Assembly (NCBI RefSeq): GCF_003952345.1 | Contig: NZ_CP034433.1 | Coordinates: forward strand, 1,984,001 to 2,048,000 | DNA length: 64,000 bases | Reading direction: 5' to 3' | Source of the DNA: Iodobacter ciconiae | Lineage (GTDB): Bacteria > Pseudomonadota > Gammaproteobacteria > Burkholderiales > Chitinibacteraceae | Shown here: positions 1-64,000 of the stretch, in pieces | Layout of the letters: each line of letters begins with the position of its first letter | Numbering within the stretch: position 1 is the stretch's first letter | Made by a program: the position numbers and the translations under genes | The notes under the pieces: model-generated | Databases searched by the model: none | Seen by the model: the letters and a program-made list of their open reading frames with translations, nothing else | What the model was told of the DNA's origin: nothing

Positions 1-445
1 AGCCGTCAACCAATTCGCGCTGCACCTCGGAGCGCAGCAAGGATTGTGGCGCATGCTGACCGTGGATATCTACCAGCTGCTCGCCCAGCGATTTAAGCTG
101 TGTCAGCGTTGCAGCAATGCCATTAATCCAGGCGCGGGATTTGCCACTGCTGTCAATGCTGCGGCGAATCAACAACTCTTCTGGCTCGTCCCCCAGCAAA
201 GCTTCTTCTTCCAGCCAGGCCTGTACGTTTTTAGGCGGAGCAAACCGTGCCTGCAAGTCAGCTTTTTCGGCACCATGACGCACCACTGTACTTTCTGCCC
301 GCCCCCCCAGGAGCAAACCCAGTGCGTCGATCACAATCGATTTACCCGCCCCCGTTTCACCGGTCAAGGTCGTTAAGCCTGAGCGAAAGTCAAGCGACAG
401 CTCTTGCACGATGACAAAGGATTTAAGCGAAATAGAAAGCAGCAT
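1..445 (-). CDS. recN: DNA repair protein RecN, N-terminal part (cut by window edge)
   Basis: The minus strand from 445 opens with MLLSISLKSFVIV and reaches a Walker A motif, GETGAGKS, near residue 30, followed by IDALGLLLGG. This is the N-terminal ATPase half-domain of RecN, the SMC-like protein that acts at double-strand breaks with RecA. About 148 codons are present with no stop, so the gene continues beyond position 1. The start is the ATG at 443-445. A run of seven G in the coding strand (302-308) encodes part of the Leu-Gly-Gly segment. nadK lies just upstream on the same strand, an arrangement common in betaproteobacteria. In many bacteria recN is SOS-controlled; I did not identify a LexA box here. 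Confidence 0.93.
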   Translation of the reverse strand, partial: MLLSISLKSFVIVQELSLDFRSGLTTLTGETGAGKSIVIDALGLLLGGRAESTVVRHGAEKADLQARFAPPKNVQAWLEEEALLGDEPEELLIRRSIDSSGKSRAWINGIAATLTQLKSLGEQLVDIHGQHAPQSLLRSEVQRELVDG

Positions 446-484
446 GGCGTGTTTTTACACCTTGGTTACGGTTGCCACGAAACA

Positions 485-600
485 AACCCAAATCTTAAAA
501 CATAGAGTAAAGGAGAACACGGAGTAAAACTTAATTTCAATAGTTTTACTCCGTGTAGCTCTGCGTCCTCCGTGCTCTCTGTGGTTCAAGATTTGGGTTT
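485..600. repeat. Long imperfect palindromic intergenic repeat, family A copy 1
   Basis: This 116-bp palindrome fills the space between nadK and recN. Its outer arms are AAACCCAAATCTT (485-497) and AAGATTTGGGTTT (588-600). Its inner arms, ACACGGAGTAAAACT (518-532) and AGTTTTACTCCGTGT (542-556), are a perfect 15-bp inverted repeat around a 9-nt loop. The right half (CTCCGTG, CTCTGCG, CCGTGCTCTCTG, then TTCAAGATTTGGG) recurs near 9.6 and 29.8 kb, so this is a dispersed family and not simply a terminator of one gene. Confidence 0.8.
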
Positions 601-621
601 TGAATTAAATTGAGTGATCAC

Positions 622-1497
622 TTACAAACGCTCGCCCCAGCGTAGTTTTTCGCGCAGGGTGTCGTAATAATGATAACTGTTTGGGTGCAACACCCTGAGG
701 GTATTGCGGTAGCGGCTAATCAGTACGCGATCTTTTTCTTGTAAATCACAGTGCGACTGATTGTCAAAATAAACACGGGCATCCTGGGCACGGGTCAGTA
801 AAAACTCAACCGCGCAGGTATCATTCACCACAATCGGGCGATTCGATAATGATTGCGGGCAAATGGGCACCAGTGCAATTGCCGGTAAGCTGGGATGTAA
901 AATCGGACCGCCGGACGCCAGCGCATAGGCTGTGGAGCCGGTTGGTGTTGAAATAATCAGGCCATCTGAGCGCTGGCTATAAACAAAACGGCCATCAATA
1001 AAAATTTCAAACTCGATCATGGCCCCCGTGCTGCCACGGCTAAAAACCACGTCATTAAACGCTAAGGCGTTGTCAATTTCATGACCATCACGCACCACCG
1101 TGGTTTCAAGCAAGATGCGCTCTTCGGGAATAAACTCCCCGTACAGCATGTCCATCACCAGCTCATCCATCTCATCAACCGATATATCGGTCATAAAACC
1201 CAGGCGGCCTTGGTTGATTCCCACAAGTGGAATGCGATAAGGTGCCAGCAGACGCGCCACTCCGAGCATAGTGCCATCACCGCCGAGCACGATAACCAGA
1301 TCAGCCACTTTGCCGATATTATCGCGGCTGACATCCTGATGTTCGCTTATGCCATGCTCTGCGGCGCTCGCCTGATCGAGCAGGACTTTTACCCCCGCCC
1401 CTGCAAGCAGAGCAGCAAGACGGCGGATAGGCTCTCCCAAAGTAGGGGTGCCCGTGCGCCCCACTACGGCGATGGTTTTGAACAATAAACTACGCAT
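622..1497 (-). CDS. nadK: NAD kinase
   Basis: A 291-residue protein of usual length for NAD kinase, which phosphorylates NAD to NADP using ATP in the cytoplasm. The diagnostic GGDGT loop sits near residues 72-76 (VIVLGGDGTMLG), followed by GINQGRLGFMTD and, further on, the substrate-binding block STPTGSTAYALASGGPI. The start is the ATG at 1497 giving MRSLLFKTIAVVGR, the normal N-terminus of the family. It lies upstream of recN on the same strand and is divergent from hrcA, so the 1498-1653 gap should hold promoters for both directions. Confidence 0.97.
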   Translation of the reverse strand: MRSLLFKTIAVVGRTGTPTLGEPIRRLAALLAGAGVKVLLDQASAAEHGISEHQDVSRDNIGKVADLVIVLGGDGTMLGVARLLAPYRIPLVGINQGRLGFMTDISVDEMDELVMDMLYGEFIPEERILLETTVVRDGHEIDNALAFNDVVFSRGSTGAMIEFEIFIDGRFVYSQRSDGLIISTPTGSTAYALASGGPILHPSLPAIALVPICPQSLSNRPIVVNDTCAVEFLLTRAQDARVYFDNQSHCDLQEKDRVLISRYRNTLRVLHPNSYHYYDTLREKLRWGERL

Positions 1498-1653
1498 AAG
1501 CTCATTAGACCCGATTTTTAAAAAAATAACAGCAGCAGTCAGTTAATTTAAAGTACTTTGCCCGTGTTTTCTCCAGGCGGGTGCTTGCCCCAAAGTAAAA
1601 CTCCTTGTAAAACGAAGTAAAATTTGCAACATAGCCCACCGTCGCCGCCCAAT

Positions 1654-2661
1654 ATGCTGAACGATCGTTCTCAAATTCTACTTAAAACCCTCGTCGAGCG
1701 CTACATTGCTGAAGGCCAGCCTGTTGGCTCCAAAGCCCTGCAGCATTTTTCAGGGCTGGATATCAGCTCTGCAACAATCCGAAATACCATGGTTGATCTG
1801 GAAGCACTAGGCTTTGTCGCAAGCCCGCATACCTCAGCCGGCCGCATTCCTACCGTGCTGGGCTACCGGCTTTTTGTAGACTCCTTACTCACAGTGCAAA
1901 CTTTAGATTCGCCCACCTTAAGCGAATTACAGCTCCCTGTTGACAGCCCGCAGCGCAGTGTCACCGCAGCCTCACAGATTTTATCGCAGCTCACCCAGTT
2001 TGCCGGCCTTGTGCAAAGCCCTAAGCGCCACGATCTTTTGCTTAAGCAAATCGAATTTATGCAGCTGTCTGAGCGCCGTGTTTTGCTGATTCTAGTCACC
2101 AGTGATGGTGATGTGCAAAACCGTATTTTACAGACCGAGCGTATTTATAGTGCCAGCGAGCTCACAGAAGCCGCTCATTTCCTAAATGAATACTGCTCTG
2201 GCAAAACACTGGCGGCCCTGAGCCATATTGTGCAAAAAGAATTAGTCAGCTTAAAAAGTGATATTGTCAGCCTGATGAATGCTGCCGTTGCTGTAGGTGC
2301 AGAATTAAGTAACCGCAGTGATTCTGTAGTAATTGCAGGTGAACACCAGTTGCTGGGTGTGGGGGATTTATCCTCCAATGTAGCCAGAATGCGCCAGCTA
2401 TTTGCTCTCTTCGAGCAAAAAACGGCCCTGCTGCAACTGCTGGATTTAGGCAACCACGCCGATGGTATAAAAATTTATATCGGGGGTGAATCAGGCTTGG
2501 CTCCACTGGATGAATGCTCTGTAATCACAGCGCCCTATCGCGTTAATGGTGAAATTGTTGGCACACTAGGCGTGATTGGCCCCACCCGGATGGATTATGA
2601 AAGAGTAATTCCTATTGTCGACATCACCGCCCAGCTTTTGTCCACAGCGCTCTCTTTGTGA
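1654..2661 (+). CDS. hrcA: Heat-inducible transcription repressor HrcA
   Basis: The protein opens with LNDRSQILLKTLVERYIAEG, a winged-helix DNA-binding domain, then SSATIRNTMVDLEALGF and SPHTSAGRIPT, all typical of HrcA. The C-terminal two thirds match the HrcA ligand/dimerisation region, ending IPIVDITAQLLSTALSL. HrcA represses groE and dnaK operons by binding CIRCE elements. I chose the ATG at 1654, giving 335 residues; a TTG at 1624 in frame would add ten residues (MQHSPPSPPN) unlike the family N-terminus. Neither start has a clear ribosome-binding site. No CIRCE inverted repeat is visible in the upstream gap, so autoregulation is not supported by the sequence shown. Confidence 0.95.
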   Translation: MLNDRSQILLKTLVERYIAEGQPVGSKALQHFSGLDISSATIRNTMVDLEALGFVASPHTSAGRIPTVLGYRLFVDSLLTVQTLDSPTLSELQLPVDSPQRSVTAASQILSQLTQFAGLVQSPKRHDLLLKQIEFMQLSERRVLLILVTSDGDVQNRILQTERIYSASELTEAAHFLNEYCSGKTLAALSHIVQKELVSLKSDIVSLMNAAVAVGAELSNRSDSVVIAGEHQLLGVGDLSSNVARMRQLFALFEQKTALLQLLDLGNHADGIKIYIGGESGLAPLDECSVITAPYRVNGEIVGTLGVIGPTRMDYERVIPIVDITAQLLSTALSL

Positions 2662-2751
2662 CTTTTCAACCCTTGCTTGCTGCCAATATTCCCATATCAT
2701 TGCACCGCCTTTCATTGACAATGCAAACCACTTTATAGAAAAGCGAAAACT

Positions 2752-3798
2752 ATGCGTAAACTTATCCCCCTATTACTGGTTAGCCTGCTGGGCATGGCAC
2801 ATGCCGATGAAGCTTTGGTTGCCCGTGAAGATGTGCAGGCTTATATCAAGGCAACGGCAGAAAAGCACCAGTTTACTGAAGAAGAACTGACGCAAACACT
2901 TAGCCGGGCCACGCTTAAAAGTAATGTTCTGGATATTCTGGACCGGCCTTCTACCGCCCGCCCCTGGTATACCTTTCGCGTTAACTTTGTAAATCCCGCC
3001 CGCAGCCTGGCAGGCGCCAAATTCTGGCGCGAGCACGCGATTGCCATCAAAGAAATTAGCGAGCGCTACGGGGTAGAGCCAGAAATCATTGTGGCTATCC
3101 TGGGAGCCGAGACCAATTACGGTAAAAATACCGGAAGCTTTCATATTCTTGACGTACTGAGCACCATTGCCTTTGATTACCCGCGCCGTGCTGAATTCTT
3201 TCAAAAAGAACTCACCGAATTTCTACTGCTTGCCCGTGAAGAAAATGAAGACCCGATGGACTTTACCGGCTCCTACGCGGGTGCCATGGGCTGGCCACAA
3301 TTTATGCCTTCATCATTTCGCCAGTATGCCGTTGATTACGATCAGAACGGCCATCGCGACATCTGGAATCACCCCGATGACGCGATTGCCAGTGTGGCAA
3401 ATTACTTAAAAGCGCATGGCTGGGAAAAAGGCCAGCAGGCCTATACCGCAGTCAATATCAATACGGATATGAGCGATGTATTTGCTGATAAATTTAATTT
3501 GCACTACACCGTGTCCGAACTGATGCAAAAAGGCGTAGTGCCAATGAGTGAGCTCGATGTCCAGCAAAAAGCGGTCCTGTTTTCACTGGAAACCGAGCCG
3601 GGCTTTACCAGCCACTATCTGGGCTTTAATAATTTTTATGTCATTACCCGCTACAACAAAAGCACGCTTTATGCGACAGCGGTATTACAGCTTTCTGAAA
3701 GCATTTTAAAAAGTTATCGGGAAGGTGATGATTTAAAACCGGCCAGAACCCCTGCAAAACCCGCAAAAACGGTTAAAAAACAGGGGGGATGGCGGTAA
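2752..3798 (+). CDS. mltB: Membrane-bound lytic murein transglycosylase B
   Basis: A 348-residue exported protein. A signal peptide (MRKLIPLLLVSLLGMAHA) ends near residue 19 without a lipobox cysteine, so this copy is probably periplasmic and not lipid-anchored like E. coli MltB. The MltB-type SLT fold follows, with the catalytic glutamate in VAILGAETNYGKNTG (about residue 121) and the signature AGAMGWPQFMPSS. The enzyme cleaves the MurNAc-GlcNAc bond of peptidoglycan, forming 1,6-anhydro ends. The C-terminal tail is lysine/alanine/proline rich. It stands about 90 bp after hrcA and is followed by a palindrome and a hairpin. Confidence 0.95.
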   Translation: MRKLIPLLLVSLLGMAHADEALVAREDVQAYIKATAEKHQFTEEELTQTLSRATLKSNVLDILDRPSTARPWYTFRVNFVNPARSLAGAKFWREHAIAIKEISERYGVEPEIIVAILGAETNYGKNTGSFHILDVLSTIAFDYPRRAEFFQKELTEFLLLAREENEDPMDFTGSYAGAMGWPQFMPSSFRQYAVDYDQNGHRDIWNHPDDAIASVANYLKAHGWEKGQQAYTAVNINTDMSDVFADKFNLHYTVSELMQKGVVPMSELDVQQKAVLFSLETEPGFTSHYLGFNNFYVITRYNKSTLYATAVLQLSESILKSYREGDDLKPARTPAKPAKTVKKQGGWR

Positions 3799-3808
3799 GA
3801 TTTACGAC

Positions 3809-3832
3809 AGCTATAGCTATATAGCTATAGCT
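3809..3832. repeat. 24-bp perfect palindrome built of AGCTAT units
   Basis: Twelve bases beginning AGCTATAGCTAT are followed immediately by their exact reverse complement, with no loop, nine bases after the mltB stop codon. It is AT-rich and lacks a T-run, so it is not a standard intrinsic terminator. It could be a protein-binding site or an extrusion-prone cruciform. No other copy was seen in the window. Confidence 0.85.
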
Positions 3833-3842
3833 TGTGAAGCAG

Positions 3843-3878
3843 GTAAAAGACGCAATGCAGCACACAAGCGTCTTTTAC
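3843..3878 (+). terminator. Possible mltB terminator hairpin
   Basis: GTAAAAGACGC (3843-3853) and GCGTCTTTTAC (3868-3878) form an 11-bp perfect stem with a 14-nt loop just after mltB. The following bases are pyrimidine rich (TCCTTCCCC) but not a pure T-run. The rest of the gap to 4086 shows no convincing gene; a 61-codon GTG-started frame at 3834-4019 covers the hairpin and has no recognisable features. Confidence 0.5.
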
Positions 3879-4086
3879 TCCTTCCCCACACAAACCCCAA
3901 TGGTGCGCTTGCCTATGCAGTATTTGGTTTTACGCACCTGCTTAAAGCACCAACAGAATCCGGGCACACTGTTTAGTATTAATTTGCAGCTATGCTCAAA
4001 ATCTTACTATGAGAGTTAGTCACCCCAAAAATAGCTTTCCCTGGTACTGAAACAGCACGCTAAACAAGCCCAACTCCGAGGACAAT

Positions 4087-7000
4087 ATGAAAGTAAGCAT
4101 CATTATCCTGATTGCAATGATTTGGGGTGGGCTGCAATTTGGCACTGACGGCGCTTTAGGTGCCGGGCTGCTGGCTTTTATTGGCTACATTTTCTTGAGC
4201 AAAAAAAAATATTCTCCTGAAGAGGACTCTGAATCCCCGCCTCATGGCGCTCATTCATCTGCCCCCTCTTCCACCGGCCATACACCGAACCGGCACGCTC
4301 ACCTCAGCCTTGAGCAAAGAGTTTTGCAGCTTGAGCAATCACTGGCGGCCTTGCAAGACGAAATCCAGCAACTTAAAACACAAGACAGCAACAGCAGCCC
4401 GATCAATCCGGTTTTTAACGCTACTGGCATCACACCTGTCTCTGCGGCACACCCGATAGAAAACAGCGACTGGGCGGCTGCAGCAATCAGCCAGACAACA
4501 ACCTATCAAACCAAAATCGCACCTGAGATCAGCATTGAATCTGCTGAGACAGAAGTAAACAATTTATCCGCAATCACGCCTTCTGACTCCAGCGCGATTG
4601 ATATGACGGCAGCCACATCCTCAACCGGGCCCTCTGCTGTTGACAGCACTATTGGTATCGCGGCAACAAGCACACCCGGGCATCCCGCCATACCAGCGCG
4701 CCCTGTGCCCCCAATTCCCATTTCGCCAGCCCAGCCAGACTGGCTGAGCGAGCAATTTGCCAAGGCTTTTAAAGTGGGCAAAGACTGGCTATTGGGCGGT
4801 AATACCGTGGTGCGGGTCGGAATACTGATTCTCTTTTTTGGCGTAGCGTTTTTACTGAAATTTGCGGCCGACAACAGCATGCTGCCGGTGGAGTTGCGCT
4901 TCGCAGGCACCGCCATCGGCGCAATTGTGCTGCTGGTGATTGGTTGGCGATTGCGTGACCAGCGCCGCGAATATGCTTTGATTATGCAGGGCGGTGGTGT
5001 GGGCGTGCTGTATCTCACCGCCTTTACCGCTTTGAAATTTGCAGTGATTCCGGCCGAATTTGCTTTTCCATTTTTAGTGCTGGTCGGCGTGTTTTCGGCT
5101 ATTTTAGCCATCAAGCAAGATGCCAGATCGCTGGCAGTGATGGGCATTACCGGTGGCTTTTTAGCACCAATTCTCACCTCTACCGGCCACGGCAGCCATA
5201 TCGCCCTATTTAGCTATTTTGCCCTGCTTAACGCCGGTATTTTTGCAATGGCTTGGTATAAAACATGGCGGCCGCTTAATTTACTGGGCTTTGTGTTTAC
5301 CTTCGGGATTGCATCGACTTGGGGCGCGCTTAAATACAAACCAGAGCTACTCGCCAGCACCGAGCCATTTTTAATTTTGTTTTTTCTGTTTTATGTTGGC
5401 ATAGCCCTGCTCTACGCCTTGCGCCAGCAAGTTGCACTTAAAAACTATGTGGATGGAACACTGATTTTTGGTACACCGCTCGCCGCGTTTGGCCTGCAGA
5501 CATCACTCGTGCACGATATTGAATTTGCACTCGCTGGCAGTGCTGCGGTGCTCTCCGCTTTTTATCTTTTAATTGCCTGGTTTTTAAGAGCAAAAAAACG
5601 CGACGAGCTGCGTTTACTGTTTGAGGCGCTGCTTGCACTGGGTGTGCTGTTTGCCACGCTGGCCATCCCGCTGGCCTTTGATGCCCGCACCACCGCAGCC
5701 AGCTGGGCAGTTGAAGCCGCAGCGATTATCTGGGTCAGTCTGCGTCAGCAGCGTTTACGCTCGCTCTGCTGCGCCTTAGCTTTGCAAATCATTGCCGGTA
5801 TCGCCTTCCTAAGCCATGCAGGGCCCCAGCCAGATGATGCCTTAGCCATCCTCAATAGCGGCTATATCGGTGGCCTGATGCTGGCGCTGTCAGGATTTTT
5901 TAGCGGCTATTTAATGCAAAAAGAGGCCGCCCTGACGTGGTTTAAGCCCGGAAAAATTATTTCAGCCCTGCTCGCAGCCTGGGGATTACTGTGGTGGACG
6001 GGAGCAGGGCTCAATGAAATCCGGCAATTTATTCTGCCTAGCGAGCAATCTGCCGCCACCGCTCTGTTTGCAGGCTTTAGCGCACTACTCGCCAGCCTGG
6101 CCTGCAAAAAGTGGCAATGGCCGCTGCTGCGCCTGCCTGCGCTGGCACTGTTTCCTGTATTGGCCCTGATCAGCATGCCGGTATTTGCCACAAAATTACA
6201 TCCACTGGCAGGATGGGGCTTACTCGCCTGGCCACTTGCTCTGCCACTGGCACTTTATTTATTGTGGCGGCATAAAAACGAAGACCAAAAAGAACTGCCC
6301 ATCCTGCACAGCGTTGGTGTCTGGCTGAGCAGTCTTTTGATTGCCGCCGAGCTGGCCTGGCTCATTACCCAGGCCGTGCCGGAAGGCATATGGCGTACAA
6401 CCGCATGGCCTATCCTCTGCGCTGCAGTGCTCTGGCTGCTGGCAAGCTATGGCAACAAAATACGCTGGCCAATTGCCCGCTACCCGCAGGCCTATTTTGT
6501 TAACGGGGCTGCACCACTGGCTGCGGGCTTACTGCTCTGGGCATTTTTTGCACTTGGCAGCGATGGCAATCCTGATCCGCTGCCTTATCTACCACTCATT
6601 AACCCGCTCGATATTGCCCTTGGATCAGGCGTGGTGGCGCTCCTGGCCTGGAAGCGCAAATTACTGAGCCTGCAGCTGCTTGATCTATCCAAATGGACTG
6701 CCCCTGTTCTGCTGGCGCTGGGATTTTTATGGCTGAACGCCGAGCTACTCAGAGTCTTCCACCATTGGGGGAATGAGGCTTACAGCCTGAACACGCTTAT
6801 TGATTCGCTCAGGATACAGGCGGTGTTTGCGCTGTTCTGGAGCGGCGTTTCTGCTTTGGTGGTCATTGCACTGAAACGCTTTGCCACAGAGGAGTCTTAT
6901 GCCTCGGTGGCAACCCGCCAGGCGCTGCGCGGCTTGCTGCTGGTGCTTTGGGCATGGCTATTGGCGGCTAATTTTAATGATGGCAGCTTGCTTAATGTCC

Positions 7001-7875
7001 GCTATCTGCCGCTGCTTAATTTGCTGGAGCTGGCGCAACTGGCGGTGCTTGGCGCGCTGTATCTGGCCTGGCGTGATTTCAAATCGGCATCCGCCGATGC
7101 CGAACTGCCCAACTGGCTGGCCTACGCCGCCCTCGCCACACTATTTATCTGGTTTAACGGGGCCTTATTACGCGGCTTGCATCATCTGCTGGCCTTTCCT
7201 TTTTCCTTACTCGAAGCGATTCATTCCAGCAGCCTGCAGCAAATATTAATGCTGGCATGGGGGCTGTTTTCACTGGCGGCGCTGCAATGCACCAAGCGGA
7301 ACAGCATGCTGCGCCTGCTGGCCATAGCCTGCGCGCCTGTGATGCTAGTGATGTGGCTCTGGACTTTCTACGCCAACTTCAGCGAGGTCGGCAACCGCTG
7401 GCCGCTGATCAATCCGCTGGATTTAATCCAGATCGGCATCTTTGCCCTGCTGGCACTCTGGCTCTATCGCGTGGATAAACTGCGTGGCGGGCTGCCGGTG
7501 CAATGGCTTAAGATCGGCGCCGGTGCCACGCTGTTTGTCTGGCTAAATGGCGTATTGCTGCGCACTTTGCATCACTGGGGCGATGTACCCTATCAGCTGG
7601 GGCCACTTTTGCAATCGACACTGGTGCAAGCTTCGCTATCGATATTCTGGACCCTGCTCGCCTTTGGCTTAATGCTGTTTGCCACGCGAAAAACCGACCG
7701 ATCGCTCTGGTTTAGCGGCGCGGCACTACTCGTCATCGTGGTCGGCAAGCTGTTTATGCTTGATCTGTCCAGAATCAGCGGCATAGAGCGCATCATCAGC
7801 TTTATTGGCGTAGGCGTCTTACTGCTTATCATTGGCTATTTATCACCGCTGCCCCCCAGAAAGGAAGAGCCATGA
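4087..7875 (+). CDS. DUF2339 family polytopic membrane protein
   Basis: A very large (1262-residue) inner-membrane protein. One N-terminal membrane helix is followed by a cytoplasmic or periplasmic region with a short coiled coil (about residues 72-100, LEQRVLQLEQSLAALQDEIQ) and a Ser/Thr/Pro-rich linker to about residue 215. The remainder is a long series of hydrophobic helices, roughly thirty. The first membrane block (GNTVVRVGILILFFGVAFLLKFA) is the typical start of the DUF2339 domain. A clear GAGGAC ribosome-binding site precedes the ATG at 4087. The stop overlaps the start of the next gene by four bases, so the two are translationally coupled. The biochemical function of DUF2339 is not established. 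Confidence 0.9.
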   Translation: MKVSIIILIAMIWGGLQFGTDGALGAGLLAFIGYIFLSKKKYSPEEDSESPPHGAHSSAPSSTGHTPNRHAHLSLEQRVLQLEQSLAALQDEIQQLKTQDSNSSPINPVFNATGITPVSAAHPIENSDWAAAAISQTTTYQTKIAPEISIESAETEVNNLSAITPSDSSAIDMTAATSSTGPSAVDSTIGIAATSTPGHPAIPARPVPPIPISPAQPDWLSEQFAKAFKVGKDWLLGGNTVVRVGILILFFGVAFLLKFAADNSMLPVELRFAGTAIGAIVLLVIGWRLRDQRREYALIMQGGGVGVLYLTAFTALKFAVIPAEFAFPFLVLVGVFSAILAIKQDARSLAVMGITGGFLAPILTSTGHGSHIALFSYFALLNAGIFAMAWYKTWRPLNLLGFVFTFGIASTWGALKYKPELLASTEPFLILFFLFYVGIALLYALRQQVALKNYVDGTLIFGTPLAAFGLQTSLVHDIEFALAGSAAVLSAFYLLIAWFLRAKKRDELRLLFEALLALGVLFATLAIPLAFDARTTAASWAVEAAAIIWVSLRQQRLRSLCCALALQIIAGIAFLSHAGPQPDDALAILNSGYIGGLMLALSGFFSGYLMQKEAALTWFKPGKIISALLAAWGLLWWTGAGLNEIRQFILPSEQSAATALFAGFSALLASLACKKWQWPLLRLPALALFPVLALISMPVFATKLHPLAGWGLLAWPLALPLALYLLWRHKNEDQKELPILHSVGVWLSSLLIAAELAWLITQAVPEGIWRTTAWPILCAAVLWLLASYGNKIRWPIARYPQAYFVNGAAPLAAGLLLWAFFALGSDGNPDPLPYLPLINPLDIALGSGVVALLAWKRKLLSLQLLDLSKWTAPVLLALGFLWLNAELLRVFHHWGNEAYSLNTLIDSLRIQAVFALFWSGVSALVVIALKRFATEESYASVATRQALRGLLLVLWAWLLAANFNDGSLLNVRYLPLLNLLELAQLAVLGALYLAWRDFKSASADAELPNWLAYAALATLFIWFNGALLRGLHHLLAFPFSLLEAIHSSSLQQILMLAWGLFSLAALQCTKRNSMLRLLAIACAPVMLVMWLWTFYANFSEVGNRWPLINPLDLIQIGIFALLALWLYRVDKLRGGLPVQWLKIGAGATLFVWLNGVLLRTLHHWGDVPYQLGPLLQSTLVQASLSIFWTLLAFGLMLFATRKTDRSLWFSGAALLVIVVGKLFMLDLSRISGIERIISFIGVGVLLLIIGYLSPLPPRKEEP

Positions 7876-9221
7876 GATTAATCTGCCTGCTGATCTTATG
7901 TGTCAGCCCCCTGATATGGGCAAAAAAACCGACACCAGCGCCGCTGCCATCACCACTGACGCCAGCGATTTTCAGCCATCAGCAAGCTTTGTTACTCAGT
8001 GAATCGTCGCCCTTTTACCGGCTGGATGTGCCTGTTACCGTGTACCAATTTAGCCAGCGAGCCGATTTAAGCGATTTGCGGGTCTTTAACGGAGCAGGCG
8101 AGCTGGTGCCCTATGCGCTGGAAACAAGTGCAGCAGCACATCAGCTCAGCCAGACTGCGCTGCGATTTTTCCCTTATGCCGAAAAAACCAGTAATGAGCA
8201 GCGTGATGTTTCAGTCCAGATCAGCAGCGATGGGCAACTGAGCGCACAAAGCCACACCGTCAGCAAGCAACAGCAAAGCAGCTATATTGTTGACGCCTCG
8301 CAAATCAAGGGGCAGCTCGAATCCCTTACGCTCGCCTGGCAGGAAGGCAACTCCCAGATCAGGCTGGCCGCCAGCGACGACTTACAACAATGGCAATCAC
8401 TGGGCAGCACAGAGATCATCCAGCTGGATTATCAGGGGCAAACACTCAGCCAGCCCAAAGTAGATTTGGGCAGCATTCGAGCCAAATACCTGCGCATCAC
8501 GAGCGACACCCCGCTCACACTTAAAGAAGTGCGCTTACAATCCTCCATAGCACACCCCAGCCCTACAAAAAGAGTCTGGCTGACTCCGGTGACGACACCG
8601 CTCGGCAAGGGCGAATATCTGTTTGATCTTGGCGTGCATGCTCCTGTCGACAGGCTGGAGCTCACCTTGCCACAGCTCAATACGGTGGTACAAGCATCGC
8701 TATCAAGCCGGGCTGCGCCTGCCGAGCCCTGGCAAAATAAACAAAGCGGCGTGCTCTATCGCCTGCAAGGCAAAACCGCTGAGAGCCGCAGCCCAGCGCT
8801 GATCATCCCGCCAAACAACCATCGCTACTGGCGTTTAAGTGTCAATCAAAATAGTGGTGGACTAGGCGAGGGTCTACCTCAACTGAAAGCGGGCTGGACA
8901 CCCCAGCAAATCGCCTTCGTCGCCCGCGGGCAAGCGCCGTTTACACTGGCTTTTGGCCATGCGCGGGTAAATAGTGCAGCAATTAATTCGGCGGATTTGA
9001 TTATCGGCAATACCGTGGCATCGGCTGTGGCGGGCGCTTTGCTCAATAAAGCAGCCCCTCCGGCACCGGCCATCGCCAGTGAGCCATCATCTGCGCGCAG
9101 CTACGGGCTATGGACAGCGCTCGTTTTGGCCGTTGGCGTATTAGGGGCGATGGCGTACAAACTGACCCGCACCCCCAGCCCCTCTCCCGAAAAGGCAGAA
9201 GAGAGTGAAATCTCTTCATAA
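7872..9221 (+). CDS. DUF3999 family periplasmic/membrane-anchored protein
   Basis: A 449-residue protein with a signal peptide (MRLICLLILCVSPLIWA), a long soluble beta-rich region and one C-terminal membrane helix (about residues 413-432, GLWTALVLAVGVLGAMAYKL) followed by a short charged tail. This is the layout of DUF3999 proteins, which commonly stand beside DUF2339 genes. Its ATG lies inside the last codons of the upstream gene (ATGA overlap). The body would sit in the periplasm, tethered to the inner membrane by its C-terminus. Co-occurrence and coupling suggest that it works with the DUF2339 protein in one envelope complex; the task is unknown. Confidence 0.85.
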   Translation: MRLICLLILCVSPLIWAKKPTPAPLPSPLTPAIFSHQQALLLSESSPFYRLDVPVTVYQFSQRADLSDLRVFNGAGELVPYALETSAAAHQLSQTALRFFPYAEKTSNEQRDVSVQISSDGQLSAQSHTVSKQQQSSYIVDASQIKGQLESLTLAWQEGNSQIRLAASDDLQQWQSLGSTEIIQLDYQGQTLSQPKVDLGSIRAKYLRITSDTPLTLKEVRLQSSIAHPSPTKRVWLTPVTTPLGKGEYLFDLGVHAPVDRLELTLPQLNTVVQASLSSRAAPAEPWQNKQSGVLYRLQGKTAESRSPALIIPPNNHRYWRLSVNQNSGGLGEGLPQLKAGWTPQQIAFVARGQAPFTLAFGHARVNSAAINSADLIIGNTVASAVAGALLNKAAPPAPAIASEPSSARSYGLWTALVLAVGVLGAMAYKLTRTPSPSPEKAEESEISS

Positions 9222-9242
9222 CGTAGTTGGCATACTTTAAAG

Positions 9243-9261
9243 CCTCCCGTTTTGAGGGAGG
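9243..9261 (+). terminator. Weak hairpin after the DUF3999 gene
   Basis: CCTCCC (9243-9248) and GGGAGG (9256-9261) form a six-bp GC-rich stem around a seven-nt loop, 20 bases after the stop. No T-run follows. The rest of the gap to 9672 holds no supported gene: it contains stop-rich, A-rich sequence and then repeat family A copy 2. Confidence 0.35.
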
Positions 9262-9584
9262 GGTGGAGAAGGCCATTTACTCATGCAATATCGGCAAAAG
9301 CACCTGCACACCGTCTCCGTCCGGCAGCCTATCCCGATTTCAACTACTAAATACGCAAATATAAAGTATTGGATGAAGCAGTTTTTACCCCGAAGGTGAT
9401 CCTCCTCTTCATCCACAGCCAAAAGTGCAAAAGAAGAAGTTTTTCAAAAGAAAGCGATGCAAATCAAGAAATGGTATGGTGATATTTAGCTGAAGAAAAC
9501 CATGATAAAGCGATAGCTAATAATAAATGCCTAATTCAAAGGTGCTAAAACGCAGGCACGAAGAGCACAAAAAAACAGATCATT

Positions 9585-9648
9585 TTTCACGGTTTTCTCC
9601 GTGAAACTCTGTGTTCTCCGTGCTCTCTGAGACTCAAGATTTTAGTTT
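9585..9648. repeat. Intergenic repeat, family A copy 2
   Basis: An inner stem TTTCACGG (9585-9592) / CCGTGAAA (9599-9606) is followed by CTCTGTGTTCTCCGTG, CTCTCTGAGACTCAAGATTTT. This matches the right half of copy 1 (485-600) base for base over most of its length. A degenerate left arm (TAAAACGCAGGCACGAAGAGCAC) starts near 9546. It sits just downstream of rlmB, which is read on the minus strand. Confidence 0.75.
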
Positions 9649-9672
9649 GTTCGCTAGCCTGAGTTGCTACGA

Positions 9673-10413
9673 TTACTTATTCATCTCCCGCTGACGACGG
9701 CTTTCAGCAAGGATAATTCCGCTGGCAACCGATACATTCAGGCTTTCTACCGAACCGAACATCGGAATAGATACCAATGTATCGCAAGATTCACGGGTCA
9801 GGCGGCGCATGCCCTCGCCCTCATTACCCAATACCCAGGCCAGCGGGCCGGTCTGGTTGAAATGGTGCAAATCGGTTTTGGCATCGGCATCGGTGCCCAC
9901 AATCCATACATTCTGGTCTTTTAAGTCGCGTAAAGTGCGCGCGAGGTTAGTGACCATAATGTAAGGGATCACTTCTGCTGCGCCGCAAGCCACTTTGGAT
10001 ACGGTAGCGTTAATGCTGACCGATTTATCTTTAGGCGCAATCACGGCATGTACGCCCATGGCATCGGCCACGCGCAGGCAAGCCCCCAGATTATGCGGGT
10101 CAGTAATGCCATCCAGAATCAGTAAAAATGGCGGCTCGTTCAGGTCTTCCAGCACGTCTTCCAGCACCACATAGGATTTACCCGCGTCAATCATGGCGGC
10201 GACCCCCTGGTGGCGGGCGTGGCCTGTCATGCCATCCAGGCGCGCGGCATCGACCATAATCACATGCACGCCCTGCTGCTCGGCTAATTTCAGCAGCTCT
10301 TTTGCGCGTGGATCATTGCGGTTGCCATTAAAAAACAACTCTAAAACACTGTCAGGAAAACGCTTAATGCGCGAAGCTACGGCATGAAAGCCATGAATTA
10401 ATTTTTTTTGCAT
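9673..10413 (-). CDS. rlmB: 23S rRNA (guanosine(2251)-2'-O)-methyltransferase RlmB
   Basis: A 246-residue SpoU-class (SPOUT) methyltransferase. The N-terminal substrate-binding domain begins [14 protein letters not shown] and includes the RNA-binding HQGVAA segment (about residues 68-73). The SPOUT knot domain carries [21 protein letters not shown] (motif 1), the [10 protein letters not shown] block (motif 2) and [19 protein letters not shown] (motif 3), all intact. It methylates the ribose of a guanosine in the peptidyl-transferase loop of 23S rRNA using S-adenosylmethionine. rlmB often follows rnr, but rnr is absent here; the upstream gene is the GGDEF/EAL protein 85 bp away on the same strand. 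Confidence 0.96.
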
Positions 10414-10498
10414 TTGTTTCTATACCTACATAAATCGCCGATTATTTTTATAGATCACCACCAGCAAGTCCCATTTTGCAAGGAAATGAAGCGATGAT

Positions 10499-13003
10499 TT
10501 ATAAAACGGAACCTGCTGTTACCAACCCTTGCCGGGCCAGGTAAATCTCGAGATCGTCTGCCGCTAATGCACGCGAATATAAATACCCCTGCACGCTGTG
10601 GCAGCCACTTTTGCGCAAGAATAACATTTGTTGAGTCGTTTCAACCCCTTCACCGACCACAGAAAGGCGTAATTTACGAGCCATGGCAATAATTGCCTCG
10701 GTAATTGCAGCGTTATCGGTGTCCTCCGGCAAGCCATCAACAAATGAGCGGTCAATTTTTAGACTATCAATCGGAAAATGCTTCAGATTTGAAAGCGACG
10801 AATAACCCGTTCCGAAATCATCAATAGCCAGCATCACGCCCATGGCTTTCAGCTCATTTAAAGTCTGCACCGCACGCTGCGGATCTTGCATGATCATACT
10901 TTCGGTAATTTCAAGTTCCAAGTACACAGCAGCCAGGCCGGAGCTAGCCAGAGCATCTTTCACCTGTTGAACCAGATTAGCCTTTTGAAATTGCCGGGGA
11001 GATAAGTTCACAGCCACATGAGGGATGCTAAACCCTGCATCCAGCCAGGTACGCATCTGTCTGCACGCCTCGAACAGAACCCACTCGCCAATTGCAACAA
11101 TCAAGCCGTTTTCTTCAGCCAGCGGAATAAAACTCGCCGGGGGCACCAATCCCAGACTGGGGTGGTTCCAGCGGATCAGGCTTTCCAAACCACTTAACTG
11201 CCCATTGCCCAAATCAATTTTGGGCTGATAATGCAAACAAAACTGCTTGCGCTCCAGAGCGTGCCGCAGGCCGTTTTCCATCATCAGATGCTCGAATGCC
11301 ATCTCGTTCATATTGGCAGCAAAAAACTGCACATTATTTTTGCCGGTTTCTTTGGCGCGGTACATCGCCACATCCGCATTTTTAAGCAGTGCAGCAGGTG
11401 TTCTGCCATCGCTCGGGTAAACACTGATCCCGATCGAACAACTAACAAATAATTCCTGACCATTAATCAAACTGGGTTGAATCAAGGCCTGACGCAAACG
11501 TTCAGCCACCTGCCCCACCTGTTCAAGACAATCTGTGTTTTCCAGCAAAATAGTAAACTCGTCGCCGCCAATACGAGCCAGCACATCGCCCTCACTTAAT
11601 GCATTTTGTAGGCGCTGCGCCACAATCACCAGCAGTGCATCCCCCACTTCATGACCCAGCGTGTCATTAATCGTTTTAAAACGATCCAAATCAATAAACA
11701 GTACGGCAAACTCACTCTCTTTTGCTCGCTGTACGGCGCTATGCAGCTGCTCTTGCAAAGCCATACGGTTATACAGACCGGTCAGCGGATCGTGATTGGC
11801 CAGGTAAAACAAACGCTGCTCTGCTTCTTTTCTATGGGTGTAATCAGAAAAAACACCAACATAATTACTCATACTTCCCCGATCATCACGCACAGCGCTA
11901 ATGGAAAGCCAGGCCGGGTACATTTCGCCATTTTTACGCCGGTCTTCCATTTCTCCCTGCCAATGTCCATAAGTCTGCAACTCGGAGAGCATGGCCTTAT
12001 TCACTTCCCGCCCATAGCCACGCTGATTGAACATTCGGGAAATTCGCCCAATTGCATCTGTAGAATCAAAACCTGTGATCCGGCTAAATGCGGGGTTAAC
12101 CGCCACAATTTTAGCACTGGCATCTGTAATCAAAATGCCTTCACTGGCATTGCCAAATACCTGTGCGGCAAGCCGTGTACTCTTTGCCGCCACAAATTCT
12201 TCCTGATTTGAAGCAGCCAGTAGCACCCCCGTAACCACCACGGACAGCAGTAACAATAAATTTGATAACAAATTACCCGACCAGACCGGATCAGAATGAG
12301 AAAGAATAACCAGTAAGCCGACCACAATCCCCAGCAGCCCGTTGCCAACATGCCCTAAGCGCAGAGCAGACCAGATCATCAGCGGAAACAATAAAAACAG
12401 TAGCTCCTGATAACCATGAAACTGGCTCAATAAAATGGCACCAAAGCTGGCCATGCCCACAATCAGTACCATCTCCGGCAGGCGGGAAGGCCAAACTGTA
12501 GCGCGCTGATGTAATAAGCCCAGGCTCAAAGGAACCACAATCAGAATAAACAAGGCGTCCACCAGCCACCAGGAAACCCAGTCAGAAAAAAGGGTAGCAG
12601 CCAAAACAGGAAAGAAAACACTTTGAATCAAAACACCACAGCTGGCTCCAAAGAACGCCCCCACCAGAGGGCCCGCCAGAATTAATCGTAAGCTATCTTT
12701 CACCCTCAGCTCGCCATCCAGTACAAACCGGGGCAACAAAGACACAACCACCAAAGGCTGCAGTACACCAAGTAAAGAGAGCTGAACCACACCCCAGAAA
12801 GGGTAACCTTGCAAGACTGGCAATTGCCATGAAACCAATATTATCGTTAATAAAGTACGAGGCCCGCATAGTAGTAAGGCTGCAACACCGACACCGGTAT
12901 GCAGGTTAAATAAGTGCTGTCCCGATGATAACTTCCAGCTAAGAAAACTAGACAGGCTATACACTGAAGCAATAAGAAGCTGCTGTAGCCATGGCCTACG
13001 CAT
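10499..13003 (-). CDS. MASE1-PAS-GGDEF-EAL cyclic-di-GMP signalling protein
   Basis: An 834-residue inner-membrane protein. Residues about 1-270 are a MASE1-type sensor of eight or so membrane helices. A PAS domain follows (about 280-395, NASEGILITDASAKIVAVN), then GGDEF (about 400-565, with an intact ARIGGDEF active site) and EAL (about 575-825, with ESLIRWNHP, DDFGTGYSSL and KIDRSFV). It can in principle both make and degrade cyclic di-GMP. The product-inhibition I-site RxxD is replaced by SEGD, so feedback inhibition is probably lost. The EAL motif reads ESL but keeps the metal-binding glutamate. The ATG at 13003 has a strong GGGGAGAG site; a TTG at 13021 is possible but less likely. Confidence 0.92.
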   Translation of the reverse strand: MRRPWLQQLLIASVYSLSSFLSWKLSSGQHLFNLHTGVGVAALLLCGPRTLLTIILVSWQLPVLQGYPFWGVVQLSLLGVLQPLVVVSLLPRFVLDGELRVKDSLRLILAGPLVGAFFGASCGVLIQSVFFPVLAATLFSDWVSWWLVDALFILIVVPLSLGLLHQRATVWPSRLPEMVLIVGMASFGAILLSQFHGYQELLFLLFPLMIWSALRLGHVGNGLLGIVVGLLVILSHSDPVWSGNLLSNLLLLLSVVVTGVLLAASNQEEFVAAKSTRLAAQVFGNASEGILITDASAKIVAVNPAFSRITGFDSTDAIGRISRMFNQRGYGREVNKAMLSELQTYGHWQGEMEDRRKNGEMYPAWLSISAVRDDRGSMSNYVGVFSDYTHRKEAEQRLFYLANHDPLTGLYNRMALQEQLHSAVQRAKESEFAVLFIDLDRFKTINDTLGHEVGDALLVIVAQRLQNALSEGDVLARIGGDEFTILLENTDCLEQVGQVAERLRQALIQPSLINGQELFVSCSIGISVYPSDGRTPAALLKNADVAMYRAKETGKNNVQFFAANMNEMAFEHLMMENGLRHALERKQFCLHYQPKIDLGNGQLSGLESLIRWNHPSLGLVPPASFIPLAEENGLIVAIGEWVLFEACRQMRTWLDAGFSIPHVAVNLSPRQFQKANLVQQVKDALASSGLAAVYLELEITESMIMQDPQRAVQTLNELKAMGVMLAIDDFGTGYSSLSNLKHFPIDSLKIDRSFVDGLPEDTDNAAITEAIIAMARKLRLSVVGEGVETTQQMLFLRKSGCHSVQGYLYSRALAADDLEIYLARQGLVTAGSVL

Positions 13004-13134
13004 TAATATTGCTCTCCCCAAACTAATTATTTTTTAGTGCCCAATAAGGCAAATCTAATATTTGGGAAGCATCATTAGATAGTTACCCAAAAAAATCAAG
13101 TCCCAGCTTTCTCAAACAGATCGGGCAGGACGGG

Positions 13135-13140
13135 TATAAT
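13135..13140 (+). promoter_or_regulatory. Putative -10 element of mfd
   Basis: A perfect TATAAT lies 33 bases upstream of the mfd ATG, in the gap between mfd and the divergent cyclic-di-GMP gene. No good -35 box is seen at the right spacing. Confidence 0.4.
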
Positions 13141-13173
13141 CTGCCACTACGCTTTCTAAAAACGCCATCAGCC

Positions 13174-16100
13174 ATGACACTACCTGCACTCCCCCTTAAC
13201 AGCCAACGTACCCAAATCAATGCCTTACACGGCTCCGGAGATGCATGGGTTTTAAGCCATTACGCCAATATTTCACATCCTTTAGTGGTGTTTACGTCCA
13301 ATGCGCAGGTGGCCAGCCGCTTAAAAGAGGAGCTGGCTTTTTTAGCGCCGCAAAAAAATATTGTCCTTTTCCCAGACTGGGAAACACTGGCTTACGATCA
13401 CTTTAGCCCGCATCATGATTTGATTTCAGAGCGCTTAGCGGCGTTGTGGCAAATCCGTCAAAACCAGGCGGATGTGGTGATTGTGCCGGTACAGACAGCA
13501 ATGGGTGTCTTACCCCCGGTAGAGTATCTTGCCGCCTACACTTTTTTTCTTAAGAAAGGCGAAAAGCTTGATGCAGATCAGCTGCGTGCTGATATGGCAT
13601 TTGCAGGCTACAGCCACGTAACACAGGTGTATGGGCCGGGTGAGTTTTCTATCCGTGGCGGGCTGATTGATTTATTCCCCATGGGCTCTACCCTGCCGTT
13701 TCGGATCGATTTATTTGACGAGACCATCGAAACTATCCGCACCTTTGATGTAGATACCCAGCGCAGCCTCTACCCTGTGCCCGAAATCCGCCTACTGCCT
13801 GCACGCGAGTTTCCACTGGATGAAAAAGGCCGCAATCAGTTCAGGCAGCGCTTCAGAGAAATCTTTGAAGGCGACCCGAGTAAAGCCCGTATCTACAAAG
13901 AGATGGGTAATGGCGGCACGCCTGCTGGGATTGAATACTATTTACCGCTGTTTTTTGAGCAGACCGCCACGCTATTTGATTACCTGCCCAAAGACGCAGT
14001 TTTGGTGCAGCACGGCGAGTTATTGCAAGCGGCCGAGCAATTCTGGGCAGAAACCTCAGACCGTTACCGCAATTTATCCGGCGATAAAGAACGGCCGATT
14101 CTTGCTCCCAAAGATCTCTATCTCACACCCGATGCCCTATTTAGCGGCCTGAAAAAACACCGCCGTATCGAGTTTATTACCGGTGACTCAGCCTTCACTG
14201 CAGCTTTACCCGCTTTGAATGTGGACCGGCGCAGCGACAACCCAATCAGCAAACTCACTGATTTTATAGCCAGCTACAGCGGGCAGATTCTGCTCTGTGC
14301 AGAAAGCCTGGGCCGCCGTGAAACTATGGCGCAGTTTTTTGCCGAATATGCCTTAAAACCTAAGCTGATCGAAAGCTGGGCCAGCATTCAAGAAAGTAAA
14401 ACAGATAAAGTACTCCTGACTGCGGCACCGTTTTATAACGGCTTTATTTTAACTAATGACTCTTTAGCCATTATCACCGAAGCCAATCTGTATGAGATAG
14501 TGGCGCAAAGCCGTGGCAAGCGTCAGCAAAAACGTAGCAATACAGATGCCATGCTGCGCGATTTATCAGAACTAAAAATTGGCGATGCCGTGGTGCACGA
14601 AGGCCACGGGATTGGCCGCTATTGCGGGCTCACCAGCATGGATTTGGGCGAGGGTGAAACCGAGCTGGTGGTGATTGAATACGCAGGCAGTGATAAGCTC
14701 TACGTGCCTGTTAGCCAGCTGCATGTCATCAGCCGTTATTCTGGTGGCAGCGCAGATGCAGCCCCCTTACATAAACTGGGCAGCGGCAACTGGGATAAAT
14801 CCAAGCGTAAAGCCGCCGAACAAGTCAGGGACACCGCAGCCGAGCTGCTTAATCTTTACGCCCGGCGCGCCGCGCGTAAAGGCCACGCTTTTGAATGGGA
14901 TTTTCACGACTACGCCGCCTTTGCCGCAGGTTTTGGCTTTGATGAAACCGCCGATCAGGCTGCAGCGATTGAAGCCGTTCTGATTGATATGCGAGTCGAT
15001 AAGCCCATGGACAGGTTGGTGTGCGGCGATGTGGGCTTTGGTAAAACCGAAGTAGCACTGCGCGCAGCCTTTGCCGCCGTAGCGGGTGGCAAGCAGGTGG
15101 CCGTGCTGGTGCCGACCACGCTACTGGCCGAACAGCATTTCCAGACATTTAGCGACCGTTTTTCTGACTGGCCGATTAAAGTGGCTGAAATCTCGCGCTT
15201 TAGAAGCGCCAAGGAAGCCGCTACTACCATGAAAGGCATGGCAGAAGGCACGGTTGATATTGTGATTGGCACGCATAAACTGGTGCAGCCAGATGTGGAA
15301 TTTAGCAAGCTGGGGCTCGTGATTATCGATGAAGAGCACCGCTTTGGCGTGCGGCAAAAAGAGCAGCTCAAAGCGCTGCGTGCCGACGTGGATGTACTTA
15401 CCCTGACCGCCACACCGATTCCGCGCACGCTGGCGATGAGCCTGGAAGGCTTGCGTGACTTTTCCGTGATTGCCACCGCGCCGAATAAACGCCTGGCGGT
15501 TAAAACTTTCCTCGCCAAATTCAGCGACGGCATTATCCGCGAGGCGGTACTGCGCGAGCTAAAGCGCGGCGGGCAGGTATTCTTTTTACATAATGAAGTC
15601 GATACCATCGACAATATGCGCGAAAAACTCACGGCGCTCTTACCCGAAGCCCGCGTGGGCGTGGCACACGGCCAGATGCGCGAACGTGACCTTGAACATG
15701 TGATGCGCGACTTTGCCCAGCAGCGTTTTAATATTTTGCTCTGCACCACCATTATCGAAACGGGAATCGACATCCCCAATGCCAATACCATTCTGATGAA
15801 CCGCGCCGATAAATTTGGCCTGGCACAATTACACCAGATGCGTGGCCGCGTGGGCCGCAGCCACCACCAGGCCTACGCCTACCTGCTGGTGCCCGAGCCG
15901 GAAGCCTTAACAGGCGACGCTAAAAAACGCCTTGAAGCGATTCAAATGATGGATGAATTGGGCGCAGGTTTTTATCTGGCAATGCATGATCTGGAAATCC
16001 GCGGTGCGGGTGAAGTACTAGGCGATTCACAATCGGGGGAGATGCAGGAAATCGGCTTCTCGCTTTATAGCCAGATGCTCAAAGAAGCGGTTAAATCGCT

Positions 16101-16575
16101 CAAAAAAGGGATCGAGCCTGATTTATCCCAGCCACTGGGCGTCACCACCGAAATCAATCTGCGTGCCCCGGCCCTGCTGCCCGCGGAATACTGCCCTGAT
16201 GTAAACGAGCGGCTTAGCCTCTATAAACGCCTCGCCCATTGTGAAAGCAATGAGGATCTGGACGACCTGATGCAGGAATTGATCGATCGCTTCGGCCTTT
16301 TGCCCGCGCCTGCCAAAGTGCTGCTCGATTGCCACCGCCTGCGCATGATTGCAGGCACACTTGGTATTGCTAAAATCGACGCAGCCGACAACGCCATCGT
16401 CTTAAGCTTCACCACCAATACGGTAATTGAGCCGATGAAAATCATCAAGCTTATCCAGAACAAAAAGAATTACAAAATGAGCGGCCAGGATAAATTGCGT
16501 ATAGAAGGCAACTGGCCGGAAAGCACACTGCGTGTGGTGAGAGTGAAAGAGCTGCTGCATGAGTTAAGCCATTGA
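13174..16575 (+). CDS. mfd: Transcription-repair coupling factor Mfd
   Basis: A 1133-residue protein of family-typical length. The N-terminal UvrB-like region includes IRGGLIDLFPMGSTLPFRI. The RNA-polymerase-interacting domain contains KIGDAVVHEGHGIGRYCGL (about 470-490). The RecG-like translocase has Walker A GDVGFGKTEVA (about 618), DEEH (IIDEEHRFGV), LTATPIPRTLAMS and the late motif MRGRVGRSHHQAYAYLL. The C-terminal TRCF domain follows. Mfd removes RNA polymerase stalled at DNA lesions and recruits UvrA for strand-specific repair. The gene appears monocistronic, with a candidate -10 box upstream and a hairpin downstream. Confidence 0.98.
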   Translation: MTLPALPLNSQRTQINALHGSGDAWVLSHYANISHPLVVFTSNAQVASRLKEELAFLAPQKNIVLFPDWETLAYDHFSPHHDLISERLAALWQIRQNQADVVIVPVQTAMGVLPPVEYLAAYTFFLKKGEKLDADQLRADMAFAGYSHVTQVYGPGEFSIRGGLIDLFPMGSTLPFRIDLFDETIETIRTFDVDTQRSLYPVPEIRLLPAREFPLDEKGRNQFRQRFREIFEGDPSKARIYKEMGNGGTPAGIEYYLPLFFEQTATLFDYLPKDAVLVQHGELLQAAEQFWAETSDRYRNLSGDKERPILAPKDLYLTPDALFSGLKKHRRIEFITGDSAFTAALPALNVDRRSDNPISKLTDFIASYSGQILLCAESLGRRETMAQFFAEYALKPKLIESWASIQESKTDKVLLTAAPFYNGFILTNDSLAIITEANLYEIVAQSRGKRQQKRSNTDAMLRDLSELKIGDAVVHEGHGIGRYCGLTSMDLGEGETELVVIEYAGSDKLYVPVSQLHVISRYSGGSADAAPLHKLGSGNWDKSKRKAAEQVRDTAAELLNLYARRAARKGHAFEWDFHDYAAFAAGFGFDETADQAAAIEAVLIDMRVDKPMDRLVCGDVGFGKTEVALRAAFAAVAGGKQVAVLVPTTLLAEQHFQTFSDRFSDWPIKVAEISRFRSAKEAATTMKGMAEGTVDIVIGTHKLVQPDVEFSKLGLVIIDEEHRFGVRQKEQLKALRADVDVLTLTATPIPRTLAMSLEGLRDFSVIATAPNKRLAVKTFLAKFSDGIIREAVLRELKRGGQVFFLHNEVDTIDNMREKLTALLPEARVGVAHGQMRERDLEHVMRDFAQQRFNILLCTTIIETGIDIPNANTILMNRADKFGLAQLHQMRGRVGRSHHQAYAYLLVPEPEALTGDAKKRLEAIQMMDELGAGFYLAMHDLEIRGAGEVLGDSQSGEMQEIGFSLYSQMLKEAVKSLKKGIEPDLSQPLGVTTEINLRAPALLPAEYCPDVNERLSLYKRLAHCESNEDLDDLMQELIDRFGLLPAPAKVLLDCHRLRMIAGTLGIAKIDAADNAIVLSFTTNTVIEPMKIIKLIQNKKNYKMSGQDKLRIEGNWPESTLRVVRVKELLHELSH

Positions 16576-16601
16576 TCCCAAATCCGGCGCATAACCCAAA
16601 C

Positions 16602-16661
16602 CCTGAACCACGGAAAAAACCGCTAAACAGGATATAACGAGTCCGGTTGGTCAGGTTTTTT
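16602..16661 (+). terminator. Candidate terminator of mfd
   Basis: CCTGAACCACGG (16602-16613) can pair imperfectly with CCGGTTGGTCAGG (16643-16655) across a 29-nt loop and is followed by six T. The long loop and bulges make it a weak case. Confidence 0.35.
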
Positions 16662-16747
16662 CATGAATCACGATTAAAAAGCATCAATAAATTCGAAATG
16701 TAAGACGCTCTGGCCTTCACTTTACTAATGCTCATTATCAAGCTCCT

Positions 16748-19700
16748 ATGCCACTGACTAAAAAACTCGAAGCCCTTCATCCCGATGACCTGCCGCTGAT
16801 CTACGCCATGGCACTGCTGCAAGAGCCGATACCCCAGGTGCGGCTGATCACGCTGATGCAGCTGCGTAAAGAAAAAATGACCAGTGGCGGTGCTTATGAT
16901 CAGCCGGGGGTTAAAGCGAGCCTCGCGCGGCTGATGCTACAAAAAATGGTCACCCTGCAAACCGGCATGGGCTATGTCATCGAGGATGAGTTTATTTTTC
17001 CTGCCCTGTTAAAGCTGAAACAAAGCGGCTGGCTGCCCAGCTGGGTAGGCAGTGCGCGTGATCTGCTGACCCAGCAGCACGAATATTCGCCATGGAAAAA
17101 CTATCCGGAAGACTTCTGCCAGCGCGAAATTATGTTTTCCGCCTTTTGCGGGCAGTTTGAAATCATCAATGAATGGCGGCAGCGCCTTAGCCTGGACGAT
17201 GGTATTGCGCAGCGCTTTTTTGCCAGCGACAGCGGCCAAGTTTTATTTGGCCTGCTCGATGAAGAAATCCAAAGCCAGCTTTTACATGATGCGTTACAAA
17301 GCAGTGCATGGCATCTGGCCGATTGCAGCGCCATTTACCAGTACACCGTCAGCTTGTTCGAGCAAAGCTTTTATGAATGGCCACAGCTGTCCGCACAACT
17401 TGCCGCCCATGCCCTGCTGCGCGGGGATCTGGCCCAGCTCAAGCTGATCCAGCAAAAAACCCCTGCGCAATTCTTGGCCGAAAATCTGGCCGCGCTCGCC
17501 ACCCTGCGTGGCGAATACAGCATTGCGGTAGAAATCTACGACACCCTGCTTAAAGCGCTGAAACAGGCCAGCGGCAAGCGCAAATACTTTTTAAGCGCAG
17601 CCAATGGCCTGCTCTATACCGTGGCCCTGCTGGGGCTGAACACCCCTGTCAGCCTGAAGCTGGCCAAAGCGCAAGTCGATGATGGTTATAAGCAAAAACA
17701 CGCTTATTGCTATTTTGCCTTGCATCCACTGGTGGATCACCTGGCGCAAGGCACACCGCTGGTCAGCACCCGCCCCAGCTACATTCATCAACCCAATGAT
17801 TGCGATGGCCTGTTTGAAGCACTGGCTTTATTCTGGCAGGACGCAACGGTTGACGATGGCTGGTGTCAGAAACTTATTACCGCCAGAACAAAGGCCAGCA
17901 AAAATGGCTACCAATGGGTTGCTGCCGAGCTGGATGTGCTGCTGTTTCAGCAGTTTGGCCAGGCACTGCTCTACCCCGGATGGCATGCCCAGCAGCAACT
18001 TACGCCATTAATCTCGGCCATTAAGCGGGAAGAAGGCTGGCAACGCGCGCTTGTTGCCCTTAGCCAGCTCAAGGCAGGCGCGCCAGCCAACAGCAGCGAT
18101 GTGCGAATTGCCTGGCTGATCGACGAGGATCACGGCGAGATCCGCATTGAGCCGCGCGAGCAAAAGAAAAGCACCAAAGGCATTTGGAGCAAGGGCCGGG
18201 CGGTAGCACTGCGCCGCCTGCTGCAAGAACAAGACACCTTGCCGGGCTTATCCGATCAGGACAAACGCGTCGCCAGCTGCATCAGAAAATCCTACAACAA
18301 CTATTACGGCGGCAGTGATTACGAGCTGGATGCCGAAGCCGCCCTCGGTCATTTAATCGGCCACCCGGCGCTGTTCTGGTTTGATGCTCCCGATGTGCGC
18401 ATTGATATTGCCAAGGGCGAAGTGGCGCTGCTGCTCAAAGAAAAACAAGGCCAGATCACCCTGCAGCTTGATCCCAATATGGATAGCAATGCAGCACTGG
18501 TATGGAAAAAAGAAACCCCTACCCGCTTGGTGATTTACAGCTCCAGCGCCGAAATCAAGCAAATCGCCGGCATTTTAGGCTCAGGCCTGGCCGTACCGGT
18601 GGCTGCCAAAGCGCAGCTGGTGGATGTCATTACCGCCATTGCACCGCATATTGCCATTCATTCCGATCTGCCCGAGCTGGCCGCCCATGTGGACAGCGTG
18701 CCCGCCAACGCCACGCTTTACGCGCATCTGTTACCGCTGCAAGAAGGCCTGCGCATGCAGCTATTGGTGCGCCCGCTAGCGAGTGGCTGCTGGATGACGC
18801 CCGCCAAGGGCAGCGTAAATGTGCTAGGGGAAATCGACGGCAAGGCGGTGCAAGCCGCCCGTGATCTGGCAGCAGAAAGGAAACGTCTGAAGCGCGTGGT
18901 CGATGGCTCACCGACCCTCAGCCAGGCCGAGCAAAATGGCATTGAGTGGGAGCTGTTCCACCCCGAGCTTTGCTTGGAGCTGCTGGCCGAGCTTAAAACC
19001 TTTGGTGACGACACACTGCAACTGGTCTGGCCCGAAGGCGAGCGCTTTCGCTTAAACAGCACGCGTGGCCTCGCACAAATGTCCCTTAGCGTCAAAAGAC
19101 AGGGCGAGTGGTTTGTAGCAGGCGGCGAGTTAACGTTGGATGATGGCCGGGTGCTGGCGCTAAGAGAATTGCTGCAAATGATGGACAAGGCCGAAGGGCG
19201 CTTTCTGCCACTAGGTGACGGCGATTATTTAGCACTCACCGCTGCCTTTAAAAAACGCCTCGACGAATTACGTGTACTGGCCGAAGTCAATAAAGACGGC
19301 CTGCGTGTCAGCGCCCTCACCGCGCCGCTTTTAGCCGAGCTGGCTGCTGAAGTAGGCGATTTACAAAGCGATGCTGCCTGGCAAGAACAGGTAGCCAAGC
19401 TGGATTCACTAGCCGATTTTCAGCCCAAAGTGCCCTCCACCCTGCAAGCCACATTGCGTGATTATCAGCTGGAAGGCTTTCAATGGCTGTCCCGCCTCGC
19501 CTGCTGGGGCGTGGGCGCGTGCCTGGCAGACGATATGGGGCTGGGCAAAACCGTACAAGCACTGGCGCTGCTCTTAACTCGCGCGCCGCAAGGCCCGGCG
19601 CTGGTGATTGCGCCGCTGTCGGTGGCGCTCAACTGGCAAGCCGAAGCACTGCGCTTTGCGCCTACGCTAAGAGTACAAACTTACCACAATAATCGCAGCC

Positions 19701-20812
19701 TTACTGATCTTGGGCCGTTTGATTTAGTGGTCGCCAGCTACGGCATGTTGCAACAGGATGGCGAAGCGTTTGCGGCCCAGCACTGGCACACCGTGGTGCT
19801 GGATGAGGCGCAGGCGATTAAGAATTCCGCCACCAAACGCAGCCAGGCGGCGATGGCACTCAATGCCGATTTCAAAATCATTGCCAGCGGCACGCCGGTT
19901 GAAAACCACCTGGGCGAGCTATGGAATCTGTTCCGCTTTATCAACCCTGGCCTCTTGGGATCAAAAGAGCGTTTTGCCGCAAAATTTAGCGGCCCCATCG
20001 AGCGCGGAGACAAAACCGCCAGACAATATTTGAAAAAACTGATCCAACCGTTTATCCTGCGCCGCACCAAGACCCAAGTACTCAGCGAATTACCGCCGCG
20101 CACCGAGATCACGCTTAAAGTCGAATTATCCAAAGACGAGCGCCATTTATACGAAGCATTACGCCAAGAAGCGGTAGAAAAACTCGATACCGCAGGCACA
20201 GATGAAAACCGCGCCATGCGGGTGCTGGCCGAAATCACCCGTTTACGCCGCTTTTGCTGTAACCCTAAGCTCACGCTTCCCAATTCAACGCTGGAAGGCA
20301 GTAAACTCGCCGCCTTTAGCGAAATCACCGAAGAACTGCTGGAAAACAATCACAAGGCACTGGTGTTTAGCCAGTTTGTAGATCATCTGGCCATTGTGCG
20401 TAAATGGCTGGAAGAAAAAGGCATCAGCTACCAGTATCTGGATGGCAGCACGCCGGTGCTGGAGCGCAAAAAACGCGTCGATGCTTTTCAGGCCGGCATT
20501 GGCGATGTGTTTTTGATCAGCTTAAAAGCCGGTGGCACGGGCTTAAACCTGACCGCCGCCGATTATGTGATCCACCTTGACCCATGGTGGAACCCCGCCG
20601 TTGAAGATCAAGCGTCCGATCGGGCGCACCGCATGGGACAGCAAAGACCGGTCACAATTTACCGCCTAGTGGCGCAAGACACCATCGAAGAGCAAATTCT
20701 GTCCTTGCACGCAGAAAAACGCGATCTCGCCGACAGCCTGCTCGAAGGCGGCGACGCCACCGGCAAGATGGATACGGCAGCGTTATTGGGATTGCTACGA
20801 GGTGGGCAATAA
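16748..20812 (+). CDS. SNF2-family DEAD/DEAH-box helicase
   Basis: A 1354-residue protein. The first ~870 residues form an all-bacterial N-terminal region without a motif I recognise; I see no zinc-chelating SWIM cysteines. The C-terminal ~450 residues are a complete SNF2 ATPase: motif I DDMGLGKTVQ, motif II DEAQAIKN, motif III ASGTPVENHLGELWNLF, then helicase C with SLKAGGTGLNLTAADYVI and HLDPWWNPAVEDQASDRAHRMGQ (motifs V and VI). It should translocate on double-stranded DNA or remodel protein-DNA complexes. A UPF0149 gene follows 53 bp downstream on the same strand. Its cellular role cannot be read from sequence. Confidence 0.9.
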   Translation: MPLTKKLEALHPDDLPLIYAMALLQEPIPQVRLITLMQLRKEKMTSGGAYDQPGVKASLARLMLQKMVTLQTGMGYVIEDEFIFPALLKLKQSGWLPSWVGSARDLLTQQHEYSPWKNYPEDFCQREIMFSAFCGQFEIINEWRQRLSLDDGIAQRFFASDSGQVLFGLLDEEIQSQLLHDALQSSAWHLADCSAIYQYTVSLFEQSFYEWPQLSAQLAAHALLRGDLAQLKLIQQKTPAQFLAENLAALATLRGEYSIAVEIYDTLLKALKQASGKRKYFLSAANGLLYTVALLGLNTPVSLKLAKAQVDDGYKQKHAYCYFALHPLVDHLAQGTPLVSTRPSYIHQPNDCDGLFEALALFWQDATVDDGWCQKLITARTKASKNGYQWVAAELDVLLFQQFGQALLYPGWHAQQQLTPLISAIKREEGWQRALVALSQLKAGAPANSSDVRIAWLIDEDHGEIRIEPREQKKSTKGIWSKGRAVALRRLLQEQDTLPGLSDQDKRVASCIRKSYNNYYGGSDYELDAEAALGHLIGHPALFWFDAPDVRIDIAKGEVALLLKEKQGQITLQLDPNMDSNAALVWKKETPTRLVIYSSSAEIKQIAGILGSGLAVPVAAKAQLVDVITAIAPHIAIHSDLPELAAHVDSVPANATLYAHLLPLQEGLRMQLLVRPLASGCWMTPAKGSVNVLGEIDGKAVQAARDLAAERKRLKRVVDGSPTLSQAEQNGIEWELFHPELCLELLAELKTFGDDTLQLVWPEGERFRLNSTRGLAQMSLSVKRQGEWFVAGGELTLDDGRVLALRELLQMMDKAEGRFLPLGDGDYLALTAAFKKRLDELRVLAEVNKDGLRVSALTAPLLAELAAEVGDLQSDAAWQEQVAKLDSLADFQPKVPSTLQATLRDYQLEGFQWLSRLACWGVGACLADDMGLGKTVQALALLLTRAPQGPALVIAPLSVALNWQAEALRFAPTLRVQTYHNNRSLTDLGPFDLVVASYGMLQQDGEAFAAQHWHTVVLDEAQAIKNSATKRSQAAMALNADFKIIASGTPVENHLGELWNLFRFINPGLLGSKERFAAKFSGPIERGDKTARQYLKKLIQPFILRRTKTQVLSELPPRTEITLKVELSKDERHLYEALRQEAVEKLDTAGTDENRAMRVLAEITRLRRFCCNPKLTLPNSTLEGSKLAAFSEITEELLENNHKALVFSQFVDHLAIVRKWLEEKGISYQYLDGSTPVLERKKRVDAFQAGIGDVFLISLKAGGTGLNLTAADYVIHLDPWWNPAVEDQASDRAHRMGQQRPVTIYRLVAQDTIEEQILSLHAEKRDLADSLLEGGDATGKMDTAALLGLLRGGQ

Positions 20813-20865
20813 AGATTTGGGTTTAAATCGCAAGCTAACTTTTTTAATCGAATTGGAAATACCGT

Positions 20866-21561
20866 ATGTCTGCACTAAAACAAGCCGAACTAGAACGCCT
20901 TGATGCGTTTTTAATGTCTGAAGCCACTGGCGCAGAAACCATGGATCTGGAAATGATCGATGGTTTCTTTGTTGCGCTGGCGATCAGCCCAGAGCAAGCG
21001 CCGGAAGAAGAATGGCTGCCGCATATCTTTGAAGGGCAAGCGCCCGAATTCAAAGATGCGGCAGAAAAAGACGAGATTATCGAATTAATCCGCCGCCATC
21101 ACGCCGCCATTCAAGCCGCGTTTTCACTCAAGGCGCGTAATAAAGAAACTGAAGAGCCTTTGTACGTGCCTATCGTTTTGCAAGACGAAGGCATAGATGA
21201 AAAATGGCGTGAAACACTGGGCGCTTATTGGGCTTCAGGCTTCAGAGCCGGTGTATTACTGCGCGAAGATTTATGGCAGGACACGCTGGATGAAAACGAA
21301 GATCTGTATGAAATCGTAGCCAAAATTCTGACCTTAGAGCTTGGCCATCATCCGGATGACGAAGAGCTGGTACTGAGCATTAAAGCCCGCGATCAACTGA
21401 TCGACGAATTGCCATGGCTGATCGAAGACGTATTGCACTGGTGGCTGAATCAGCAATTTGGCAAGGTAGAAACCATTGTGAATGACGGCCCGAAAATTGG
21501 CCGTAATGATCCTTGCAGCTGCGGCAGTGATAAAAAGTTTAAAAAGTGCTGCGGGGCTTAA
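20866..21561 (+). CDS. UPF0149/YecA family protein with C-terminal SEC-C zinc motif
   Basis: A 231-residue acidic protein. The UPF0149 (YgfB/YecA) helical domain covers about residues 5-185 ([25 protein letters not shown] style opening). The last 20 residues are a SEC-C motif, [19 protein letters not shown], whose three-cysteine plus Cys pattern binds zinc as in the SecA C-terminus. SEC-C tails mediate protein or ribosome contacts in other proteins. The ATG at 20866 has a GGAAAT site upstream. It probably shares a transcript with the SNF2 gene. No specific role is known for this family member. Confidence 0.88.
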
Positions 21562-21570
21562 TTTAATACA

Positions 21571-21621
21571 GGGAGTCGGGAGTGGGGAGTTTAATCCCCC
21601 TCCACTCACGACTCACGACTC
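21571..21621. repeat. Intergenic inverted repeat, family B copy 1
   Basis: Tandem GGGAGT-like units (GGGAGTCGGGAGTGGGGAGT, 21571-21590) face ACTCAC/GACTCAC units (21602-21621). Together they form an imperfect stem between the UPF0149 gene and serB. A related block occurs at 51054-51102. It may act as a transcriptional spacer or terminator, but there is no T-run. Confidence 0.6.
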
Positions 21622-21638
21622 AACCGCCGAGACCCAAT

Positions 21639-22478
21639 ATGTATCGTCTGATTATCCAAGCCCCGGAAGTCGCCACACAAAACCTGAAGCAACTGGCCCG
21701 TCTATCTGGCGCACACAGTATTGAAGCCATTCACCAGCAGGCGTTTCGTTTACAAGGCGCTGATATTGCAAATGAAGAAGCTGTTGCCGACTTTTGCGAA
21801 TCCAATCAGCTTGATTTTGCGTTTATCCCGGAAGACACCCGCGTACAGGATATTGGCCTTGTAGTCATGGATATGGATTCCACACTGATTACCATTGAAT
21901 GCATCGATGAAATTGCCGATATGCAGGGCATTAAAGCAGACATATCGGCCATTACCGCCAGCGCCATGCGCGGCGAAATCGATTTCAAGGAAAGCCTTAG
22001 CCGCCGCGTAGCACTTTTGGCAGGCCTTGATGAAAGCGCATTAGAGCGCGTTTATTCCGAGCGGCTTAAACTCATGGCAGGCGCAGAAGCCATGCTCAAA
22101 GGCTTTCATGATGCAGGAGCCAAAACACTTTTGATTTCTGGCGGATTCACTTTTTTTACCGAAAAACTGCAAGCCAGGCTGGGACTTACACGTACCATTG
22201 CCAATATTTTAGAAATTGAAAATGGCAAACTGACAGGCAAAGTGATCGGCAATATTGTGGATGCAGAGCGCAAAAAAACCGAGCTGATCAAATACCGCAC
22301 CAAGCTTGGCTTGCGTGTTGATCAGGTTGTTGCAATGGGAGACGGGGCCAACGATTTACCAATGCTAAAAGAAGCAGGCTTTGGCGTAGCCTGCCATGCC
22401 AAACCGCTTGTGCAACGCGAAGCGCCATATTGTATTAATCAAGTGGGATTAGACGGCGTGCTGAATTACTTTATTTAA
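21639..22478 (+). CDS. serB: Phosphoserine phosphatase
   Basis: A 279-residue HAD-superfamily enzyme that releases serine from phosphoserine, the last step of serine synthesis. An N-terminal ~70-residue regulatory/ACT-like region is followed by the catalytic DMDST (nucleophile Asp in VVMDMDSTLITIE), the SGGFTFF serine/threonine motif and the metal-binding GDGANDLPML. An in-frame upstream start at 21582 would add 19 residues that run across repeat family B, so I chose the ATG at 21639. No good ribosome-binding site precedes it. The gene is convergent with the small secreted-protein gene downstream. Confidence 0.95.
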   Translation: MYRLIIQAPEVATQNLKQLARLSGAHSIEAIHQQAFRLQGADIANEEAVADFCESNQLDFAFIPEDTRVQDIGLVVMDMDSTLITIECIDEIADMQGIKADISAITASAMRGEIDFKESLSRRVALLAGLDESALERVYSERLKLMAGAEAMLKGFHDAGAKTLLISGGFTFFTEKLQARLGLTRTIANILEIENGKLTGKVIGNIVDAERKKTELIKYRTKLGLRVDQVVAMGDGANDLPMLKEAGFGVACHAKPLVQREAPYCINQVGLDGVLNYFI

Positions 22479-22530
22479 AGACCTGATAGACCCGAACCCA
22501 GGCCCTTAAACATATAGGATAGATATAGAA

Positions 22531-22555
22531 TGGGCAAAGCGTTTTACTTTGCCCA
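22531..22555. terminator. Hairpin between convergent genes serB and the 22.6-kb gene
   Basis: TGGGCAAAG (22531-22539) and CTTTGCCCA (22547-22555) form a perfect nine-bp stem with a seven-nt loop. It lies between two converging genes and could stop transcription from either side, though neither side has a strong T-run. Confidence 0.5.
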
Positions 22556-22580
22556 CGCTATATCGGCGCCAGCCATCAGC

Positions 22581-23141
22581 TCACTCACACCGCCCCTTGC
22601 GCGGCAAATAACGCAACCAGTCGGCCTTGATTTGCGCTTCTTGCGCCATGCCAGATACCACTTTAGATGCATCACGCGTTGCCAGCAGGCGCAAGCACCA
22701 GCGTGCCCCTGCCTGATCTTTTATCCGCATTTTGCCCGTAAATGGCTGGCTTTCATCACCCTGCACCAATAAAGCCTTACCGTCTTTAAAACCCAGCCGC
22801 CAGCCTTCATGCACCGCCGTCCCCGCATAACCACCTGCAATCAACTCCAGCCACAGCCGATCTCCCTTCAGTAAGCGCAAACGACTGACCGGCCCGGCTG
22901 GGTGTGGCGCACGCTCTGTCACCAGTTGCGTGCCTTTAGGCAGGGCGCGCCATGCCAGTGGCCAGGGCGACACCACGGCTTCGCCCTCTGCCAGCTTAAA
23001 ATACGCCACCCCCTCTTTGAGCCTGGCCGATTCCACTTCACCAGAAAGGGGTTTTATCGCGCTTGCCCCACTAATCTGCAGCACGGCCCCTTGGGCAACC
23101 CCTGCCAAACACAGCAGTGCCCCCCCCCCCTTAGCGCGCAC
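22581..23141 (-). CDS. Small secreted protein of unknown function; 11-G tract at its 5' end
   Basis: No family is recognised. The frame from the GTG at 23141 encodes 186 residues beginning MRAKGGGALLCLAGVAQG. This resembles a short signal peptide, so the product is probably exported. The rest is a beta-rich, basic, globular-looking sequence (GGYAGTAVHEGWRLGFKDGK in the middle) with no membrane segments. The start overlaps the end of the upstream metzincin lipoprotein by 11 bases, implying translational coupling. Codons 4-8 contain a run of eleven G (23120-23130), so a one-base slip during replication would abolish the frame. In the given sequence the frame is open. A TTG at 23159 is an alternative start. 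Confidence 0.6.
   Translation of the reverse strand: MRAKGGGALLCLAGVAQGAVLQISGASAIKPLSGEVESARLKEGVAYFKLAEGEAVVSPWPLAWRALPKGTQLVTERAPHPAGPVSRLRLLKGDRLWLELIAGGYAGTAVHEGWRLGFKDGKALLVQGDESQPFTGKMRIKDQAGARWCLRLLATRDASKVVSGMAQEAQIKADWLRYLPRKGRCE
23120..23130 (-). repeat. Homopolymer tract of eleven G (coding strand)
   Basis: Eleven consecutive C on the plus strand, directly after the TAA (23131-23133) of the lipoprotein gene and inside the first codons of the downstream small-protein gene. It is the longest homopolymer I noticed in the window. Tracts of this length in Neisseriales and other host-associated bacteria commonly mediate phase variation. Confidence 0.9.
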
Positions 23142-25041
23142 GGCGGCGTATCGCAGCAAAGAAGGCAGCAGAAGGTTTGGCCTCTACCGACCAGCGCTGC
23201 TTATCATTCAAAATTGGATTAATCGCCACTTTTGCACTCCTTTGCATTGATGCACCGCTATTACCACTCTCCACCCGGGCAAAAGCCAGGTTTAAATTAG
23301 CCCAGTCATTATGGTCACGCAAAACCTGCTTGTTACCATCATCGTTAATATCTAAAGCATAATTAACAGTGTTCTGCTTATTATCTAAATTCCAATCTGC
23401 ATATACTCCTGCCAACCTACCCCGGCCAATTAGATTAGCCTCATTCAAACTATTTTCATCAAGGAAACTACCACTACCATCAGAATAATCAATACGGAAA
23501 CGACTATCGCATGGGCCACCTTCAAGCTTACATAATGAGCCCCAATCAAAACCATTAGCTTCTTTGGCAAAGAAATAACGCTCCATACCCGATATTGATT
23601 TTGGTGTTGAACCCAAACCGTTTAACTGGTAAAGATAATTCATTACACTATAATAGTTAGGCTTATTATTAATATCTTCATTACCACCATGCTTCAATCC
23701 TAGGTTATGCCCCAGTTCATGCATAATAGTGCTTGCCTGATAATTAATTAATTGATTCATTTCCTCTGGTGAATCTGCATTCAAACCCCAATTACCTAAG
23801 GTAACAATAATATCATTGCCCGCAATTTCGGCATAACCCGAATAACTCGCTTTGCCATCAAGTTCTTGTGAATTACCCATCAATAAGTAATGAAAAACCT
23901 GCTTACGACGAATATCCATACTCAGATTTTTATAATCATAAATGGATGCACAATCTGCTAATGACTCTATTCCTAAACAAGCTTGATAAGCTACTTCATT
24001 CCTTGAATTTAAACGGCTGCCACCCAGATTAAAGTCTGCAGGGTTAAATTTTACATTGTATAAATTACCCGCATCAAAATGCACCGCAACATGATTTAAT
24101 TTAAAAGCATCTACTACTTTTTGCAGTGCTTCTTTCGTTGGAATAATCCCCAAATCTGTCGATTTCATATGATCAATTTGGATAAAAATATCTGGCTGAT
24201 TCGCCCTGGCCCCCATCGCATAATAATCAATCCCCCCAAATGTACCACCTGCCACTTCGGCATAATCAGGAATACCATCCTTATCATTATCTACGGCATT
24301 TTCGGGCACATCATTAGGGCCACCCGGGGTAGAAAACGGTACCACTGTCCAATCCTGTGCACTACGCGTATTCGCTTTAAGCGGCCCCAGACGCACCAAA
24401 GAATGGCCATAGTCCCAAACAAAAGAAGGAATGCTTACAGCACTTACCCCTTCCCAAGCGCCTGCAGTCAACGGCTGAGCCTGGTTATTGCCAAAGCGAA
24501 CAAAATCAAGCGTTACACCACCTTTAACTAATTCAACAGCACCGCTACTTCCCCAATCAGGCACGCTGAACAGATTATTCACGTAAGCGATTTGATTTGC
24601 GCTCTGCATGGCATCATCGCTTTTTCCGGCCACAATAAAATATGCTCCCGGCTTGATCACGACTGTTTTTGGTAAATCAAACGATGTCCAGTTTGACCAA
24701 AGCGAGGTACGTAAACTGACCCCATCGAGAGATACATCCTGGGCACCGTTATTATAAATCTCTAACCAAGCGCCTTTAGCAGAACCATAATTACTCGATA
24801 CTTCGCTGATGAGTAATGCTGAATCCAAAACAGGCTCCGGGGTGGGTGTCGGGATGGGCGGTAAAGTAGGCGCAGGGGTTGGAACAGTCGTCGGCACCGA
24901 TGTGGGAGTTAATGTAGGTACAGACGTCGCAACAGGGCTACCCGTATCTCCCCCACCACCTCCGCCACAAGCCACTAATATGACGCTCAAACTTAAGCAT
25001 GCCAAACGCGCACCGTACTGCTGAAAATGATCATTATTCAT
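23131..25041 (-). CDS. Lipoprotein with lamin-tail-like domain and metzincin-type metalloprotease motif (paralog 1)
   Basis: A 636-residue exported lipoprotein. The lipobox LVAC places the lipidated cysteine at residue 25, followed by six glycines and a Thr/Pro/Val-rich linker to about residue 70. Residues about 75-200 (LLISEVSSNYGSAKGAWLEIYN, VSLDGVSL) look like a lamin-tail (LTD) fold. A DNDKDGIPDYAE calcium-binding-type loop follows near residue 255. The catalytic domain has HELGHNLGLKH at 441-451, the full HExxHxxGxxH zinc motif, then a Met-turn-like YYSVMNY. It is probably an outer-membrane or surface protease. A frameshifted paralog lies upstream and a small secreted gene overlaps its end. 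Substrate unknown. Confidence 0.82.
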   Translation of the reverse strand: MNNDHFQQYGARLACLSLSVILVACGGGGGGDTGSPVATSVPTLTPTSVPTTVPTPAPTLPPIPTPTPEPVLDSALLISEVSSNYGSAKGAWLEIYNNGAQDVSLDGVSLRTSLWSNWTSFDLPKTVVIKPGAYFIVAGKSDDAMQSANQIAYVNNLFSVPDWGSSGAVELVKGGVTLDFVRFGNNQAQPLTAGAWEGVSAVSIPSFVWDYGHSLVRLGPLKANTRSAQDWTVVPFSTPGGPNDVPENAVDNDKDGIPDYAEVAGGTFGGIDYYAMGARANQPDIFIQIDHMKSTDLGIIPTKEALQKVVDAFKLNHVAVHFDAGNLYNVKFNPADFNLGGSRLNSRNEVAYQACLGIESLADCASIYDYKNLSMDIRRKQVFHYLLMGNSQELDGKASYSGYAEIAGNDIIVTLGNWGLNADSPEEMNQLINYQASTIMHELGHNLGLKHGGNEDINNKPNYYSVMNYLYQLNGLGSTPKSISGMERYFFAKEANGFDWGSLCKLEGGPCDSRFRIDYSDGSGSFLDENSLNEANLIGRGRLAGVYADWNLDNKQNTVNYALDINDDGNKQVLRDHNDWANLNLAFARVESGNSGASMQRSAKVAINPILNDKQRWSVEAKPSAAFFAAIRRRAR

Positions 25042-25560
25042 TTACTTTCTCAAGAGAATGACTTAGTCAAAAAAACGCACTTTCCCCAAGCATTATGCCA
25101 AGTTTGAGGATTTACTAAAATTTGCGCAATTTACACCAACGTCATTATCTAACCAATATTTTTTTGTATTAAAATTGCTAAAAATTGATTAAAAATAAAT
25201 ATCTCTTATTTAAAGTAAAAAAATATGCACAGCTCAATGCTCCTGATAATGACAAAGTTTCTCTGTCTACCCGCAGCCCGCTTATAACAAATCAAATATC
25301 TTACATTTGATTACTGGATATTTATAAAAAGATAAAGCTTTGATGGCCAGTTCGTTTTTCAAATCAAACAAAAAACAACTTTAAACCAACACCGACACAA
25401 AGAAAATATTCATATCCCACATAAAAATACCAAATTATATGTAAAAAATATTACTCTTCAATATTGCATAATCTATCTTTTATTAAGTATTAAGCTAATA
25501 AAATTCTAACTTAATCTGCAACGTTAAAGCATGCACGCCATCCAAGTGCTTTTATTTAAA
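25042..25560. other. AT-rich intergenic gap between the two metzincin paralogs
   Basis: About 520 bases with many A and T runs and no frame worth calling on either strand. It must hold the promoter of the downstream lipoprotein. I see no clear terminator, inverted repeat or RNA gene. Confidence 0.5.
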
Positions 25561-27533
25561 TTACTTTGCGTGTCCTTTAAGACTACCAATCAATTGAATC
25601 AGCCCTAAAGAAGGAGGCTGCTCAATTGCGGCCGGTTGCCTGTCCTGACTAAGCACATGAGAGGGTAAAAAAACGCGTCTTGATAATAAGCTAACACCAT
25701 TATTGCCTGTGTTCTGCCGCGCAAAAGGCAGGTAGAGATTTGCCCAGTCGTTATAATCGCTTAATATCGAAAAACTGGAATCTTGATTAATATCCTTTAT
25801 ATAAACACTGGCATTTTGTGCACCATTGGTATTCCAGTCTGCGTAAGATCCATTATTACTTCCCCGGCCAATAATGGCAGATTCAAGCAAGCTGCTTTCA
25901 TTTAAACTAATACCACTGCCATCGGAGTAATCCATTTTATAATTTGTACTACAGGGACTGGCATCAATATTACATATATTTCCCCAGCTAAAACCCAGTG
26001 CATTATTATTAAGATAATAACGCTGTGCTGCACTATTTGTTTTTGGATCAGACCCCAACCCCGGTAATTGATAGAGGTAATTCATTATGCTGTAATAATT
26101 AGGCTTATAATTACTGGGTTCATTACCACCATGTTCTAGGCTAAAATTGTGGCCTAGCTCATGCATAATGGTGCTGGCCTGATAATTAAGCAGCAAATTA
26201 GCATTACTGCCTGATCTACTGGATAAGCCCCAGCTCCCTAATGTCACCATTGAATCATTGCCATTGATTTCTGCCAAACCTGAAGATCCGGCAGAGCCAT
26301 CTGACTCCTGTGAATTAGCCATAAGTAAATAGTGAAATATCGTTTTACGCCGGATATCCAAACTTGCTGATTTATAACTATATAAAGAAGCGCAGCCTGT
26401 TTTGCTATCTAAAGTCAAACATCTGGCATAGCTCACTGCATTAGCTCCCCCCCAAGCCCGCCGCCCAGATTAAACAAAGCAGGATTAAAATTTGCAGCAT
26501 AAAGACTGCCGGTATCAAAATGAATGCTAAAGCCCCGGCTGGCAAATATATCGACTACTTTTTGCAAAGCTTCTTTGCGCGGGGTGATACCGGCATCGCT
26601 GGAAAGCATATGATCAACCTGCACAAAGATATCGCGTTGCCTGACTCTGGCACCCATCGCAAATAGATCCAGCCCTGCAAATGTGCCTCCCGCTACTTCT
26701 GCCGTATCTGGAATACCATCGTTATCGCTATCTGCCGCTGTAGCGGGCACATCATTGCGCCCGCCAGGAGTGGCAAAAGGAACCTGCAACCAGTCTGCTG
26801 CGCTGCCACTATTCGCTTGCAGTGGAAAAGGCCTGACAAGAGACTGACTATACGAAGTCGCTGGCATGGCAGCTACATTCAAGCCTTGCCACACGCTGCT
26901 GCTAAGCGGTGCCTGGCTGCTATTGCCAAAGCGGATAAAATCCAAAGTTGCCCCTGCAAAAGTAAGCTCTACAGCACCATTGGAATCCCAAAAAGGCACT
27001 GCCTCACCATTGCTGAGATAAGCCACCTGGCTGTTATTACTCACGCTATCGTCGATTTTGGCGATCACCACAAAATAGCCCCCGGCTGCCAGTGTGACGG
27101 CAGGCAGACTAAAACTGACTGGCGTACTGGACACCGTAAATGGCCAGGAGCGTAAACCAGAACGGGTACGCAGGCTTACTCCACTAAGCGACACAGCGCG
27201 GCTACCTGGGTTATGGATTTCCAGCCAAGCCCCTGCATTGGTCGAATCATTACTTGAAACTTCACTAATTAATAGGCCGGCACTGGCTGCTGTCACCGAC
27301 TCGGGGACAGGGGCAGGACTAGGCACAGGGATAGGTACTAAGGTAGGAATCAAAGAGGGGCTAGGGCTGGAGCTAGGTAAAAAGCTAGGCACAGCCGTAG
27401 CCAGTGGCGCTAAGGTCGGTACAGTAATGGGAGATTGGCTTACAGCGGTTGTGGATTCTCCCGCCCCGCCGCCGCCACAGGCTGTTAATACAACTGTAAG
27501 CAACAAGATAGACACATACATAGTTGCTTTCAT
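25561..27533 (-). pseudogene. Metzincin-type lipoprotein, paralog 2, split by a frameshift in a seven-G tract
   Basis: The 5' part (27533 to 26433, 366 codons) encodes a lipoprotein signal with cysteine 19 (LTAC), a Gly run, Pro/Val-rich linker, lamin-tail-like region and SDNDGIPDTAE loop. It then terminates at FNLGGGLGGELMQ. The 3' part (to 25561) continues in another frame with HELGHNFSLEHGG and YYSIMNY. At the junction the coding strand has seven G (26447-26453). Eight G would give FNLGGGLGGGANAVSYARCL, exactly as long as the matching segment of paralog 1, and a full product of about 657 residues. The gene is therefore either phase-variable and OFF here, newly inactivated, or affected by a sequencing error. 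The zinc motif has Ser in place of the usual Gly. Confidence 0.82.
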
Positions 27534-27868
27534 TAAAGCGGCCCTTTTCCCGTGATAAATATCAGCGCAAGCCTGCGCCCTCTTTTTACCATAGCAAACA
27601 GACAGTTTCCCGGCAGGGAATCATTGAAGGGTAGCAATCAGCGCATAAGCATAAAAACCAGCCCCTGCAAGGCGACTGGCGGCTGACCGAATAACCCTCC
27701 AACCTTGAAATACAGAAACAGCAGAGCACACGAAGTTTTACGGAAAAAACCTCATTGTATTTTTTCCATGCCCCTTCGCATTCTTTCTTCTCTTTCATGG
27801 CTTAAGATTTGGAGTTTGGTGTGGGATATTACTTCACTGGCATCGCTTACTAGTTCAATACCGAACCG
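27534..27868. other. Intergenic gap upstream of the metzincin cluster
   Basis: No supported gene. It contains a degenerate trace of repeat family A (TTAAGATTTGGAGTTTGG near 27802) and should carry the promoter of paralog 2 near its left edge. recJ ends at its right edge. Confidence 0.4.
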
Positions 27869-29557
27869 CTACCCGCTCACATGCTCGATTTGCAGCTGCA
27901 CTACGCGGTTGCCACGAAATTCGTTTACGCCGATACGATACACGGCCATGATTTTGGGCGGCAGCGGATCGGCATGACCAAAGCGCATGGCATCCAGCAC
28001 CAGGCCGTGCGGATTGGCGAGTTTCAGTTTTAAGTGGCGCTCGCCCACCAGCCGCTGCTCGACCACGGTGAATTCGCCCTGAAACACCGGCGCGGGAAAG
28101 CCTTGGCCCCAGACTTGCGTATCCAGCTTTTCGGCCACTTCCAGCGCAAAAAGCTCGGTAGACAACTCGCCATCGGTTTCAATTTTTCGCTCCAGCGTAC
28201 CCGCATCCATCAGCTCATGACACACCAACTCGAACGCAGTTTTAAAGCGCGCAAAGTCGGCTTGGCGCAGGCTTAGGCCCGCCGCCATCGCGTGGCCGCC
28301 AAATTTGAGGATTAAATCGGGGTGGCGTTTGGATGCCAAATCCAGCGCATCGCGCAGATGCAAGCCGGGGATAGAGCGGCCCGAGCCTTTGATTTCATCA
28401 TCGTTGCCATCAGCAAACACGATGGTTGGGCGATGAAAGCGATCTTTCATTCTGGAGGCTACAATTCCCACCACGCCCTGATGCCAGTCACCCTGATACA
28501 GGCTGATGCTGTAAGCGTCTTCCACAGCAATGTCTGCCAGAATGGCTTCGGCCTCGGCGCGCATGCCCACTTCAATCTCGCGCCGCTCGCGGTTCATGCC
28601 ATCCAGCTCTTTAGCCAGTGGCGTGGCGGCCGCTTCTGAATCGGCCAACAGGCAGGCAATCCCTAAGCTCATATCGTCCAGACGCCCCGCCGCATTCAGC
28701 CTTGGCCCCAGCGTAAAGCCCAGATCAAAACAGGATGCTTTGTAAGGCAAACGCCCCGCAGCTGTAAACAAAGCCAGCACACCGGCACTGGCCCGCCCTG
28801 CCCGCATGCGCTTTAAGCCCTGCTCCACCAGAATGCGATTATTGCCATCGAGGCGCACCACATCGGCCACCGTGCCCAGCGCCACCAAATCCAGCAGCGT
28901 GGCCAGATTTGGCTCTTTGATACCTGCAAAAACCTGCCGCTCGCGCAGCTCGGCCCGCAGCGCCATCAGCACATAAAACATCACCCCCACACCGGCCAGA
29001 TTTTTACTGGCAAAGGTACAGCCCGGCTGATTGGGGTTCACAATCAACGTGGCGGGCAGCTCGTCCCCCGGCAGATGGTGATCGGTAATCAGCACATCAA
29101 TACCGAGAGCCTGCGCTGCAGCCACGCCCGCCACGCTGGCAATGCCGTTATCCACAGTTAAAATTAAATCGGGTGATTTCTGCGCTGCCAGCTCAACGAT
29201 TTCCGGGGTTAAGCCATAGCCATATTCAAAGCGATTAGGCACCACAAAATCAACCACCGCGCCCAGCATCGCCAGGCCCCGCATCCCCACCGCGCAAGCC
29301 GTTGCACCATCGGCATCGTAATCAGCCACGATCAGAATACGCTCTTTGGCGGCAATCGCATCTGCCAGGCGCTTGCCTGCCTCAATGATGTTTTTTAAAC
29401 CATGAAAAGGCAGCAGGTGGGCCAATTCGTGCTCTAGCTCGGAGCGGCTAGCAATGCCGCGAGCCGCGTACAAACGGGCTTCTAGCGGGGATAAGCCTTG
29501 CTCGCAAAGCAAAGATTCGGCGGCAGACGGAACAATTCGGGGGGAAATAATGGTCAT
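27869..29557 (-). CDS. recJ: Single-stranded-DNA-specific exonuclease RecJ
   Basis: A 562-residue DHH-superfamily 5'-3' exonuclease used in RecF-pathway recombination, mismatch and base-excision repair. The manganese-binding motifs are present: DYDADGATA (about residue 79), TVDNGI, the DHH of LITDHHLPGDELP, and the DHHA1 block GGHAMAAGL. A C-terminal OB-like domain completes the protein. The ATG at 29557 gives MTIISPRIVPS, a normal start. The RpfE-type gene upstream on the same strand is its usual neighbour in betaproteobacteria, but a 350-bp repeat-containing gap separates them here. Confidence 0.97.
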   Translation of the reverse strand: MTIISPRIVPSAAESLLCEQGLSPLEARLYAARGIASRSELEHELAHLLPFHGLKNIIEAGKRLADAIAAKERILIVADYDADGATACAVGMRGLAMLGAVVDFVVPNRFEYGYGLTPEIVELAAQKSPDLILTVDNGIASVAGVAAAQALGIDVLITDHHLPGDELPATLIVNPNQPGCTFASKNLAGVGVMFYVLMALRAELRERQVFAGIKEPNLATLLDLVALGTVADVVRLDGNNRILVEQGLKRMRAGRASAGVLALFTAAGRLPYKASCFDLGFTLGPRLNAAGRLDDMSLGIACLLADSEAAATPLAKELDGMNRERREIEVGMRAEAEAILADIAVEDAYSISLYQGDWHQGVVGIVASRMKDRFHRPTIVFADGNDDEIKGSGRSIPGLHLRDALDLASKRHPDLILKFGGHAMAAGLSLRQADFARFKTAFELVCHELMDAGTLERKIETDGELSTELFALEVAEKLDTQVWGQGFPAPVFQGEFTVVEQRLVGERHLKLKLANPHGLVLDAMRFGHADPLPPKIMAVYRIGVNEFRGNRVVQLQIEHVSG

Positions 29558-29764
29558 GGCTGACTCAAAGTGACAAATATAAAACTTCTAAAACAAACTT
29601 CTGTGGACACAGAAAAAGTAGAGGAAAAGCGAAGGGTATACCACGGTGCTTTTTGAACTGAACCACGGCGTCATCCCCGAGTGTGTTTATCAAAAATGAC
29701 AACTTTAACTTTTTGAGAGTCAAACCAGGACACAAAAAGGAATCGATAGTAAATCCCTAAGTTT

Positions 29765-29820
29765 CTCTCCGTGTAACTCTGCGCCCTCTGGGGTCGAAGT
29801 GGTTCAAGATTTGGGTTTTT
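29765..29820. repeat. Intergenic repeat, family A copy 3
   Basis: CTCTCCGTGTAACTCTGCGC (29765 on), then CCTCTGG and GTGGTTCAAGATTTGGG, matches the right half of the 485-600 palindrome. A further degraded piece (TTTTCTCTGTGTGCTCTTCATG) follows at about 29863-29884. The surrounding gap 29558-29910 has no supported gene. Confidence 0.7.
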
Positions 29821-29910
29821 GTGCATACATGAGTAGTGACAAATACTTAAACCCTTACGATTTTCTCTGTGTGCTCTTCATGTGCTTTGTGCCTACAGAT
29901 CTTTTTAGCG

Positions 29911-30909
29911 CTACAAAAAATCCCAAGGCAGCTTCGGTTTTTGCCAGATTTTCCAGCGTAAAGATCGGTTGGTTTGCAGGGCGAGGCCCAAATCCGGGAA
30001 AGTGATCGCCAGCGATTGACGCTTGCCGGATTTTAGGTCTGCCAAGAGAGGTGCAAACCAGTTTTTTTCCAAAGCCAGCCAGCCCTCCCGCCAATCATGA
30101 GCATTACCGTAGCAAGCCCCGAGGCGCAGATGATCAAGCATCACCAGCGCATCACCAACAGGCAAGCCATCCGCATTTGCGGGTAGAGGCAGCGCGTCCG
30201 AGCCGCCAAGCTGCATGCTGCCGCGCAGCAACAAATCATTTGTATAAACAGGAATTTCCGGCACAACAGGTGTATCTGTAACAGGATAATAGGACCCCCC
30301 CCAAAGCCAGAGGCTGTTGATCGTTTGCGCATCCGGACGCTTGTCATTCACAGCATGGGTATAGAGGTACATCTGAATTTCATTGAGCACTCGATGCCAC
30401 TTCAGCTCATCCGTGCCCTTAGGCAAAAGCGTATTGATATCTCGGCCAATGGCTGCATCAAGTGATGTCCATGTCAGCTGAGGATCGCATGGCAGGCGCA
30501 GATACCAGCGCGTAGGACTGGCCACTACAAACTGCATGCCGTCTTCGCCAAACACACTATTTAAACCCGCTACCAGCGCCTCAGCCTCTGCCTGGCTAAT
30601 TTGAAAATGCTGTGCATCAAACAGTAATAAGCCATCCCGCTCGATTTTAAGATGCACCGGATCGGCACGCAGCCAAAAACCGGCCTGTGCCACCGGAAAA
30701 TCCACTCCCAAACTTAAAGCTGCTGCCGGCAACGTATCCATACCCAGACACCCGGCCAGCCAGGACTCCACGCTTTGCGTGTGCGCAGGTGCCCGCTTTC
30801 CGCGCCCGCAAAGCAGAGCCAGAGCAGGCAAAGCTAAGCCCGTAGTGATAAACCGGCACTGGTCAGCATCGGGCCAGTCGGCATAAGAAACAAGTAAATG
30901 AAGTGACAT
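29911..30909 (-). CDS. RpfE-type / phosphoglycerate-mutase-like protein
   Basis: A 332-residue cytoplasmic protein without membrane segments. It matches the proteins annotated as RpfE-type regulatory protein or cofactor-independent phosphoglycerate mutase that precede recJ in betaproteobacteria and xanthomonads. Recognisable blocks are ASPTRWYLRLP, AAIGRDINTLLPKG, LNEIQMYLYTHAVNDKR and INSLWLWGG. I see no metal-binding alkaline-phosphatase signature, so mutase activity is doubtful. A run of eight G in the coding strand (30295-30302) encodes the Trp-Gly-Gly of the last block and could slip. Function is inferred from family name and neighbourhood only. Confidence 0.7.
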   Translation of the reverse strand: MSLHLLVSYADWPDADQCRFITTGLALPALALLCGRGKRAPAHTQSVESWLAGCLGMDTLPAAALSLGVDFPVAQAGFWLRADPVHLKIERDGLLLFDAQHFQISQAEAEALVAGLNSVFGEDGMQFVVASPTRWYLRLPCDPQLTWTSLDAAIGRDINTLLPKGTDELKWHRVLNEIQMYLYTHAVNDKRPDAQTINSLWLWGGSYYPVTDTPVVPEIPVYTNDLLLRGSMQLGGSDALPLPANADGLPVGDALVMLDHLRLGACYGNAHDWREGWLALEKNWFAPLLADLKSGKRQSLAITFPDLGLALQTNRSLRWKIWQKPKLPWDFL

Positions 30910-31124
30910 AGAGAAAATTTTACAGGAGAGTTTGCATAAGACGTAAAAACAGAGGTTGCTTCATCTAGCCAGGCGTCGCAACTACAAAGAAACTTCAGCC
31001 CGGGGAAAACACAGTCTGGGCATACTTTTACGCCCAGGCATTGATTACTACCTTCTGTGGGCACAATAAAACCCGTACCTGCCCTGCATTTATTGACTGG
31101 ATATTTAAAGACAGCAGCTTTAGA

Positions 31125-31973
31125 TTAGTCTTCTTCCAGCTGAAAGCGGCGGCGGTTGAGCTCTTCTTCTTTCACACTATCGATTTCACGCATCAAGCCA
31201 CGTACATCGGCTTTTTTCTCGCTACGGCGGGCGCGGCCAGTCAGCACCACATCCGGGTGCAGCTCGCCTTTTTCGTAGTGGCTCCAGATCTCGAAAGCGT
31301 AATCGGTATTCAGTAACTCCGGCGCAAACTGGCCAAAATAAGTGGCCAGATTACCCACATCGCGCTCCAGCATGCTAAACGCACTGTTGTTGCCTGCAGC
31401 ATCCACAGCCTGTGGCAAGTCGATAATCACCGGGCCATCGGCATCGACCAGGATATTGTATTCGGATAAATCACCATGAATCACACCGGCGCAAAGCATT
31501 AATACCACCTGTTTAATCAGCATGGCGTGAAATTTCAAAGCAACTTCGGGGCTTAGCACAACATCATTTAATCGTGGGGCAGCGTGGCCTGCAGCATCAG
31601 TCACCAGCTCCATTAAGAGCACGCCTTCAAAGCAGTTATAAGGCTGAGGCACACGCACGCCTGCTGCGGCTAAACGGTGCAAAGCGTCTACTTCGGCCGT
31701 TTGCCACACTTCTTCTGCCATTTTTCGGCCATAACGGCTGCCTTTTTCCATGGCACGGGCATCGCGCGAGCCACGAACTTTACGGCCTTCCTGATAAGCC
31801 GCATTCTGTTTAAAGCTACGCTGATTCGCTTCTTTGTAAACCTTGGCGCAGCGAACATCGTCACCACAGCGCACTACGTAAACCACGGCTTCTTTGCCAC
31901 TCATCAGCTGGCGGAGTACTTCATCAACAAGTCCATTCTGAACAAGCGGTTCTAATCTTTTTGGGGTTTTCAT
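31125..31973 (-). CDS. RIO1-family serine/threonine protein kinase
   Basis: A 282-residue atypical kinase. It has an N-terminal nucleotide-binding segment (LMSGKEAVVYVVRCGDDVRCAKVYK), the catalytic loop HGDLSEYNILVD (about residues 164-175) and the metal-binding DLPQ in VIIDLPQAVD, as in bacterial RIO proteins of the PA4780 type. The lysine-rich N-terminus and acidic tail (RRRFQLEED) are typical. RIO kinases act on ribosome biogenesis in archaea and eukaryotes; the bacterial targets are not established. It stands alone, with about 215 bp to the RpfE-like gene and 240 bp to the next gene. Confidence 0.9.
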   Translation of the reverse strand: MKTPKRLEPLVQNGLVDEVLRQLMSGKEAVVYVVRCGDDVRCAKVYKEANQRSFKQNAAYQEGRKVRGSRDARAMEKGSRYGRKMAEEVWQTAEVDALHRLAAAGVRVPQPYNCFEGVLLMELVTDAAGHAAPRLNDVVLSPEVALKFHAMLIKQVVLMLCAGVIHGDLSEYNILVDADGPVIIDLPQAVDAAGNNSAFSMLERDVGNLATYFGQFAPELLNTDYAFEIWSHYEKGELHPDVVLTGRARRSEKKADVRGLMREIDSVKEEELNRRRFQLEED

Positions 31974-32178
31974 TTTCCAAAGTCCGGTATAAGCAAACAG
32001 CAGTGTGCCTTATGCCATAAATTTGCTTTTAGCGCAAAGATCGGGGCTAAAAAGGTTTTTTAATGAAGCACATATCCAACAATGAGTTGACACAAAACAT
32101 ACAGCAGCTAAAAGATTATGCCAGCGTTCAGCACGCTTGCAATCAACCATATTCCTATTTGGGCTCGGGGCGCTCGGA

Positions 32179-32184
32179 TATAAT
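32179..32184 (+). promoter_or_regulatory. Putative -10 element of the YhcH-family gene
   Basis: A perfect TATAAT 30 bases before the ATG at 32215. TTGGGC at 32159 is a poor -35 box with only 14 bases of spacing. Confidence 0.35.
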
Positions 32185-32214
32185 GTAAATATCCAATAAA
32201 ACAACGAGAACACC

Positions 32215-32682
32215 ATGTATCTGGGTTATTTGCACCAAGCCAATCTACCCCTGCCCGCAGCCATAGAAACAGCCCTGGATTATCTGCGCGTTACGGATTT
32301 TTCCGGTATGGAGAGCGGCCGCTATCCGATCAATGGTGATCTGATGTTTGCACTGATACAAACACCACAGACCCAGGCATGGGAAAGTGGCAAGCCCGAG
32401 TTCCATTCCCGCTACATTGATATCCAGTATTTGTTTGAAGGCGAAGAGCTGATCGGCTATGCCCCGCCCAATAAGACTCTGTTAAAAACCCATGATCAGC
32501 TAAAAGAAAGAGATATTGCCTTTGTAGCCCCTATAACCGGCGAATCCAGGCTTTATCTCACCCCCGGCATGTTTGCCATTTTTTACCCCGGCGAATTACA
32601 TAAGCCCTGCCGGGCAAGTAATCAGCCAATGATTATCAAAAAAGTAGTTATCAAGATTGCTAAAACGCTTATCAGCGATTAA
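32215..32682 (+). CDS. YhcH/YjgK/YiaL (DUF386) family protein
   Basis: A 155-residue cupin-like protein. Family marks are GRYPINGDLMFALIQ, the metal-binding stretch EFHSRYIDIQYLFEGEE and the C-terminal FYPGELHKPC, where histidines and glutamates would hold a metal ion. Relatives act on sugar substrates (EbgC, YhcH of the sialic-acid operon), probably as anomerases or mutarotases. No sugar operon surrounds it; the only sugar-related sequence nearby is the fructokinase remnant 155 bp downstream. Length and start are normal. Confidence 0.9.
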   Translation: MYLGYLHQANLPLPAAIETALDYLRVTDFSGMESGRYPINGDLMFALIQTPQTQAWESGKPEFHSRYIDIQYLFEGEELIGYAPPNKTLLKTHDQLKERDIAFVAPITGESRLYLTPGMFAIFYPGELHKPCRASNQPMIIKKVVIKIAKTLISD

Positions 32683-32836
32683 CGGTCAGAAGCTCCAGAC
32701 GGAGCGTAAACTATCTGTATTCACGCTCTGCTCACAGATTCATTCTTTTAAAGACAATCCAGCAACCAGATATAAATCAAACGGTTAGCTTTAAAGAATC
32801 AAACCTGCTCGTTACTACACCCAACCATAATATCTA

Positions 32837-33029
32837 ATGATGAAAGGCCAGCACATACCATCAGCTACTGCCCACACTTTGCCAGTTTTTATTGCTGCCG
32901 GTGAAGCGCTCACCGATATGATCCGTGCTGATGGCGGTCAGTATTGCCAGTGGTGCGGCCGCCTGCTTGCATCACGGCGCAACACCAGCAGAGTTAGAAA
33001 CCGTCATGATGCTCTATGCACAGGCTTAA
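32837..33029 (+). pseudogene. PfkB-family sugar kinase (fructokinase) reduced to its two ends
   Basis: The first segment, near 32882-32946, reads FIAAGEALTDMIRADGGQY, the beginning of PfkB-type fructokinases. From 32949, in the next frame, SGAAACLHHGATPAELETVM and a short tail to the TAA at 33027-33029 match the C-terminal end of the same family. The ~250 residues between, including the catalytic GAGD motif, are missing. The simplest reading is an internal deletion of an ancestral gene. The remnant ends exactly against the stop of the convergent coiled-coil gene. Confidence 0.65.
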
Positions 33030-33604
33030 TGCCCGCTTGGCTCTTTGGCGGAAGGGGCCTCGGGTTTGCCTGCGTTACTATTTTGCTTGATGCATTCTTT
33101 CCAGGCGGTGCTTCCTTTTCCACCCCCTGCAGGCAAGACACAATCACCGCCACCAAACTTTACATAGCCCCCACCGGCAGGCTTAATATCTGCGCCTTCT
33201 TTAGATGCGTCACCATGAGCAGCAGGTTCGCTACCTCCACCAGCCCTGGCACCACCACGGCGCTCCAGATCCTCAACTTTCACTTCAAGTTCTTCTACCT
33301 CAATTTTTTTTTCTTTTACTTCTTTTTTCAGCTCGGATATTTTTTCTTCCAACTCTTTACGCGTTTCAATGGTTTCTTCAAAAGAAATTTTTAAACGCGC
33401 AATTTGCTCTATATATTGAGCCCTTTCAAAATTACGCTTAGTCATACCAATAGCAATGCCAATAATCAGCACAAGCAGAAAACCAAAAAAACCACCTGCA
33501 ATAATTAGCTTTAAGCGGTTTTTTTGCATAAAAGAAGGGCTGGGTGAGCCGTGAAGTTCATCCTCAACATGAGAACTGGCATGTGCTGCAGCATGATCGC
33601 TCAT
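33026..33604 (-). CDS. Single-pass membrane protein with coiled coil, function unknown
   Basis: About 192 residues from the ATG at 33604, which has a GGAA site eight bases upstream. An ATG at 33634 and a GTG at 33679 are in-frame alternatives. After a His/Ala-rich cytoplasmic segment comes one membrane helix (LKLIIAGGFFGFLLVLIIGI). A ~55-residue Lys/Glu coiled coil follows (ETRKELEEKISELKKEV and on), then a Gly-rich tail with two cysteines (GGGDCVLPAGG and WKECIKQ). The outline suggests a membrane-tethered periplasmic dimer. No family is recognised. The stop overlaps the end of the fructokinase remnant on the opposite strand. Confidence 0.75.
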   Translation of the reverse strand: MSDHAAAHASSHVEDELHGSPSPSFMQKNRLKLIIAGGFFGFLLVLIIGIAIGMTKRNFERAQYIEQIARLKISFEETIETRKELEEKISELKKEVKEKKIEVEELEVKVEDLERRGGARAGGGSEPAAHGDASKEGADIKPAGGGYVKFGGGDCVLPAGGGKGSTAWKECIKQNSNAGKPEAPSAKEPSGH

Positions 33605-33711
33605 TGTATTATTTCCATTATCCGGTTTCATCATTTCTACGCGGACGGGAATCCGGCATTGATAAAAGAGCCCCGACACACACCCAGAAATAATAATTTA
33701 ATCAACACTAT

Positions 33712-34164
33712 TCAGGGTAAATTTACTTCTCCCTGTCGCTCAAAGCTTACACCATCAGGACGTAATGGCAGAAAAAGCTTACCTATTATACGATAGGCGA
33801 TTGGCTTGCCACTTGCTTGCATGGCATTAAATTGCTGCATAAATATACTTAGAGATGTGGTGATATGAAGCTTTATCAGAGCTGATCCTAACTTGGGCAA
33901 AGTAACTACTTCGCTGGAAACCCCTTCGGCAAAATGCTTGCCGTTTACATCCATACTTAACTGCACCCCCTTAATATCCAGCGATACATTATTTGGATTA
34001 GTAAGGCGCAGGCTCAGTACAAAACGCTGCTCCAGCAAGCCTATTTCAGCCACACTCAAACCGGCAAGACTTACACTTGGTTTTTCAAAAGAGTTATACA
34101 AACTGGAGCAGCCGGCAAGCAAAATACCCAGTAATAGTAAAATCCTTCCTGCCCATTTATACAT
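33712..34164 (-). CDS. LEA type 2 (WHy-domain) family lipoprotein
   Basis: A 150-residue exported lipoprotein with lipobox LLAGC (Cys19) after a short hydrophobic signal. The body is a single immunoglobulin-like WHy/LEA14 domain, marked by LRLTNPNNVSLDIKGVQLSM and the following beta strands. Related bacterial proteins are linked to envelope or desiccation stress, but no specific role is shown. Its start overlaps the end of the upstream thioesterase gene by eight bases, so the two are translationally coupled. The coiled-coil gene follows about 100 bp downstream on the same strand. Confidence 0.85.
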   Translation of the reverse strand: MYKWAGRILLLLGILLAGCSSLYNSFEKPSVSLAGLSVAEIGLLEQRFVLSLRLTNPNNVSLDIKGVQLSMDVNGKHFAEGVSSEVVTLPKLGSALIKLHITTSLSIFMQQFNAMQASGKPIAYRIIGKLFLPLRPDGVSFERQGEVNLP

Positions 34165-34564
34165 TCATCATCTCTTGCAAACGGCAGCCCAACTCACCAT
34201 TTAAAGGCATTGCACCGGGCGTGCCGGCATGGATCACGGCAATGGTTACATCGGCTTCTGCCACCAGTTTTGCATTATCGGCCCGCACAATGCGCTGATG
34301 AATAATTCCCTCTTTTTCAGTCAAATGAACCATACGGGTTTCTATTTTTAATACATCACCCATCGTGGCAGGACGCTTATAGCGAATATCAATTCGACTA
34401 ATCACTAAGGCCAGCTTTTCGCGGGTAAACCACTCCAAGCCCCCGCTCTCATCCACCAAAGCCCAACGAGCTTCTTCTAAAAATTCTAAATAACGCGCGT
34501 TATTAACATGACCGTATAAATCCAGATGATAGCCGCGAACCTTGATTTCAGTGGCTTGAGCCAT
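34157..34564 (-). CDS. Hotdog-fold acyl-CoA thioesterase (YbgC/4HBT type)
   Basis: 135 residues. The opening VRGYHLDLYGHVNNARYLEFLEEARW contains the 4HBT signature with the catalytic Asp (HLDLYGHVNNARY). The protein then reads YKRPATMGDVLKIETRM and ends RLQEMMNV, as in small tetrameric thioesterases that hydrolyse acyl-CoA. The ATG at 34564 has a strong GGGAGA site six bases away; the open frame extends to 34846, but that region underlies the divergent AsmA gene. Substrate cannot be told from sequence. It starts a three-gene minus-strand group (thioesterase, LEA lipoprotein, coiled-coil protein). Confidence 0.88.
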   Translation of the reverse strand: MAQATEIKVRGYHLDLYGHVNNARYLEFLEEARWALVDESGGLEWFTREKLALVISRIDIRYKRPATMGDVLKIETRMVHLTEKEGIIHQRIVRADNAKLVAEADVTIAVIHAGTPGAMPLNGELGCRLQEMMNV

Positions 34565-34639
34565 GTTTTTCTCCCGTGTGTGAAAATTTTTAACAATCTT
34601 AACTTTGAAATTAATCCATGTCTTCGGGATAATCCCCGC

Positions 34640-36961
34640 ATGCATCGTCCTACTATAGATTGGCGACACTCTCGCCCCTTCCGTATTTGCCTGCTTTTGC
34701 TCGTCATGCTTGTGGCGTTGCTTGGCACGGTACCCTATTTTATTTCTTTTGATCTGATCAAAAGCGGGCTTTCCATCATGCTGGAAAAAGACACCAAACG
34801 GCAGCTCAGCATACGTGGAGATGCCCGTTTTGTCCTGTTGCCTCAACCCGCACTACTTTTAGATGATGTCACGCTGACCGAGCCTGGCGAAACAACAATT
34901 TTCTCGCATGCAGATCGTGTGCGAATTGAATTGAGCCCATGGCCATTACTTATTGGTAAGGGAAAAATCAAAGCACTCGATTTTGAAAAACCCGCACTCA
35001 ATGTCATACGCCGCGAAGATGGTACATATAATTTTGAAGACTTGCTTACTCCAAAATCACATACCAAAGAGCTAAGTTTCTCGCTCGACACCGTTCATTT
35101 TACCGAAGCTTCGTTTAAGCTTTCCGATGAATTTTTAGGTGAGAGCCTGCGTCTGTCACGGCTTAATCTCACCATGAAAAACTTATCCGACCCCAAAGCC
35201 GGGCATCTTGATCTGGATGGCATGCTGCTGATTGGTGACAACGGCAGGCCGGTGCAATGGCAGGGCGCACTCAGTGCCAGCGCAGCCATGCGCTACCATG
35301 AGGCAGACCATCGTTTGCTGGTCGCTGACTTACTACTGGAATTAGAGCAAAAAGGAGGCAGCTCGCCCGAGCTGCGCTTACAGAATGTAAAGGTAAGCAC
35401 GGTGGGTAATCTGGTCTATGGCTGGCAGCCGCTACGTTTTAAAGGTGGTGAGCTTAAACTCAATATATCCGGACAGCGCGCAGGACAGCACTGGAAGGGC
35501 GAGCTGGATGTGCCTGAAATTCTGCTATCCAAAGAAGCAGTTAATTTGAACCATTTGAAATTAAATGTAGATATGCAAAGCCCCAGCGGGCAACTGAGTG
35601 CAAAAGCGACGATCCCGAATCTTACAGGCCTGAAACAGGGTCTGCTGCGCACCGAAACAGCCAGCTTCGAAGTAAAACTTCATAGTCCGGAACAAAACCT
35701 GGCACTCACTTTTGCCAGCCCGCTGGAATTACTCAATGGCAGTATTGCAAGGTTACCTGCTTATCGCCTTACCGGAACCTACACCAACCGCAATTTACCA
35801 AGGGGCGCGATTGGCCTGGATCTGAATGGCGCAGGGGCGCTCAATTTACAAGCAGAATCACTAAGCCTGAGCAGCCAAGGGCAGCTGGATAAATCACCGG
35901 TAAAAGCACAAATCGAAGTAACAGACTTTGTGCGCCCCCATTACGCGGTGGATGTTGACCTTAATAAGCTTGATTTATCGCCCTATCTGCCTGTAGTTGC
36001 TGCAGGAGCAAAAACAGTTAATCCGGATAAGCCTTTTGATTTCTGGTGGCTTGATAATCTGGATGCCAGCGGCAAGCTTAAAATTGGCGAGCTGGCAATG
36101 CAAAAACTGCATATTAACAATATATCGCTGGAATTTGCCGCAAAAAACCGCAAGCTTAACCTGGAGCCTTTAGCTGCAACACTCTACGGAGGCCAGCTTA
36201 CAGGCAGCCTGAAGGTGGATGCCAGCAAAAAAACGCCCTCGTTCCGTATACAGCAAAAACTTGCCAATATGAATATCAATGCACTGCTTACCGATGTTAT
36301 CGATAACAGCCGCTTTGAGGGCCGTGGCCATCTGGATTTAGATGTGGCCGCGGTAGGAAACCAGCTCAGCCATTTACGCCGGACTGCAGGCGGTAATGTC
36401 AGATTGCTACTGAATCAGGGAGCGGTCAGGGGGATTGACCTGGAAGCCTTGCTGCGCACCGCCAGCCGCCAGATCAGCCTGATGAATGGTGAAACCAGCC
36501 CTTCACTCAATCTTGATGCAAAAACCTCTTTTAGCGAGCTGCGCTCCACGCTCACGCTGAAGCATGGTGTCGCCAGCAATAGTGATCTGGCTGTTACCGC
36601 AGGCATACTTAGACTTACTGGTGGTGGTACTCTGGATTTAAACAGCAATGCCATTGATTACAATATGAATGCCAGCGCAAACCCTAAGGTACCTGCGCTC
36701 AAGGGTTTATCAGGCCTCAGCTTACCTATCAAGCTGACCGGTGCCCTAAGCGCCCCCGAATACCATATCGATTACGCCAGCCTGAAAGAGCAGATTCTGC
36801 TCAAGCAAAAGACCGCATCTGAAGCCCAGGCTCCCGTAAGTAAAGCACCGGCACAAAAAGCAGCGCAGCCCCGCAAAGCTGCAGGGCTCAAAGCTGCCGC
36901 AGGCACAAAAGCCACGGCTAAAAAAACCACCTCCCCAAAGGCAGAAAAACCCCATAAATGA
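34640..36961 (+). CDS. AsmA family protein
   Basis: 773 residues from the ATG at 34640 (MHRPTIDWRHSRPFR). One N-terminal membrane helix (ICLLLLVMLVALLGTVPYF) is followed by a long periplasmic region of repeating beta strands. It carries the AsmA N-terminal marks (RGDARFVLLPQPALLLDDVTL) and, near residue 590, the AsmA-2 block (FEGRGHLDLDVAAVGNQLSHL and GAVRGIDLEALL). Such proteins form lipid-binding grooves thought to move phospholipids between the membranes. The last ~45 residues are an Ala/Lys-rich low-complexity tail. The stop overlaps the mutY start (ATGA). Confidence 0.92.
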   Translation: MHRPTIDWRHSRPFRICLLLLVMLVALLGTVPYFISFDLIKSGLSIMLEKDTKRQLSIRGDARFVLLPQPALLLDDVTLTEPGETTIFSHADRVRIELSPWPLLIGKGKIKALDFEKPALNVIRREDGTYNFEDLLTPKSHTKELSFSLDTVHFTEASFKLSDEFLGESLRLSRLNLTMKNLSDPKAGHLDLDGMLLIGDNGRPVQWQGALSASAAMRYHEADHRLLVADLLLELEQKGGSSPELRLQNVKVSTVGNLVYGWQPLRFKGGELKLNISGQRAGQHWKGELDVPEILLSKEAVNLNHLKLNVDMQSPSGQLSAKATIPNLTGLKQGLLRTETASFEVKLHSPEQNLALTFASPLELLNGSIARLPAYRLTGTYTNRNLPRGAIGLDLNGAGALNLQAESLSLSSQGQLDKSPVKAQIEVTDFVRPHYAVDVDLNKLDLSPYLPVVAAGAKTVNPDKPFDFWWLDNLDASGKLKIGELAMQKLHINNISLEFAAKNRKLNLEPLAATLYGGQLTGSLKVDASKKTPSFRIQQKLANMNINALLTDVIDNSRFEGRGHLDLDVAAVGNQLSHLRRTAGGNVRLLLNQGAVRGIDLEALLRTASRQISLMNGETSPSLNLDAKTSFSELRSTLTLKHGVASNSDLAVTAGILRLTGGGTLDLNSNAIDYNMNASANPKVPALKGLSGLSLPIKLTGALSAPEYHIDYASLKEQILLKQKTASEAQAPVSKAPAQKAAQPRKAAGLKAAAGTKATAKKTTSPKAEKPHK

Positions 36962-37992
36962 GCGATTTTTCCCGGCGTTTAATCGCTTGGCAAGCCATAC
37001 ATGGCCGCCACAATCTGCCCTGGCAGGTGTCTGATCCTTACCGCGTCTGGCTGAGCGAAATTATGCTGCAGCAAACGCAGGTCACCACCGTCATCCCTTA
37101 TTACCAGCAGTTTCTGGGGCATTTCCCCGATGTAGCCAGCCTGGCCGCAGCCAGCCCGGACGATGTACTGGCCCGATGGAGCGGCCTTGGCTACTACAGC
37201 CGCGCCCGCAATCTGCATAAAGCCGCAAAAATGGTGATGGAGCGCTTTAATGGCCAGTTTCCACGCACGCCGACACTGCTGGCCGAGCTACCCGGCGTGG
37301 GGCCATCTACGGCAGCGGCCATTGCAGCATTTAGCTTTGGTGAGCAAGCCGCCATTTTAGATGGCAATGTAAAACGCGTACTGGCCCGATGGGCTGGCAT
37401 TAACGGCTATCCAGGCACCAAGGTAATTGAAAGAGAGCTGTGGCAACTCGCAACAAACCTGCTGCCCGATCATGGCATTGAGCGCTACACCCAGAGCCTG
37501 ATGGATTTAGGCGCCACCATTTGCACGCCCAAAAAACCAGCCTGCATGGCTTGCCCGGTGCAGGCTGATTGCATCGCCCGCCAGCAAGGCCGGCAAGCCG
37601 AGCTGCCCACGCCTAAGCCAAGAAAAGTATCACCAGAGCGACAAACCGTGCTGATGATGGTGGAGAAGAGCGGCAAAATCCTGCTGGAGCGCCGCCCGCC
37701 CAGTGGTATCTGGGGAGGCTTGTGGAGCCTGCCGGAAGCCTCCTCCACGCTAGAGGCCAGCCAGGCCTGCCAACAGCGCTTTGGCTTAAATGTAGAGTTT
37801 GATAATGCAGAGGAAGATTTTGTCCATGTTTTCACCCATTTTCGCCTCACCATCACTCCCCTGCCCGGCAGCGTCATCAGCCAGACAGCCCTCGCCCATG
37901 AAGATCATTTGGGCTGGTTTAGCCAAGCAGAAGCCCTTCAGCTAGGCCTGCCCACCCCAATACGAAAGCTGATCGCTTCCAGACGTGGCTAA
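36958..37992 (+). CDS. mutY: A/G-specific adenine glycosylase MutY
   Basis: A 344-residue base-excision enzyme that removes adenine mispaired with 8-oxoguanine. The HhH-GPD region has LPGVGPSTAAAIAAFSFG with the catalytic Asp in AILDGNVKRVLAR. The [4Fe-4S] cluster ligands follow the C-x6-C-x2-C-x5-C pattern (CTPKKPACMACPVQADC). A Nudix-like C-terminal domain recognises 8-oxoG (LLERRPPSGIWGGLWSLPE). The gene overlaps the AsmA stop by four bases, a pairing seen in other betaproteobacteria. A strong terminator follows immediately. Confidence 0.97.
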   Translation: MSDFSRRLIAWQAIHGRHNLPWQVSDPYRVWLSEIMLQQTQVTTVIPYYQQFLGHFPDVASLAAASPDDVLARWSGLGYYSRARNLHKAAKMVMERFNGQFPRTPTLLAELPGVGPSTAAAIAAFSFGEQAAILDGNVKRVLARWAGINGYPGTKVIERELWQLATNLLPDHGIERYTQSLMDLGATICTPKKPACMACPVQADCIARQQGRQAELPTPKPRKVSPERQTVLMMVEKSGKILLERRPPSGIWGGLWSLPEASSTLEASQACQQRFGLNVEFDNAEEDFVHVFTHFRLTITPLPGSVISQTALAHEDHLGWFSQAEALQLGLPTPIRKLIASRRG

Positions 37993-38015
37993 GCCCGGCA
38001 TGCCGGGCTTTTTTT
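37992..38015 (+). terminator. Intrinsic terminator of mutY
   Basis: AGCCCGGCATGCCGGGCT (37992-38009) is an uninterrupted 18-base palindrome starting at the last base of the mutY stop, followed by seven T. It separates mutY from the convergent cstA gene. Confidence 0.92.
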
Positions 38016-38025
38016 CTTATTTAAT

Positions 38026-39819
38026 TTACGCTGTTTTTAACTCTAAACGGCGAAGACTGCCTAGCATTTCTTTCCATTTGATCAGTGCAGAAATCAATAT
38101 CGCTACACCAAGACACATCATTGCAATGGAAATCAGGCCATTAAAAATATTATATCCTTTAGATACAGGGTTAAAATACACATGTTCTATCATCCAGTAG
38201 CCCGCATAATTAACGGTTACAAATAAATATGCCAAAGGAATCAAACAAGTCAGCATATAGCTACGATTTTTACTTAAACGTAAAATAATTGTTGCACCAA
38301 TAATCAATCCAATAGATGCCATCAATTGATTAGATACACCAAACAACGCCCATACCGAATTAATATCGCCTGAATTCAATAAATAGCCCCACAGCGAACA
38401 AGCTACAATCGATGTACCAATTGCACCGGGCATCCAATCTGTCCGTTTTAATGGCGTCCAGAAGTCACCCAGGAAATCCTGTAATAAATAACGGGCAACA
38501 CGGGTGCCAGAATCAATCGCAGTCAGAATAAATACAGCTTCAAACATCACCATAAATTGAAAGAAATAGGAAGCCAGCTTATTTAGTAAAGGAATACGGG
38601 TAAAAATATCAGTCATCCCAACAGCCAGAGTAACAGCTCCACCGGTACGCCCGTGCAAATCAAGACCAATGGCAGAGCTTAAAGCCGGTAAATTAATGAC
38701 ATCCATACCCAAAGTCTTGAATACCTCAGGGCTGGAGTTAATAGCAAAATAATCGGCAGGATGTAATGAAGTTGCAGCAATTAAAGCCATCACCCCAATC
38801 ATACATTCGGCCAGCATAGCGCCAAAACCGACCGGCAGAATATCACTCCATTTATCAATTTGCTTAGGTGTCGTACCTGAGCCAATAAAGGCATGAAAGC
38901 CTGATATTGCACCACAGGCAATTGTAATTGAAATAAATGGCCACACTGGTCCGGCCAATACGGGGCCACCGCCATGAATAAATTCGGTTACGGCTGGGAA
39001 CTGAATTTGTGGATTAACAAACACCACACCCACAATAAGTAAGCCAAATACACCAATCTTCATAAAGCTGGATAAAGCGGCTCTGGGCGTAAGCAGCAGC
39101 CACACAGGCAGCGCGGTTGCAAAAAAGGCATATACCGGTAAAACCAAAGAAACGGTTTTAGCATTCAGTGAAAACCATTCACCCAGAAATGTATTCTGAA
39201 TATAGGGGCCTGCAAATACACAGGCCATAATGGCAACCACGCCAAGATAAGAGGCATTTTTCATATTCCCCGTAACGCGCTCCCATAAGCCAATACAAAT
39301 CGCGATGGGAATGGTCATAAAGACCGCAAATGCACCCCAGGGATTACGCTCCAGAGCATGCACCACCACCATCGATAAACCGGCCATGGTAATGGTGATA
39401 ATAAACATCATAGCAAGGCCCGTACACCAGCCAGCTACCGGCCCAAGCTCTTCCTTAGCGACTTCAGACAGTGATTTACCCTGATGCGACATCGAAGCAA
39501 ACAGCACCACCGTATCATGCACCGCGCCACCAATTACACAGCCTATCAGCAGCCATAAAAAGCCTGGTAAATAGCCATACTGAGCAGCCAGTACCGGCCC
39601 TACCAGCGGCCCGGCAGCAGCAATTGCTGCAAAATGCCCGCCAAATGTGACCCATTTTTTGGTCGGCAAATAATCTTTCCCGTCTTTAAACTCATGCGCG
39701 GGTGTCGTATCTTCATCATTGATATTAAGTACTTTACGTACAAAAAATACACCGTAAAACCGATAGCAAATCATCAGAATACAGAGTGTGCTAATCACAA
39801 AAGTGAGTGCATGATCCAT
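38026..39819 (-). CDS. cstA: Carbon starvation protein CstA / BtsT-type pyruvate or peptide transporter
   Basis: A 597-residue inner-membrane protein with roughly 15-16 helices. It carries the CstA signature block (FGGHFAAIAAAGPLVGPVLA), then GGAVHDTVVLFASMSHQGKS and FHAFIGSGTTPKQ. The E. coli relatives CstA and BtsT take up pyruvate (and possibly peptides) during nutrient limitation. The gene is downstream of, and on the same strand as, a LytTR regulator and LytS kinase, matching the BtsS/BtsR control of btsT. Three ACCGCTTA-like boxes stand 72-120 bases upstream of its ATG, and the ATG has a CAGGAG site. Substrate is inferred, not proven. Confidence 0.93.
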   Translation of the reverse strand: MDHALTFVISTLCILMICYRFYGVFFVRKVLNINDEDTTPAHEFKDGKDYLPTKKWVTFGGHFAAIAAAGPLVGPVLAAQYGYLPGFLWLLIGCVIGGAVHDTVVLFASMSHQGKSLSEVAKEELGPVAGWCTGLAMMFIITITMAGLSMVVVHALERNPWGAFAVFMTIPIAICIGLWERVTGNMKNASYLGVVAIMACVFAGPYIQNTFLGEWFSLNAKTVSLVLPVYAFFATALPVWLLLTPRAALSSFMKIGVFGLLIVGVVFVNPQIQFPAVTEFIHGGGPVLAGPVWPFISITIACGAISGFHAFIGSGTTPKQIDKWSDILPVGFGAMLAECMIGVMALIAATSLHPADYFAINSSPEVFKTLGMDVINLPALSSAIGLDLHGRTGGAVTLAVGMTDIFTRIPLLNKLASYFFQFMVMFEAVFILTAIDSGTRVARYLLQDFLGDFWTPLKRTDWMPGAIGTSIVACSLWGYLLNSGDINSVWALFGVSNQLMASIGLIIGATIILRLSKNRSYMLTCLIPLAYLFVTVNYAGYWMIEHVYFNPVSKGYNIFNGLISIAMMCLGVAILISALIKWKEMLGSLRRLELKTA

Positions 39820-39890
39820 AACAGTACCGCTCCTGGAAAGAATTCCATCACTGTACGGAACCGCACCTGTATACGGCTTGCTATTGTCAT

Positions 39891-39939
39891 TAAGCGGCAG
39901 CCTGCCGTTGTAAGCGGTAAGGCAGAAGAGTTAAGCGGT
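39891..39939 (-). promoter_or_regulatory. Tandem BtsR/YehT-type binding boxes upstream of cstA
   Basis: Read toward cstA, the minus strand has ACCGCTTA, 13 bases, ACCGCTTA, 12 bases, GCCGCTTA (39932-39939, 39911-39918, 39891-39898). The known E. coli BtsR (YehT) site is two ACC(G/A)CTTA boxes with a 13-bp spacer, so the first two boxes match it exactly. The boxes lie between the regulator's stop codon and the transporter gene. Confidence 0.85.
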
Positions 39940-39945
39940 GACAGC

Positions 39946-40665
39946 CTAGCTATCAATCCCCAGGGCATCTTTTAGTACTTTCAGATAGCGCCGGCTTACC
40001 GGAATACGCTGTTGGGATCGAGTAAGAATTTCGGCAGCTCCATTTTCAGAAAATACAATTTCTGAAATTCGCTCTGGGTTCACCAAGTACTGGCGGTGGC
40101 AGCGCAATAAAACTGTTTTAAGTTCCAATGTTTTCAGCGTGAGCACAGTAAAATGCTCCTGAGCGTCCTGCCCAACCAGATAAACACCGCTTAATTTCGA
40201 GCATGCATATTCCACTTCCGCAGTGGGCATCAGACAAATCCGATTATGCCCGTGGCAAGGTAGCTGATTTAATACCGGCGTAAGTGCCGCAATATTTTGC
40301 GGTAAACGCACTTTATGCAACCGCTCCAGAGTTTTGCTCAAACGTGCGGCTTCAACCGGCTTAAGTAAATAATCAAAGGCGTGCTCTTCAAATGCCCTCA
40401 GCGCAAACTCATCAAATGCAGTCACAAAAACAATATGCGGCAAGCACTCGGGGTCCAGCATAGCCACCAGTTCCAGGCCATTAATCTTTGGCATCTGAAT
40501 ATCCAGAAAAATAATATCCGGATGCCAGCGATGAATGCCTGCCATGGCATCAATGGCATTAGCCGCTTCGCCAACAATCTCAATCTGGGTATCTGCTGCC
40601 AGCAAAGCACGCAACTCATCTCTGGCTAAAGGTTCATCATCAATAATCAGGGCAGTTAACATCAT
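39946..40665 (-). CDS. btsR: LytTR-family response regulator, BtsR-like
   Basis: A 239-residue regulator. The receiver domain (ALIIDDEPLARDELRALL) has acidic residues DDE, the phospho-acceptor Asp in IIFLDIQMPKINGLEL and Lys in YLLKPVEAARL. A linker leads to a LytTR DNA-binding domain (about 135-239, ending RRYLKVLKDALGID) with LRCHRQYLVNPERI. It sits 14 bases after the sensor kinase stop, in one operon. The exact BtsR-type boxes in front of the adjacent cstA support the call as a BtsR/YehT orthologue rather than another LytTR regulator. Confidence 0.9.
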   Translation of the reverse strand: MMLTALIIDDEPLARDELRALLAADTQIEIVGEAANAIDAMAGIHRWHPDIIFLDIQMPKINGLELVAMLDPECLPHIVFVTAFDEFALRAFEEHAFDYLLKPVEAARLSKTLERLHKVRLPQNIAALTPVLNQLPCHGHNRICLMPTAEVEYACSKLSGVYLVGQDAQEHFTVLTLKTLELKTVLLRCHRQYLVNPERISEIVFSENGAAEILTRSQQRIPVSRRYLKVLKDALGIDS

Positions 40666-40679
40666 AATTTCAGACCAAG

Positions 40680-42368
40680 TTAAACATTATGCACCGGTAA
40701 GTGCAGGCTAATCCGAGTGTATTTTTCAAAAACACAATGCACGGAAACGCCATATTCTGCACCATAAATAGCTTTAATTCGCCGGTCAACCAGCTTCATT
40801 CCTAATCCTTCTGAATGAATTTCAGCGGGATAAAGCCCTGCATTATCCTCAATATGCAATGCCAATTCCTCCCTGTTTTGTTCTGCATAAATGCGAATAT
40901 GACCCTGATCAAATAATTGAGATGTACCGTGTTTTATGGCGTTTTCCACCACAGGCTGCAAAGAGAAAGCCGGTAATTTAGCCTGTAAAATCGCTTCGCT
41001 CAGATCAATATCTACCTTTAAATGATCGGAAAAACGTGCAAGTTCAATTTGCAGATAGGCATTCACATGCTCAATTTCATCCGCCAGCGTAACTTCATCT
41101 AGCGAGCGCTTCAGGTTTTTACGGAAAAAAACGGACAGATACTGGATCAGTTTTCTGGCTCTGTCCGGATCATTTCGGATCACCGCACTAATGGTATTAA
41201 GCGCGTTAAATAAAAAATGAGGATTAACCTGTGCATGTAACAGCTTTACTTCTGTTTGCGCTAACAACAGCTGCTGGGCCTCTATCCGGCCGGATAAAAT
41301 CTGCGTAGACAATAAACGTGCAATACCCTCACCCAAAGTACGATTTAATCTTAAAAACAACTTACCACTATTTTCATATAATTTAATTGTTCCAATCACC
41401 TGCCCATCCTCGCCCCATAAAGGAATCACCAAGGTAGAGCCCAACGGACAGCGTGGGCTAATCGAGCAAATATAGGGCACTTCATTACCATCGGCATATA
41501 CCACCCGATTATCGCGGATAGCCGCAAAAGTATGCTCCGAAGTAATAGGAGAGCCTGGCAAATGATGATCAGCACCACTACCAATAAAAGCCAAAACTTT
41601 ATTTCGATCGGTAATTGAAACGGCACTGACACTCAGCTCTTCCAAGATGATCTTTGCCACTTTAAGAGTGTTGTCTTCATCAAATCCGGCACGTAAAGCC
41701 CCCTCACTTCTGGCGGCAATCTGTAGCACTTTGGCGGAAAATGCGTTCGAGTACTTCTCAAGCATCTCGCGCCTGTCCAGTAATATACGCATAAACATCG
41801 CCGAGCCCAGCGTATTGGCAATCATCATGGGAATGCCGATATTTTCTACCAGGGCAAGCGATTTAGAAAAAGGCTGGGCCACCGCGAGGATAATCAGCAT
41901 CTGCATGATTTCTGCAATCAGCGCAACCGATGCCACCAGAAAAGGCTTGAATAATAAATCGACCCGCCCTCGTTTCATTAAGTAGCGATGTACCATGCCA
42001 CTTAACAGCCCTTCGCTGATAGTAGAAATCATGCAAGCCAGCGCTGTTGGCCCGCCCAGCAAATAGCGGTGCAAACCACCGGTAAAGCCAATCGCCAGCC
42101 CCACCGCAGGCCCACCAAGTAAGCCACCTAACACCGCACCAATCGCCCTGGTATTGGCAATCGAGCCTAATATATTCAGCCCTAAATAAGTGCCAAGCAC
42201 ACAAAATATAGAAAAAACTGCATAGCAGGTCAGCTTATGCGGTAAGCGAATAGTGACCTGCATTAAGGGGGTAAACAGGGGAGTTTTCGACAATAAATAG
42301 GCGATCAGCAAATACACGCACATTTGCTGCAACAACAATAAAATCAGATTTAACTGCTCGGTAAGCAT
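40680..42368 (-). CDS. btsS: LytS-family sensor histidine kinase, BtsS-like
   Basis: A 562-residue membrane kinase. Residues about 1-200 are the 5TM-5TMR_LYT sensor with LGSIANTRAIGAVLGGLLGGPA. A GAF domain (about 220-350) follows, containing ISPRCPLGSTLVIPL. The His-kinase region has the phospho-acceptor in QVNPHFLFNALNTISAVIR, and the ATPase has VVENAIKHGTS and GLGMKLVDRRI. In E. coli BtsS binds extracellular pyruvate and, with BtsR, induces btsT. The linked cstA-type transporter suggests the same circuit here. The 346-bp upstream gap should hold the operon promoter. Confidence 0.92.
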   Translation of the reverse strand: MLTEQLNLILLLLQQMCVYLLIAYLLSKTPLFTPLMQVTIRLPHKLTCYAVFSIFCVLGTYLGLNILGSIANTRAIGAVLGGLLGGPAVGLAIGFTGGLHRYLLGGPTALACMISTISEGLLSGMVHRYLMKRGRVDLLFKPFLVASVALIAEIMQMLIILAVAQPFSKSLALVENIGIPMMIANTLGSAMFMRILLDRREMLEKYSNAFSAKVLQIAARSEGALRAGFDEDNTLKVAKIILEELSVSAVSITDRNKVLAFIGSGADHHLPGSPITSEHTFAAIRDNRVVYADGNEVPYICSISPRCPLGSTLVIPLWGEDGQVIGTIKLYENSGKLFLRLNRTLGEGIARLLSTQILSGRIEAQQLLLAQTEVKLLHAQVNPHFLFNALNTISAVIRNDPDRARKLIQYLSVFFRKNLKRSLDEVTLADEIEHVNAYLQIELARFSDHLKVDIDLSEAILQAKLPAFSLQPVVENAIKHGTSQLFDQGHIRIYAEQNREELALHIEDNAGLYPAEIHSEGLGMKLVDRRIKAIYGAEYGVSVHCVFEKYTRISLHLPVHNV

Positions 42369-42715
42369 GGTGCAGGCTTGGCTTATGCAAAAAATGGATT
42401 ATAGCGCTAATCCAATTGCAATTTTGGCCAACTTTTGACTGTAATCTGATAAAAAACAATTATCAGATTAATTACTTTTATGGTTTATTTTAAATAAATC
42501 ATAAACAGATTTAAATTACACAGTATATAAATATAAGATTAAACAAATGTCAGAATACGCGATTAACTCTGTTTTATAAAAAATAAAACACACTTATCAG
42601 CACCAGCATGGCGCTGTCTATAGAGGCTGATTAGCTTTTAATTGACAACACACATAAGTTTTTTTTAATTTGCCTAATACGTATAAACCCGGCATATGCC
42701 CACGCTATATATATT
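42369..42715. other. AT-rich intergenic gap upstream of the btsSR-like operon
   Basis: No coding frame is supported. The sequence is rich in ATTAAA/TTTAAAT stretches and must contain the btsS promoter. No terminator for rarD's neighbour or RNA gene is evident. Confidence 0.4.
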
Positions 42716-43624
42716 CTAAACCGCCTGATCCGCCAAACGGCCCGACTTCCAATAGTTGATCAGACCCGCTGCAGAATAAATAATCAGAGCCGTCCAGATC
42801 AGTGAAAAGCCGATCATACGATCCGTTCCAAAAGGCTCCCGATACAGCCATACCCCCAGTAATAATTGCAAACTAGGACCGATATACTGGATGACTCCCA
42901 CAGTAGCGAGCTTCAGTGTTCTGGCCCCCGAGGCAAACATCAAAAGTGGCAGGGCTGTTACAACACCTGCACCCATCAATAAAGCATCAATACGCCAGCT
43001 GATATTCCCCAGCGCGCCCTGCCCATGAAACTGAAACCATAATAGGGCAGACAGCGCAAATGGGGCCATTAGAAACGTCTCTAGAGCAAGTCCTTCCAAG
43101 GAAGGCAGGCTGGCCCTTTTACGCAGTAAGCCATATACCCCAAAACTCAGGCCTAAACAAAGTGCAATCCACGGCAAAGTACCTGCGGCAATGGTAATCC
43201 ACAGCACACCCAAGGCCGCCAGCCCCACAGCAAAACTTTGCGAGCGCTTAAGCTGCTCGCCCAGAAACAGCCTACCCAGCAAGACATTAATCAGCGGATT
43301 GATAAAATAGCCCAGGCTGGCATCCACCACGCGGTTTTCATTCACCGCCCAGATATACAACAGCCAGTTAAGTGACAGCAGCAGTGACGACAACGCAAAT
43401 ACACCCAGCACACGAGGATTTTTAATACTGGGCAGGAGCCAGCTCCAGTTTTTTTGCAGCATTAAAATCACCGCCACAAAAACACCAGACCAGACAATAC
43501 GGTGCGAGATAATTTGCAAAGCATCAATGCCATGCAAAGATTTCCAATACAGTGGAAACAAGCCCCAGATAATAAAGGCCAGCACAGTAAACAAAACGCC
43601 ACGTGATGTATTGGGGGTAGACAT
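42716..43624 (-). CDS. rarD: EamA family transporter RarD
   Basis: A 302-residue protein with ten predicted membrane helices in two EamA halves. The N-terminus (GVLFTVLAFIIWGLFPLYWKSL) and the blocks HRIVWSGVFVAVIL, ENRVVDASLGYFINPLINVL and GVIQYIGPSLQLLLGVWLYREPF are those of the RarD subfamily. RarD is associated with chloramphenicol resistance in some species, but its natural substrate is unknown. The gene is monocistronic, with 373 bases to the next gene on the opposite strand. Confidence 0.92.
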   Translation of the reverse strand: MSTPNTSRGVLFTVLAFIIWGLFPLYWKSLHGIDALQIISHRIVWSGVFVAVILMLQKNWSWLLPSIKNPRVLGVFALSSLLLSLNWLLYIWAVNENRVVDASLGYFINPLINVLLGRLFLGEQLKRSQSFAVGLAALGVLWITIAAGTLPWIALCLGLSFGVYGLLRKRASLPSLEGLALETFLMAPFALSALLWFQFHGQGALGNISWRIDALLMGAGVVTALPLLMFASGARTLKLATVGVIQYIGPSLQLLLGVWLYREPFGTDRMIGFSLIWTALIIYSAAGLINYWKSGRLADQAV

Positions 43625-44058
43625 AGAAAAACCAGAAGAAAGCGCCGGAACTGCAGCAAAGAGCTACTTTAATGGATAGCAGATTGCGTACTCAAGCATA
43701 ATTACGCAACAAACTGTAGCTTTAAAAGATTAGCCCCCTAAAATCTGCAGGTGCAGTAATCAATAAGAACATAGATCACTCAAAAAAACCTAAAGCAAGC
43801 TTGTGCCATTCAAAGATTAATTAGCTCAGCCACTAACTTTTCCCTCCTCTGCCCTGGCGGCTATAAAAAAAGGATGCTCGCAAAATGAAATAAGCACCCA
43901 TGGTTTAGTTTTTCTCTGTGCTCTTATTGAGCTCTGTCTCTGCAGAGCTTTTTTGCCCTTAGCTATCACTATCGATAGCAAGCCGCAGGCGGGTTACAAT
44001 GGCAGGTTGCGGCTGTCAGTCTGTGCTGGCAACCGATTTACCCTATCTGGATATTGCT
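43625..44058. other. Intergenic gap with a trace of repeat family A
   Basis: No supported gene. Near 43910-43950 a TTTTTCTCTGTGCTCTTATT stretch resembles a degraded family A half-element, followed by GAGCTCTGTCTCTGCAGAGC, a small imperfect palindrome. An in-frame ATG at 43999 could extend the radical SAM gene leftwards. Confidence 0.4.
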
Positions 44059-45969
44059 ATGCCTACGCCCCGCGTGCTGTCTGTTATCCCGCCAATGACC
44101 CAGCTCAATACTCCCTACCCTTCCACCGCCTATATCACCGGTTTTTTGCGCTCCAGAAATATCGATGCGGTGCAGGAAGACCTGGCGCTGGCGCTGGTGT
44201 TGAGGCTGTTTTCCAAGCAGGGTTTACTGGAGGTTAAAAACTGTATCGAAACCCTGCCGGTGCGTCATCGCAGCTATCAGGTGCAGGCTTTTTATGAGCA
44301 ATTTGATCTCTACCTCGCCACCATCGGCCCCGCCATTGCCTTTTTGCAAGGCCGAGATTCCACCGTGGGCCACCGAATTTGCTCGCGCCAGTTTCTGCCT
44401 GAAGGTTCGCGCTTTGAATCCTTAGACGTGTATGTGGACGACGAAGGGGGCGACCCGCTGGCCTGGGCCTTTGGCGCGCTGGGTATGCAAGATAGAGCAC
44501 GGCATCTGGCAACGCTGTATCTAAACGATATTTCTGATGTATTGCGCGATGCGGTCGACCCGCGTTTTGAATTTGTGCGCTACGCCGAATCGCTGGCATC
44601 CAGCCAGCCAAGCTTTGATCCGCTAGCTAAAGCCTTAAGCGAGCCGCTGAATCTGGTTGATGCCACGCTGCTGGAGCTCACCCTGGCCTCGGTTAAAAAA
44701 CACCAACCCACCATCGTCTTGGTATCCGTGCCTTTCCCCGGCGCGGTGTACGCGGCATTCAGAATTGCCCAGGCGATTAAGGCAGAGTTTCCAGACATAG
44801 TGCTGGCACTGGGCGGTGGCTTTGTAAATACCGAGCTGCGCGAAATGTCTGACCCGCGCGTATTTGATTATTTTGATTATGTAACGCTGGACGATGGCGA
44901 GCGCCCGCTTCTTGCCCTGCTCGACCATCTGGCAGGCAAACGCAGCCAGCAGCGCCTGGTGCGCACCTTTGTCCGAAACGACGGGTTGGTCAAATATATC
45001 AACTTTGTAGAGCCTGATATCGCCTTTGCCGAAGTCGGAACCCCAACCTGGGATGGCTTGCCGATTGATCGCTACCTGTCGCTCTTAGATATGCTGAACC
45101 CCATGCACAGGCTGTGGTCAGACGGGCGCTGGAATAAGCTGACGGTGGCCCATGGTTGCTACTGGAAAAAATGCAGCTTTTGCGATGTCAGCCTCGATTA
45201 CATCTCGCGCTACGACGGCGCATCGGCGGCGACCTTGGTCGATCGCATCGAAGAAATCATTCTGGAGACCGGCCAGACCGGCTTTCACTTTGTTGACGAA
45301 GCCGCCCCGCCCAAAACACTGAAAACACTGGCGGCAGAATTACAAAAACGCAATCTGGCGATTTCCTGGTGGGGCAATATCCGCTTTGAAAAATCATTCA
45401 GCCCCGAGCTATGCCAATCGCTGGCCGATAGCGGCTGTATCGCCATCTCTGGCGGGCTGGAAGTCGCCTCGGATCGATTGCTGACGCTCATGAAAAAAGG
45501 CGTATCAATTGATCAGGTCGCCCGCGTCACCCGCTCGTTTACCGACGCCGGTATTCTGGTGCACGCTTACCTGATGTATGGCTTTCCCACGCAAACCGTG
45601 CAAGATACCGTCGATGCACTGGAATACGTGCGTCAGCTCTTTGCCGAAGGCTGTATTCAATCGGGCTTTTTTCACCGCTTCGCCTGCACCGTGCACTCGC
45701 CAGTGGGCCAGAAGCCGGAAGAATACGGCATCGAGCTGCTGCCACTACCCGAAGTGACGTTTGCTAAAAATGATGTGGGATTTATCGACCCAACGGGCGT
45801 CGACCACGACGCCCTTGGCGTAGCCCTGAATAAAGCGCTATACAACTATATGCACGGCATTGGCCTGGATGACGATGTGCGGGTGTGGTTCAGCGGACTT
45901 ATTCAAAAGGTACCACGCACCACCGTGCCAAGAAACAAGATTGCCAGGGCATTAGCGGCTAAAGGCTAG
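44059..45969 (+). CDS. B12-binding-domain radical SAM protein
   Basis: 636 residues from the ATG at 44059 (MPTPRVLSVIPPMTQLNTPY); an ATG at 43999 would add 20 atypical residues. Residues about 210-330 look like a Rossmann-type B12-binding domain (PTIVLVSVPFPGAVYAAFRI, ALGGGFVNTELREM). The radical SAM core follows with the cluster motif CYWKKCSFC (C-x4-C-x2-C, near residue 373) and FVDEAAPPKTL, then ISGGLEVASDRLL. Such enzymes use S-adenosylmethionine radicals, often for methyl transfer or ring chemistry. I cannot assign a substrate, and there is no linked peptide or pathway gene. The canonical cobalamin motif DxHxxG is not seen, so cobalamin binding is uncertain. Confidence 0.85.
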   Translation: MPTPRVLSVIPPMTQLNTPYPSTAYITGFLRSRNIDAVQEDLALALVLRLFSKQGLLEVKNCIETLPVRHRSYQVQAFYEQFDLYLATIGPAIAFLQGRDSTVGHRICSRQFLPEGSRFESLDVYVDDEGGDPLAWAFGALGMQDRARHLATLYLNDISDVLRDAVDPRFEFVRYAESLASSQPSFDPLAKALSEPLNLVDATLLELTLASVKKHQPTIVLVSVPFPGAVYAAFRIAQAIKAEFPDIVLALGGGFVNTELREMSDPRVFDYFDYVTLDDGERPLLALLDHLAGKRSQQRLVRTFVRNDGLVKYINFVEPDIAFAEVGTPTWDGLPIDRYLSLLDMLNPMHRLWSDGRWNKLTVAHGCYWKKCSFCDVSLDYISRYDGASAATLVDRIEEIILETGQTGFHFVDEAAPPKTLKTLAAELQKRNLAISWWGNIRFEKSFSPELCQSLADSGCIAISGGLEVASDRLLTLMKKGVSIDQVARVTRSFTDAGILVHAYLMYGFPTQTVQDTVDALEYVRQLFAEGCIQSGFFHRFACTVHSPVGQKPEEYGIELLPLPEVTFAKNDVGFIDPTGVDHDALGVALNKALYNYMHGIGLDDDVRVWFSGLIQKVPRTTVPRNKIARALAAKG

Positions 45970-46237
45970 TAGGGCCAATTAGCCGCAGATAATTAAGTGT
46001 GATGGTTCAATTTTCAGAATACGATCTTTGCACTGCATGCGGTGTAATGCTTTCAGCGATTACGCATATGCACTCCCCCCGTTTACAAGCATTTCTCAAT
46101 ATTACTTGTCCGGTTCGAGAAGGCGTATTGACTTAAGCCATATACATATACCAAGGCCGTATCCTTTCTAATCAAACCCGGTTTTAGCCCTGCGTAAGGA
46201 AGGTAAATTCCATGGCGGAGAAAGGCGAAGAAACAGG

Positions 46238-46369
46238 TATAATCCTTCGGTCTGGGTGATTGGTTTGTTGTGATATTAATCTGCCGGTTTACCACGCTAA
46301 AACACTGGAATCGCCCAGACCAAAGATACTGATTAAACGGCTCGACAGCGCCCTGTCTGGCCGTTTAAT
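46238..46369 (+). promoter_or_regulatory. Candidate structured leader of metNIQ: -10 box and two hairpins
   Basis: A TATAAT (46238-46243) is followed at once by a long stem, CTTCGGTCTGGGTGATT (46245-46261) with AATCGCCCAGACCAAAG (46309-46325), two mismatches in 17. A second stem, ATTAAACGGC (46332-46341) with GCCGTTTAAT (46360-46369), encloses GACAG/CTGTC. The block lies about 190 bases before metN in a 590-bp gap with no gene. It matches no riboswitch I know (not SAM-I or SAH). It could equally be a separate small RNA. Confidence 0.4.
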
Positions 46370-46559
46370 ACTTTATAAGACTTAACTTAGCTGATTAAAG
46401 CTTTTGGGATTATATGTTTGGGCTTTAAAATCCCCTGCTATTTTTTTAAATCTGCCAGCCAGTTTGCACTTAAGTGATTACAGAGGAAAAAGACTAGCTT
46501 TTCCGCAGCAAATCAATCTTCAGTCCAGCAGGCTGCTGACCCACAAGGTTTGCAATACC

Positions 46560-47567
46560 GTGATTAAACTTGAAAATGTCAGCAAGGCATATCGGGTCGA
46601 TGGACAGGATATTCCCGCTCTTGCTGGTGTGTCGTTATCGATTACAGCAGGCTCTGTATTTGGTATTATTGGTCACTCCGGTGCGGGTAAATCAACCCTT
46701 ATCCGCCTGATCAACCTTTTAGAGCGCCCCACTGGCGGGCGTATTTTGCTTGATGGTGACGATGTTACCGGGCTTACTGCTTCGGGCCTGCGTGGTCTGC
46801 GCCAGCAGGTGGGCATGATTTTCCAGCACTTTAATTTGCTGGGCTCCAAAACCGTTGCTGAAAACGTAGCTTTCCCGCTAAAAATTGCCGGCGTACTCAA
46901 CAAAGCACAAATCGCACAGCGTGTTAGTGAGCTGCTGGCGCTTGTTGGCCTTTCTGATCATCGCGATAAGTACCCGGCGCAATTATCAGGTGGGCAAAAA
47001 CAGCGTGTTGGTATTGCCCGTGCACTGGCTAATCGGCCTAAAGTACTGCTTTGCGACGAAGCCACCAGCGCGCTTGACCCGCAAACAACACAATCTGTGT
47101 TGCAATTATTGCTCGATATTAATAAGCAGCTTGGCCTGACGATTGTTCTGATTACCCATGAAATGGACGTGATCCGCAGCATTTGCGATCGTGTGGCGGT
47201 GATTGATGGCGGCTCGATTGTAGAAGAAGGCCCTGTGACACAAGTCTTCTTGCACCCCAAGCACCCCACTACCCGCCGCTTTGTATTCGAAGCCGAGCAT
47301 ATTGATGAAAACACGCAGTACGATGACTACCAGCATGTAGAAGGCAAAATCGTGCGCCTCACCTTTATTGGTGAATCAACCTATCAGCCCATTCTTGGCT
47401 CTGTGGCTCGTGATTGCGCGGTAGATTTCAGTATTTTGGCTGGCCGTATCGAACGCATTAAAGATACCCCCTGTGGCCAGCTTACCCTTGCTCTAAGCGG
47501 CCGTGATGTAGATGCTGCCCTGGCACGCTTTGCCGCGACAGGAATCGATATAGAGGTATTACGTTAA
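46560..47567 (+). CDS. metN: Methionine ABC transporter ATP-binding protein MetN
   Basis: 335 residues from the GTG at 46560 ([15 protein letters not shown]), the family's normal N-terminus; the open frame runs on to 46404, but those residues are unlike MetN. Nucleotide-binding motifs are Walker [10 protein letters not shown], signature [15 protein letters not shown], Walker [14 protein letters not shown] and switch His in LITHEMD. The C-terminal NIL (ACT-like) domain, about residues 260-335, binds methionine and inhibits transport. It powers uptake of L- and D-methionine with MetI and MetQ. The stop shares a base with the metI start (TAATG), so the pair is coupled. Confidence 0.97.
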
Positions 47568-48241
47568 TGGAATTCTTTAATCAACTGACCGCCAATATCG
47601 ACTGGGCAGAAATCTGGCTGGCCGGGCAAGACACGTTGCTAATGCTAGCAGGCTCCTTAGCCTTTACGCTGGTGCTTGGCCTGCCGCTGGGGGTGTTGCT
47701 GTTTTTAACCGGTAAACGCCAGCTCCTCGATCAGCCTGCGGTTTACGGGATTTTATCCTTTGTTGTAAATGTACTACGCTCCGTGCCATTTGTGATCTTA
47801 CTGATTATCATGATCCCGTTTACCGTACTGATTGCAGGTACCTCACTTGGTGTAGGCGGAGCGATTCCGCCTTTGGTCGTCGGCGCAACCCCTTTCTTCG
47901 CCCGCCTGGTTGAAACTGCACTGCGCGAAGTAGACCGTGGCATTATCGAAGCTACCCAGTCCATGGGAGCCAACACCAGACAAATTGTATTTGGCGCCTT
48001 ACTGCCTGAAGCACTTCCGGGTATTTTAGCGGCCATTACGGTAACAGCGATTACCCTTGTTTCCTATGCTGCCATGTCAGGTGTTATCGGTGGCGGCGGC
48101 CTGGGTGATCTGGCAATTCGCTTTGGCTATCAGCGCTTTCAAACCGATGTAATGGTAGTCACGGTAGTCTTGCTGCTGATCCTGGTACAGATTTTACAAA
48201 TGACAGGTGATCATTTAGTAGCGCACTTCAGCCGTAAATAA
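47567..48241 (+). CDS. metI: Methionine ABC transporter permease MetI
   Basis: A 224-residue inner-membrane permease with five helices. The MetI family marks are FVVNVLRSVPFVILLIIMIP and the EAA-type cytoplasmic loop ETALREVDRGIIEATQSMGA followed by LPEALPGI, which contacts MetN. It begins inside the metN stop codon and precedes metQ by 83 bases, which contain a hairpin. Confidence 0.97.
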   Translation: MEFFNQLTANIDWAEIWLAGQDTLLMLAGSLAFTLVLGLPLGVLLFLTGKRQLLDQPAVYGILSFVVNVLRSVPFVILLIIMIPFTVLIAGTSLGVGGAIPPLVVGATPFFARLVETALREVDRGIIEATQSMGANTRQIVFGALLPEALPGILAAITVTAITLVSYAAMSGVIGGGGLGDLAIRFGYQRFQTDVMVVTVVLLLILVQILQMTGDHLVAHFSRK

Positions 48242-48275
48242 ACCCAGAACAACTTAACAATACCTTCAAACCTTA

Positions 48276-48301
48276 AAACACGGGCTGCTTTTTCCGTGTT
48301 T
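48276..48301 (+). promoter_or_regulatory. Intercistronic hairpin between metI and metQ
   Basis: AAACACGG (48276-48283) and CCGTGTTT (48294-48301) form an eight-bp stem with a ten-nt loop, followed by TACCTTTTC. Hairpins here often stabilise or partly terminate the transcript so that the binding protein is made in different amounts from the permease. Confidence 0.5.
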
Positions 48302-48324
48302 ACCTTTTCAGGGAAAAAACCTTT

Positions 48325-49098
48325 ATGAAAAAGATAATTGCACTACTGGCTGCGGCCTTAGCTTTCAACTCCCAAGCCGCAGACAAGCTCACAGTTGGCG
48401 CAACCGCCGTTCCTCATGCCGAGCTGCTGGAATTTGTAAAACCACAGCTGGCAAAAGAAGGCGTAGAACTGAAAATCAAAGTATTTACCGATTACGTGCA
48501 GCCTAATATGCAATTGGCAGAAAAGCGCCTGGATGCTAATTTTTTCCAGCACAAACCTTACCTGGATGAATTCAATAAAGGTAAAGGCACTCACCTGCAA
48601 AGCGTGGCACTGGTTCATGTAGAGCCGTTTGGCGCTTATTCAAGCAAAATAAAATCGCTGAAAGATCTGAGCGAAGGCGCAACCGTCACCATTCCTAACG
48701 ATGCCACCAATAGCGGCCGGGCACTCTTGCTGCTGGAAAAAGCAGGTATTATCAAGCTAAAAGACAGCAAAAATATCCTCTCTACCACCCGCGATATCGT
48801 AGAAAATCGCAAGAAGCTCAAATTTCGCGAACTGGAAGCTGCCACCCTGCCACGCGTACTAACTCAGGTTGATTTAGCCCTGATCAATACCAACTACGCC
48901 CTTGCTGCCAACCTTAATCCAAGCAAAGATGCACTGGCTATCGAGGGAGCGCAATCACCTTACGCCAATATCCTCGTAGCCCGCCCGGATAACGCAGCCA
49001 GCCCGGCCATGAAAAAACTCATCGCAGCCTTAAATAGCCCATCTGTCAAAGCATTTATTACAGAAAAATACAAAGGAGCGATTGTTCCAGCGTTTTAA
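48325..49098 (+). CDS. metQ: MetQ/NlpA-family methionine-binding protein
   Basis: A 257-residue periplasmic substrate-binding protein. Family marks are VGATAVPHAELLEFVKPQL, ANFFQHKPYLDEFN, the ligand loop TIPNDATNSGRALLLLEKAG and LINTNYALAANLNP. The signal peptide (MKKIIALLAAALAFNSQA) ends in an Ala-x-Ala-like site, and there is no cysteine, so unlike E. coli MetQ it should be a soluble periplasmic protein rather than a lipoprotein. It completes the metN-metI-metQ operon and is followed by a strong terminator. Confidence 0.95.
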   Translation: MKKIIALLAAALAFNSQAADKLTVGATAVPHAELLEFVKPQLAKEGVELKIKVFTDYVQPNMQLAEKRLDANFFQHKPYLDEFNKGKGTHLQSVALVHVEPFGAYSSKIKSLKDLSEGATVTIPNDATNSGRALLLLEKAGIIKLKDSKNILSTTRDIVENRKKLKFRELEAATLPRVLTQVDLALINTNYALAANLNPSKDALAIEGAQSPYANILVARPDNAASPAMKKLIAALNSPSVKAFITEKYKGAIVPAF

Positions 49099-49120
49099 TG
49101 CTCAAATAGCATTCCCTGAC

Positions 49121-49153
49121 AAAACCCCAAGCTACAAAGCCTGGGGTTTTTTT
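49121..49153 (+). terminator. Intrinsic terminator of metNIQ
   Basis: AAAACCCCA (49121-49129) pairs with TGGGGTTTT (49142-49150) around a short loop, and the T-run continues to 49153. It lies 22 bases after the metQ stop. Confidence 0.9.
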
Positions 49154-49440
49154 ACGCCCTTTTTTAAAAACGATCTGCCCTTAAACCAGGCCTGGCTACA
49201 AATCAAGAATCAATCGGCTTGAATCGGCTTGCCGTGCCCGAAATCTGCCCCTCATTTCAGCAAACGCAGATCAAGCCCACAAAAAGTAAGTTTTTTGTAA
49301 ATATTTAACACAAATACTTACCAATAGTTAACTGTATCTTTCAAAAAAATAAAATATCAGCTAAATTTCTCACTTTTTAAAAAAACTTAAAACTACTCCA
49401 CACTTAAGCTCTAAGTGAAAATAACATTTGAGAGATTAAA

Positions 49441-50646
49441 ATGAAGCTCGCTAATGCACATCAGCAGGTACAGCATCAGATCCATAGCTCGTTTGAAGGC
49501 AGTAATACAGCCAGGTTTCCAGTAAAAGGACAGGGAACCATATCTGTTCTGCCCGGCACGCCCGATCCATTTTCCATTGAGCTCAAAAGTGACAATGGCC
49601 ATATCATCTGCCTTGAGATTAAAACCTACGAGATTTGTCTTCTTTATAACGGCGCAAAGATTGCCAGAGAATCAAACATAGGGCTCAACCCGGAGGAAGA
49701 GATCCAGCCCCATTGGCTCAGCCTGGATAGCAATAACCAACGGATTCGCTACGGCAAGGGTGAAATGCTGCGCACACTCATGCTATTTGAATACAGCTGG
49801 GAAAAAGCATCAGACCAGCAGCTCGATACCGCAGAAATCCATATTATTGAGATCCAAAGCGCCGGGCCGAGCAAGCTGCAGCTTCACTCTATCCCTGTCA
49901 ACCTTGATCCATCCCCGCATATCGCAGCGATGGATTCTGTCACGCTGGAACTACTGGCTGAAAACAAAATCAGCGTCATTTCCGATCTGCCCGAAGCCTG
50001 CCAGCGCCTTTATTCAAATATTGCCGGCAAAAATATCAACTTGCGCCCAGCCGACTTCCCGGACTTCCCCGAAGCGATCCAGCATTCCATCCTGACGCCC
50101 GGTTGCATTTGCTACAAAAAACTGGCCGAAAAATCAGGTGAGTTTGGTTATTTGCGCGTCACTATTGACACCAACCGGGGAGATTCCCCCGGCCAGCCCT
50201 ATGTATTGGAAATATGGCCAGCCGGCAATGGCTCTCCCATTCATGATCATGGCGATGCATGTGCGGTGATCAAAGTGCTATACGGGCAAATTCAGGTATC
50301 CTGGTTTGCTACCCTCAGCCCGCAGCTTTTAACACCATGGGGAACTGTCATTGTTCAAACTGAAGAAGTCACCTTTCTGACGCCGGATTATTATCAGGTT
50401 CATCAATTATTTAACCCCAAACCCAGGGGAGATCAATTTTGCGCAACAATCCAGTCATATCGCTACGAAGCCAATAATACCCAGCACTATGAATACTTTG
50501 ATTACATTGAAGATGGGCAGATTAAGCAGTTTGACCCTGATTCTGACTGGAACTATCTAGACTTTAAAGCAAAAATTCGTGAAGAGTGGCAAAAGTCTGC
50601 AGGCACGGCAAAAGAGGAGCAAGCTCCCTTGCAAGGCCTTAAATGA
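49441..50646 (+). CDS. Cysteine dioxygenase-like cupin protein with extra N-terminal domain
   Basis: A 401-residue cytoplasmic protein. The C-terminal ~200 residues carry a thiol-dioxygenase cupin: first motif IHDHGDACAVIKVLYGQI (iron-binding His-x-His, about 274-276) and second motif YYQVHQLFNP with the third histidine. This resembles cysteine dioxygenase type I, which makes cysteine sulfinate. The first ~170 residues are a beta-rich region (ELKSDNGHIICLEIKTYEIC, HWLSLDSNNQRIRYGKGEML) that ordinary ~200-residue dioxygenases lack and that I do not recognise. The ATG has a GAGAG site upstream. The downstream yjdM gene begins 52 bases later but has its own extended -10 box. Confidence 0.7.
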   Translation: MKLANAHQQVQHQIHSSFEGSNTARFPVKGQGTISVLPGTPDPFSIELKSDNGHIICLEIKTYEICLLYNGAKIARESNIGLNPEEEIQPHWLSLDSNNQRIRYGKGEMLRTLMLFEYSWEKASDQQLDTAEIHIIEIQSAGPSKLQLHSIPVNLDPSPHIAAMDSVTLELLAENKISVISDLPEACQRLYSNIAGKNINLRPADFPDFPEAIQHSILTPGCICYKKLAEKSGEFGYLRVTIDTNRGDSPGQPYVLEIWPAGNGSPIHDHGDACAVIKVLYGQIQVSWFATLSPQLLTPWGTVIVQTEEVTFLTPDYYQVHQLFNPKPRGDQFCATIQSYRYEANNTQHYEYFDYIEDGQIKQFDPDSDWNYLDFKAKIREEWQKSAGTAKEEQAPLQGLK

Positions 50647-50656
50647 TGGCAGCTGT

Positions 50657-50662
50657 TATAAT
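50657..50662 (+). promoter_or_regulatory. Extended -10 promoter element of yjdM
   Basis: TGTTATAAT (50654-50662) is a consensus extended -10 element, 37 bases before the yjdM ATG, partly against the end of the upstream gene. A TTGCAA at 50629 is too far away to act as a normal -35 box, which extended -10 promoters do not need. Confidence 0.5.
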
Positions 50663-50698
50663 CCGGCCAATCTGAATCAACTCTGTAGAAAAAATATC

Positions 50699-51040
50699 AT
50701 GGCTCATATTCCGGCTTGCCCGCAATGCACATTAGAAAACACCTATCCGGATGCAGAAAACTACATCTGTGCAGACTGTGGTTTTGAATGGCCTATGCAA
50801 GAAACGGCCAGTGATGACGGTGACGACAGCATCGTTAAAGACGCCAACGGCACTGTGCTGGTTGATGGCGATGCGGTTGTATTAATTAAAGATTTAAAAG
50901 TAAAAGGCACATCCACCGTGCTGAAACAAGGCTCTAAAGTGAAGAGTATTCGTCTGGTATCCGGCGGAGATCATGAAGTAGATTGCCGCATGGATGCAGG
51001 CAACTTTATGCTGAAGGCTTGTTTTTTGAAGAAGGCTTAA
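50699..51040 (+). CDS. yjdM: YjdM/PhnA family zinc-ribbon protein
   Basis: A 113-residue protein. The N-terminal zinc ribbon has CPQC and CADCGFEW (C-x2-C pairs at about residues 8-11 and 27-30). The PhnA-type SH3-like domain follows, with VKDANGTVLVDGDAVVLIKD, LKVKGTSTVLKQG and the ending MLKACFLKKA. Despite the old name PhnA, the family is not a phosphonoacetate hydrolase, and its role is unsettled. The ATG at 50699 matches the family start; an upstream frame opening at 50579 lies within the previous gene. It is followed by repeat family B. Confidence 0.93.
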   Translation: MAHIPACPQCTLENTYPDAENYICADCGFEWPMQETASDDGDDSIVKDANGTVLVDGDAVVLIKDLKVKGTSTVLKQGSKVKSIRLVSGGDHEVDCRMDAGNFMLKACFLKKA

Positions 51041-51053
51041 TACGGGGGAGATA

Positions 51054-51102
51054 GGGAGTGGGGAATCGGAAAGCCTGCCCCTGCTCCCGAGTCCCCACTC
51101 CC
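51054..51102. repeat. Intergenic inverted repeat, family B copy 2
   Basis: GGGAGTGGGGA (51054-51064) and TCCCCACTCCC (51092-51102) form a perfect 11-bp stem, with a further partly paired interior (ATCGG / CCGAG). It stands between the convergent genes yjdM and argJ. GGGAGT units are shared with the block at 21571-21621. It may end transcription from both sides. Confidence 0.7.
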
Positions 51103-51108
51103 AGGCTT

Positions 51109-52338
51109 TTAACTACGATAATCCGCATTAATTTTTACGTAATCATAAGAAAAATCACAAGTCCAGATCGTTGCAGATTCATTCCCACGGTTTAATTTTA
51201 CAGTGATACTGATTTCAGATTGCTTCAGCACGCGCTGACCGTTTTCTTCCTTGTATCCCGCATAGCGACCACCGTCTTTGGCCACCAGCACGTCATCCAG
51301 CCACACTTCCAGCTTATCCACGTCCAGATTTTCAACCTGCGAATAACCAATTGCACAAAGAATACGGCCCAAGTTTGGATCAGAGGCAAAGAAGGCCGTT
51401 TTAACCAGTGGCGATCTGCCAATGGCATAGCCAACGGCTTTACATTCTGCGCGATCAATACCGCCTTCCACATTAATCGTAATAAATTTAGTTGCGCCTT
51501 CGCCATCACGAATAATCGCTTTAGCCAGCGTCTGGCTGATTTCTAAAATAGCATCGCGCAGAATTATAAAATCTGCACTGCCGGTATCAGCCACTTCGGT
51601 GTTACCCGCTTGCCCTGTGGCCATCAGAATAAAGCTGTCATTGGTGCTGGTGTCGCCATCCACCGTAATCGAATTAAACGAACGATCTGCAGACCAGCTG
51701 ACTAACTCTTGCAGCACGGTTTGCGATACGGCAGCGTCCGTTGCCAGATAGCCCAGCATCGTTGCCATATTCGGGTGGATCATGCCCGCACCCTTGCTGA
51801 TACCAGTCAGGGTTACGGTTTTACCGTCAAGCACAATTTTCTTACTCGCAGCTTTGGGTGCCACATCCGTAGTCATGATGGCATTGGCTGCCTCAAACCA
51901 GTTAGCCGGTTTTAGATCGCCAATAGCCGCATCCAGCGCACTAATAATCTTAGCAGCAGGCAACGGCTCTAAAATTACGCCGGTAGAAAACGGCAGCACT
52001 TGCGCCGGGCTGATATCCAGACGTTCGGCCAGAGCAAAACAGATTTCTTTAGCGCGCTCATAGCCATCCAGGCCTGTACCTGCATTGGCATTGCCGGTAT
52101 TCACCACCAAAGCACGAATCTCACCCATGTCAGCAAGATGGCTGCGACAGATGCGCACAGGCGCCGCGCAAAATTTATTCAGCGTAAACACCCCGGCAGC
52201 ACGGCTGCCCTTAGCTAACCGCATCACCAGCACATCTTTACGGCCTGCAGTTTTAACGCCTGCAGAGGCAATACCAAGCTCTACCCCGGCAACAGGGAAA
52301 AGCTGGCTGGGATCAAGTGTAGGCAGATTAACGGGCAT
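51109..52338 (-). CDS. argJ: Bifunctional glutamate N-acetyltransferase / amino-acid acetyltransferase ArgJ
   Basis: A 409-residue enzyme that recycles the acetyl group in arginine synthesis, moving it from N-acetylornithine to glutamate. The self-cleavage site is in [20 protein letters not shown], where the peptide bond before Thr of the A-T-M-L motif is cut to give alpha and beta chains. The oxyanion-hole TTDVAPK stretch and the C-terminal [14 protein letters not shown] are also typical. The ATG at 52338 ([18 protein letters not shown]) has a GGAGA site eight bases away; an ATG at 52362 would add eight residues. A nine-bp inverted repeat, CACCTGCGC / GCGCAGGTG (52380-52431), lies upstream and might be an operator. 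Confidence 0.97.
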
Positions 52339-52655
52339 GACAGGAATCTCCGTGCGGTGCAAAAGCGGTTATTGTAAATCACCTGCGCATTGCTACTGGA
52401 GAAAATATAGGGACTAAATTTAGCGCAGGTGAATTGGCCTTGATTTAAAAAGAAAATTCAAAACCCATATACTACAAAAAAGTACTTACAAATAGCTGAT
52501 CTCTATACGGGTTTATCCCTGCAATAGATATTAAGATTATGGTGATATAATCATGTGCAAACATTTATAAATCATGTTTTTAAAATACTCTGCCTTATTT
52601 TGAACAAAGGCCACATAAGACGGTCATTCTAAATCATGTCCTTGAGAAGATAATA

Positions 52656-53600
52656 ATGCGTATTGGCTTAGTAACGGATTCATGCTGCGATTTGCCCCGT
52701 GATTTTTTAGATCAACATCAGATTGTCATTTTGCCAATTACTATTCATGGCTATGACGGCACGTTTATTGATAGCCGGGACCCCGTTGCCACGCGCAATT
52801 TTTATCGCCACCAAGCAGAAGCAGGTGTCACTAATTTTGAATCAGAACCTTTCTCGGTAGAGCAAATCCGTGAATTGTTTTTATCCCGCCTTGTTTTAGA
52901 ATTTGATTCAGTATTCTGCCTGACAGTAATGCAATCTCGCAGCCAAATTTTTAATCACTGCACTCAGGCTGCCAGAGCGATTATTACCGAATACCGCCCC
53001 ATTCGTGAGCAGGCTAATCTAACCAAGCCCTTTACATTGCGCGTTTTTGATAGTGCCAATATTTTTGCGGCCCAGGGATTAGTTGTGGCTGAAGTTGCCC
53101 GTTTAATTAGCCAGCAGGCTTCCAACTCGGAAATCACCAAGTACATTGAACGCTTAACACAGACTACACAGGGCTTTTTAATGCCTGCCGATTTAAGCCA
53201 ATTGCGTCATCAGGCAAGGCGTAAAGGCGATAAAAGTGTCGGCTTTTTATCCTATGCCCTGGGCAGTGCACTAGATATTAAGCCGGTTGTACGGGTTTAT
53301 CGCGGCGAAACCACATCAGTTGCACGTATTCATGGCTTTCATAACGGCGTAGAAAAGCTCTTTTTGTTTGCCCAAGCCCAGCTGGAACGGGGCCTCTTTG
53401 CCCCCACCATTTGCGTCAGCTACGGCGGCGATCCCGCTGTCGTAGAAAACATGCCTGCCTATCAAAAATTAAAACAGGCCTGTAAAAACCATGATGTGCA
53501 ATTACTGCTTGGCGAAATGGGCACCACCGCAGGGGTGAATATTGGCCCTGGCGGAGTGGGTCTTGCCTTTGCATCCGAGATTGAAGCGGTGCTGGATTAG
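52656..53600 (+). CDS. DegV family protein
   Basis: A 314-residue protein. The DegV fatty-acid-binding fold is marked by GLVTDSCCDLPRDF, ILPITIHG, CLTVMQSRSQIFN, VFDSANIFAAQGLVV and the C-terminal GEMGTTAGVNIGPGGVGLAF. DegV (FakB-like) proteins bind fatty acids; in Gram-positives they present them to the kinase FakA. No FakA partner is present in the window, so the role here is unknown. The ATG has a GAGAAG site. The product is cytoplasmic. Confidence 0.93.
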   Translation: MRIGLVTDSCCDLPRDFLDQHQIVILPITIHGYDGTFIDSRDPVATRNFYRHQAEAGVTNFESEPFSVEQIRELFLSRLVLEFDSVFCLTVMQSRSQIFNHCTQAARAIITEYRPIREQANLTKPFTLRVFDSANIFAAQGLVVAEVARLISQQASNSEITKYIERLTQTTQGFLMPADLSQLRHQARRKGDKSVGFLSYALGSALDIKPVVRVYRGETTSVARIHGFHNGVEKLFLFAQAQLERGLFAPTICVSYGGDPAVVENMPAYQKLKQACKNHDVQLLLGEMGTTAGVNIGPGGVGLAFASEIEAVLD

Positions 53601-53781
53601 AGTGTTTGATGCGGAAAAACCCGGCTAATTCAAAGCACCCATTCTCGAAAGGCTCAGAAATACGCAGCCATAATCAACCTCCATGGCAACACCTTGCCAA
53701 TCTGCACTGCAGCGCTGGCGGCACCTGCTGGCGCTCTTCAAAAGTAATCAATCACAGAACTTTGCTCAATAACGAAGAGTC

Positions 53782-53883
53782 GATTTTGGCCTTAGCCAGT
53801 TTTGCCGTAAATTTACCGAGCTAAAAGGCCTCTCTCCCGCACGCTATCGCAAACAATTCCGACTACCCAAGCCTCATAGCTAA
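53782..53883 (+). pseudogene. Fragment of an AraC-family regulator (end of DNA-binding domain)
   Basis: The 33 codons before the TAA at 53881-53883 read DFGLSQFCRKFTELKGLSP then ARYRKQFRL. This is the second helix-turn-helix and C-terminus of AraC-type regulators (compare GFxxxSxFxRxFKxxxGxSPxxYR). An upstream stop closes this frame. In another frame just before it, RTLLNNEESILALAS resembles the linker helix, so a frameshift separates two remnants. The rest of the gene is gone. Confidence 0.6.
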
Positions 53884-53952
53884 CTTGCAAAAAATAATCG
53901 TAGCACTTACATTTTTGCCTAAGTTCAATCCCTCCTCCCAAAAAGAAAACCC

Positions 53953-54867
53953 ATGCCAGCATCGTTAGACGGCCAGTTAGTTATTGCCATTTCGTCCCGT
54001 GCCCTGTTTGATTTTGAAGCCGAAAATCAAATTTTTAATAAAGCTGACGATCTACCCTATATGGCTTTGCAACTTGAAAAGATTGATGAGCCCGCTGTGC
54101 CCGGCATGGCCTATTCACTGGTCAAAAAACTGCTGGCCTTTAATAGCCCGGCGCATCAACGGGTAGAAGTAGTGATTCTTTCCCGTAATGATCCGGTCAG
54201 CGGCTTGCGGGTATTTAAATCCTGCTATGCCCACGGCCTGCCATTACTGCGCGGTGTGTTTACCCGTGGGCGCCCTGCCTGGTCTTTTTTAGAGCCATTG
54301 CAGGCTAATTTATTTCTTTCTGCAAACGAGGCCGATGTGCGCGATGCACTGACAGCTGATTTTGCTGCGGCACGGGTTTATCCAAAATCGGCCAGTACCG
54401 AGCAGCACCCAGATGAAATTCGCATCGCTTTTGATGGTGATGCCGTGCTGTTTTCGGATGAAGCCGAACGTGTTTACCAGCAGGATGGCCTGCATGCTTT
54501 TCAGGCACACGAAAGCGCCAAAGTTCAGCAGCCTTTGCCACCCGGCCCGTTTAAATCCTTTTTACAAGCCTTGCACCGCTTGCAGCAAGATGCTGGCGAC
54601 GCACCGATGAAAATCCGCACAGCCCTTGTAACAGCCCGCAGCGCACCTGCGCATGAGCGGGCGATTCGCACCCTGATGAGCTGGAATATTCAGGTTGATG
54701 AAGCTTACTTTTTAGGCGGCTTAGAAAAAGGCCCTTTTCTTAAAGTATTCGCACCTGATTTATTTTTTGACGATCAAACCGGCCATTGCGACTCAGCAGC
54801 CAGCGTTGCACCAACTGCCCATGTGGCAGCGGGGATTTCTAACACAAAATCCACCGCAGGCAGCTAG
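53953..54867 (+). CDS. 5'-nucleotidase (cytosolic NT5C1-like family)
   Basis: A 304-residue HAD-superfamily protein of the bacterial family related to eukaryotic cytosolic 5'-nucleotidase I. Conserved blocks are LVIAISSRALFDFEAENQIF, VVILSRNDPVSGLRVFKS, LPLLRGVFTRGRP, the catalytic-type FDGDAVLFSDEAERV and the late VTARSAPAHERAIRTL and FLGGLEKGPFL. It would dephosphorylate nucleoside monophosphates in the cytoplasm. It is monocistronic, between the AraC fragment and the chemoreceptor remnant. The last ~25 residues are low-complexity Ala/Ser. Confidence 0.9.
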   Translation: MPASLDGQLVIAISSRALFDFEAENQIFNKADDLPYMALQLEKIDEPAVPGMAYSLVKKLLAFNSPAHQRVEVVILSRNDPVSGLRVFKSCYAHGLPLLRGVFTRGRPAWSFLEPLQANLFLSANEADVRDALTADFAAARVYPKSASTEQHPDEIRIAFDGDAVLFSDEAERVYQQDGLHAFQAHESAKVQQPLPPGPFKSFLQALHRLQQDAGDAPMKIRTALVTARSAPAHERAIRTLMSWNIQVDEAYFLGGLEKGPFLKVFAPDLFFDDQTGHCDSAASVAPTAHVAAGISNTKSTAGS

Positions 54868-54887
54868 ATGATGCCAATTTACGCACT

Positions 54888-54983
54888 TCATCGCCCCGCT
54901 TTCCCGGTGCGGGCCGCTGCCAAGGCTACATTTAAAGCCAGTGTATTTACCTGATCCGAAATACTGATTTCAACCGATAGAAT
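54888..54983 (-). pseudogene. Remnant of a methyl-accepting chemotaxis protein signalling tip
   Basis: On the minus strand a short open stretch reads ISDQVNTLALNVALAAARTG then KAGR and a stop. It matches the hairpin tip of chemoreceptors (IAxQTNLLALNAAIEAARAGExGRGF), the most conserved part of the family. Nothing recognisable of the rest of the receptor remains on either side, so this is a short relic. Confidence 0.6.
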
Positions 54984-55224
54984 GAATTCAATATTCTGGC
55001 TTAATTTAGCGAATTCATTAGTTGCCTGCTCATATTATTTATTTCACCAGCCATTTTATAGAATAGAGAACCCAAACCACACTGCTCTGTTTTTTATGAT
55101 GGTGATGATTACAGCGGTACTTGCAAGCGCCCTGAAGTCTGGTTTGCCACATTTAAAATCAATACCGTATTTTATTTTACTAACACCAAGTTACTTTTTA
55201 CTTTACCAATCGCAATCTGCATAG
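54982..55224 (+). CDS. Possible small membrane protein, 80 residues
   Basis: The frame from the ATG at 54982 encodes 80 residues with a hydrophobic N-terminal segment, a central helix (TALFFMMVMITAVLASALKSG) of which the core is membrane-like, and a third hydrophobic stretch near the end. No family is recognised and there is no clear ribosome-binding site. It overlaps the edge of the chemoreceptor relic on the other strand, which weakens the case. The gap onward to 55471 shows nothing else. Confidence 0.3.
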   Translation: MNSIFWLNLANSLVACSYYLFHQPFYRIENPNHTALFFMMVMITAVLASALKSGLPHLKSIPYFILLTPSYFLLYQSQSA

Positions 55225-55471
55225 TTTATAAAAAAACAATTAAACTCTTTTAAAATATAGGAAATTTTATTATTCACTATAATAGACAAACAACTGGTTA
55301 AGCAGGTGACTTTAAGCACTTGGCGATTAAAAAACCAAGAAGCAGCATGCGCATCACTTTACCGATGATAGTCGCTATTACTGAATCATCGAGTGTAAAA
55401 AATCATGATAATACAGCTTACATACTCATAAACAGTTAAAATCTGCGCCTTTATTTAAAAGGATATAATTC

Positions 55472-56329
55472 TTGCCCTATCTCGCCTTTATCACTGTTGT
55501 CTGGGCATTATCATTTAATCTTATTGGCGTATTTTTAGCAGGCCATGTAGACAGCGATTTTGCCGTACTTAGCCGCGTTGCGATTGCAGGACTGGTTTTC
55601 CTACCTTTTACCCGCTGGACAGGTATCAGCAAGGCGCGCAAATTGGGCACAATGGCTGCAGGTGCGCTGCAATTTGGCGTAACCTATTTATGCCTCTACC
55701 GGTCATTCCAGTTTTTAAGTGTGGCCGAAGTTTTATTATTTACTATTTTCACGCCCATTTATATCACCTTGCTTGATGATTTATTGCAAAAGCATTTTAA
55801 TCCCCGTGCCTTAGCTGCGGCCCTTATTGCCGTATTGGGCTCTTTAGTAATTCGCTATAACCAGATTGACAGTAATGCTTTGAATGGTTTTTTATTATTA
55901 CAACTGGCCAATATCACCTTTGCCGCAGGCCAGGTTGGCTATCGCTATTTAAATAAGTATCATCCGGATCAACAACCGCAATCAGCAAGCTTCGGCTATT
56001 TCTTTTTAGGTGCACTGCTTGTTGCTCTGCCTTCATTTTTAATTTTTGGCAATATCAGCAAATTACCTCAGCATATAGAGGAATTCGCCGTATTAGCCTT
56101 TTTAGGCCTTGCCTCATCAGCCTTAGGCTTTTACTGGTGGAATAAAGGCGCTTGTTTAGTAGATGCCGGTACTTTAGGTGCAATGAATAATATGCATATT
56201 CCGGCAGGGCTGATAATTAATTTAATCTTCTGGCATCAAGCGCAGGATATACCACGTTTGATCATTGGCGGGGGAATTATGCTGCTGGCGCTATTGATTA
56301 ATAAACCGGCATGGCAAATAAAAAATTAA
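55472..56329 (+). CDS. EamA family (drug/metabolite) transporter
   Basis: A 285-residue inner-membrane protein of ten helices in two EamA repeats. Features include WALSFNLIGVFLAGHVDSDF, LQFGVTYLCLYRSFQFLSVA, ANITFAAGQVGYRYL and SSALGFYWWNKGACLVDAG. It is similar to carboxylate/amino acid/amine exporters. It starts with TTG at 55472, supported by an AAGGAT site eight bases upstream. Substrate unknown. It is convergent with the secreted-protein gene downstream. Confidence 0.9.
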   Translation: MPYLAFITVVWALSFNLIGVFLAGHVDSDFAVLSRVAIAGLVFLPFTRWTGISKARKLGTMAAGALQFGVTYLCLYRSFQFLSVAEVLLFTIFTPIYITLLDDLLQKHFNPRALAAALIAVLGSLVIRYNQIDSNALNGFLLLQLANITFAAGQVGYRYLNKYHPDQQPQSASFGYFFLGALLVALPSFLIFGNISKLPQHIEEFAVLAFLGLASSALGFYWWNKGACLVDAGTLGAMNNMHIPAGLIINLIFWHQAQDIPRLIIGGGIMLLALLINKPAWQIKN

Positions 56330-56409
56330 AATAATGCCAGCGCGCCATGCCGGCTGAATGCTTATTCAGAATCACATCACCCCGCATGGCATCAAATAAA
56401 CGGCCCTGT

Positions 56410-57540
56410 TTACCAGCCTAATATTGCAGGTATTTGCTTACTATTGCCCTGCCACTGCCCGACAAGCTGATTCCCTTTGATATTTAAACTAAGTTTTGCC
56501 TGATCTTTCTCTGCGACCTGCTCGATCAGCTCTAGCGTTGCACCTTTTTTCATCCCACGTAAAGCAATCACTTTACGGTATTTATCATAAAAATAGACGC
56601 CTGAAAAAGAGCCGTCACCATTAGGAATTTCAAGCCGCATCGTAATCGCTGCACTGCCTATTTTTCCATGTAAAACCTGAGCAAATAGCGAATCTGCGGG
56701 TACTGCAGCAGCCTGTCCCAGCAAAAGAAACTTGCCATAGGGGTTAAGCAAGGCAGTTAAATCCTTGGGCAAAATCGCCAGGCTAATGTCACCCACATCG
56801 TCTAAAGCACGGTTTACATGTGCGCTACAGCGCCCTGTCGTAAATACGGCTTTATTCTGCGGCAAAGAAAAACGTGCATAAGAAAGCACATCTTGCTGAG
56901 GGCTGCTTTGTTGATTTTCTTTTTCCCTCTCAAGACAGCGCTTATTAAAATCAATTCGCTCATCGATATCGGCTAAATCATCGGCCTTAGCTTTTTTACG
57001 CTTTAACTCCGCCTGTTGCCGCTTTAAGGATTTAATTTCCTCTGAATAGCTGCGCTTACGCTCTACCAGCACCTCTTTTGCCACCACAGATAAACCACCT
57101 GGAGTAAACAAGTCGATGGCACTCAGTGCTCTGCCCGTTGCGGCATCAAAGCTGTAGCTGCGCACATAGGCTTCGCAATAAGCACCACAGCCTTCCGCCT
57201 CAATATCCAGCGAGAGGATACGTCCATCATTGCGCTGCACGTTAAAATCCAGTGATGCCATGCCATTCAGCTCGCCACTACCTTCAGTAAGGGGAAAGGT
57301 TTTTCCGGATTTAAGTGGCGTGGCGATGCCGATCACCGCTAAATACAAAGCATCATTGATCCTGCTTGCTACATCGCTCCCGCCAGCAACATACGGCATT
57401 GTAATAGCTCCCTCTGCCGGAGCAGAAGTGTAAGCAGGTGCTTGTTTTAGCGTATTGCTTGTCATCGTACGGGATTCAAGCTGCAAAGGGCCAGCCAGGG
57501 CATGGGTGCATAATAATAAAAGAAAGAGAAAACGCATCAT
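56410..57540 (-). CDS. Secreted protein of unknown function with DUF3298-like region
   Basis: A 376-residue exported protein with a signal peptide (MMRFLFLLLLCTHALA, cleaved near residue 16). Residues about 60-160 (LSLDIEAEGCGAYCEAYVRS, YSFDAATGRALSAIDLFTPG) resemble the DUF3298/RsiV-type fold found in periplasmic proteins. A Lys/Glu-rich coiled segment (about 165-205) interrupts it, and the C-terminal ~110 residues are a beta-rich domain. It probably acts in the periplasm. It lies 28 bases downstream of def on the same strand and may share its transcript. Confidence 0.7.
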   Translation of the reverse strand: MMRFLFLLLLCTHALAGPLQLESRTMTSNTLKQAPAYTSAPAEGAITMPYVAGGSDVASRINDALYLAVIGIATPLKSGKTFPLTEGSGELNGMASLDFNVQRNDGRILSLDIEAEGCGAYCEAYVRSYSFDAATGRALSAIDLFTPGGLSVVAKEVLVERKRSYSEEIKSLKRQQAELKRKKAKADDLADIDERIDFNKRCLEREKENQQSSPQQDVLSYARFSLPQNKAVFTTGRCSAHVNRALDDVGDISLAILPKDLTALLNPYGKFLLLGQAAAVPADSLFAQVLHGKIGSAAITMRLEIPNGDGSFSGVYFYDKYRKVIALRGMKKGATLELIEQVAEKDQAKLSLNIKGNQLVGQWQGNSKQIPAILGW

Positions 57541-57568
57541 TCATCCTTTCAAATTTTCAAAAAATTAC

Positions 57569-58093
57569 TTATTTGGCCAGCTCAGGGAACATCGTGTCGG
57601 TATAACCAAAGCGCCGCAAATCCCTGATGCGTTGCGGATATAAAATACCGTTTAAATGATCGCACTCATGCTGCACCACCCGCGCATGAAAGCCGCTGAC
57701 ACTGCGATCAATCAGCTGCCCTTCGGCATCAAAGCCCTGATAGCGCAGCCGGGTATAGCGCGGCACTTCACCACGCAAACCGGGCACAGACAAGCAGCCT
57801 TCCCAGCCATCGACCATTTCATCACCAAGTGTCGTAAGCACCGGATTAATCAGCACCGTCACCGGTACGGCTTCGGCCTCGGGATAACGATCACTGACAT
57901 CAAAGCCAAAAATTACCACCTGCAGGCTTACACCAATTTGCGGCGCAGCAATCCCTACACCCCCTATGGCCTGCATGGTGTCATACATATCAACAAGCAA
58001 ACTTTGCAGCTCTGGCGTACCGAAAGCCTGCACCGGGCTGGCTTTCTCCAGCAGCAGCGGGTCACCCATTTTAATTACCGTGCGTATAGCCAT
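57569..58093 (-). CDS. def: Peptide deformylase
   Basis: A 174-residue metalloenzyme that removes the formyl group from nascent polypeptides. All three motifs are intact: [10 protein letters not shown] (about residue 45), EGCLSVPG with the metal-binding cysteine, and QHECDHLNG with the two histidines and catalytic glutamate. The normal chromosomal copy usually lies beside fmt; this isolated copy is likely a second deformylase. The start codon at 58093 has an AAGAAG-like site upstream. Confidence 0.96.
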
Positions 58094-58673
58094 TTTTTTC
58101 TTCTCTTATTTAATTAAATTTGGAATAAATCAATTCTATCCCTAGCCAGCTTGCTGTCCAAACTTTAGATCAGCGTAAAAAAAATACCCCGGAGTAATTC
58201 CCCACAAGGCCAGCATATTTTTAAGCATAATTTTCCTACGCCTTTAAGGCTATTCCACATAAGGCCGCGCACCATCACACGCATGACTCTAATGATTTTA
58301 AATCAATGCCCCTGAATATATGAGTTACGTCAACCAGAGCAGAACAAAAATTAATCTCCTTAGAATGAGTTAATAAGGTAATTTATATATATTAAAAGTA
58401 GCTCCAGCTTCGATCATAAAGCCCTTATATCCCCCCATCAAGTCTATTGAAGTATCTTTAGCAAACCAAGATTTTACTGAACCCTTACTTCAAAATGGAA
58501 TAATTGCCAATTCAGCGATATTTTATAGGCTTCCTGCTGGACATAATTAATAAGCATTAAATAATTTACTTAAATTATCCATTAAAAATGTAAAAGATTA
58601 AAAAGCACCTACATTAAATTCACACAATCAGGTAAGATCAATTTATTATAAACAGAATACAGAGGCAAATTTT
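58094..58673. other. AT-rich non-coding gap
   Basis: About 580 bases between def and the lysozyme-inhibitor-like gene. No convincing frame, hairpin or RNA gene on either strand. It presumably carries promoters for both divergent genes. Confidence 0.4.
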
Positions 58674-59096
58674 ATGAACTACTTAAAATCTATAGTATTC
58701 GCCTTAAGTTTAGGCATTTTCAGTGTTTCTGCAATCGCAAAGACAAGTAGCTCCGAAGTAAAAAACATCAATGTTCAATTTAAACAGAACGCATATAGTG
58801 CAACATACAAGGGAAAAATCTCTGGCTATGGTTATGATCAATATCATTTAAAAGCTAAAAAAGGCCAGTTGTTAAAAATAACGGCAACCAGTGCCAGCAA
58901 GAATATGGGCGTTTATCTATTTAATAAAGAATTACCTGACTCTGTAGATTTAAGCACTGGCTCATTATCCTTGGATACCAATGGCAATTATGTTTTACCT
59001 CATTCCGGTGCTTATCAAATTCGTATTTTACAGCCAAGAGCTTTTGCGCGCAGAGGCGAAAAATTTAGCTATGTTATACAAGTAAGCATTCATTAG
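58674..59096 (+). CDS. Periplasmic g-type lysozyme inhibitor-like protein (PliG family)
   Basis: A 140-residue exported protein with a signal peptide ending near Ala22. The mature part is one beta domain: INVQFKQNAYSATYKGKISG, YDQYHLKAKKGQLLKI, ELPDSVDLS, NYVLPHSGAYQIRILQPR and FSYVIQVSI. These blocks agree with what I know of the E. coli periplasmic inhibitor PliG (YcgK), including the DSVDLS and SGxYxxRxLQ patterns. PliG blocks goose-type lysozymes of animal hosts. The ATG has an AGAGG site upstream. Assignment is from recalled family features, so moderately sure. Confidence 0.65.
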   Translation: MNYLKSIVFALSLGIFSVSAIAKTSSSEVKNINVQFKQNAYSATYKGKISGYGYDQYHLKAKKGQLLKITATSASKNMGVYLFNKELPDSVDLSTGSLSLDTNGNYVLPHSGAYQIRILQPRAFARRGEKFSYVIQVSIH

Positions 59097-59187
59097 TATC
59101 AAAAAAATGATGGTTAATCTCTCTTGAAAATTGGAATAGTTACAATCCTTTTAAGAAACAATGATTGGCAACTATAGGCACTATTTT

Positions 59188-59334
59188 ATGCTGAAAATTG
59201 CAGTTTTTATCTGTGTACTTATTTTGTTTGGCTGTGCCAGCACAAATAACCATGCGATAAAAAAAGGCGTTATTTTACCATCATGCAATGAATGCCAATA
59301 TTCTATCGACCTTCAATATATAGACCCCGCCTAA
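59188..59334 (+). CDS. Very small lipoprotein, 48 residues
   Basis: The ATG at 59188 opens a 48-codon frame beginning MLKIAVFICVLILFGCAST, a textbook lipoprotein signal with lipobox LFGC (Cys at residue 16). About 32 mature residues follow, with two more cysteines (SCNEC). It resembles entericidin-like or small outer-membrane lipoproteins only in outline. No strong ribosome-binding site. It follows the PliG-like gene by 91 bases and could be co-transcribed. Confidence 0.55.
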   Translation: MLKIAVFICVLILFGCASTNNHAIKKGVILPSCNECQYSIDLQYIDPA

Positions 59335-59407
59335 GGCTTGATCAGGCCACCCAGCCCATTACTTTTCCGGCAAAATGGGCCTTAAAACAATGTTTTTCAA
59401 ATAGAAT

Positions 59408-59462
59408 GGAAAAGGGTTCCAGCTAAAAGCTGGAACCCTTATATATATTTGGCGCCGACTGC
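59408..59462 (-). other. Attachment-site copy A: tRNA 3'-end fragment plus terminator hairpin
   Basis: Read on the minus strand: GCAGTCGGCGCCA (59450-59462), a tRNA-like 3' end with CCA, then AT-rich bases and the hairpin AAGGGTTCCAGC / GCTGGAACCCTT (59411-59440). The same hairpin and nearly the same end occur at 60798-60851. The sequence above 59462 does not fold as a tRNA, so only the 3' end is present. Confidence 0.75.
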
Positions 59463-59600
59463 AAAAATCGAACACCCTACCGGCGGCCAGATACGGGTGT
59501 GCAGAGAAGATATTTTCTTCGATACGGCACAGATTTACAATCAAGGCTGTAGTGGCCGTTCGGTAATCCCCCCGTTTTTAAGCTCACTTAAAAGTAGAGG

Positions 59601-60401
59601 CTAGGCATGTAATGCCAGTTTTTGCTTCGGGGTGATGCCGCCCAATCCCATATGCGGGCGCTCGTTATTGTATGTCCAAAGCCATTGCGTTGCAGTTTCT
59701 TGCACTTCGGCAAGGCTTTCAAAATCATCACAGGCCAGCCATTCATAACGTACGGTGCGATTATAGCGCTCAATATATGCATTTTGCTGTGGATTGCCAG
59801 GCTGAATATAAGCCAATTCAATCGATTGTTGCTCTGCCCAATTCTTTAGCAGATGACTAATATATTCAGGGCCATTATCGGACCTGATTCGCTTAGGCTT
59901 GCCGCGCCATTCAATGATTTGATTCAGGCTGCGTATTACACGCTCTGCCGGCAAAGAGAAATCAACTTCAATGCCTAATCCTTCTCGATTAAAATCATCA
60001 ATCACATTGAATAAGCGAATACTACGTCCATCGGCTAATTGATCATGCATAAAATCCATCGACCACGTTTCATTTTTTGCTGCCGGCACTGCTAATGGCG
60101 CTGGCGTTTCGCGTTCTAAGCGCTTTTTAGGTTTAATCCGCAGATTTAACTCTAAATCACAGTAAATTCTGTAGACGCGTTTATGGTTCCAGTGTTTTTT
60201 CTTGACGTTGCGCAGATGTAAAAAACAAAGGCCAAAGCCCCAGTTGCGATGAGTTTCCGTGAGCTGGAGCAATGAATCAGCGATTTGAGCATTTTCTGCA
60301 TCCAGCTTGGCCACGTAACGATAGCATGTCGTGCTGATTACAAAACTGGCACAAGCCGTACGAATAGAAACGGCCCTGGTTTCAACGGCCCAGTGAGCCA
60401 T
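59601..60401 (-). CDS. IS3-family transposase orfB (integrase catalytic domain)
   Basis: A 266-residue DDE transposase. The rve core has the first Asp in [14 protein letters not shown], the second in [10 protein letters not shown] and the catalytic Glu in [19 protein letters not shown]. The N-terminal part carries the HTH_21 region ending [20 protein letters not shown]. In this group orfB normally starts upstream within orfA and is reached by a -1 ribosomal frameshift. Here orfB is in the +1 frame relative to orfA, and the +1 frame has a stop (TAA) before the junction, so fused OrfAB cannot form by simple -1 slippage. Confidence 0.9.
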
Positions 60402-60420
60402 CTCGCGGCGCTGAGATGTT

Positions 60421-60681
60421 TCAGAGGATTATGGCTTCCTTGATGATGTCCGCCTGCATTTGGGCTTCGATATACATCTTTTTAAGGCGTTTATTTTCAT
60501 CCTCCAACTCTTTCATTCGCGTCATCATCAAGGCGTCCATACGGCCAAATTTAGCGCGCCATTTATAAAAAGAGGCCGAACTCATGCCGTGCTCGCGGCA
60601 CAGATCGGGGACGGTCGAGCCGGCTTCGGCTTGCTTTAAAATCGCCATAATCTGGCTATCAGAATAACGTGCTGCTTTCAT
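60421..60681 (-). CDS. IS3-family transposase orfA (helix-turn-helix)
   Basis: 86 residues from the ATG at 60681. It has the HTH_Tnp_1 motif ([36 protein letters not shown]) and a leucine-zipper-like helix ([16 protein letters not shown]) that mediates OrfA-OrfAB contact. It ends DIIKEAIIL, whereas relatives end KEAL plus a run of lysines from an A-rich slippage site. The A-rich heptamer is missing, so frameshifting is probably lost. Confidence 0.88.
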
Positions 60682-60797
60682 GTAGAAGCTCCTCAAAGAC
60701 TGCGAGAAAATTCTACTTAAAAATGAGCTGGTTTTGTGGGGGATTACCCTAGCCTTCGCCAAGTGTAACCATAAAACGGCTTTTTTCGAGCGCCAAC

Positions 60798-60851
60798 GGA
60801 AAAGGGTTCCAGCTAAAAGCTGGAACCCTTATCTTTTTTGGTGCCGACGGC
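60798..60851 (-). other. Attachment-site copy B: tRNA 3'-end fragment plus terminator hairpin
   Basis: On the minus strand GCCGTCGGCACCA (60839-60851) is a perfect tRNA 3' end, followed by six A and the hairpin AAGGGTTCCAGC / GCTGGAACCCTT (60801-60830). The acceptor strand CGTCGGC with discriminator A would suit a tRNA-Leu (inference). The tRNA body is not present on the right; the integrase gene begins about 150 bases further on. Confidence 0.8.
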
Positions 60852-60996
60852 AGGCACTAATATAGCGTCCAATGACATTCAGCAGAATTCAGAAATCCTT
60901 TATTTATCTATGTTTCATGCTAACGTGTTGTATAACCACGTCTAGTTACGTGTGGGGTGTTCCGACTGTACATGTGGGGTAGCATGTGGGGTAAAC

Positions 60997-62202
60997 ATGG
61001 CAATTCTGACTGATGCAAAGGCACGAAATATCAAACCCACCGACAAGCCAGTCGCTCATGGCGGGGTACCTGGTTTGCGCTTGATGCCATCGAAAACGAA
61101 AGGACAGGGTCGCTGGGAATTGCGATTCGTTTCGCCGGTAACCGGCAAACGTCGGGATGCGGGTCTGGGCAGTTACCCTGCCGTTGGCCTAGCAGAAGCA
61201 AGAGACAAAGCCGAAGCGATGCGCGAGTGCATTGCTTTGGGCGGCGATCCACTTGAAGAAGCCAAAACCGCGCTGGTGACCAAAAAAGAATCTCCGACCT
61301 TTGAGCAGGCCATGGATGCGACACTCAAGGTTCGGCGTGTAACTTGGAAAAATGAAGCCTCAGCTGCGGTGCGCTGGCGCGGCAGAATTCTGAAACACGC
61401 CTCGGCATTATTAGCGATGCAGGTTCATGACATTGAACCGGAGCATATCAAAGCGGTACTCCAGCCGATTTGGGTAACGCAACCTGACACAGCGCGGAAA
61501 CTGAAGACTGCAATTGCACAGATTTTGGATTGGTCAGAGGCGCATGACTATATCAAAGCCTCTCCAATGCCTAAGGCATTAAAGCAACTGGGCGATGTCT
61601 GCACTGTGGCGACGGTGCACCAGCCAGCCATGCCCTACTCGCATATCCCCGCTTTTGTCGAAGAGCACCTGTACCCCGCCGACAGCGTCACGCAACACCT
61701 CATCTTGTTTGTCATTCTGACGGCGGTACGGTCTGCCAACGCGAGACTTGCCACCTGGGAGCAAGTCGATTTTAAGCGCAAGGTCTGGACGATACCGGCG
61801 ACGGCGATGAAATCGAAAAAAAATGAGGGCGCAGCGCTTGAAGTCCCCTTGAGCTCTCATGCTTTATCGCTACTTGAACTTATGCGTGGCGCACACCCTG
61901 TTTTGATTTTTCCAAGCCCGCGTAAAGAGGTCGCGCTATCCGATATGAGCACGACGTCCTTTCTGAGGGCACGCAAAGCGCCCAGTGATGTTGCAGGACG
62001 CGTTGCTACGCTGCATGGGTTCAGGTCGAGTTTTAAAGACTGGGCGCTCGAAGAAACTGATTATGCCGATGAACTTAGCGAAGCCGCACTAGGCCACGCA
62101 GTTGGCAGTCGTGTTCGACGTGCATATGCAAGAACGTCACAACTGAATTTGCGCAGAAAACTAATGCAAAAATGGTCAGATTTTGTGATGCAAAAGGTGT
62201 AA
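60997..62202 (+). CDS. P4-type tyrosine integrase of a genomic island
   Basis: 401 residues from the ATG at 60997, which has a GGGG site and fits the usual start (MAILTDAKARNIKPTDKP). A DUF4102 arm-binding domain (about 1-85) is followed by a core-binding domain and the catalytic domain: Arg in ILTAVRSANAR, HGFRSSFKDWA (His-x-x-Arg), and GHAVGSRVRRAYARTS with the late Gly-His and nucleophile Tyr. Such enzymes insert islands at tRNA 3' ends, and attachment-site copy B lies directly upstream. Three TGTGGGGT repeats between 60951 and 60992 may be arm-type or excision-control sites. Confidence 0.93.
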   Translation: MAILTDAKARNIKPTDKPVAHGGVPGLRLMPSKTKGQGRWELRFVSPVTGKRRDAGLGSYPAVGLAEARDKAEAMRECIALGGDPLEEAKTALVTKKESPTFEQAMDATLKVRRVTWKNEASAAVRWRGRILKHASALLAMQVHDIEPEHIKAVLQPIWVTQPDTARKLKTAIAQILDWSEAHDYIKASPMPKALKQLGDVCTVATVHQPAMPYSHIPAFVEEHLYPADSVTQHLILFVILTAVRSANARLATWEQVDFKRKVWTIPATAMKSKKNEGAALEVPLSSHALSLLELMRGAHPVLIFPSPRKEVALSDMSTTSFLRARKAPSDVAGRVATLHGFRSSFKDWALEETDYADELSEAALGHAVGSRVRRAYARTSQLNLRRKLMQKWSDFVMQKV

Positions 62203-62436
62203 ACGTATTAGGGCTGCCCAAACCCCGACCGTCCTCATCGAAAAGCCCAAATAAATAGAATGAAAGGAAAGTGAAAATGCCCTTTCATTTTGCACTTAGC
62301 AAAGACTGCAATCCGTTGGATAGCAGCCTTTGCTGCGTCGTGCTTGTGAGTCAGCAATTCGGCCTTAGCAGACATTTGGCTAGGCTCTGAATTTCAAAAC
62401 ATCGCGGTTATTTTGCGTGCTTTGAAATTGTGGTCA

Positions 62437-62829
62437 TTATCGTGAAGCCGATAGTGACTTTAAAATCGGGCAGTTCGGATCTTCGCTCCCTGGGCAGATA
62501 TCGATTAATTGCTCTAAGGTTTGTTTCATTTGCTGCATTGATTCAATTTTGGCGTTAAGTTCTTTGATGTGCAACTCTGCAAGCATTTTCACGTCAATAC
62601 TGGCGCGATCTTCCTGTTTCCATAGCTGCATTAATTGGCCGATTTGTTCGAGTGAGAACCCCAAAACGCGCGACTGGTGGATAAATTTAAGCTGGCTAAG
62701 ATCAAAGTCGCTAAACATCCGGTACCCTGCGGAACTACGACCTTGGGGTTTGATGAGGCCAAGACTTTCATAGTGCCTAATCATTTTGCTGCTAAGCCCA
62801 CTGAGCTGGGCGGCTTGCCCGATATTCAT
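62437..62829 (-). CDS. cueR: Cu(I)-responsive MerR-family regulator CueR
   Basis: A 130-residue activator. The MerR helix-turn-helix starts MNIGQAAQLSGLSSKMIRHY, then a dimerisation helix. The C-terminal metal loop CPGSEDPNCPI has two cysteines separated by seven residues, as in CueR, which binds Cu(I) and activates copA. It lies 49 bases downstream of copA on the same strand, separated by a terminator-like hairpin. With AAAGGAT just before the ATG there is little room for its own promoter, so it may depend on readthrough from copA. Confidence 0.93.
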   Translation of the reverse strand: MNIGQAAQLSGLSSKMIRHYESLGLIKPQGRSSAGYRMFSDFDLSQLKFIHQSRVLGFSLEQIGQLMQLWKQEDRASIDVKMLAELHIKELNAKIESMQQMKQTLEQLIDICPGSEDPNCPILKSLSASR

Positions 62830-62847
62830 TGCAAATCCTTTACATAA

Positions 62848-62868
62848 AAAAGGTGGCTAAGCCACCTT
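62848..62868 (-). terminator. Hairpin/terminator between copA and cueR
   Basis: On the minus strand AAAGGTGGC and GCCACCTTT are separated by three bases (TTA) and followed by further T. The stem is ten or so bases. It lies just after the copA stop and directly before the cueR ribosome-binding site, so it probably limits cueR expression from copA transcription. Confidence 0.8.
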
Positions 62869-62878
62869 TCTGTTCTCC

Positions 62879-64000
62879 TTAGGCTTTGGGTTTCCAGTTC
62901 CTTAATAATAAGGCATTGGATACCACGCTCACACTTGAGAATGCCATCGCCCCACCTGCAATCATCGGATTGAGCAATCCAAACGCAGCCAGAGGAATAC
63001 CGATTACATTAAAGATGAATGCCCAAAACAGATTTTGGCGAATTTTACGGTAAGTCAAACGTGATATTTCAATCGTTTGACTCACCAGTTGCGGATCTCC
63101 TCGCATCAGCGTGACACCTGCTACATGCATCGCCACATCGGCACCGGTACCCATTGCAATCCCGACATCGGCTGCTGCCAGTGCAGGCGCATCATTCACA
63201 CCATCGCCGACCATTGCTACCACTTTACCTTGCGCACGAATCGCTTCGATGTGCGCGGCTTTTTCATTTGGCAAAACTTCGGCAATCACTTCATCAAGGT
63301 TCAATTGCTCAGCAACCCGTTGTGCAGCAGCGCGATTATCCCCCGACAGCATCACCGTTTTCACCCCCAAGGCCCGCAGTTGCGAAATTGCTTCTTTGGC
63401 TGTGGCTTTGATGCCATCACTAAAGGCCAGCATCCCGATCAAGGCCAAATCGTGTTCACGCGCCAACCATGACACGGTATAACCATTGCTCAGTGCCTGA
63501 TCATGAGCGGTTTGCATGATGCTCAAATCAACCCCTTTTTCTTGCATCAGGCGCTGATTGCCCAGTAAGTAGTGTGTACCAGCAATATCACCTGCAATGC
63601 CGCGTCCAGGCAATGCTTGCAGATTATCGGCTTGGTGTGGTTGAGCGGCATCGGCATTGGCAAACACGGCTTTGGCCAATGGGTGCTGACTACCTCGTTG
63701 CAACGCGGCGGCCAATTCCAGCATTTCAGCCTGCTCGCCATCTTGAGCAATAAGTTCAGCGAGGTGAGGTTTACCCTCGGTCAAAGTACCCGTTTTATCA
63801 AACACCACCACTTGTACTTTATGAGCTAGTTCCAGTGCTTCGGCGTCTTTAATCAAGATCCCGAATTTGGCTGCCACTCCCGTACCTGCCATAATCGCTG
63901 TCGGCGTTGCCAAACCCAACGCGCAAGGACATGCAATCACCAGTACCGCCACTGCATACAAGATGCCGCTTTCAACACTACCAGTCCAATACCACCAGCC
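62879..64000 (-). CDS. copA: Copper-translocating P-type ATPase, C-terminal part (cut by window edge)
   Basis: 373 codons are visible, open at the right edge (first codons [20 protein letters not shown]). The transmembrane metal site CPC is in [13 protein letters not shown]. The phosphorylated Asp is in [10 protein letters not shown], the N-domain HP is in GSQHPLAKA, and the hinge is [20 protein letters not shown]. The last two helices end with [15 protein letters not shown]. It pumps Cu(I) from the cytoplasm to the periplasm. The N-terminal metal-binding domains and first helices lie beyond the window. With cueR it forms the visible cargo of the integrase-bearing island. Confidence 0.95.

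Follow-up and report, generated by a model that had tools for sequence, protein, structure and literature searches.

An eleven-G tract at the start of a small secreted-protein gene overlapping a metzincin gene in Iodobacter ciconiae: a candidate slippage-prone locus

Introduction

In Neisseria, a genus that we take to share its order, the Neisseriales, with Iodobacter, the poly-G tract of pilC lies in the signal-peptide region. Tract lengths of pilC differ from strain to strain and within passaged cultures, and pilC1 of N. gonorrhoeae strain FA1090 carries G11 (PMC5320596). Because commensal Neisseria except N. lactamica hold few poly-G tracts (1-7; PMC5953494) and because, in the meningococcus, where switching was assayed from G5 to G13, the longest tracts (above 10) lacked the expected highest frequencies (PMC4085013), poly-G switching is not general even in Neisseria.

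Here we analyse a window of 64,000 nucleotides of Iodobacter ciconiae, the whole stretch of DNA under study, in which eleven G stand at the start of a small secreted-protein gene that overlaps a metalloprotease gene. In its layout, the locus agrees with the translational phase variation described for pilC (PMC5320596; PMC5953494). It also resembles the poly(A) tract of Listeria inlA, a 5′ homopolymer whose frameshift leads to a very short product, although the run here is of G rather than A, and inlA variation has been measured whereas the present tract is known from one genome (PMC2831843). Among the papers searched, one contains both Iodobacter and phase variation (PMC12566833), and there the latter phrase stands only within a reference title. 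As in pilC1 and pilC2, a poly-G run occupies the 5′ part of a gene for an exported protein and the frame closes unless the length fits; unlike pilC, whose lengths vary, the tract is known from a single genome, and the small protein is unrelated.

The gene pair itself invites a different set of comparisons. CpaA of Acinetobacter is a secreted metalloprotease with a dedicated chaperone partner, CpaB, and the present pair resembles it, by description only, as a secreted metalloprotease with a dedicated partner. Metzincin inhibitors such as BamI or AprI are not known to be phase-variable. Like Mep72/BamI and AprA/AprI of Pseudomonas, the locus places a secreted metzincin beside a partner gene in one operon; bamI, however, lies upstream of mep72, whereas here the partner follows the protease (PMC4334185). 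Unlike those partners, the small protein is covered by no Pfam or NCBIfam model.

Results and discussion

The length of the G tract closes or opens the frame of the small gene

Read directly, positions 23120-23130 are eleven C on the plus strand, that is, eleven G on the coding strand, immediately 3′ of the protease stop codon TAA (23131-23133). From 23141, the frame of the small gene reads GTG CGC GCT AAG GGG GGG GGG GCA. With at least 9 G, the tract belongs to the hypermutable-length class and falls within the 5′ coding region. The earlier note, made from the sequence alone, had described eleven G in codons 4-8 right after the upstream stop, in a frame that 11 G (also 8 or 14) keep open and other lengths close. 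The position proved exact, and recomputation gave the same frames: lengths of 8, 11 and 14 G leave the small frame open, while 9, 10, 12 and 13 G lead to a stop after 22-29 codons. The sequenced state is thus ON. The location within a presumed signal peptide, placed by eye at about residues 1-18, is likewise supported. As the protease stop precedes the tract, slippage cannot touch the protease, and this further part of the earlier note is supported as well. Coordinates are collected in Table 1.

Table 1. Positions of the features discussed, numbered along the window
Feature	Position	Strand	Description
Small secreted-protein gene	22581..23141	-	186 aa; GTG start at 23141; predicted all-beta mature part
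G11 homopolymer	23120..23130	-	Inside small-gene codons 4-8; no G run of the genome is longer
Gene overlap, 11 nt	23131..23141	-	Protease 3′ end / small-gene GTG start
Metzincin-type metalloprotease	23131..25041	-	636 aa; Lamin Tail Domain; lipobox-like N terminus (by eye)
Paralogous Lamin-Tail-Domain protease, frame-broken	25561..27533	-	ORFs 26433-27533 and 25561-26436
G7 run at paralog frame break	26447..26453	-	From sequence and alignment of relatives
Inverted repeat GGGCAAAG...CTTTGCCC	22532..22554	.	Intergenic, 3′ of the small gene; the convergent neighbour ends at 22478

The small gene starts upstream of the tract

A true start codon downstream of the tract had been named in the earlier note as an outcome that would undo its reading. 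The start lies upstream instead, because the GTG at 23141 and the 11-base overlap are kept in all eight Iodobacter-group loci with the pair (the present locus and seven congeners). Deposited or predicted starts in ten homologues match the GTG position, the homologous proteins span 184-187 aa, and ten close homologues begin V/M-R-x-K/D/S-W or nearly so. Two other candidates were rejected. A start downstream of the tract, with TAAGGGGG as ribosome-binding site, is at odds with the conserved upstream GTG and signal-peptide beginning, and downstream in-frame starts would lose most of the signal peptide; the TTG at 23159 proposed by the gene caller (prediction P0001, 192 aa) occurs in only four of the eight loci. 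By eye, no Shine-Dalgarno-like sequence precedes the GTG at 23141, and translational coupling of the small gene to the protease through the overlap is therefore inferred.

On the Kyte-Doolittle scale, the signal peptide with the G tract falls inside the range of ten relatives; on a second hydrophobicity scale, it is the second weakest of eleven. Beyond the 3′ end of the gene, the inverted repeat listed in Table 1 may be a terminator.

The small protein is probably a dedicated partner of the protease

The translation of the larger gene contains the zinc motif HExxHxxGxxH, as HELGHNLGLKH, and matches PF05548 (Peptidase_M11) in Pfam with 22.7 bits against a cut-off of 21. At E up to 1e-40, 17 of the 41 genomes searched held a homologue of the protease; the small protein had homologues in 14 (E up to 0.001), seven of the eight congeners among them. 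All 14 genomes with the small protein also hold the protease, which occurs alone in three (G009, G018 and G019), and none of the 24 protease-free genomes holds the small protein. Across 15 of 15 loci, the protease gene lies directly upstream of the small gene, overlapping it or within about 40 bases. Plasmid records gave no match.

No model in Pfam (E up to 1) or NCBIfam (E up to 0.1) matched the small protein, and this includes the known serralysin-inhibitor family (AprI/Inh) at the same limits. A profile of 23 sequences found at least 21 proteins among the best 7994 candidates scored, with named members from Iodobacter, Chitinibacter and Chitinilyticum. AlphaFold predicts an all-beta structure with high confidence (pLDDT 85.5, pTM 0.80; values below 50 over most of the signal peptide), and comparison of this model with other structures gave no convincing structural relative. 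A C-terminal cysteine is nearly invariant in the family, and most members carry a second cysteine beside a tryptophan near residue 148, either before or after it (L012 has neither); the two may form a disulphide. The small protein is probably a dedicated all-beta secreted partner of the protease and, by analogy with the described pairs, would most likely serve as its periplasmic chaperone or inhibitor.

As an observation in its own right, these proteins (L009-L015 and window positions 22581-23141) make up an unnamed all-beta secreted family paired with a Lamin-Tail-Domain metzincin.

The tract was found in one genome only and the gene is functional

A protein search placed a single member of the species on one contig, that is, in one genome. 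Related strains had been put forward in the earlier note as a check, and here the comparison with congeners went against a conserved tract: it is not kept at the orthologous place in any of the seven congeners holding the gene pair (0/7) and was found in the window only. Its closest three relatives (L002-L004) read GCT GAC TGG GTT TGG GCC, equal in length to the GCT AAG GGG GGG GGG GCA found here, and the other four read ACT AAG TGG CTG at the tract position. Compared with the closest relatives, W-V-W at the start of the signal-peptide hydrophobic core has thus become G-G-G.

For the mature part of the small protein, dN/dS between the window and seven relatives was 0.060-0.115, and 0.053-0.148 among the relatives themselves; the protease gave 0.091-0.101 against three relatives. 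Since these low values resemble those between relatives, the small gene is under purifying selection (dN/dS of about 0.1) and functional in this lineage, as would be expected of a gene that is ON most of the time.

Orthologous long G runs were also sought elsewhere and rejected: 14 loci with runs of at least 11 G in G004-G007, among the matches listed, were set against 21 other tract loci of the present genome and showed no matching tracts. Sequence was shared in the flanks only, e.g. in a stretch shortly 3′ of the runs in L028 and L051. The sole case of matching tracts among the compared loci, L045 and L047, is a within-genome duplicate. Eight of the relatives' 14 tract loci, among the matches listed, have no reading frame of at least 90 codons across the run.

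Long G runs are close to expectation and tolerated in the genome

Expected counts come from Markov models (orders 1-5) for which the window, tract included, served as training sequence, and were scaled to the 3.88-Mb genome. Within the window, 0.007-0.024 positions of 11 G are expected, and the tract is locally striking. Positions of 8 G number five, four of them inside the tract, against 2.08 expected, a count matched in 13 of 100 dinucleotide shuffles. Genome-wide, the single 11-G position observed compares with 0.4-1.5 expected and the 32 positions of 9 G with 9-25, about 1.3-3.6 times expectation, so that long G runs are at most in mild excess; 7-G positions number 319. Eight congeners hold between 15 and 48 positions of 9 G each, which makes the count of 32 ordinary for the genus.

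The genome has 22 runs of at least 9 G (13 of 9, eight of 10 and the one of 11). All of them were inspected, and at least ten fall inside an open frame of some length or border on one. The thymidylate kinase gene tmk, for instance, carries an in-frame G10 encoding the Gly-Gly-Gly of YAYQGGGRG (L040/L067, G000:C1:3772987-3773685), for which mixed codons are used in all eight congeners. Named by Pfam, genes resembling lnt (apolipoprotein N-acyltransferase), moaA (radical SAM), luxC and flgT contain a G9 across which the frame stays open, and an ApeP-like dehydratase gene has a G10 beside its stop. With a G10 in the frame of tmk, a long G run in this genome cannot on its own be read as phase variation; the G10 and the open-frame G9 runs together mean that long G runs are tolerated in housekeeping genes.

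Two general causes of G runs were rejected. Both mutS and mutL are intact in this genome and in the four congeners searched, so that no mutator background is evident and loss of mismatch repair is ruled out. A shift of codon use towards GGG is only slight: at conserved glycines, GGG counts in the window and two relatives were 103 v 95 and 54 v 42, from ORF pairs that were not curated.

Frame breaks at other G runs

A paralog of the protease, situated upstream of the pair, is broken in frame at a G7 run (Table 1), where three aligned relatives have interrupted G-rich sequence. A second protease copy is uninterrupted in all seven congeners with the pair, sometimes elsewhere in the genome and with orthology not shown for each. 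For the two halves of the paralog, dN/dS between the window and two relatives was 0.066-0.079. The break is either recent, because dN/dS is low on both sides of it, or a base-calling error.

Broken frames were compared across the window with an overlap filter and a 50% identity limit, which reduced 26 ORFs to 19 rows for G005 and 13 to nine for G007. Window genes were unbroken in 18 of 19 rows and nine of nine, respectively, the sole broken row, in the comparison with G005, being an antisense ORF at the paralog. Among the rows filtered out is the paralogous protease, whose best segment most likely fell on protease 1; its break is taken from the alignment with relatives and from the second copies in congeners described above.

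Elsewhere in the genome, a G9 lies where the frame of a large unnamed protein changes (L022, G000:C1:223000-225200, locus 1129-1137). In G004, the only one of eight congeners to hold a homologue, a frame of 1386 codons is open at this place, and the gene is a candidate for a phase-OFF state. As the G7 of the paralog and this G9 coincide with frame breaks, G-run frameshifting in the present genome is plausible, on single-genome snapshots in which base-calling error is possible.

A proposed reading, a recently formed slippage-prone tract, and its alternatives

By its anatomy, the locus is a candidate poly-G translational phase-variable locus. The earlier note had gone further and called it a classic slippage switch; of this, the frame logic and the start upstream of the tract stand, and an established switch does not, given a tract absent from seven of seven congeners, a single 11-G run near the chance expectation and a G10 in tmk. 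We see an even chance that a slippage-prone G11, recently formed in one lineage, should give occasional OFF cells that lack the partner and keep the protease. On this account, the tract would have arisen recently in one lineage of the Iodobacter group, replacing the start of the signal-peptide hydrophobic core. The run is expected to be unstable, and replication slippage by one or two G would close the frame after 22-29 codons. A culture would then throw OFF cells in which the protease is made and the partner is absent, and these could revert by further slippage. The account presumes a useful rate of slippage and a partner with an effect on the protease, as its chaperone or inhibitor. A stronger version, in which slippage of the tract operates as a partner-only switch, uncoupling the protease from its all-beta partner within the overlapping operon and yielding a clonal mix of chaperoned or inhibited and unaccompanied protease, strikes us as doubtful.

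The competing readings are not fully exclusive of one another. The tract could have drifted to pure G within a G-rich stretch, purifying selection keeping the frame and slippage being a nuisance. Such neutral drift is possible, if on the unlikely side: 9-G positions reach only about 1.3-3.6 times the Markov expectation and 11-G positions about one, mixed glycine codons likewise became G10 in tmk (mixed in eight of eight congeners), GGG is slightly commoner at conserved glycines (103 v 95; 54 v 42), and dN/dS of the small gene is low. The change in tmk was synonymous, however, whereas here W-V-W became G-G-G, a replacement that purifying selection would be expected to oppose in a signal peptide. 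However they arose, 11 G in a row should be unstable. Selection might instead have favoured mixtures of ON and OFF cells, making the locus a contingency locus for partner-only phase variation of the protease pair. The 5′ position, the signal peptide and the secreted product all suit such a role, as do a frame kept despite the replacement of W-V-W and an adjacent paralog broken at a G run. We nevertheless consider it improbable, since the tract occurs in one species only, runs show no clear excess in number or length, and no tract position is common to the 21 loci of this genome and the 14 of its relatives, among the matches listed. Evidence of selection for switching was not found in the one genome of the species and its congeners.

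Incipient decay, with the signal peptide degrading in a lineage that is losing the protease system, would account for a paralog broken here while second copies are uninterrupted in seven of seven congeners with the pair, for a genome of 3.88 Mb that is smaller than those of eight congeners (4.0-5.1 Mb), and for a signal peptide that ranks second weakest of 11 on one scale. We lend it little credence: dN/dS of 0.060-0.115 for the small gene, the protease and both paralog halves bears no sign of relaxation, and the Kyte-Doolittle value of the signal peptide lies within the range of ten relatives. Homopolymers are a common error of several sequencing platforms, and another frame break at a G run lies in the adjacent paralog; an assembly or base-calling error in the length or composition of the tract is nonetheless very improbable, as 11 G happens to be in frame, window genes are unbroken in 18 of 19 (G005) and nine of nine (G007) rows, and the frames of tmk-, lnt-, moaA-, luxC- and flgT-like genes stay open across their G10 or G9 runs. 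Equally slim is the prospect that transcription, rather than replication, slips on the run, giving a fixed mix of in-frame and out-of-frame mRNAs from unchanged DNA and so tuning the partner-to-protease ratio. The tract does lie in the mRNA right after the protease stop, and a run of this length is sufficient in principle; RNA polymerase, however, slips less on G runs than on A or T runs.

Should the recently formed tract switch, an environmental genus of the Neisseriales would hold a poly-G contingency locus caught soon after birth, and the proposed partner rather than the protease would be the variable component. The seven congeners, which represent the state without the tract, would then open the birth of a phase-variable tract to study. 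Even without switching, the locus points to an unnamed family paired with a Lamin-Tail-Domain metzincin, and the case illustrates that a lone G run proves little as long as strains are not compared.

Strand and placement of G runs

Across 20 samples of this genome (L080-L099), each of 20 kb, runs of G favoured the G-rich, presumed leading strand. The ratio of the G-rich to the other strand was 1.07 for single G, 1.75 for runs of 4, 4.6 for 6 and 7.0 for 7, and 2.5 for 8 G (5 against 2). Nineteen of the 22 runs of at least 9 G lie on the strand marked as G-rich by the skew of the nearest sample. One G10 is directly followed by the start codon ATG of a gene for an Hpt-domain (CheA-like) protein and so occupies the ribosome-binding position (L024, G000:C1:746900-749000, locus 1068-1077), where a change in length would alter the spacing.
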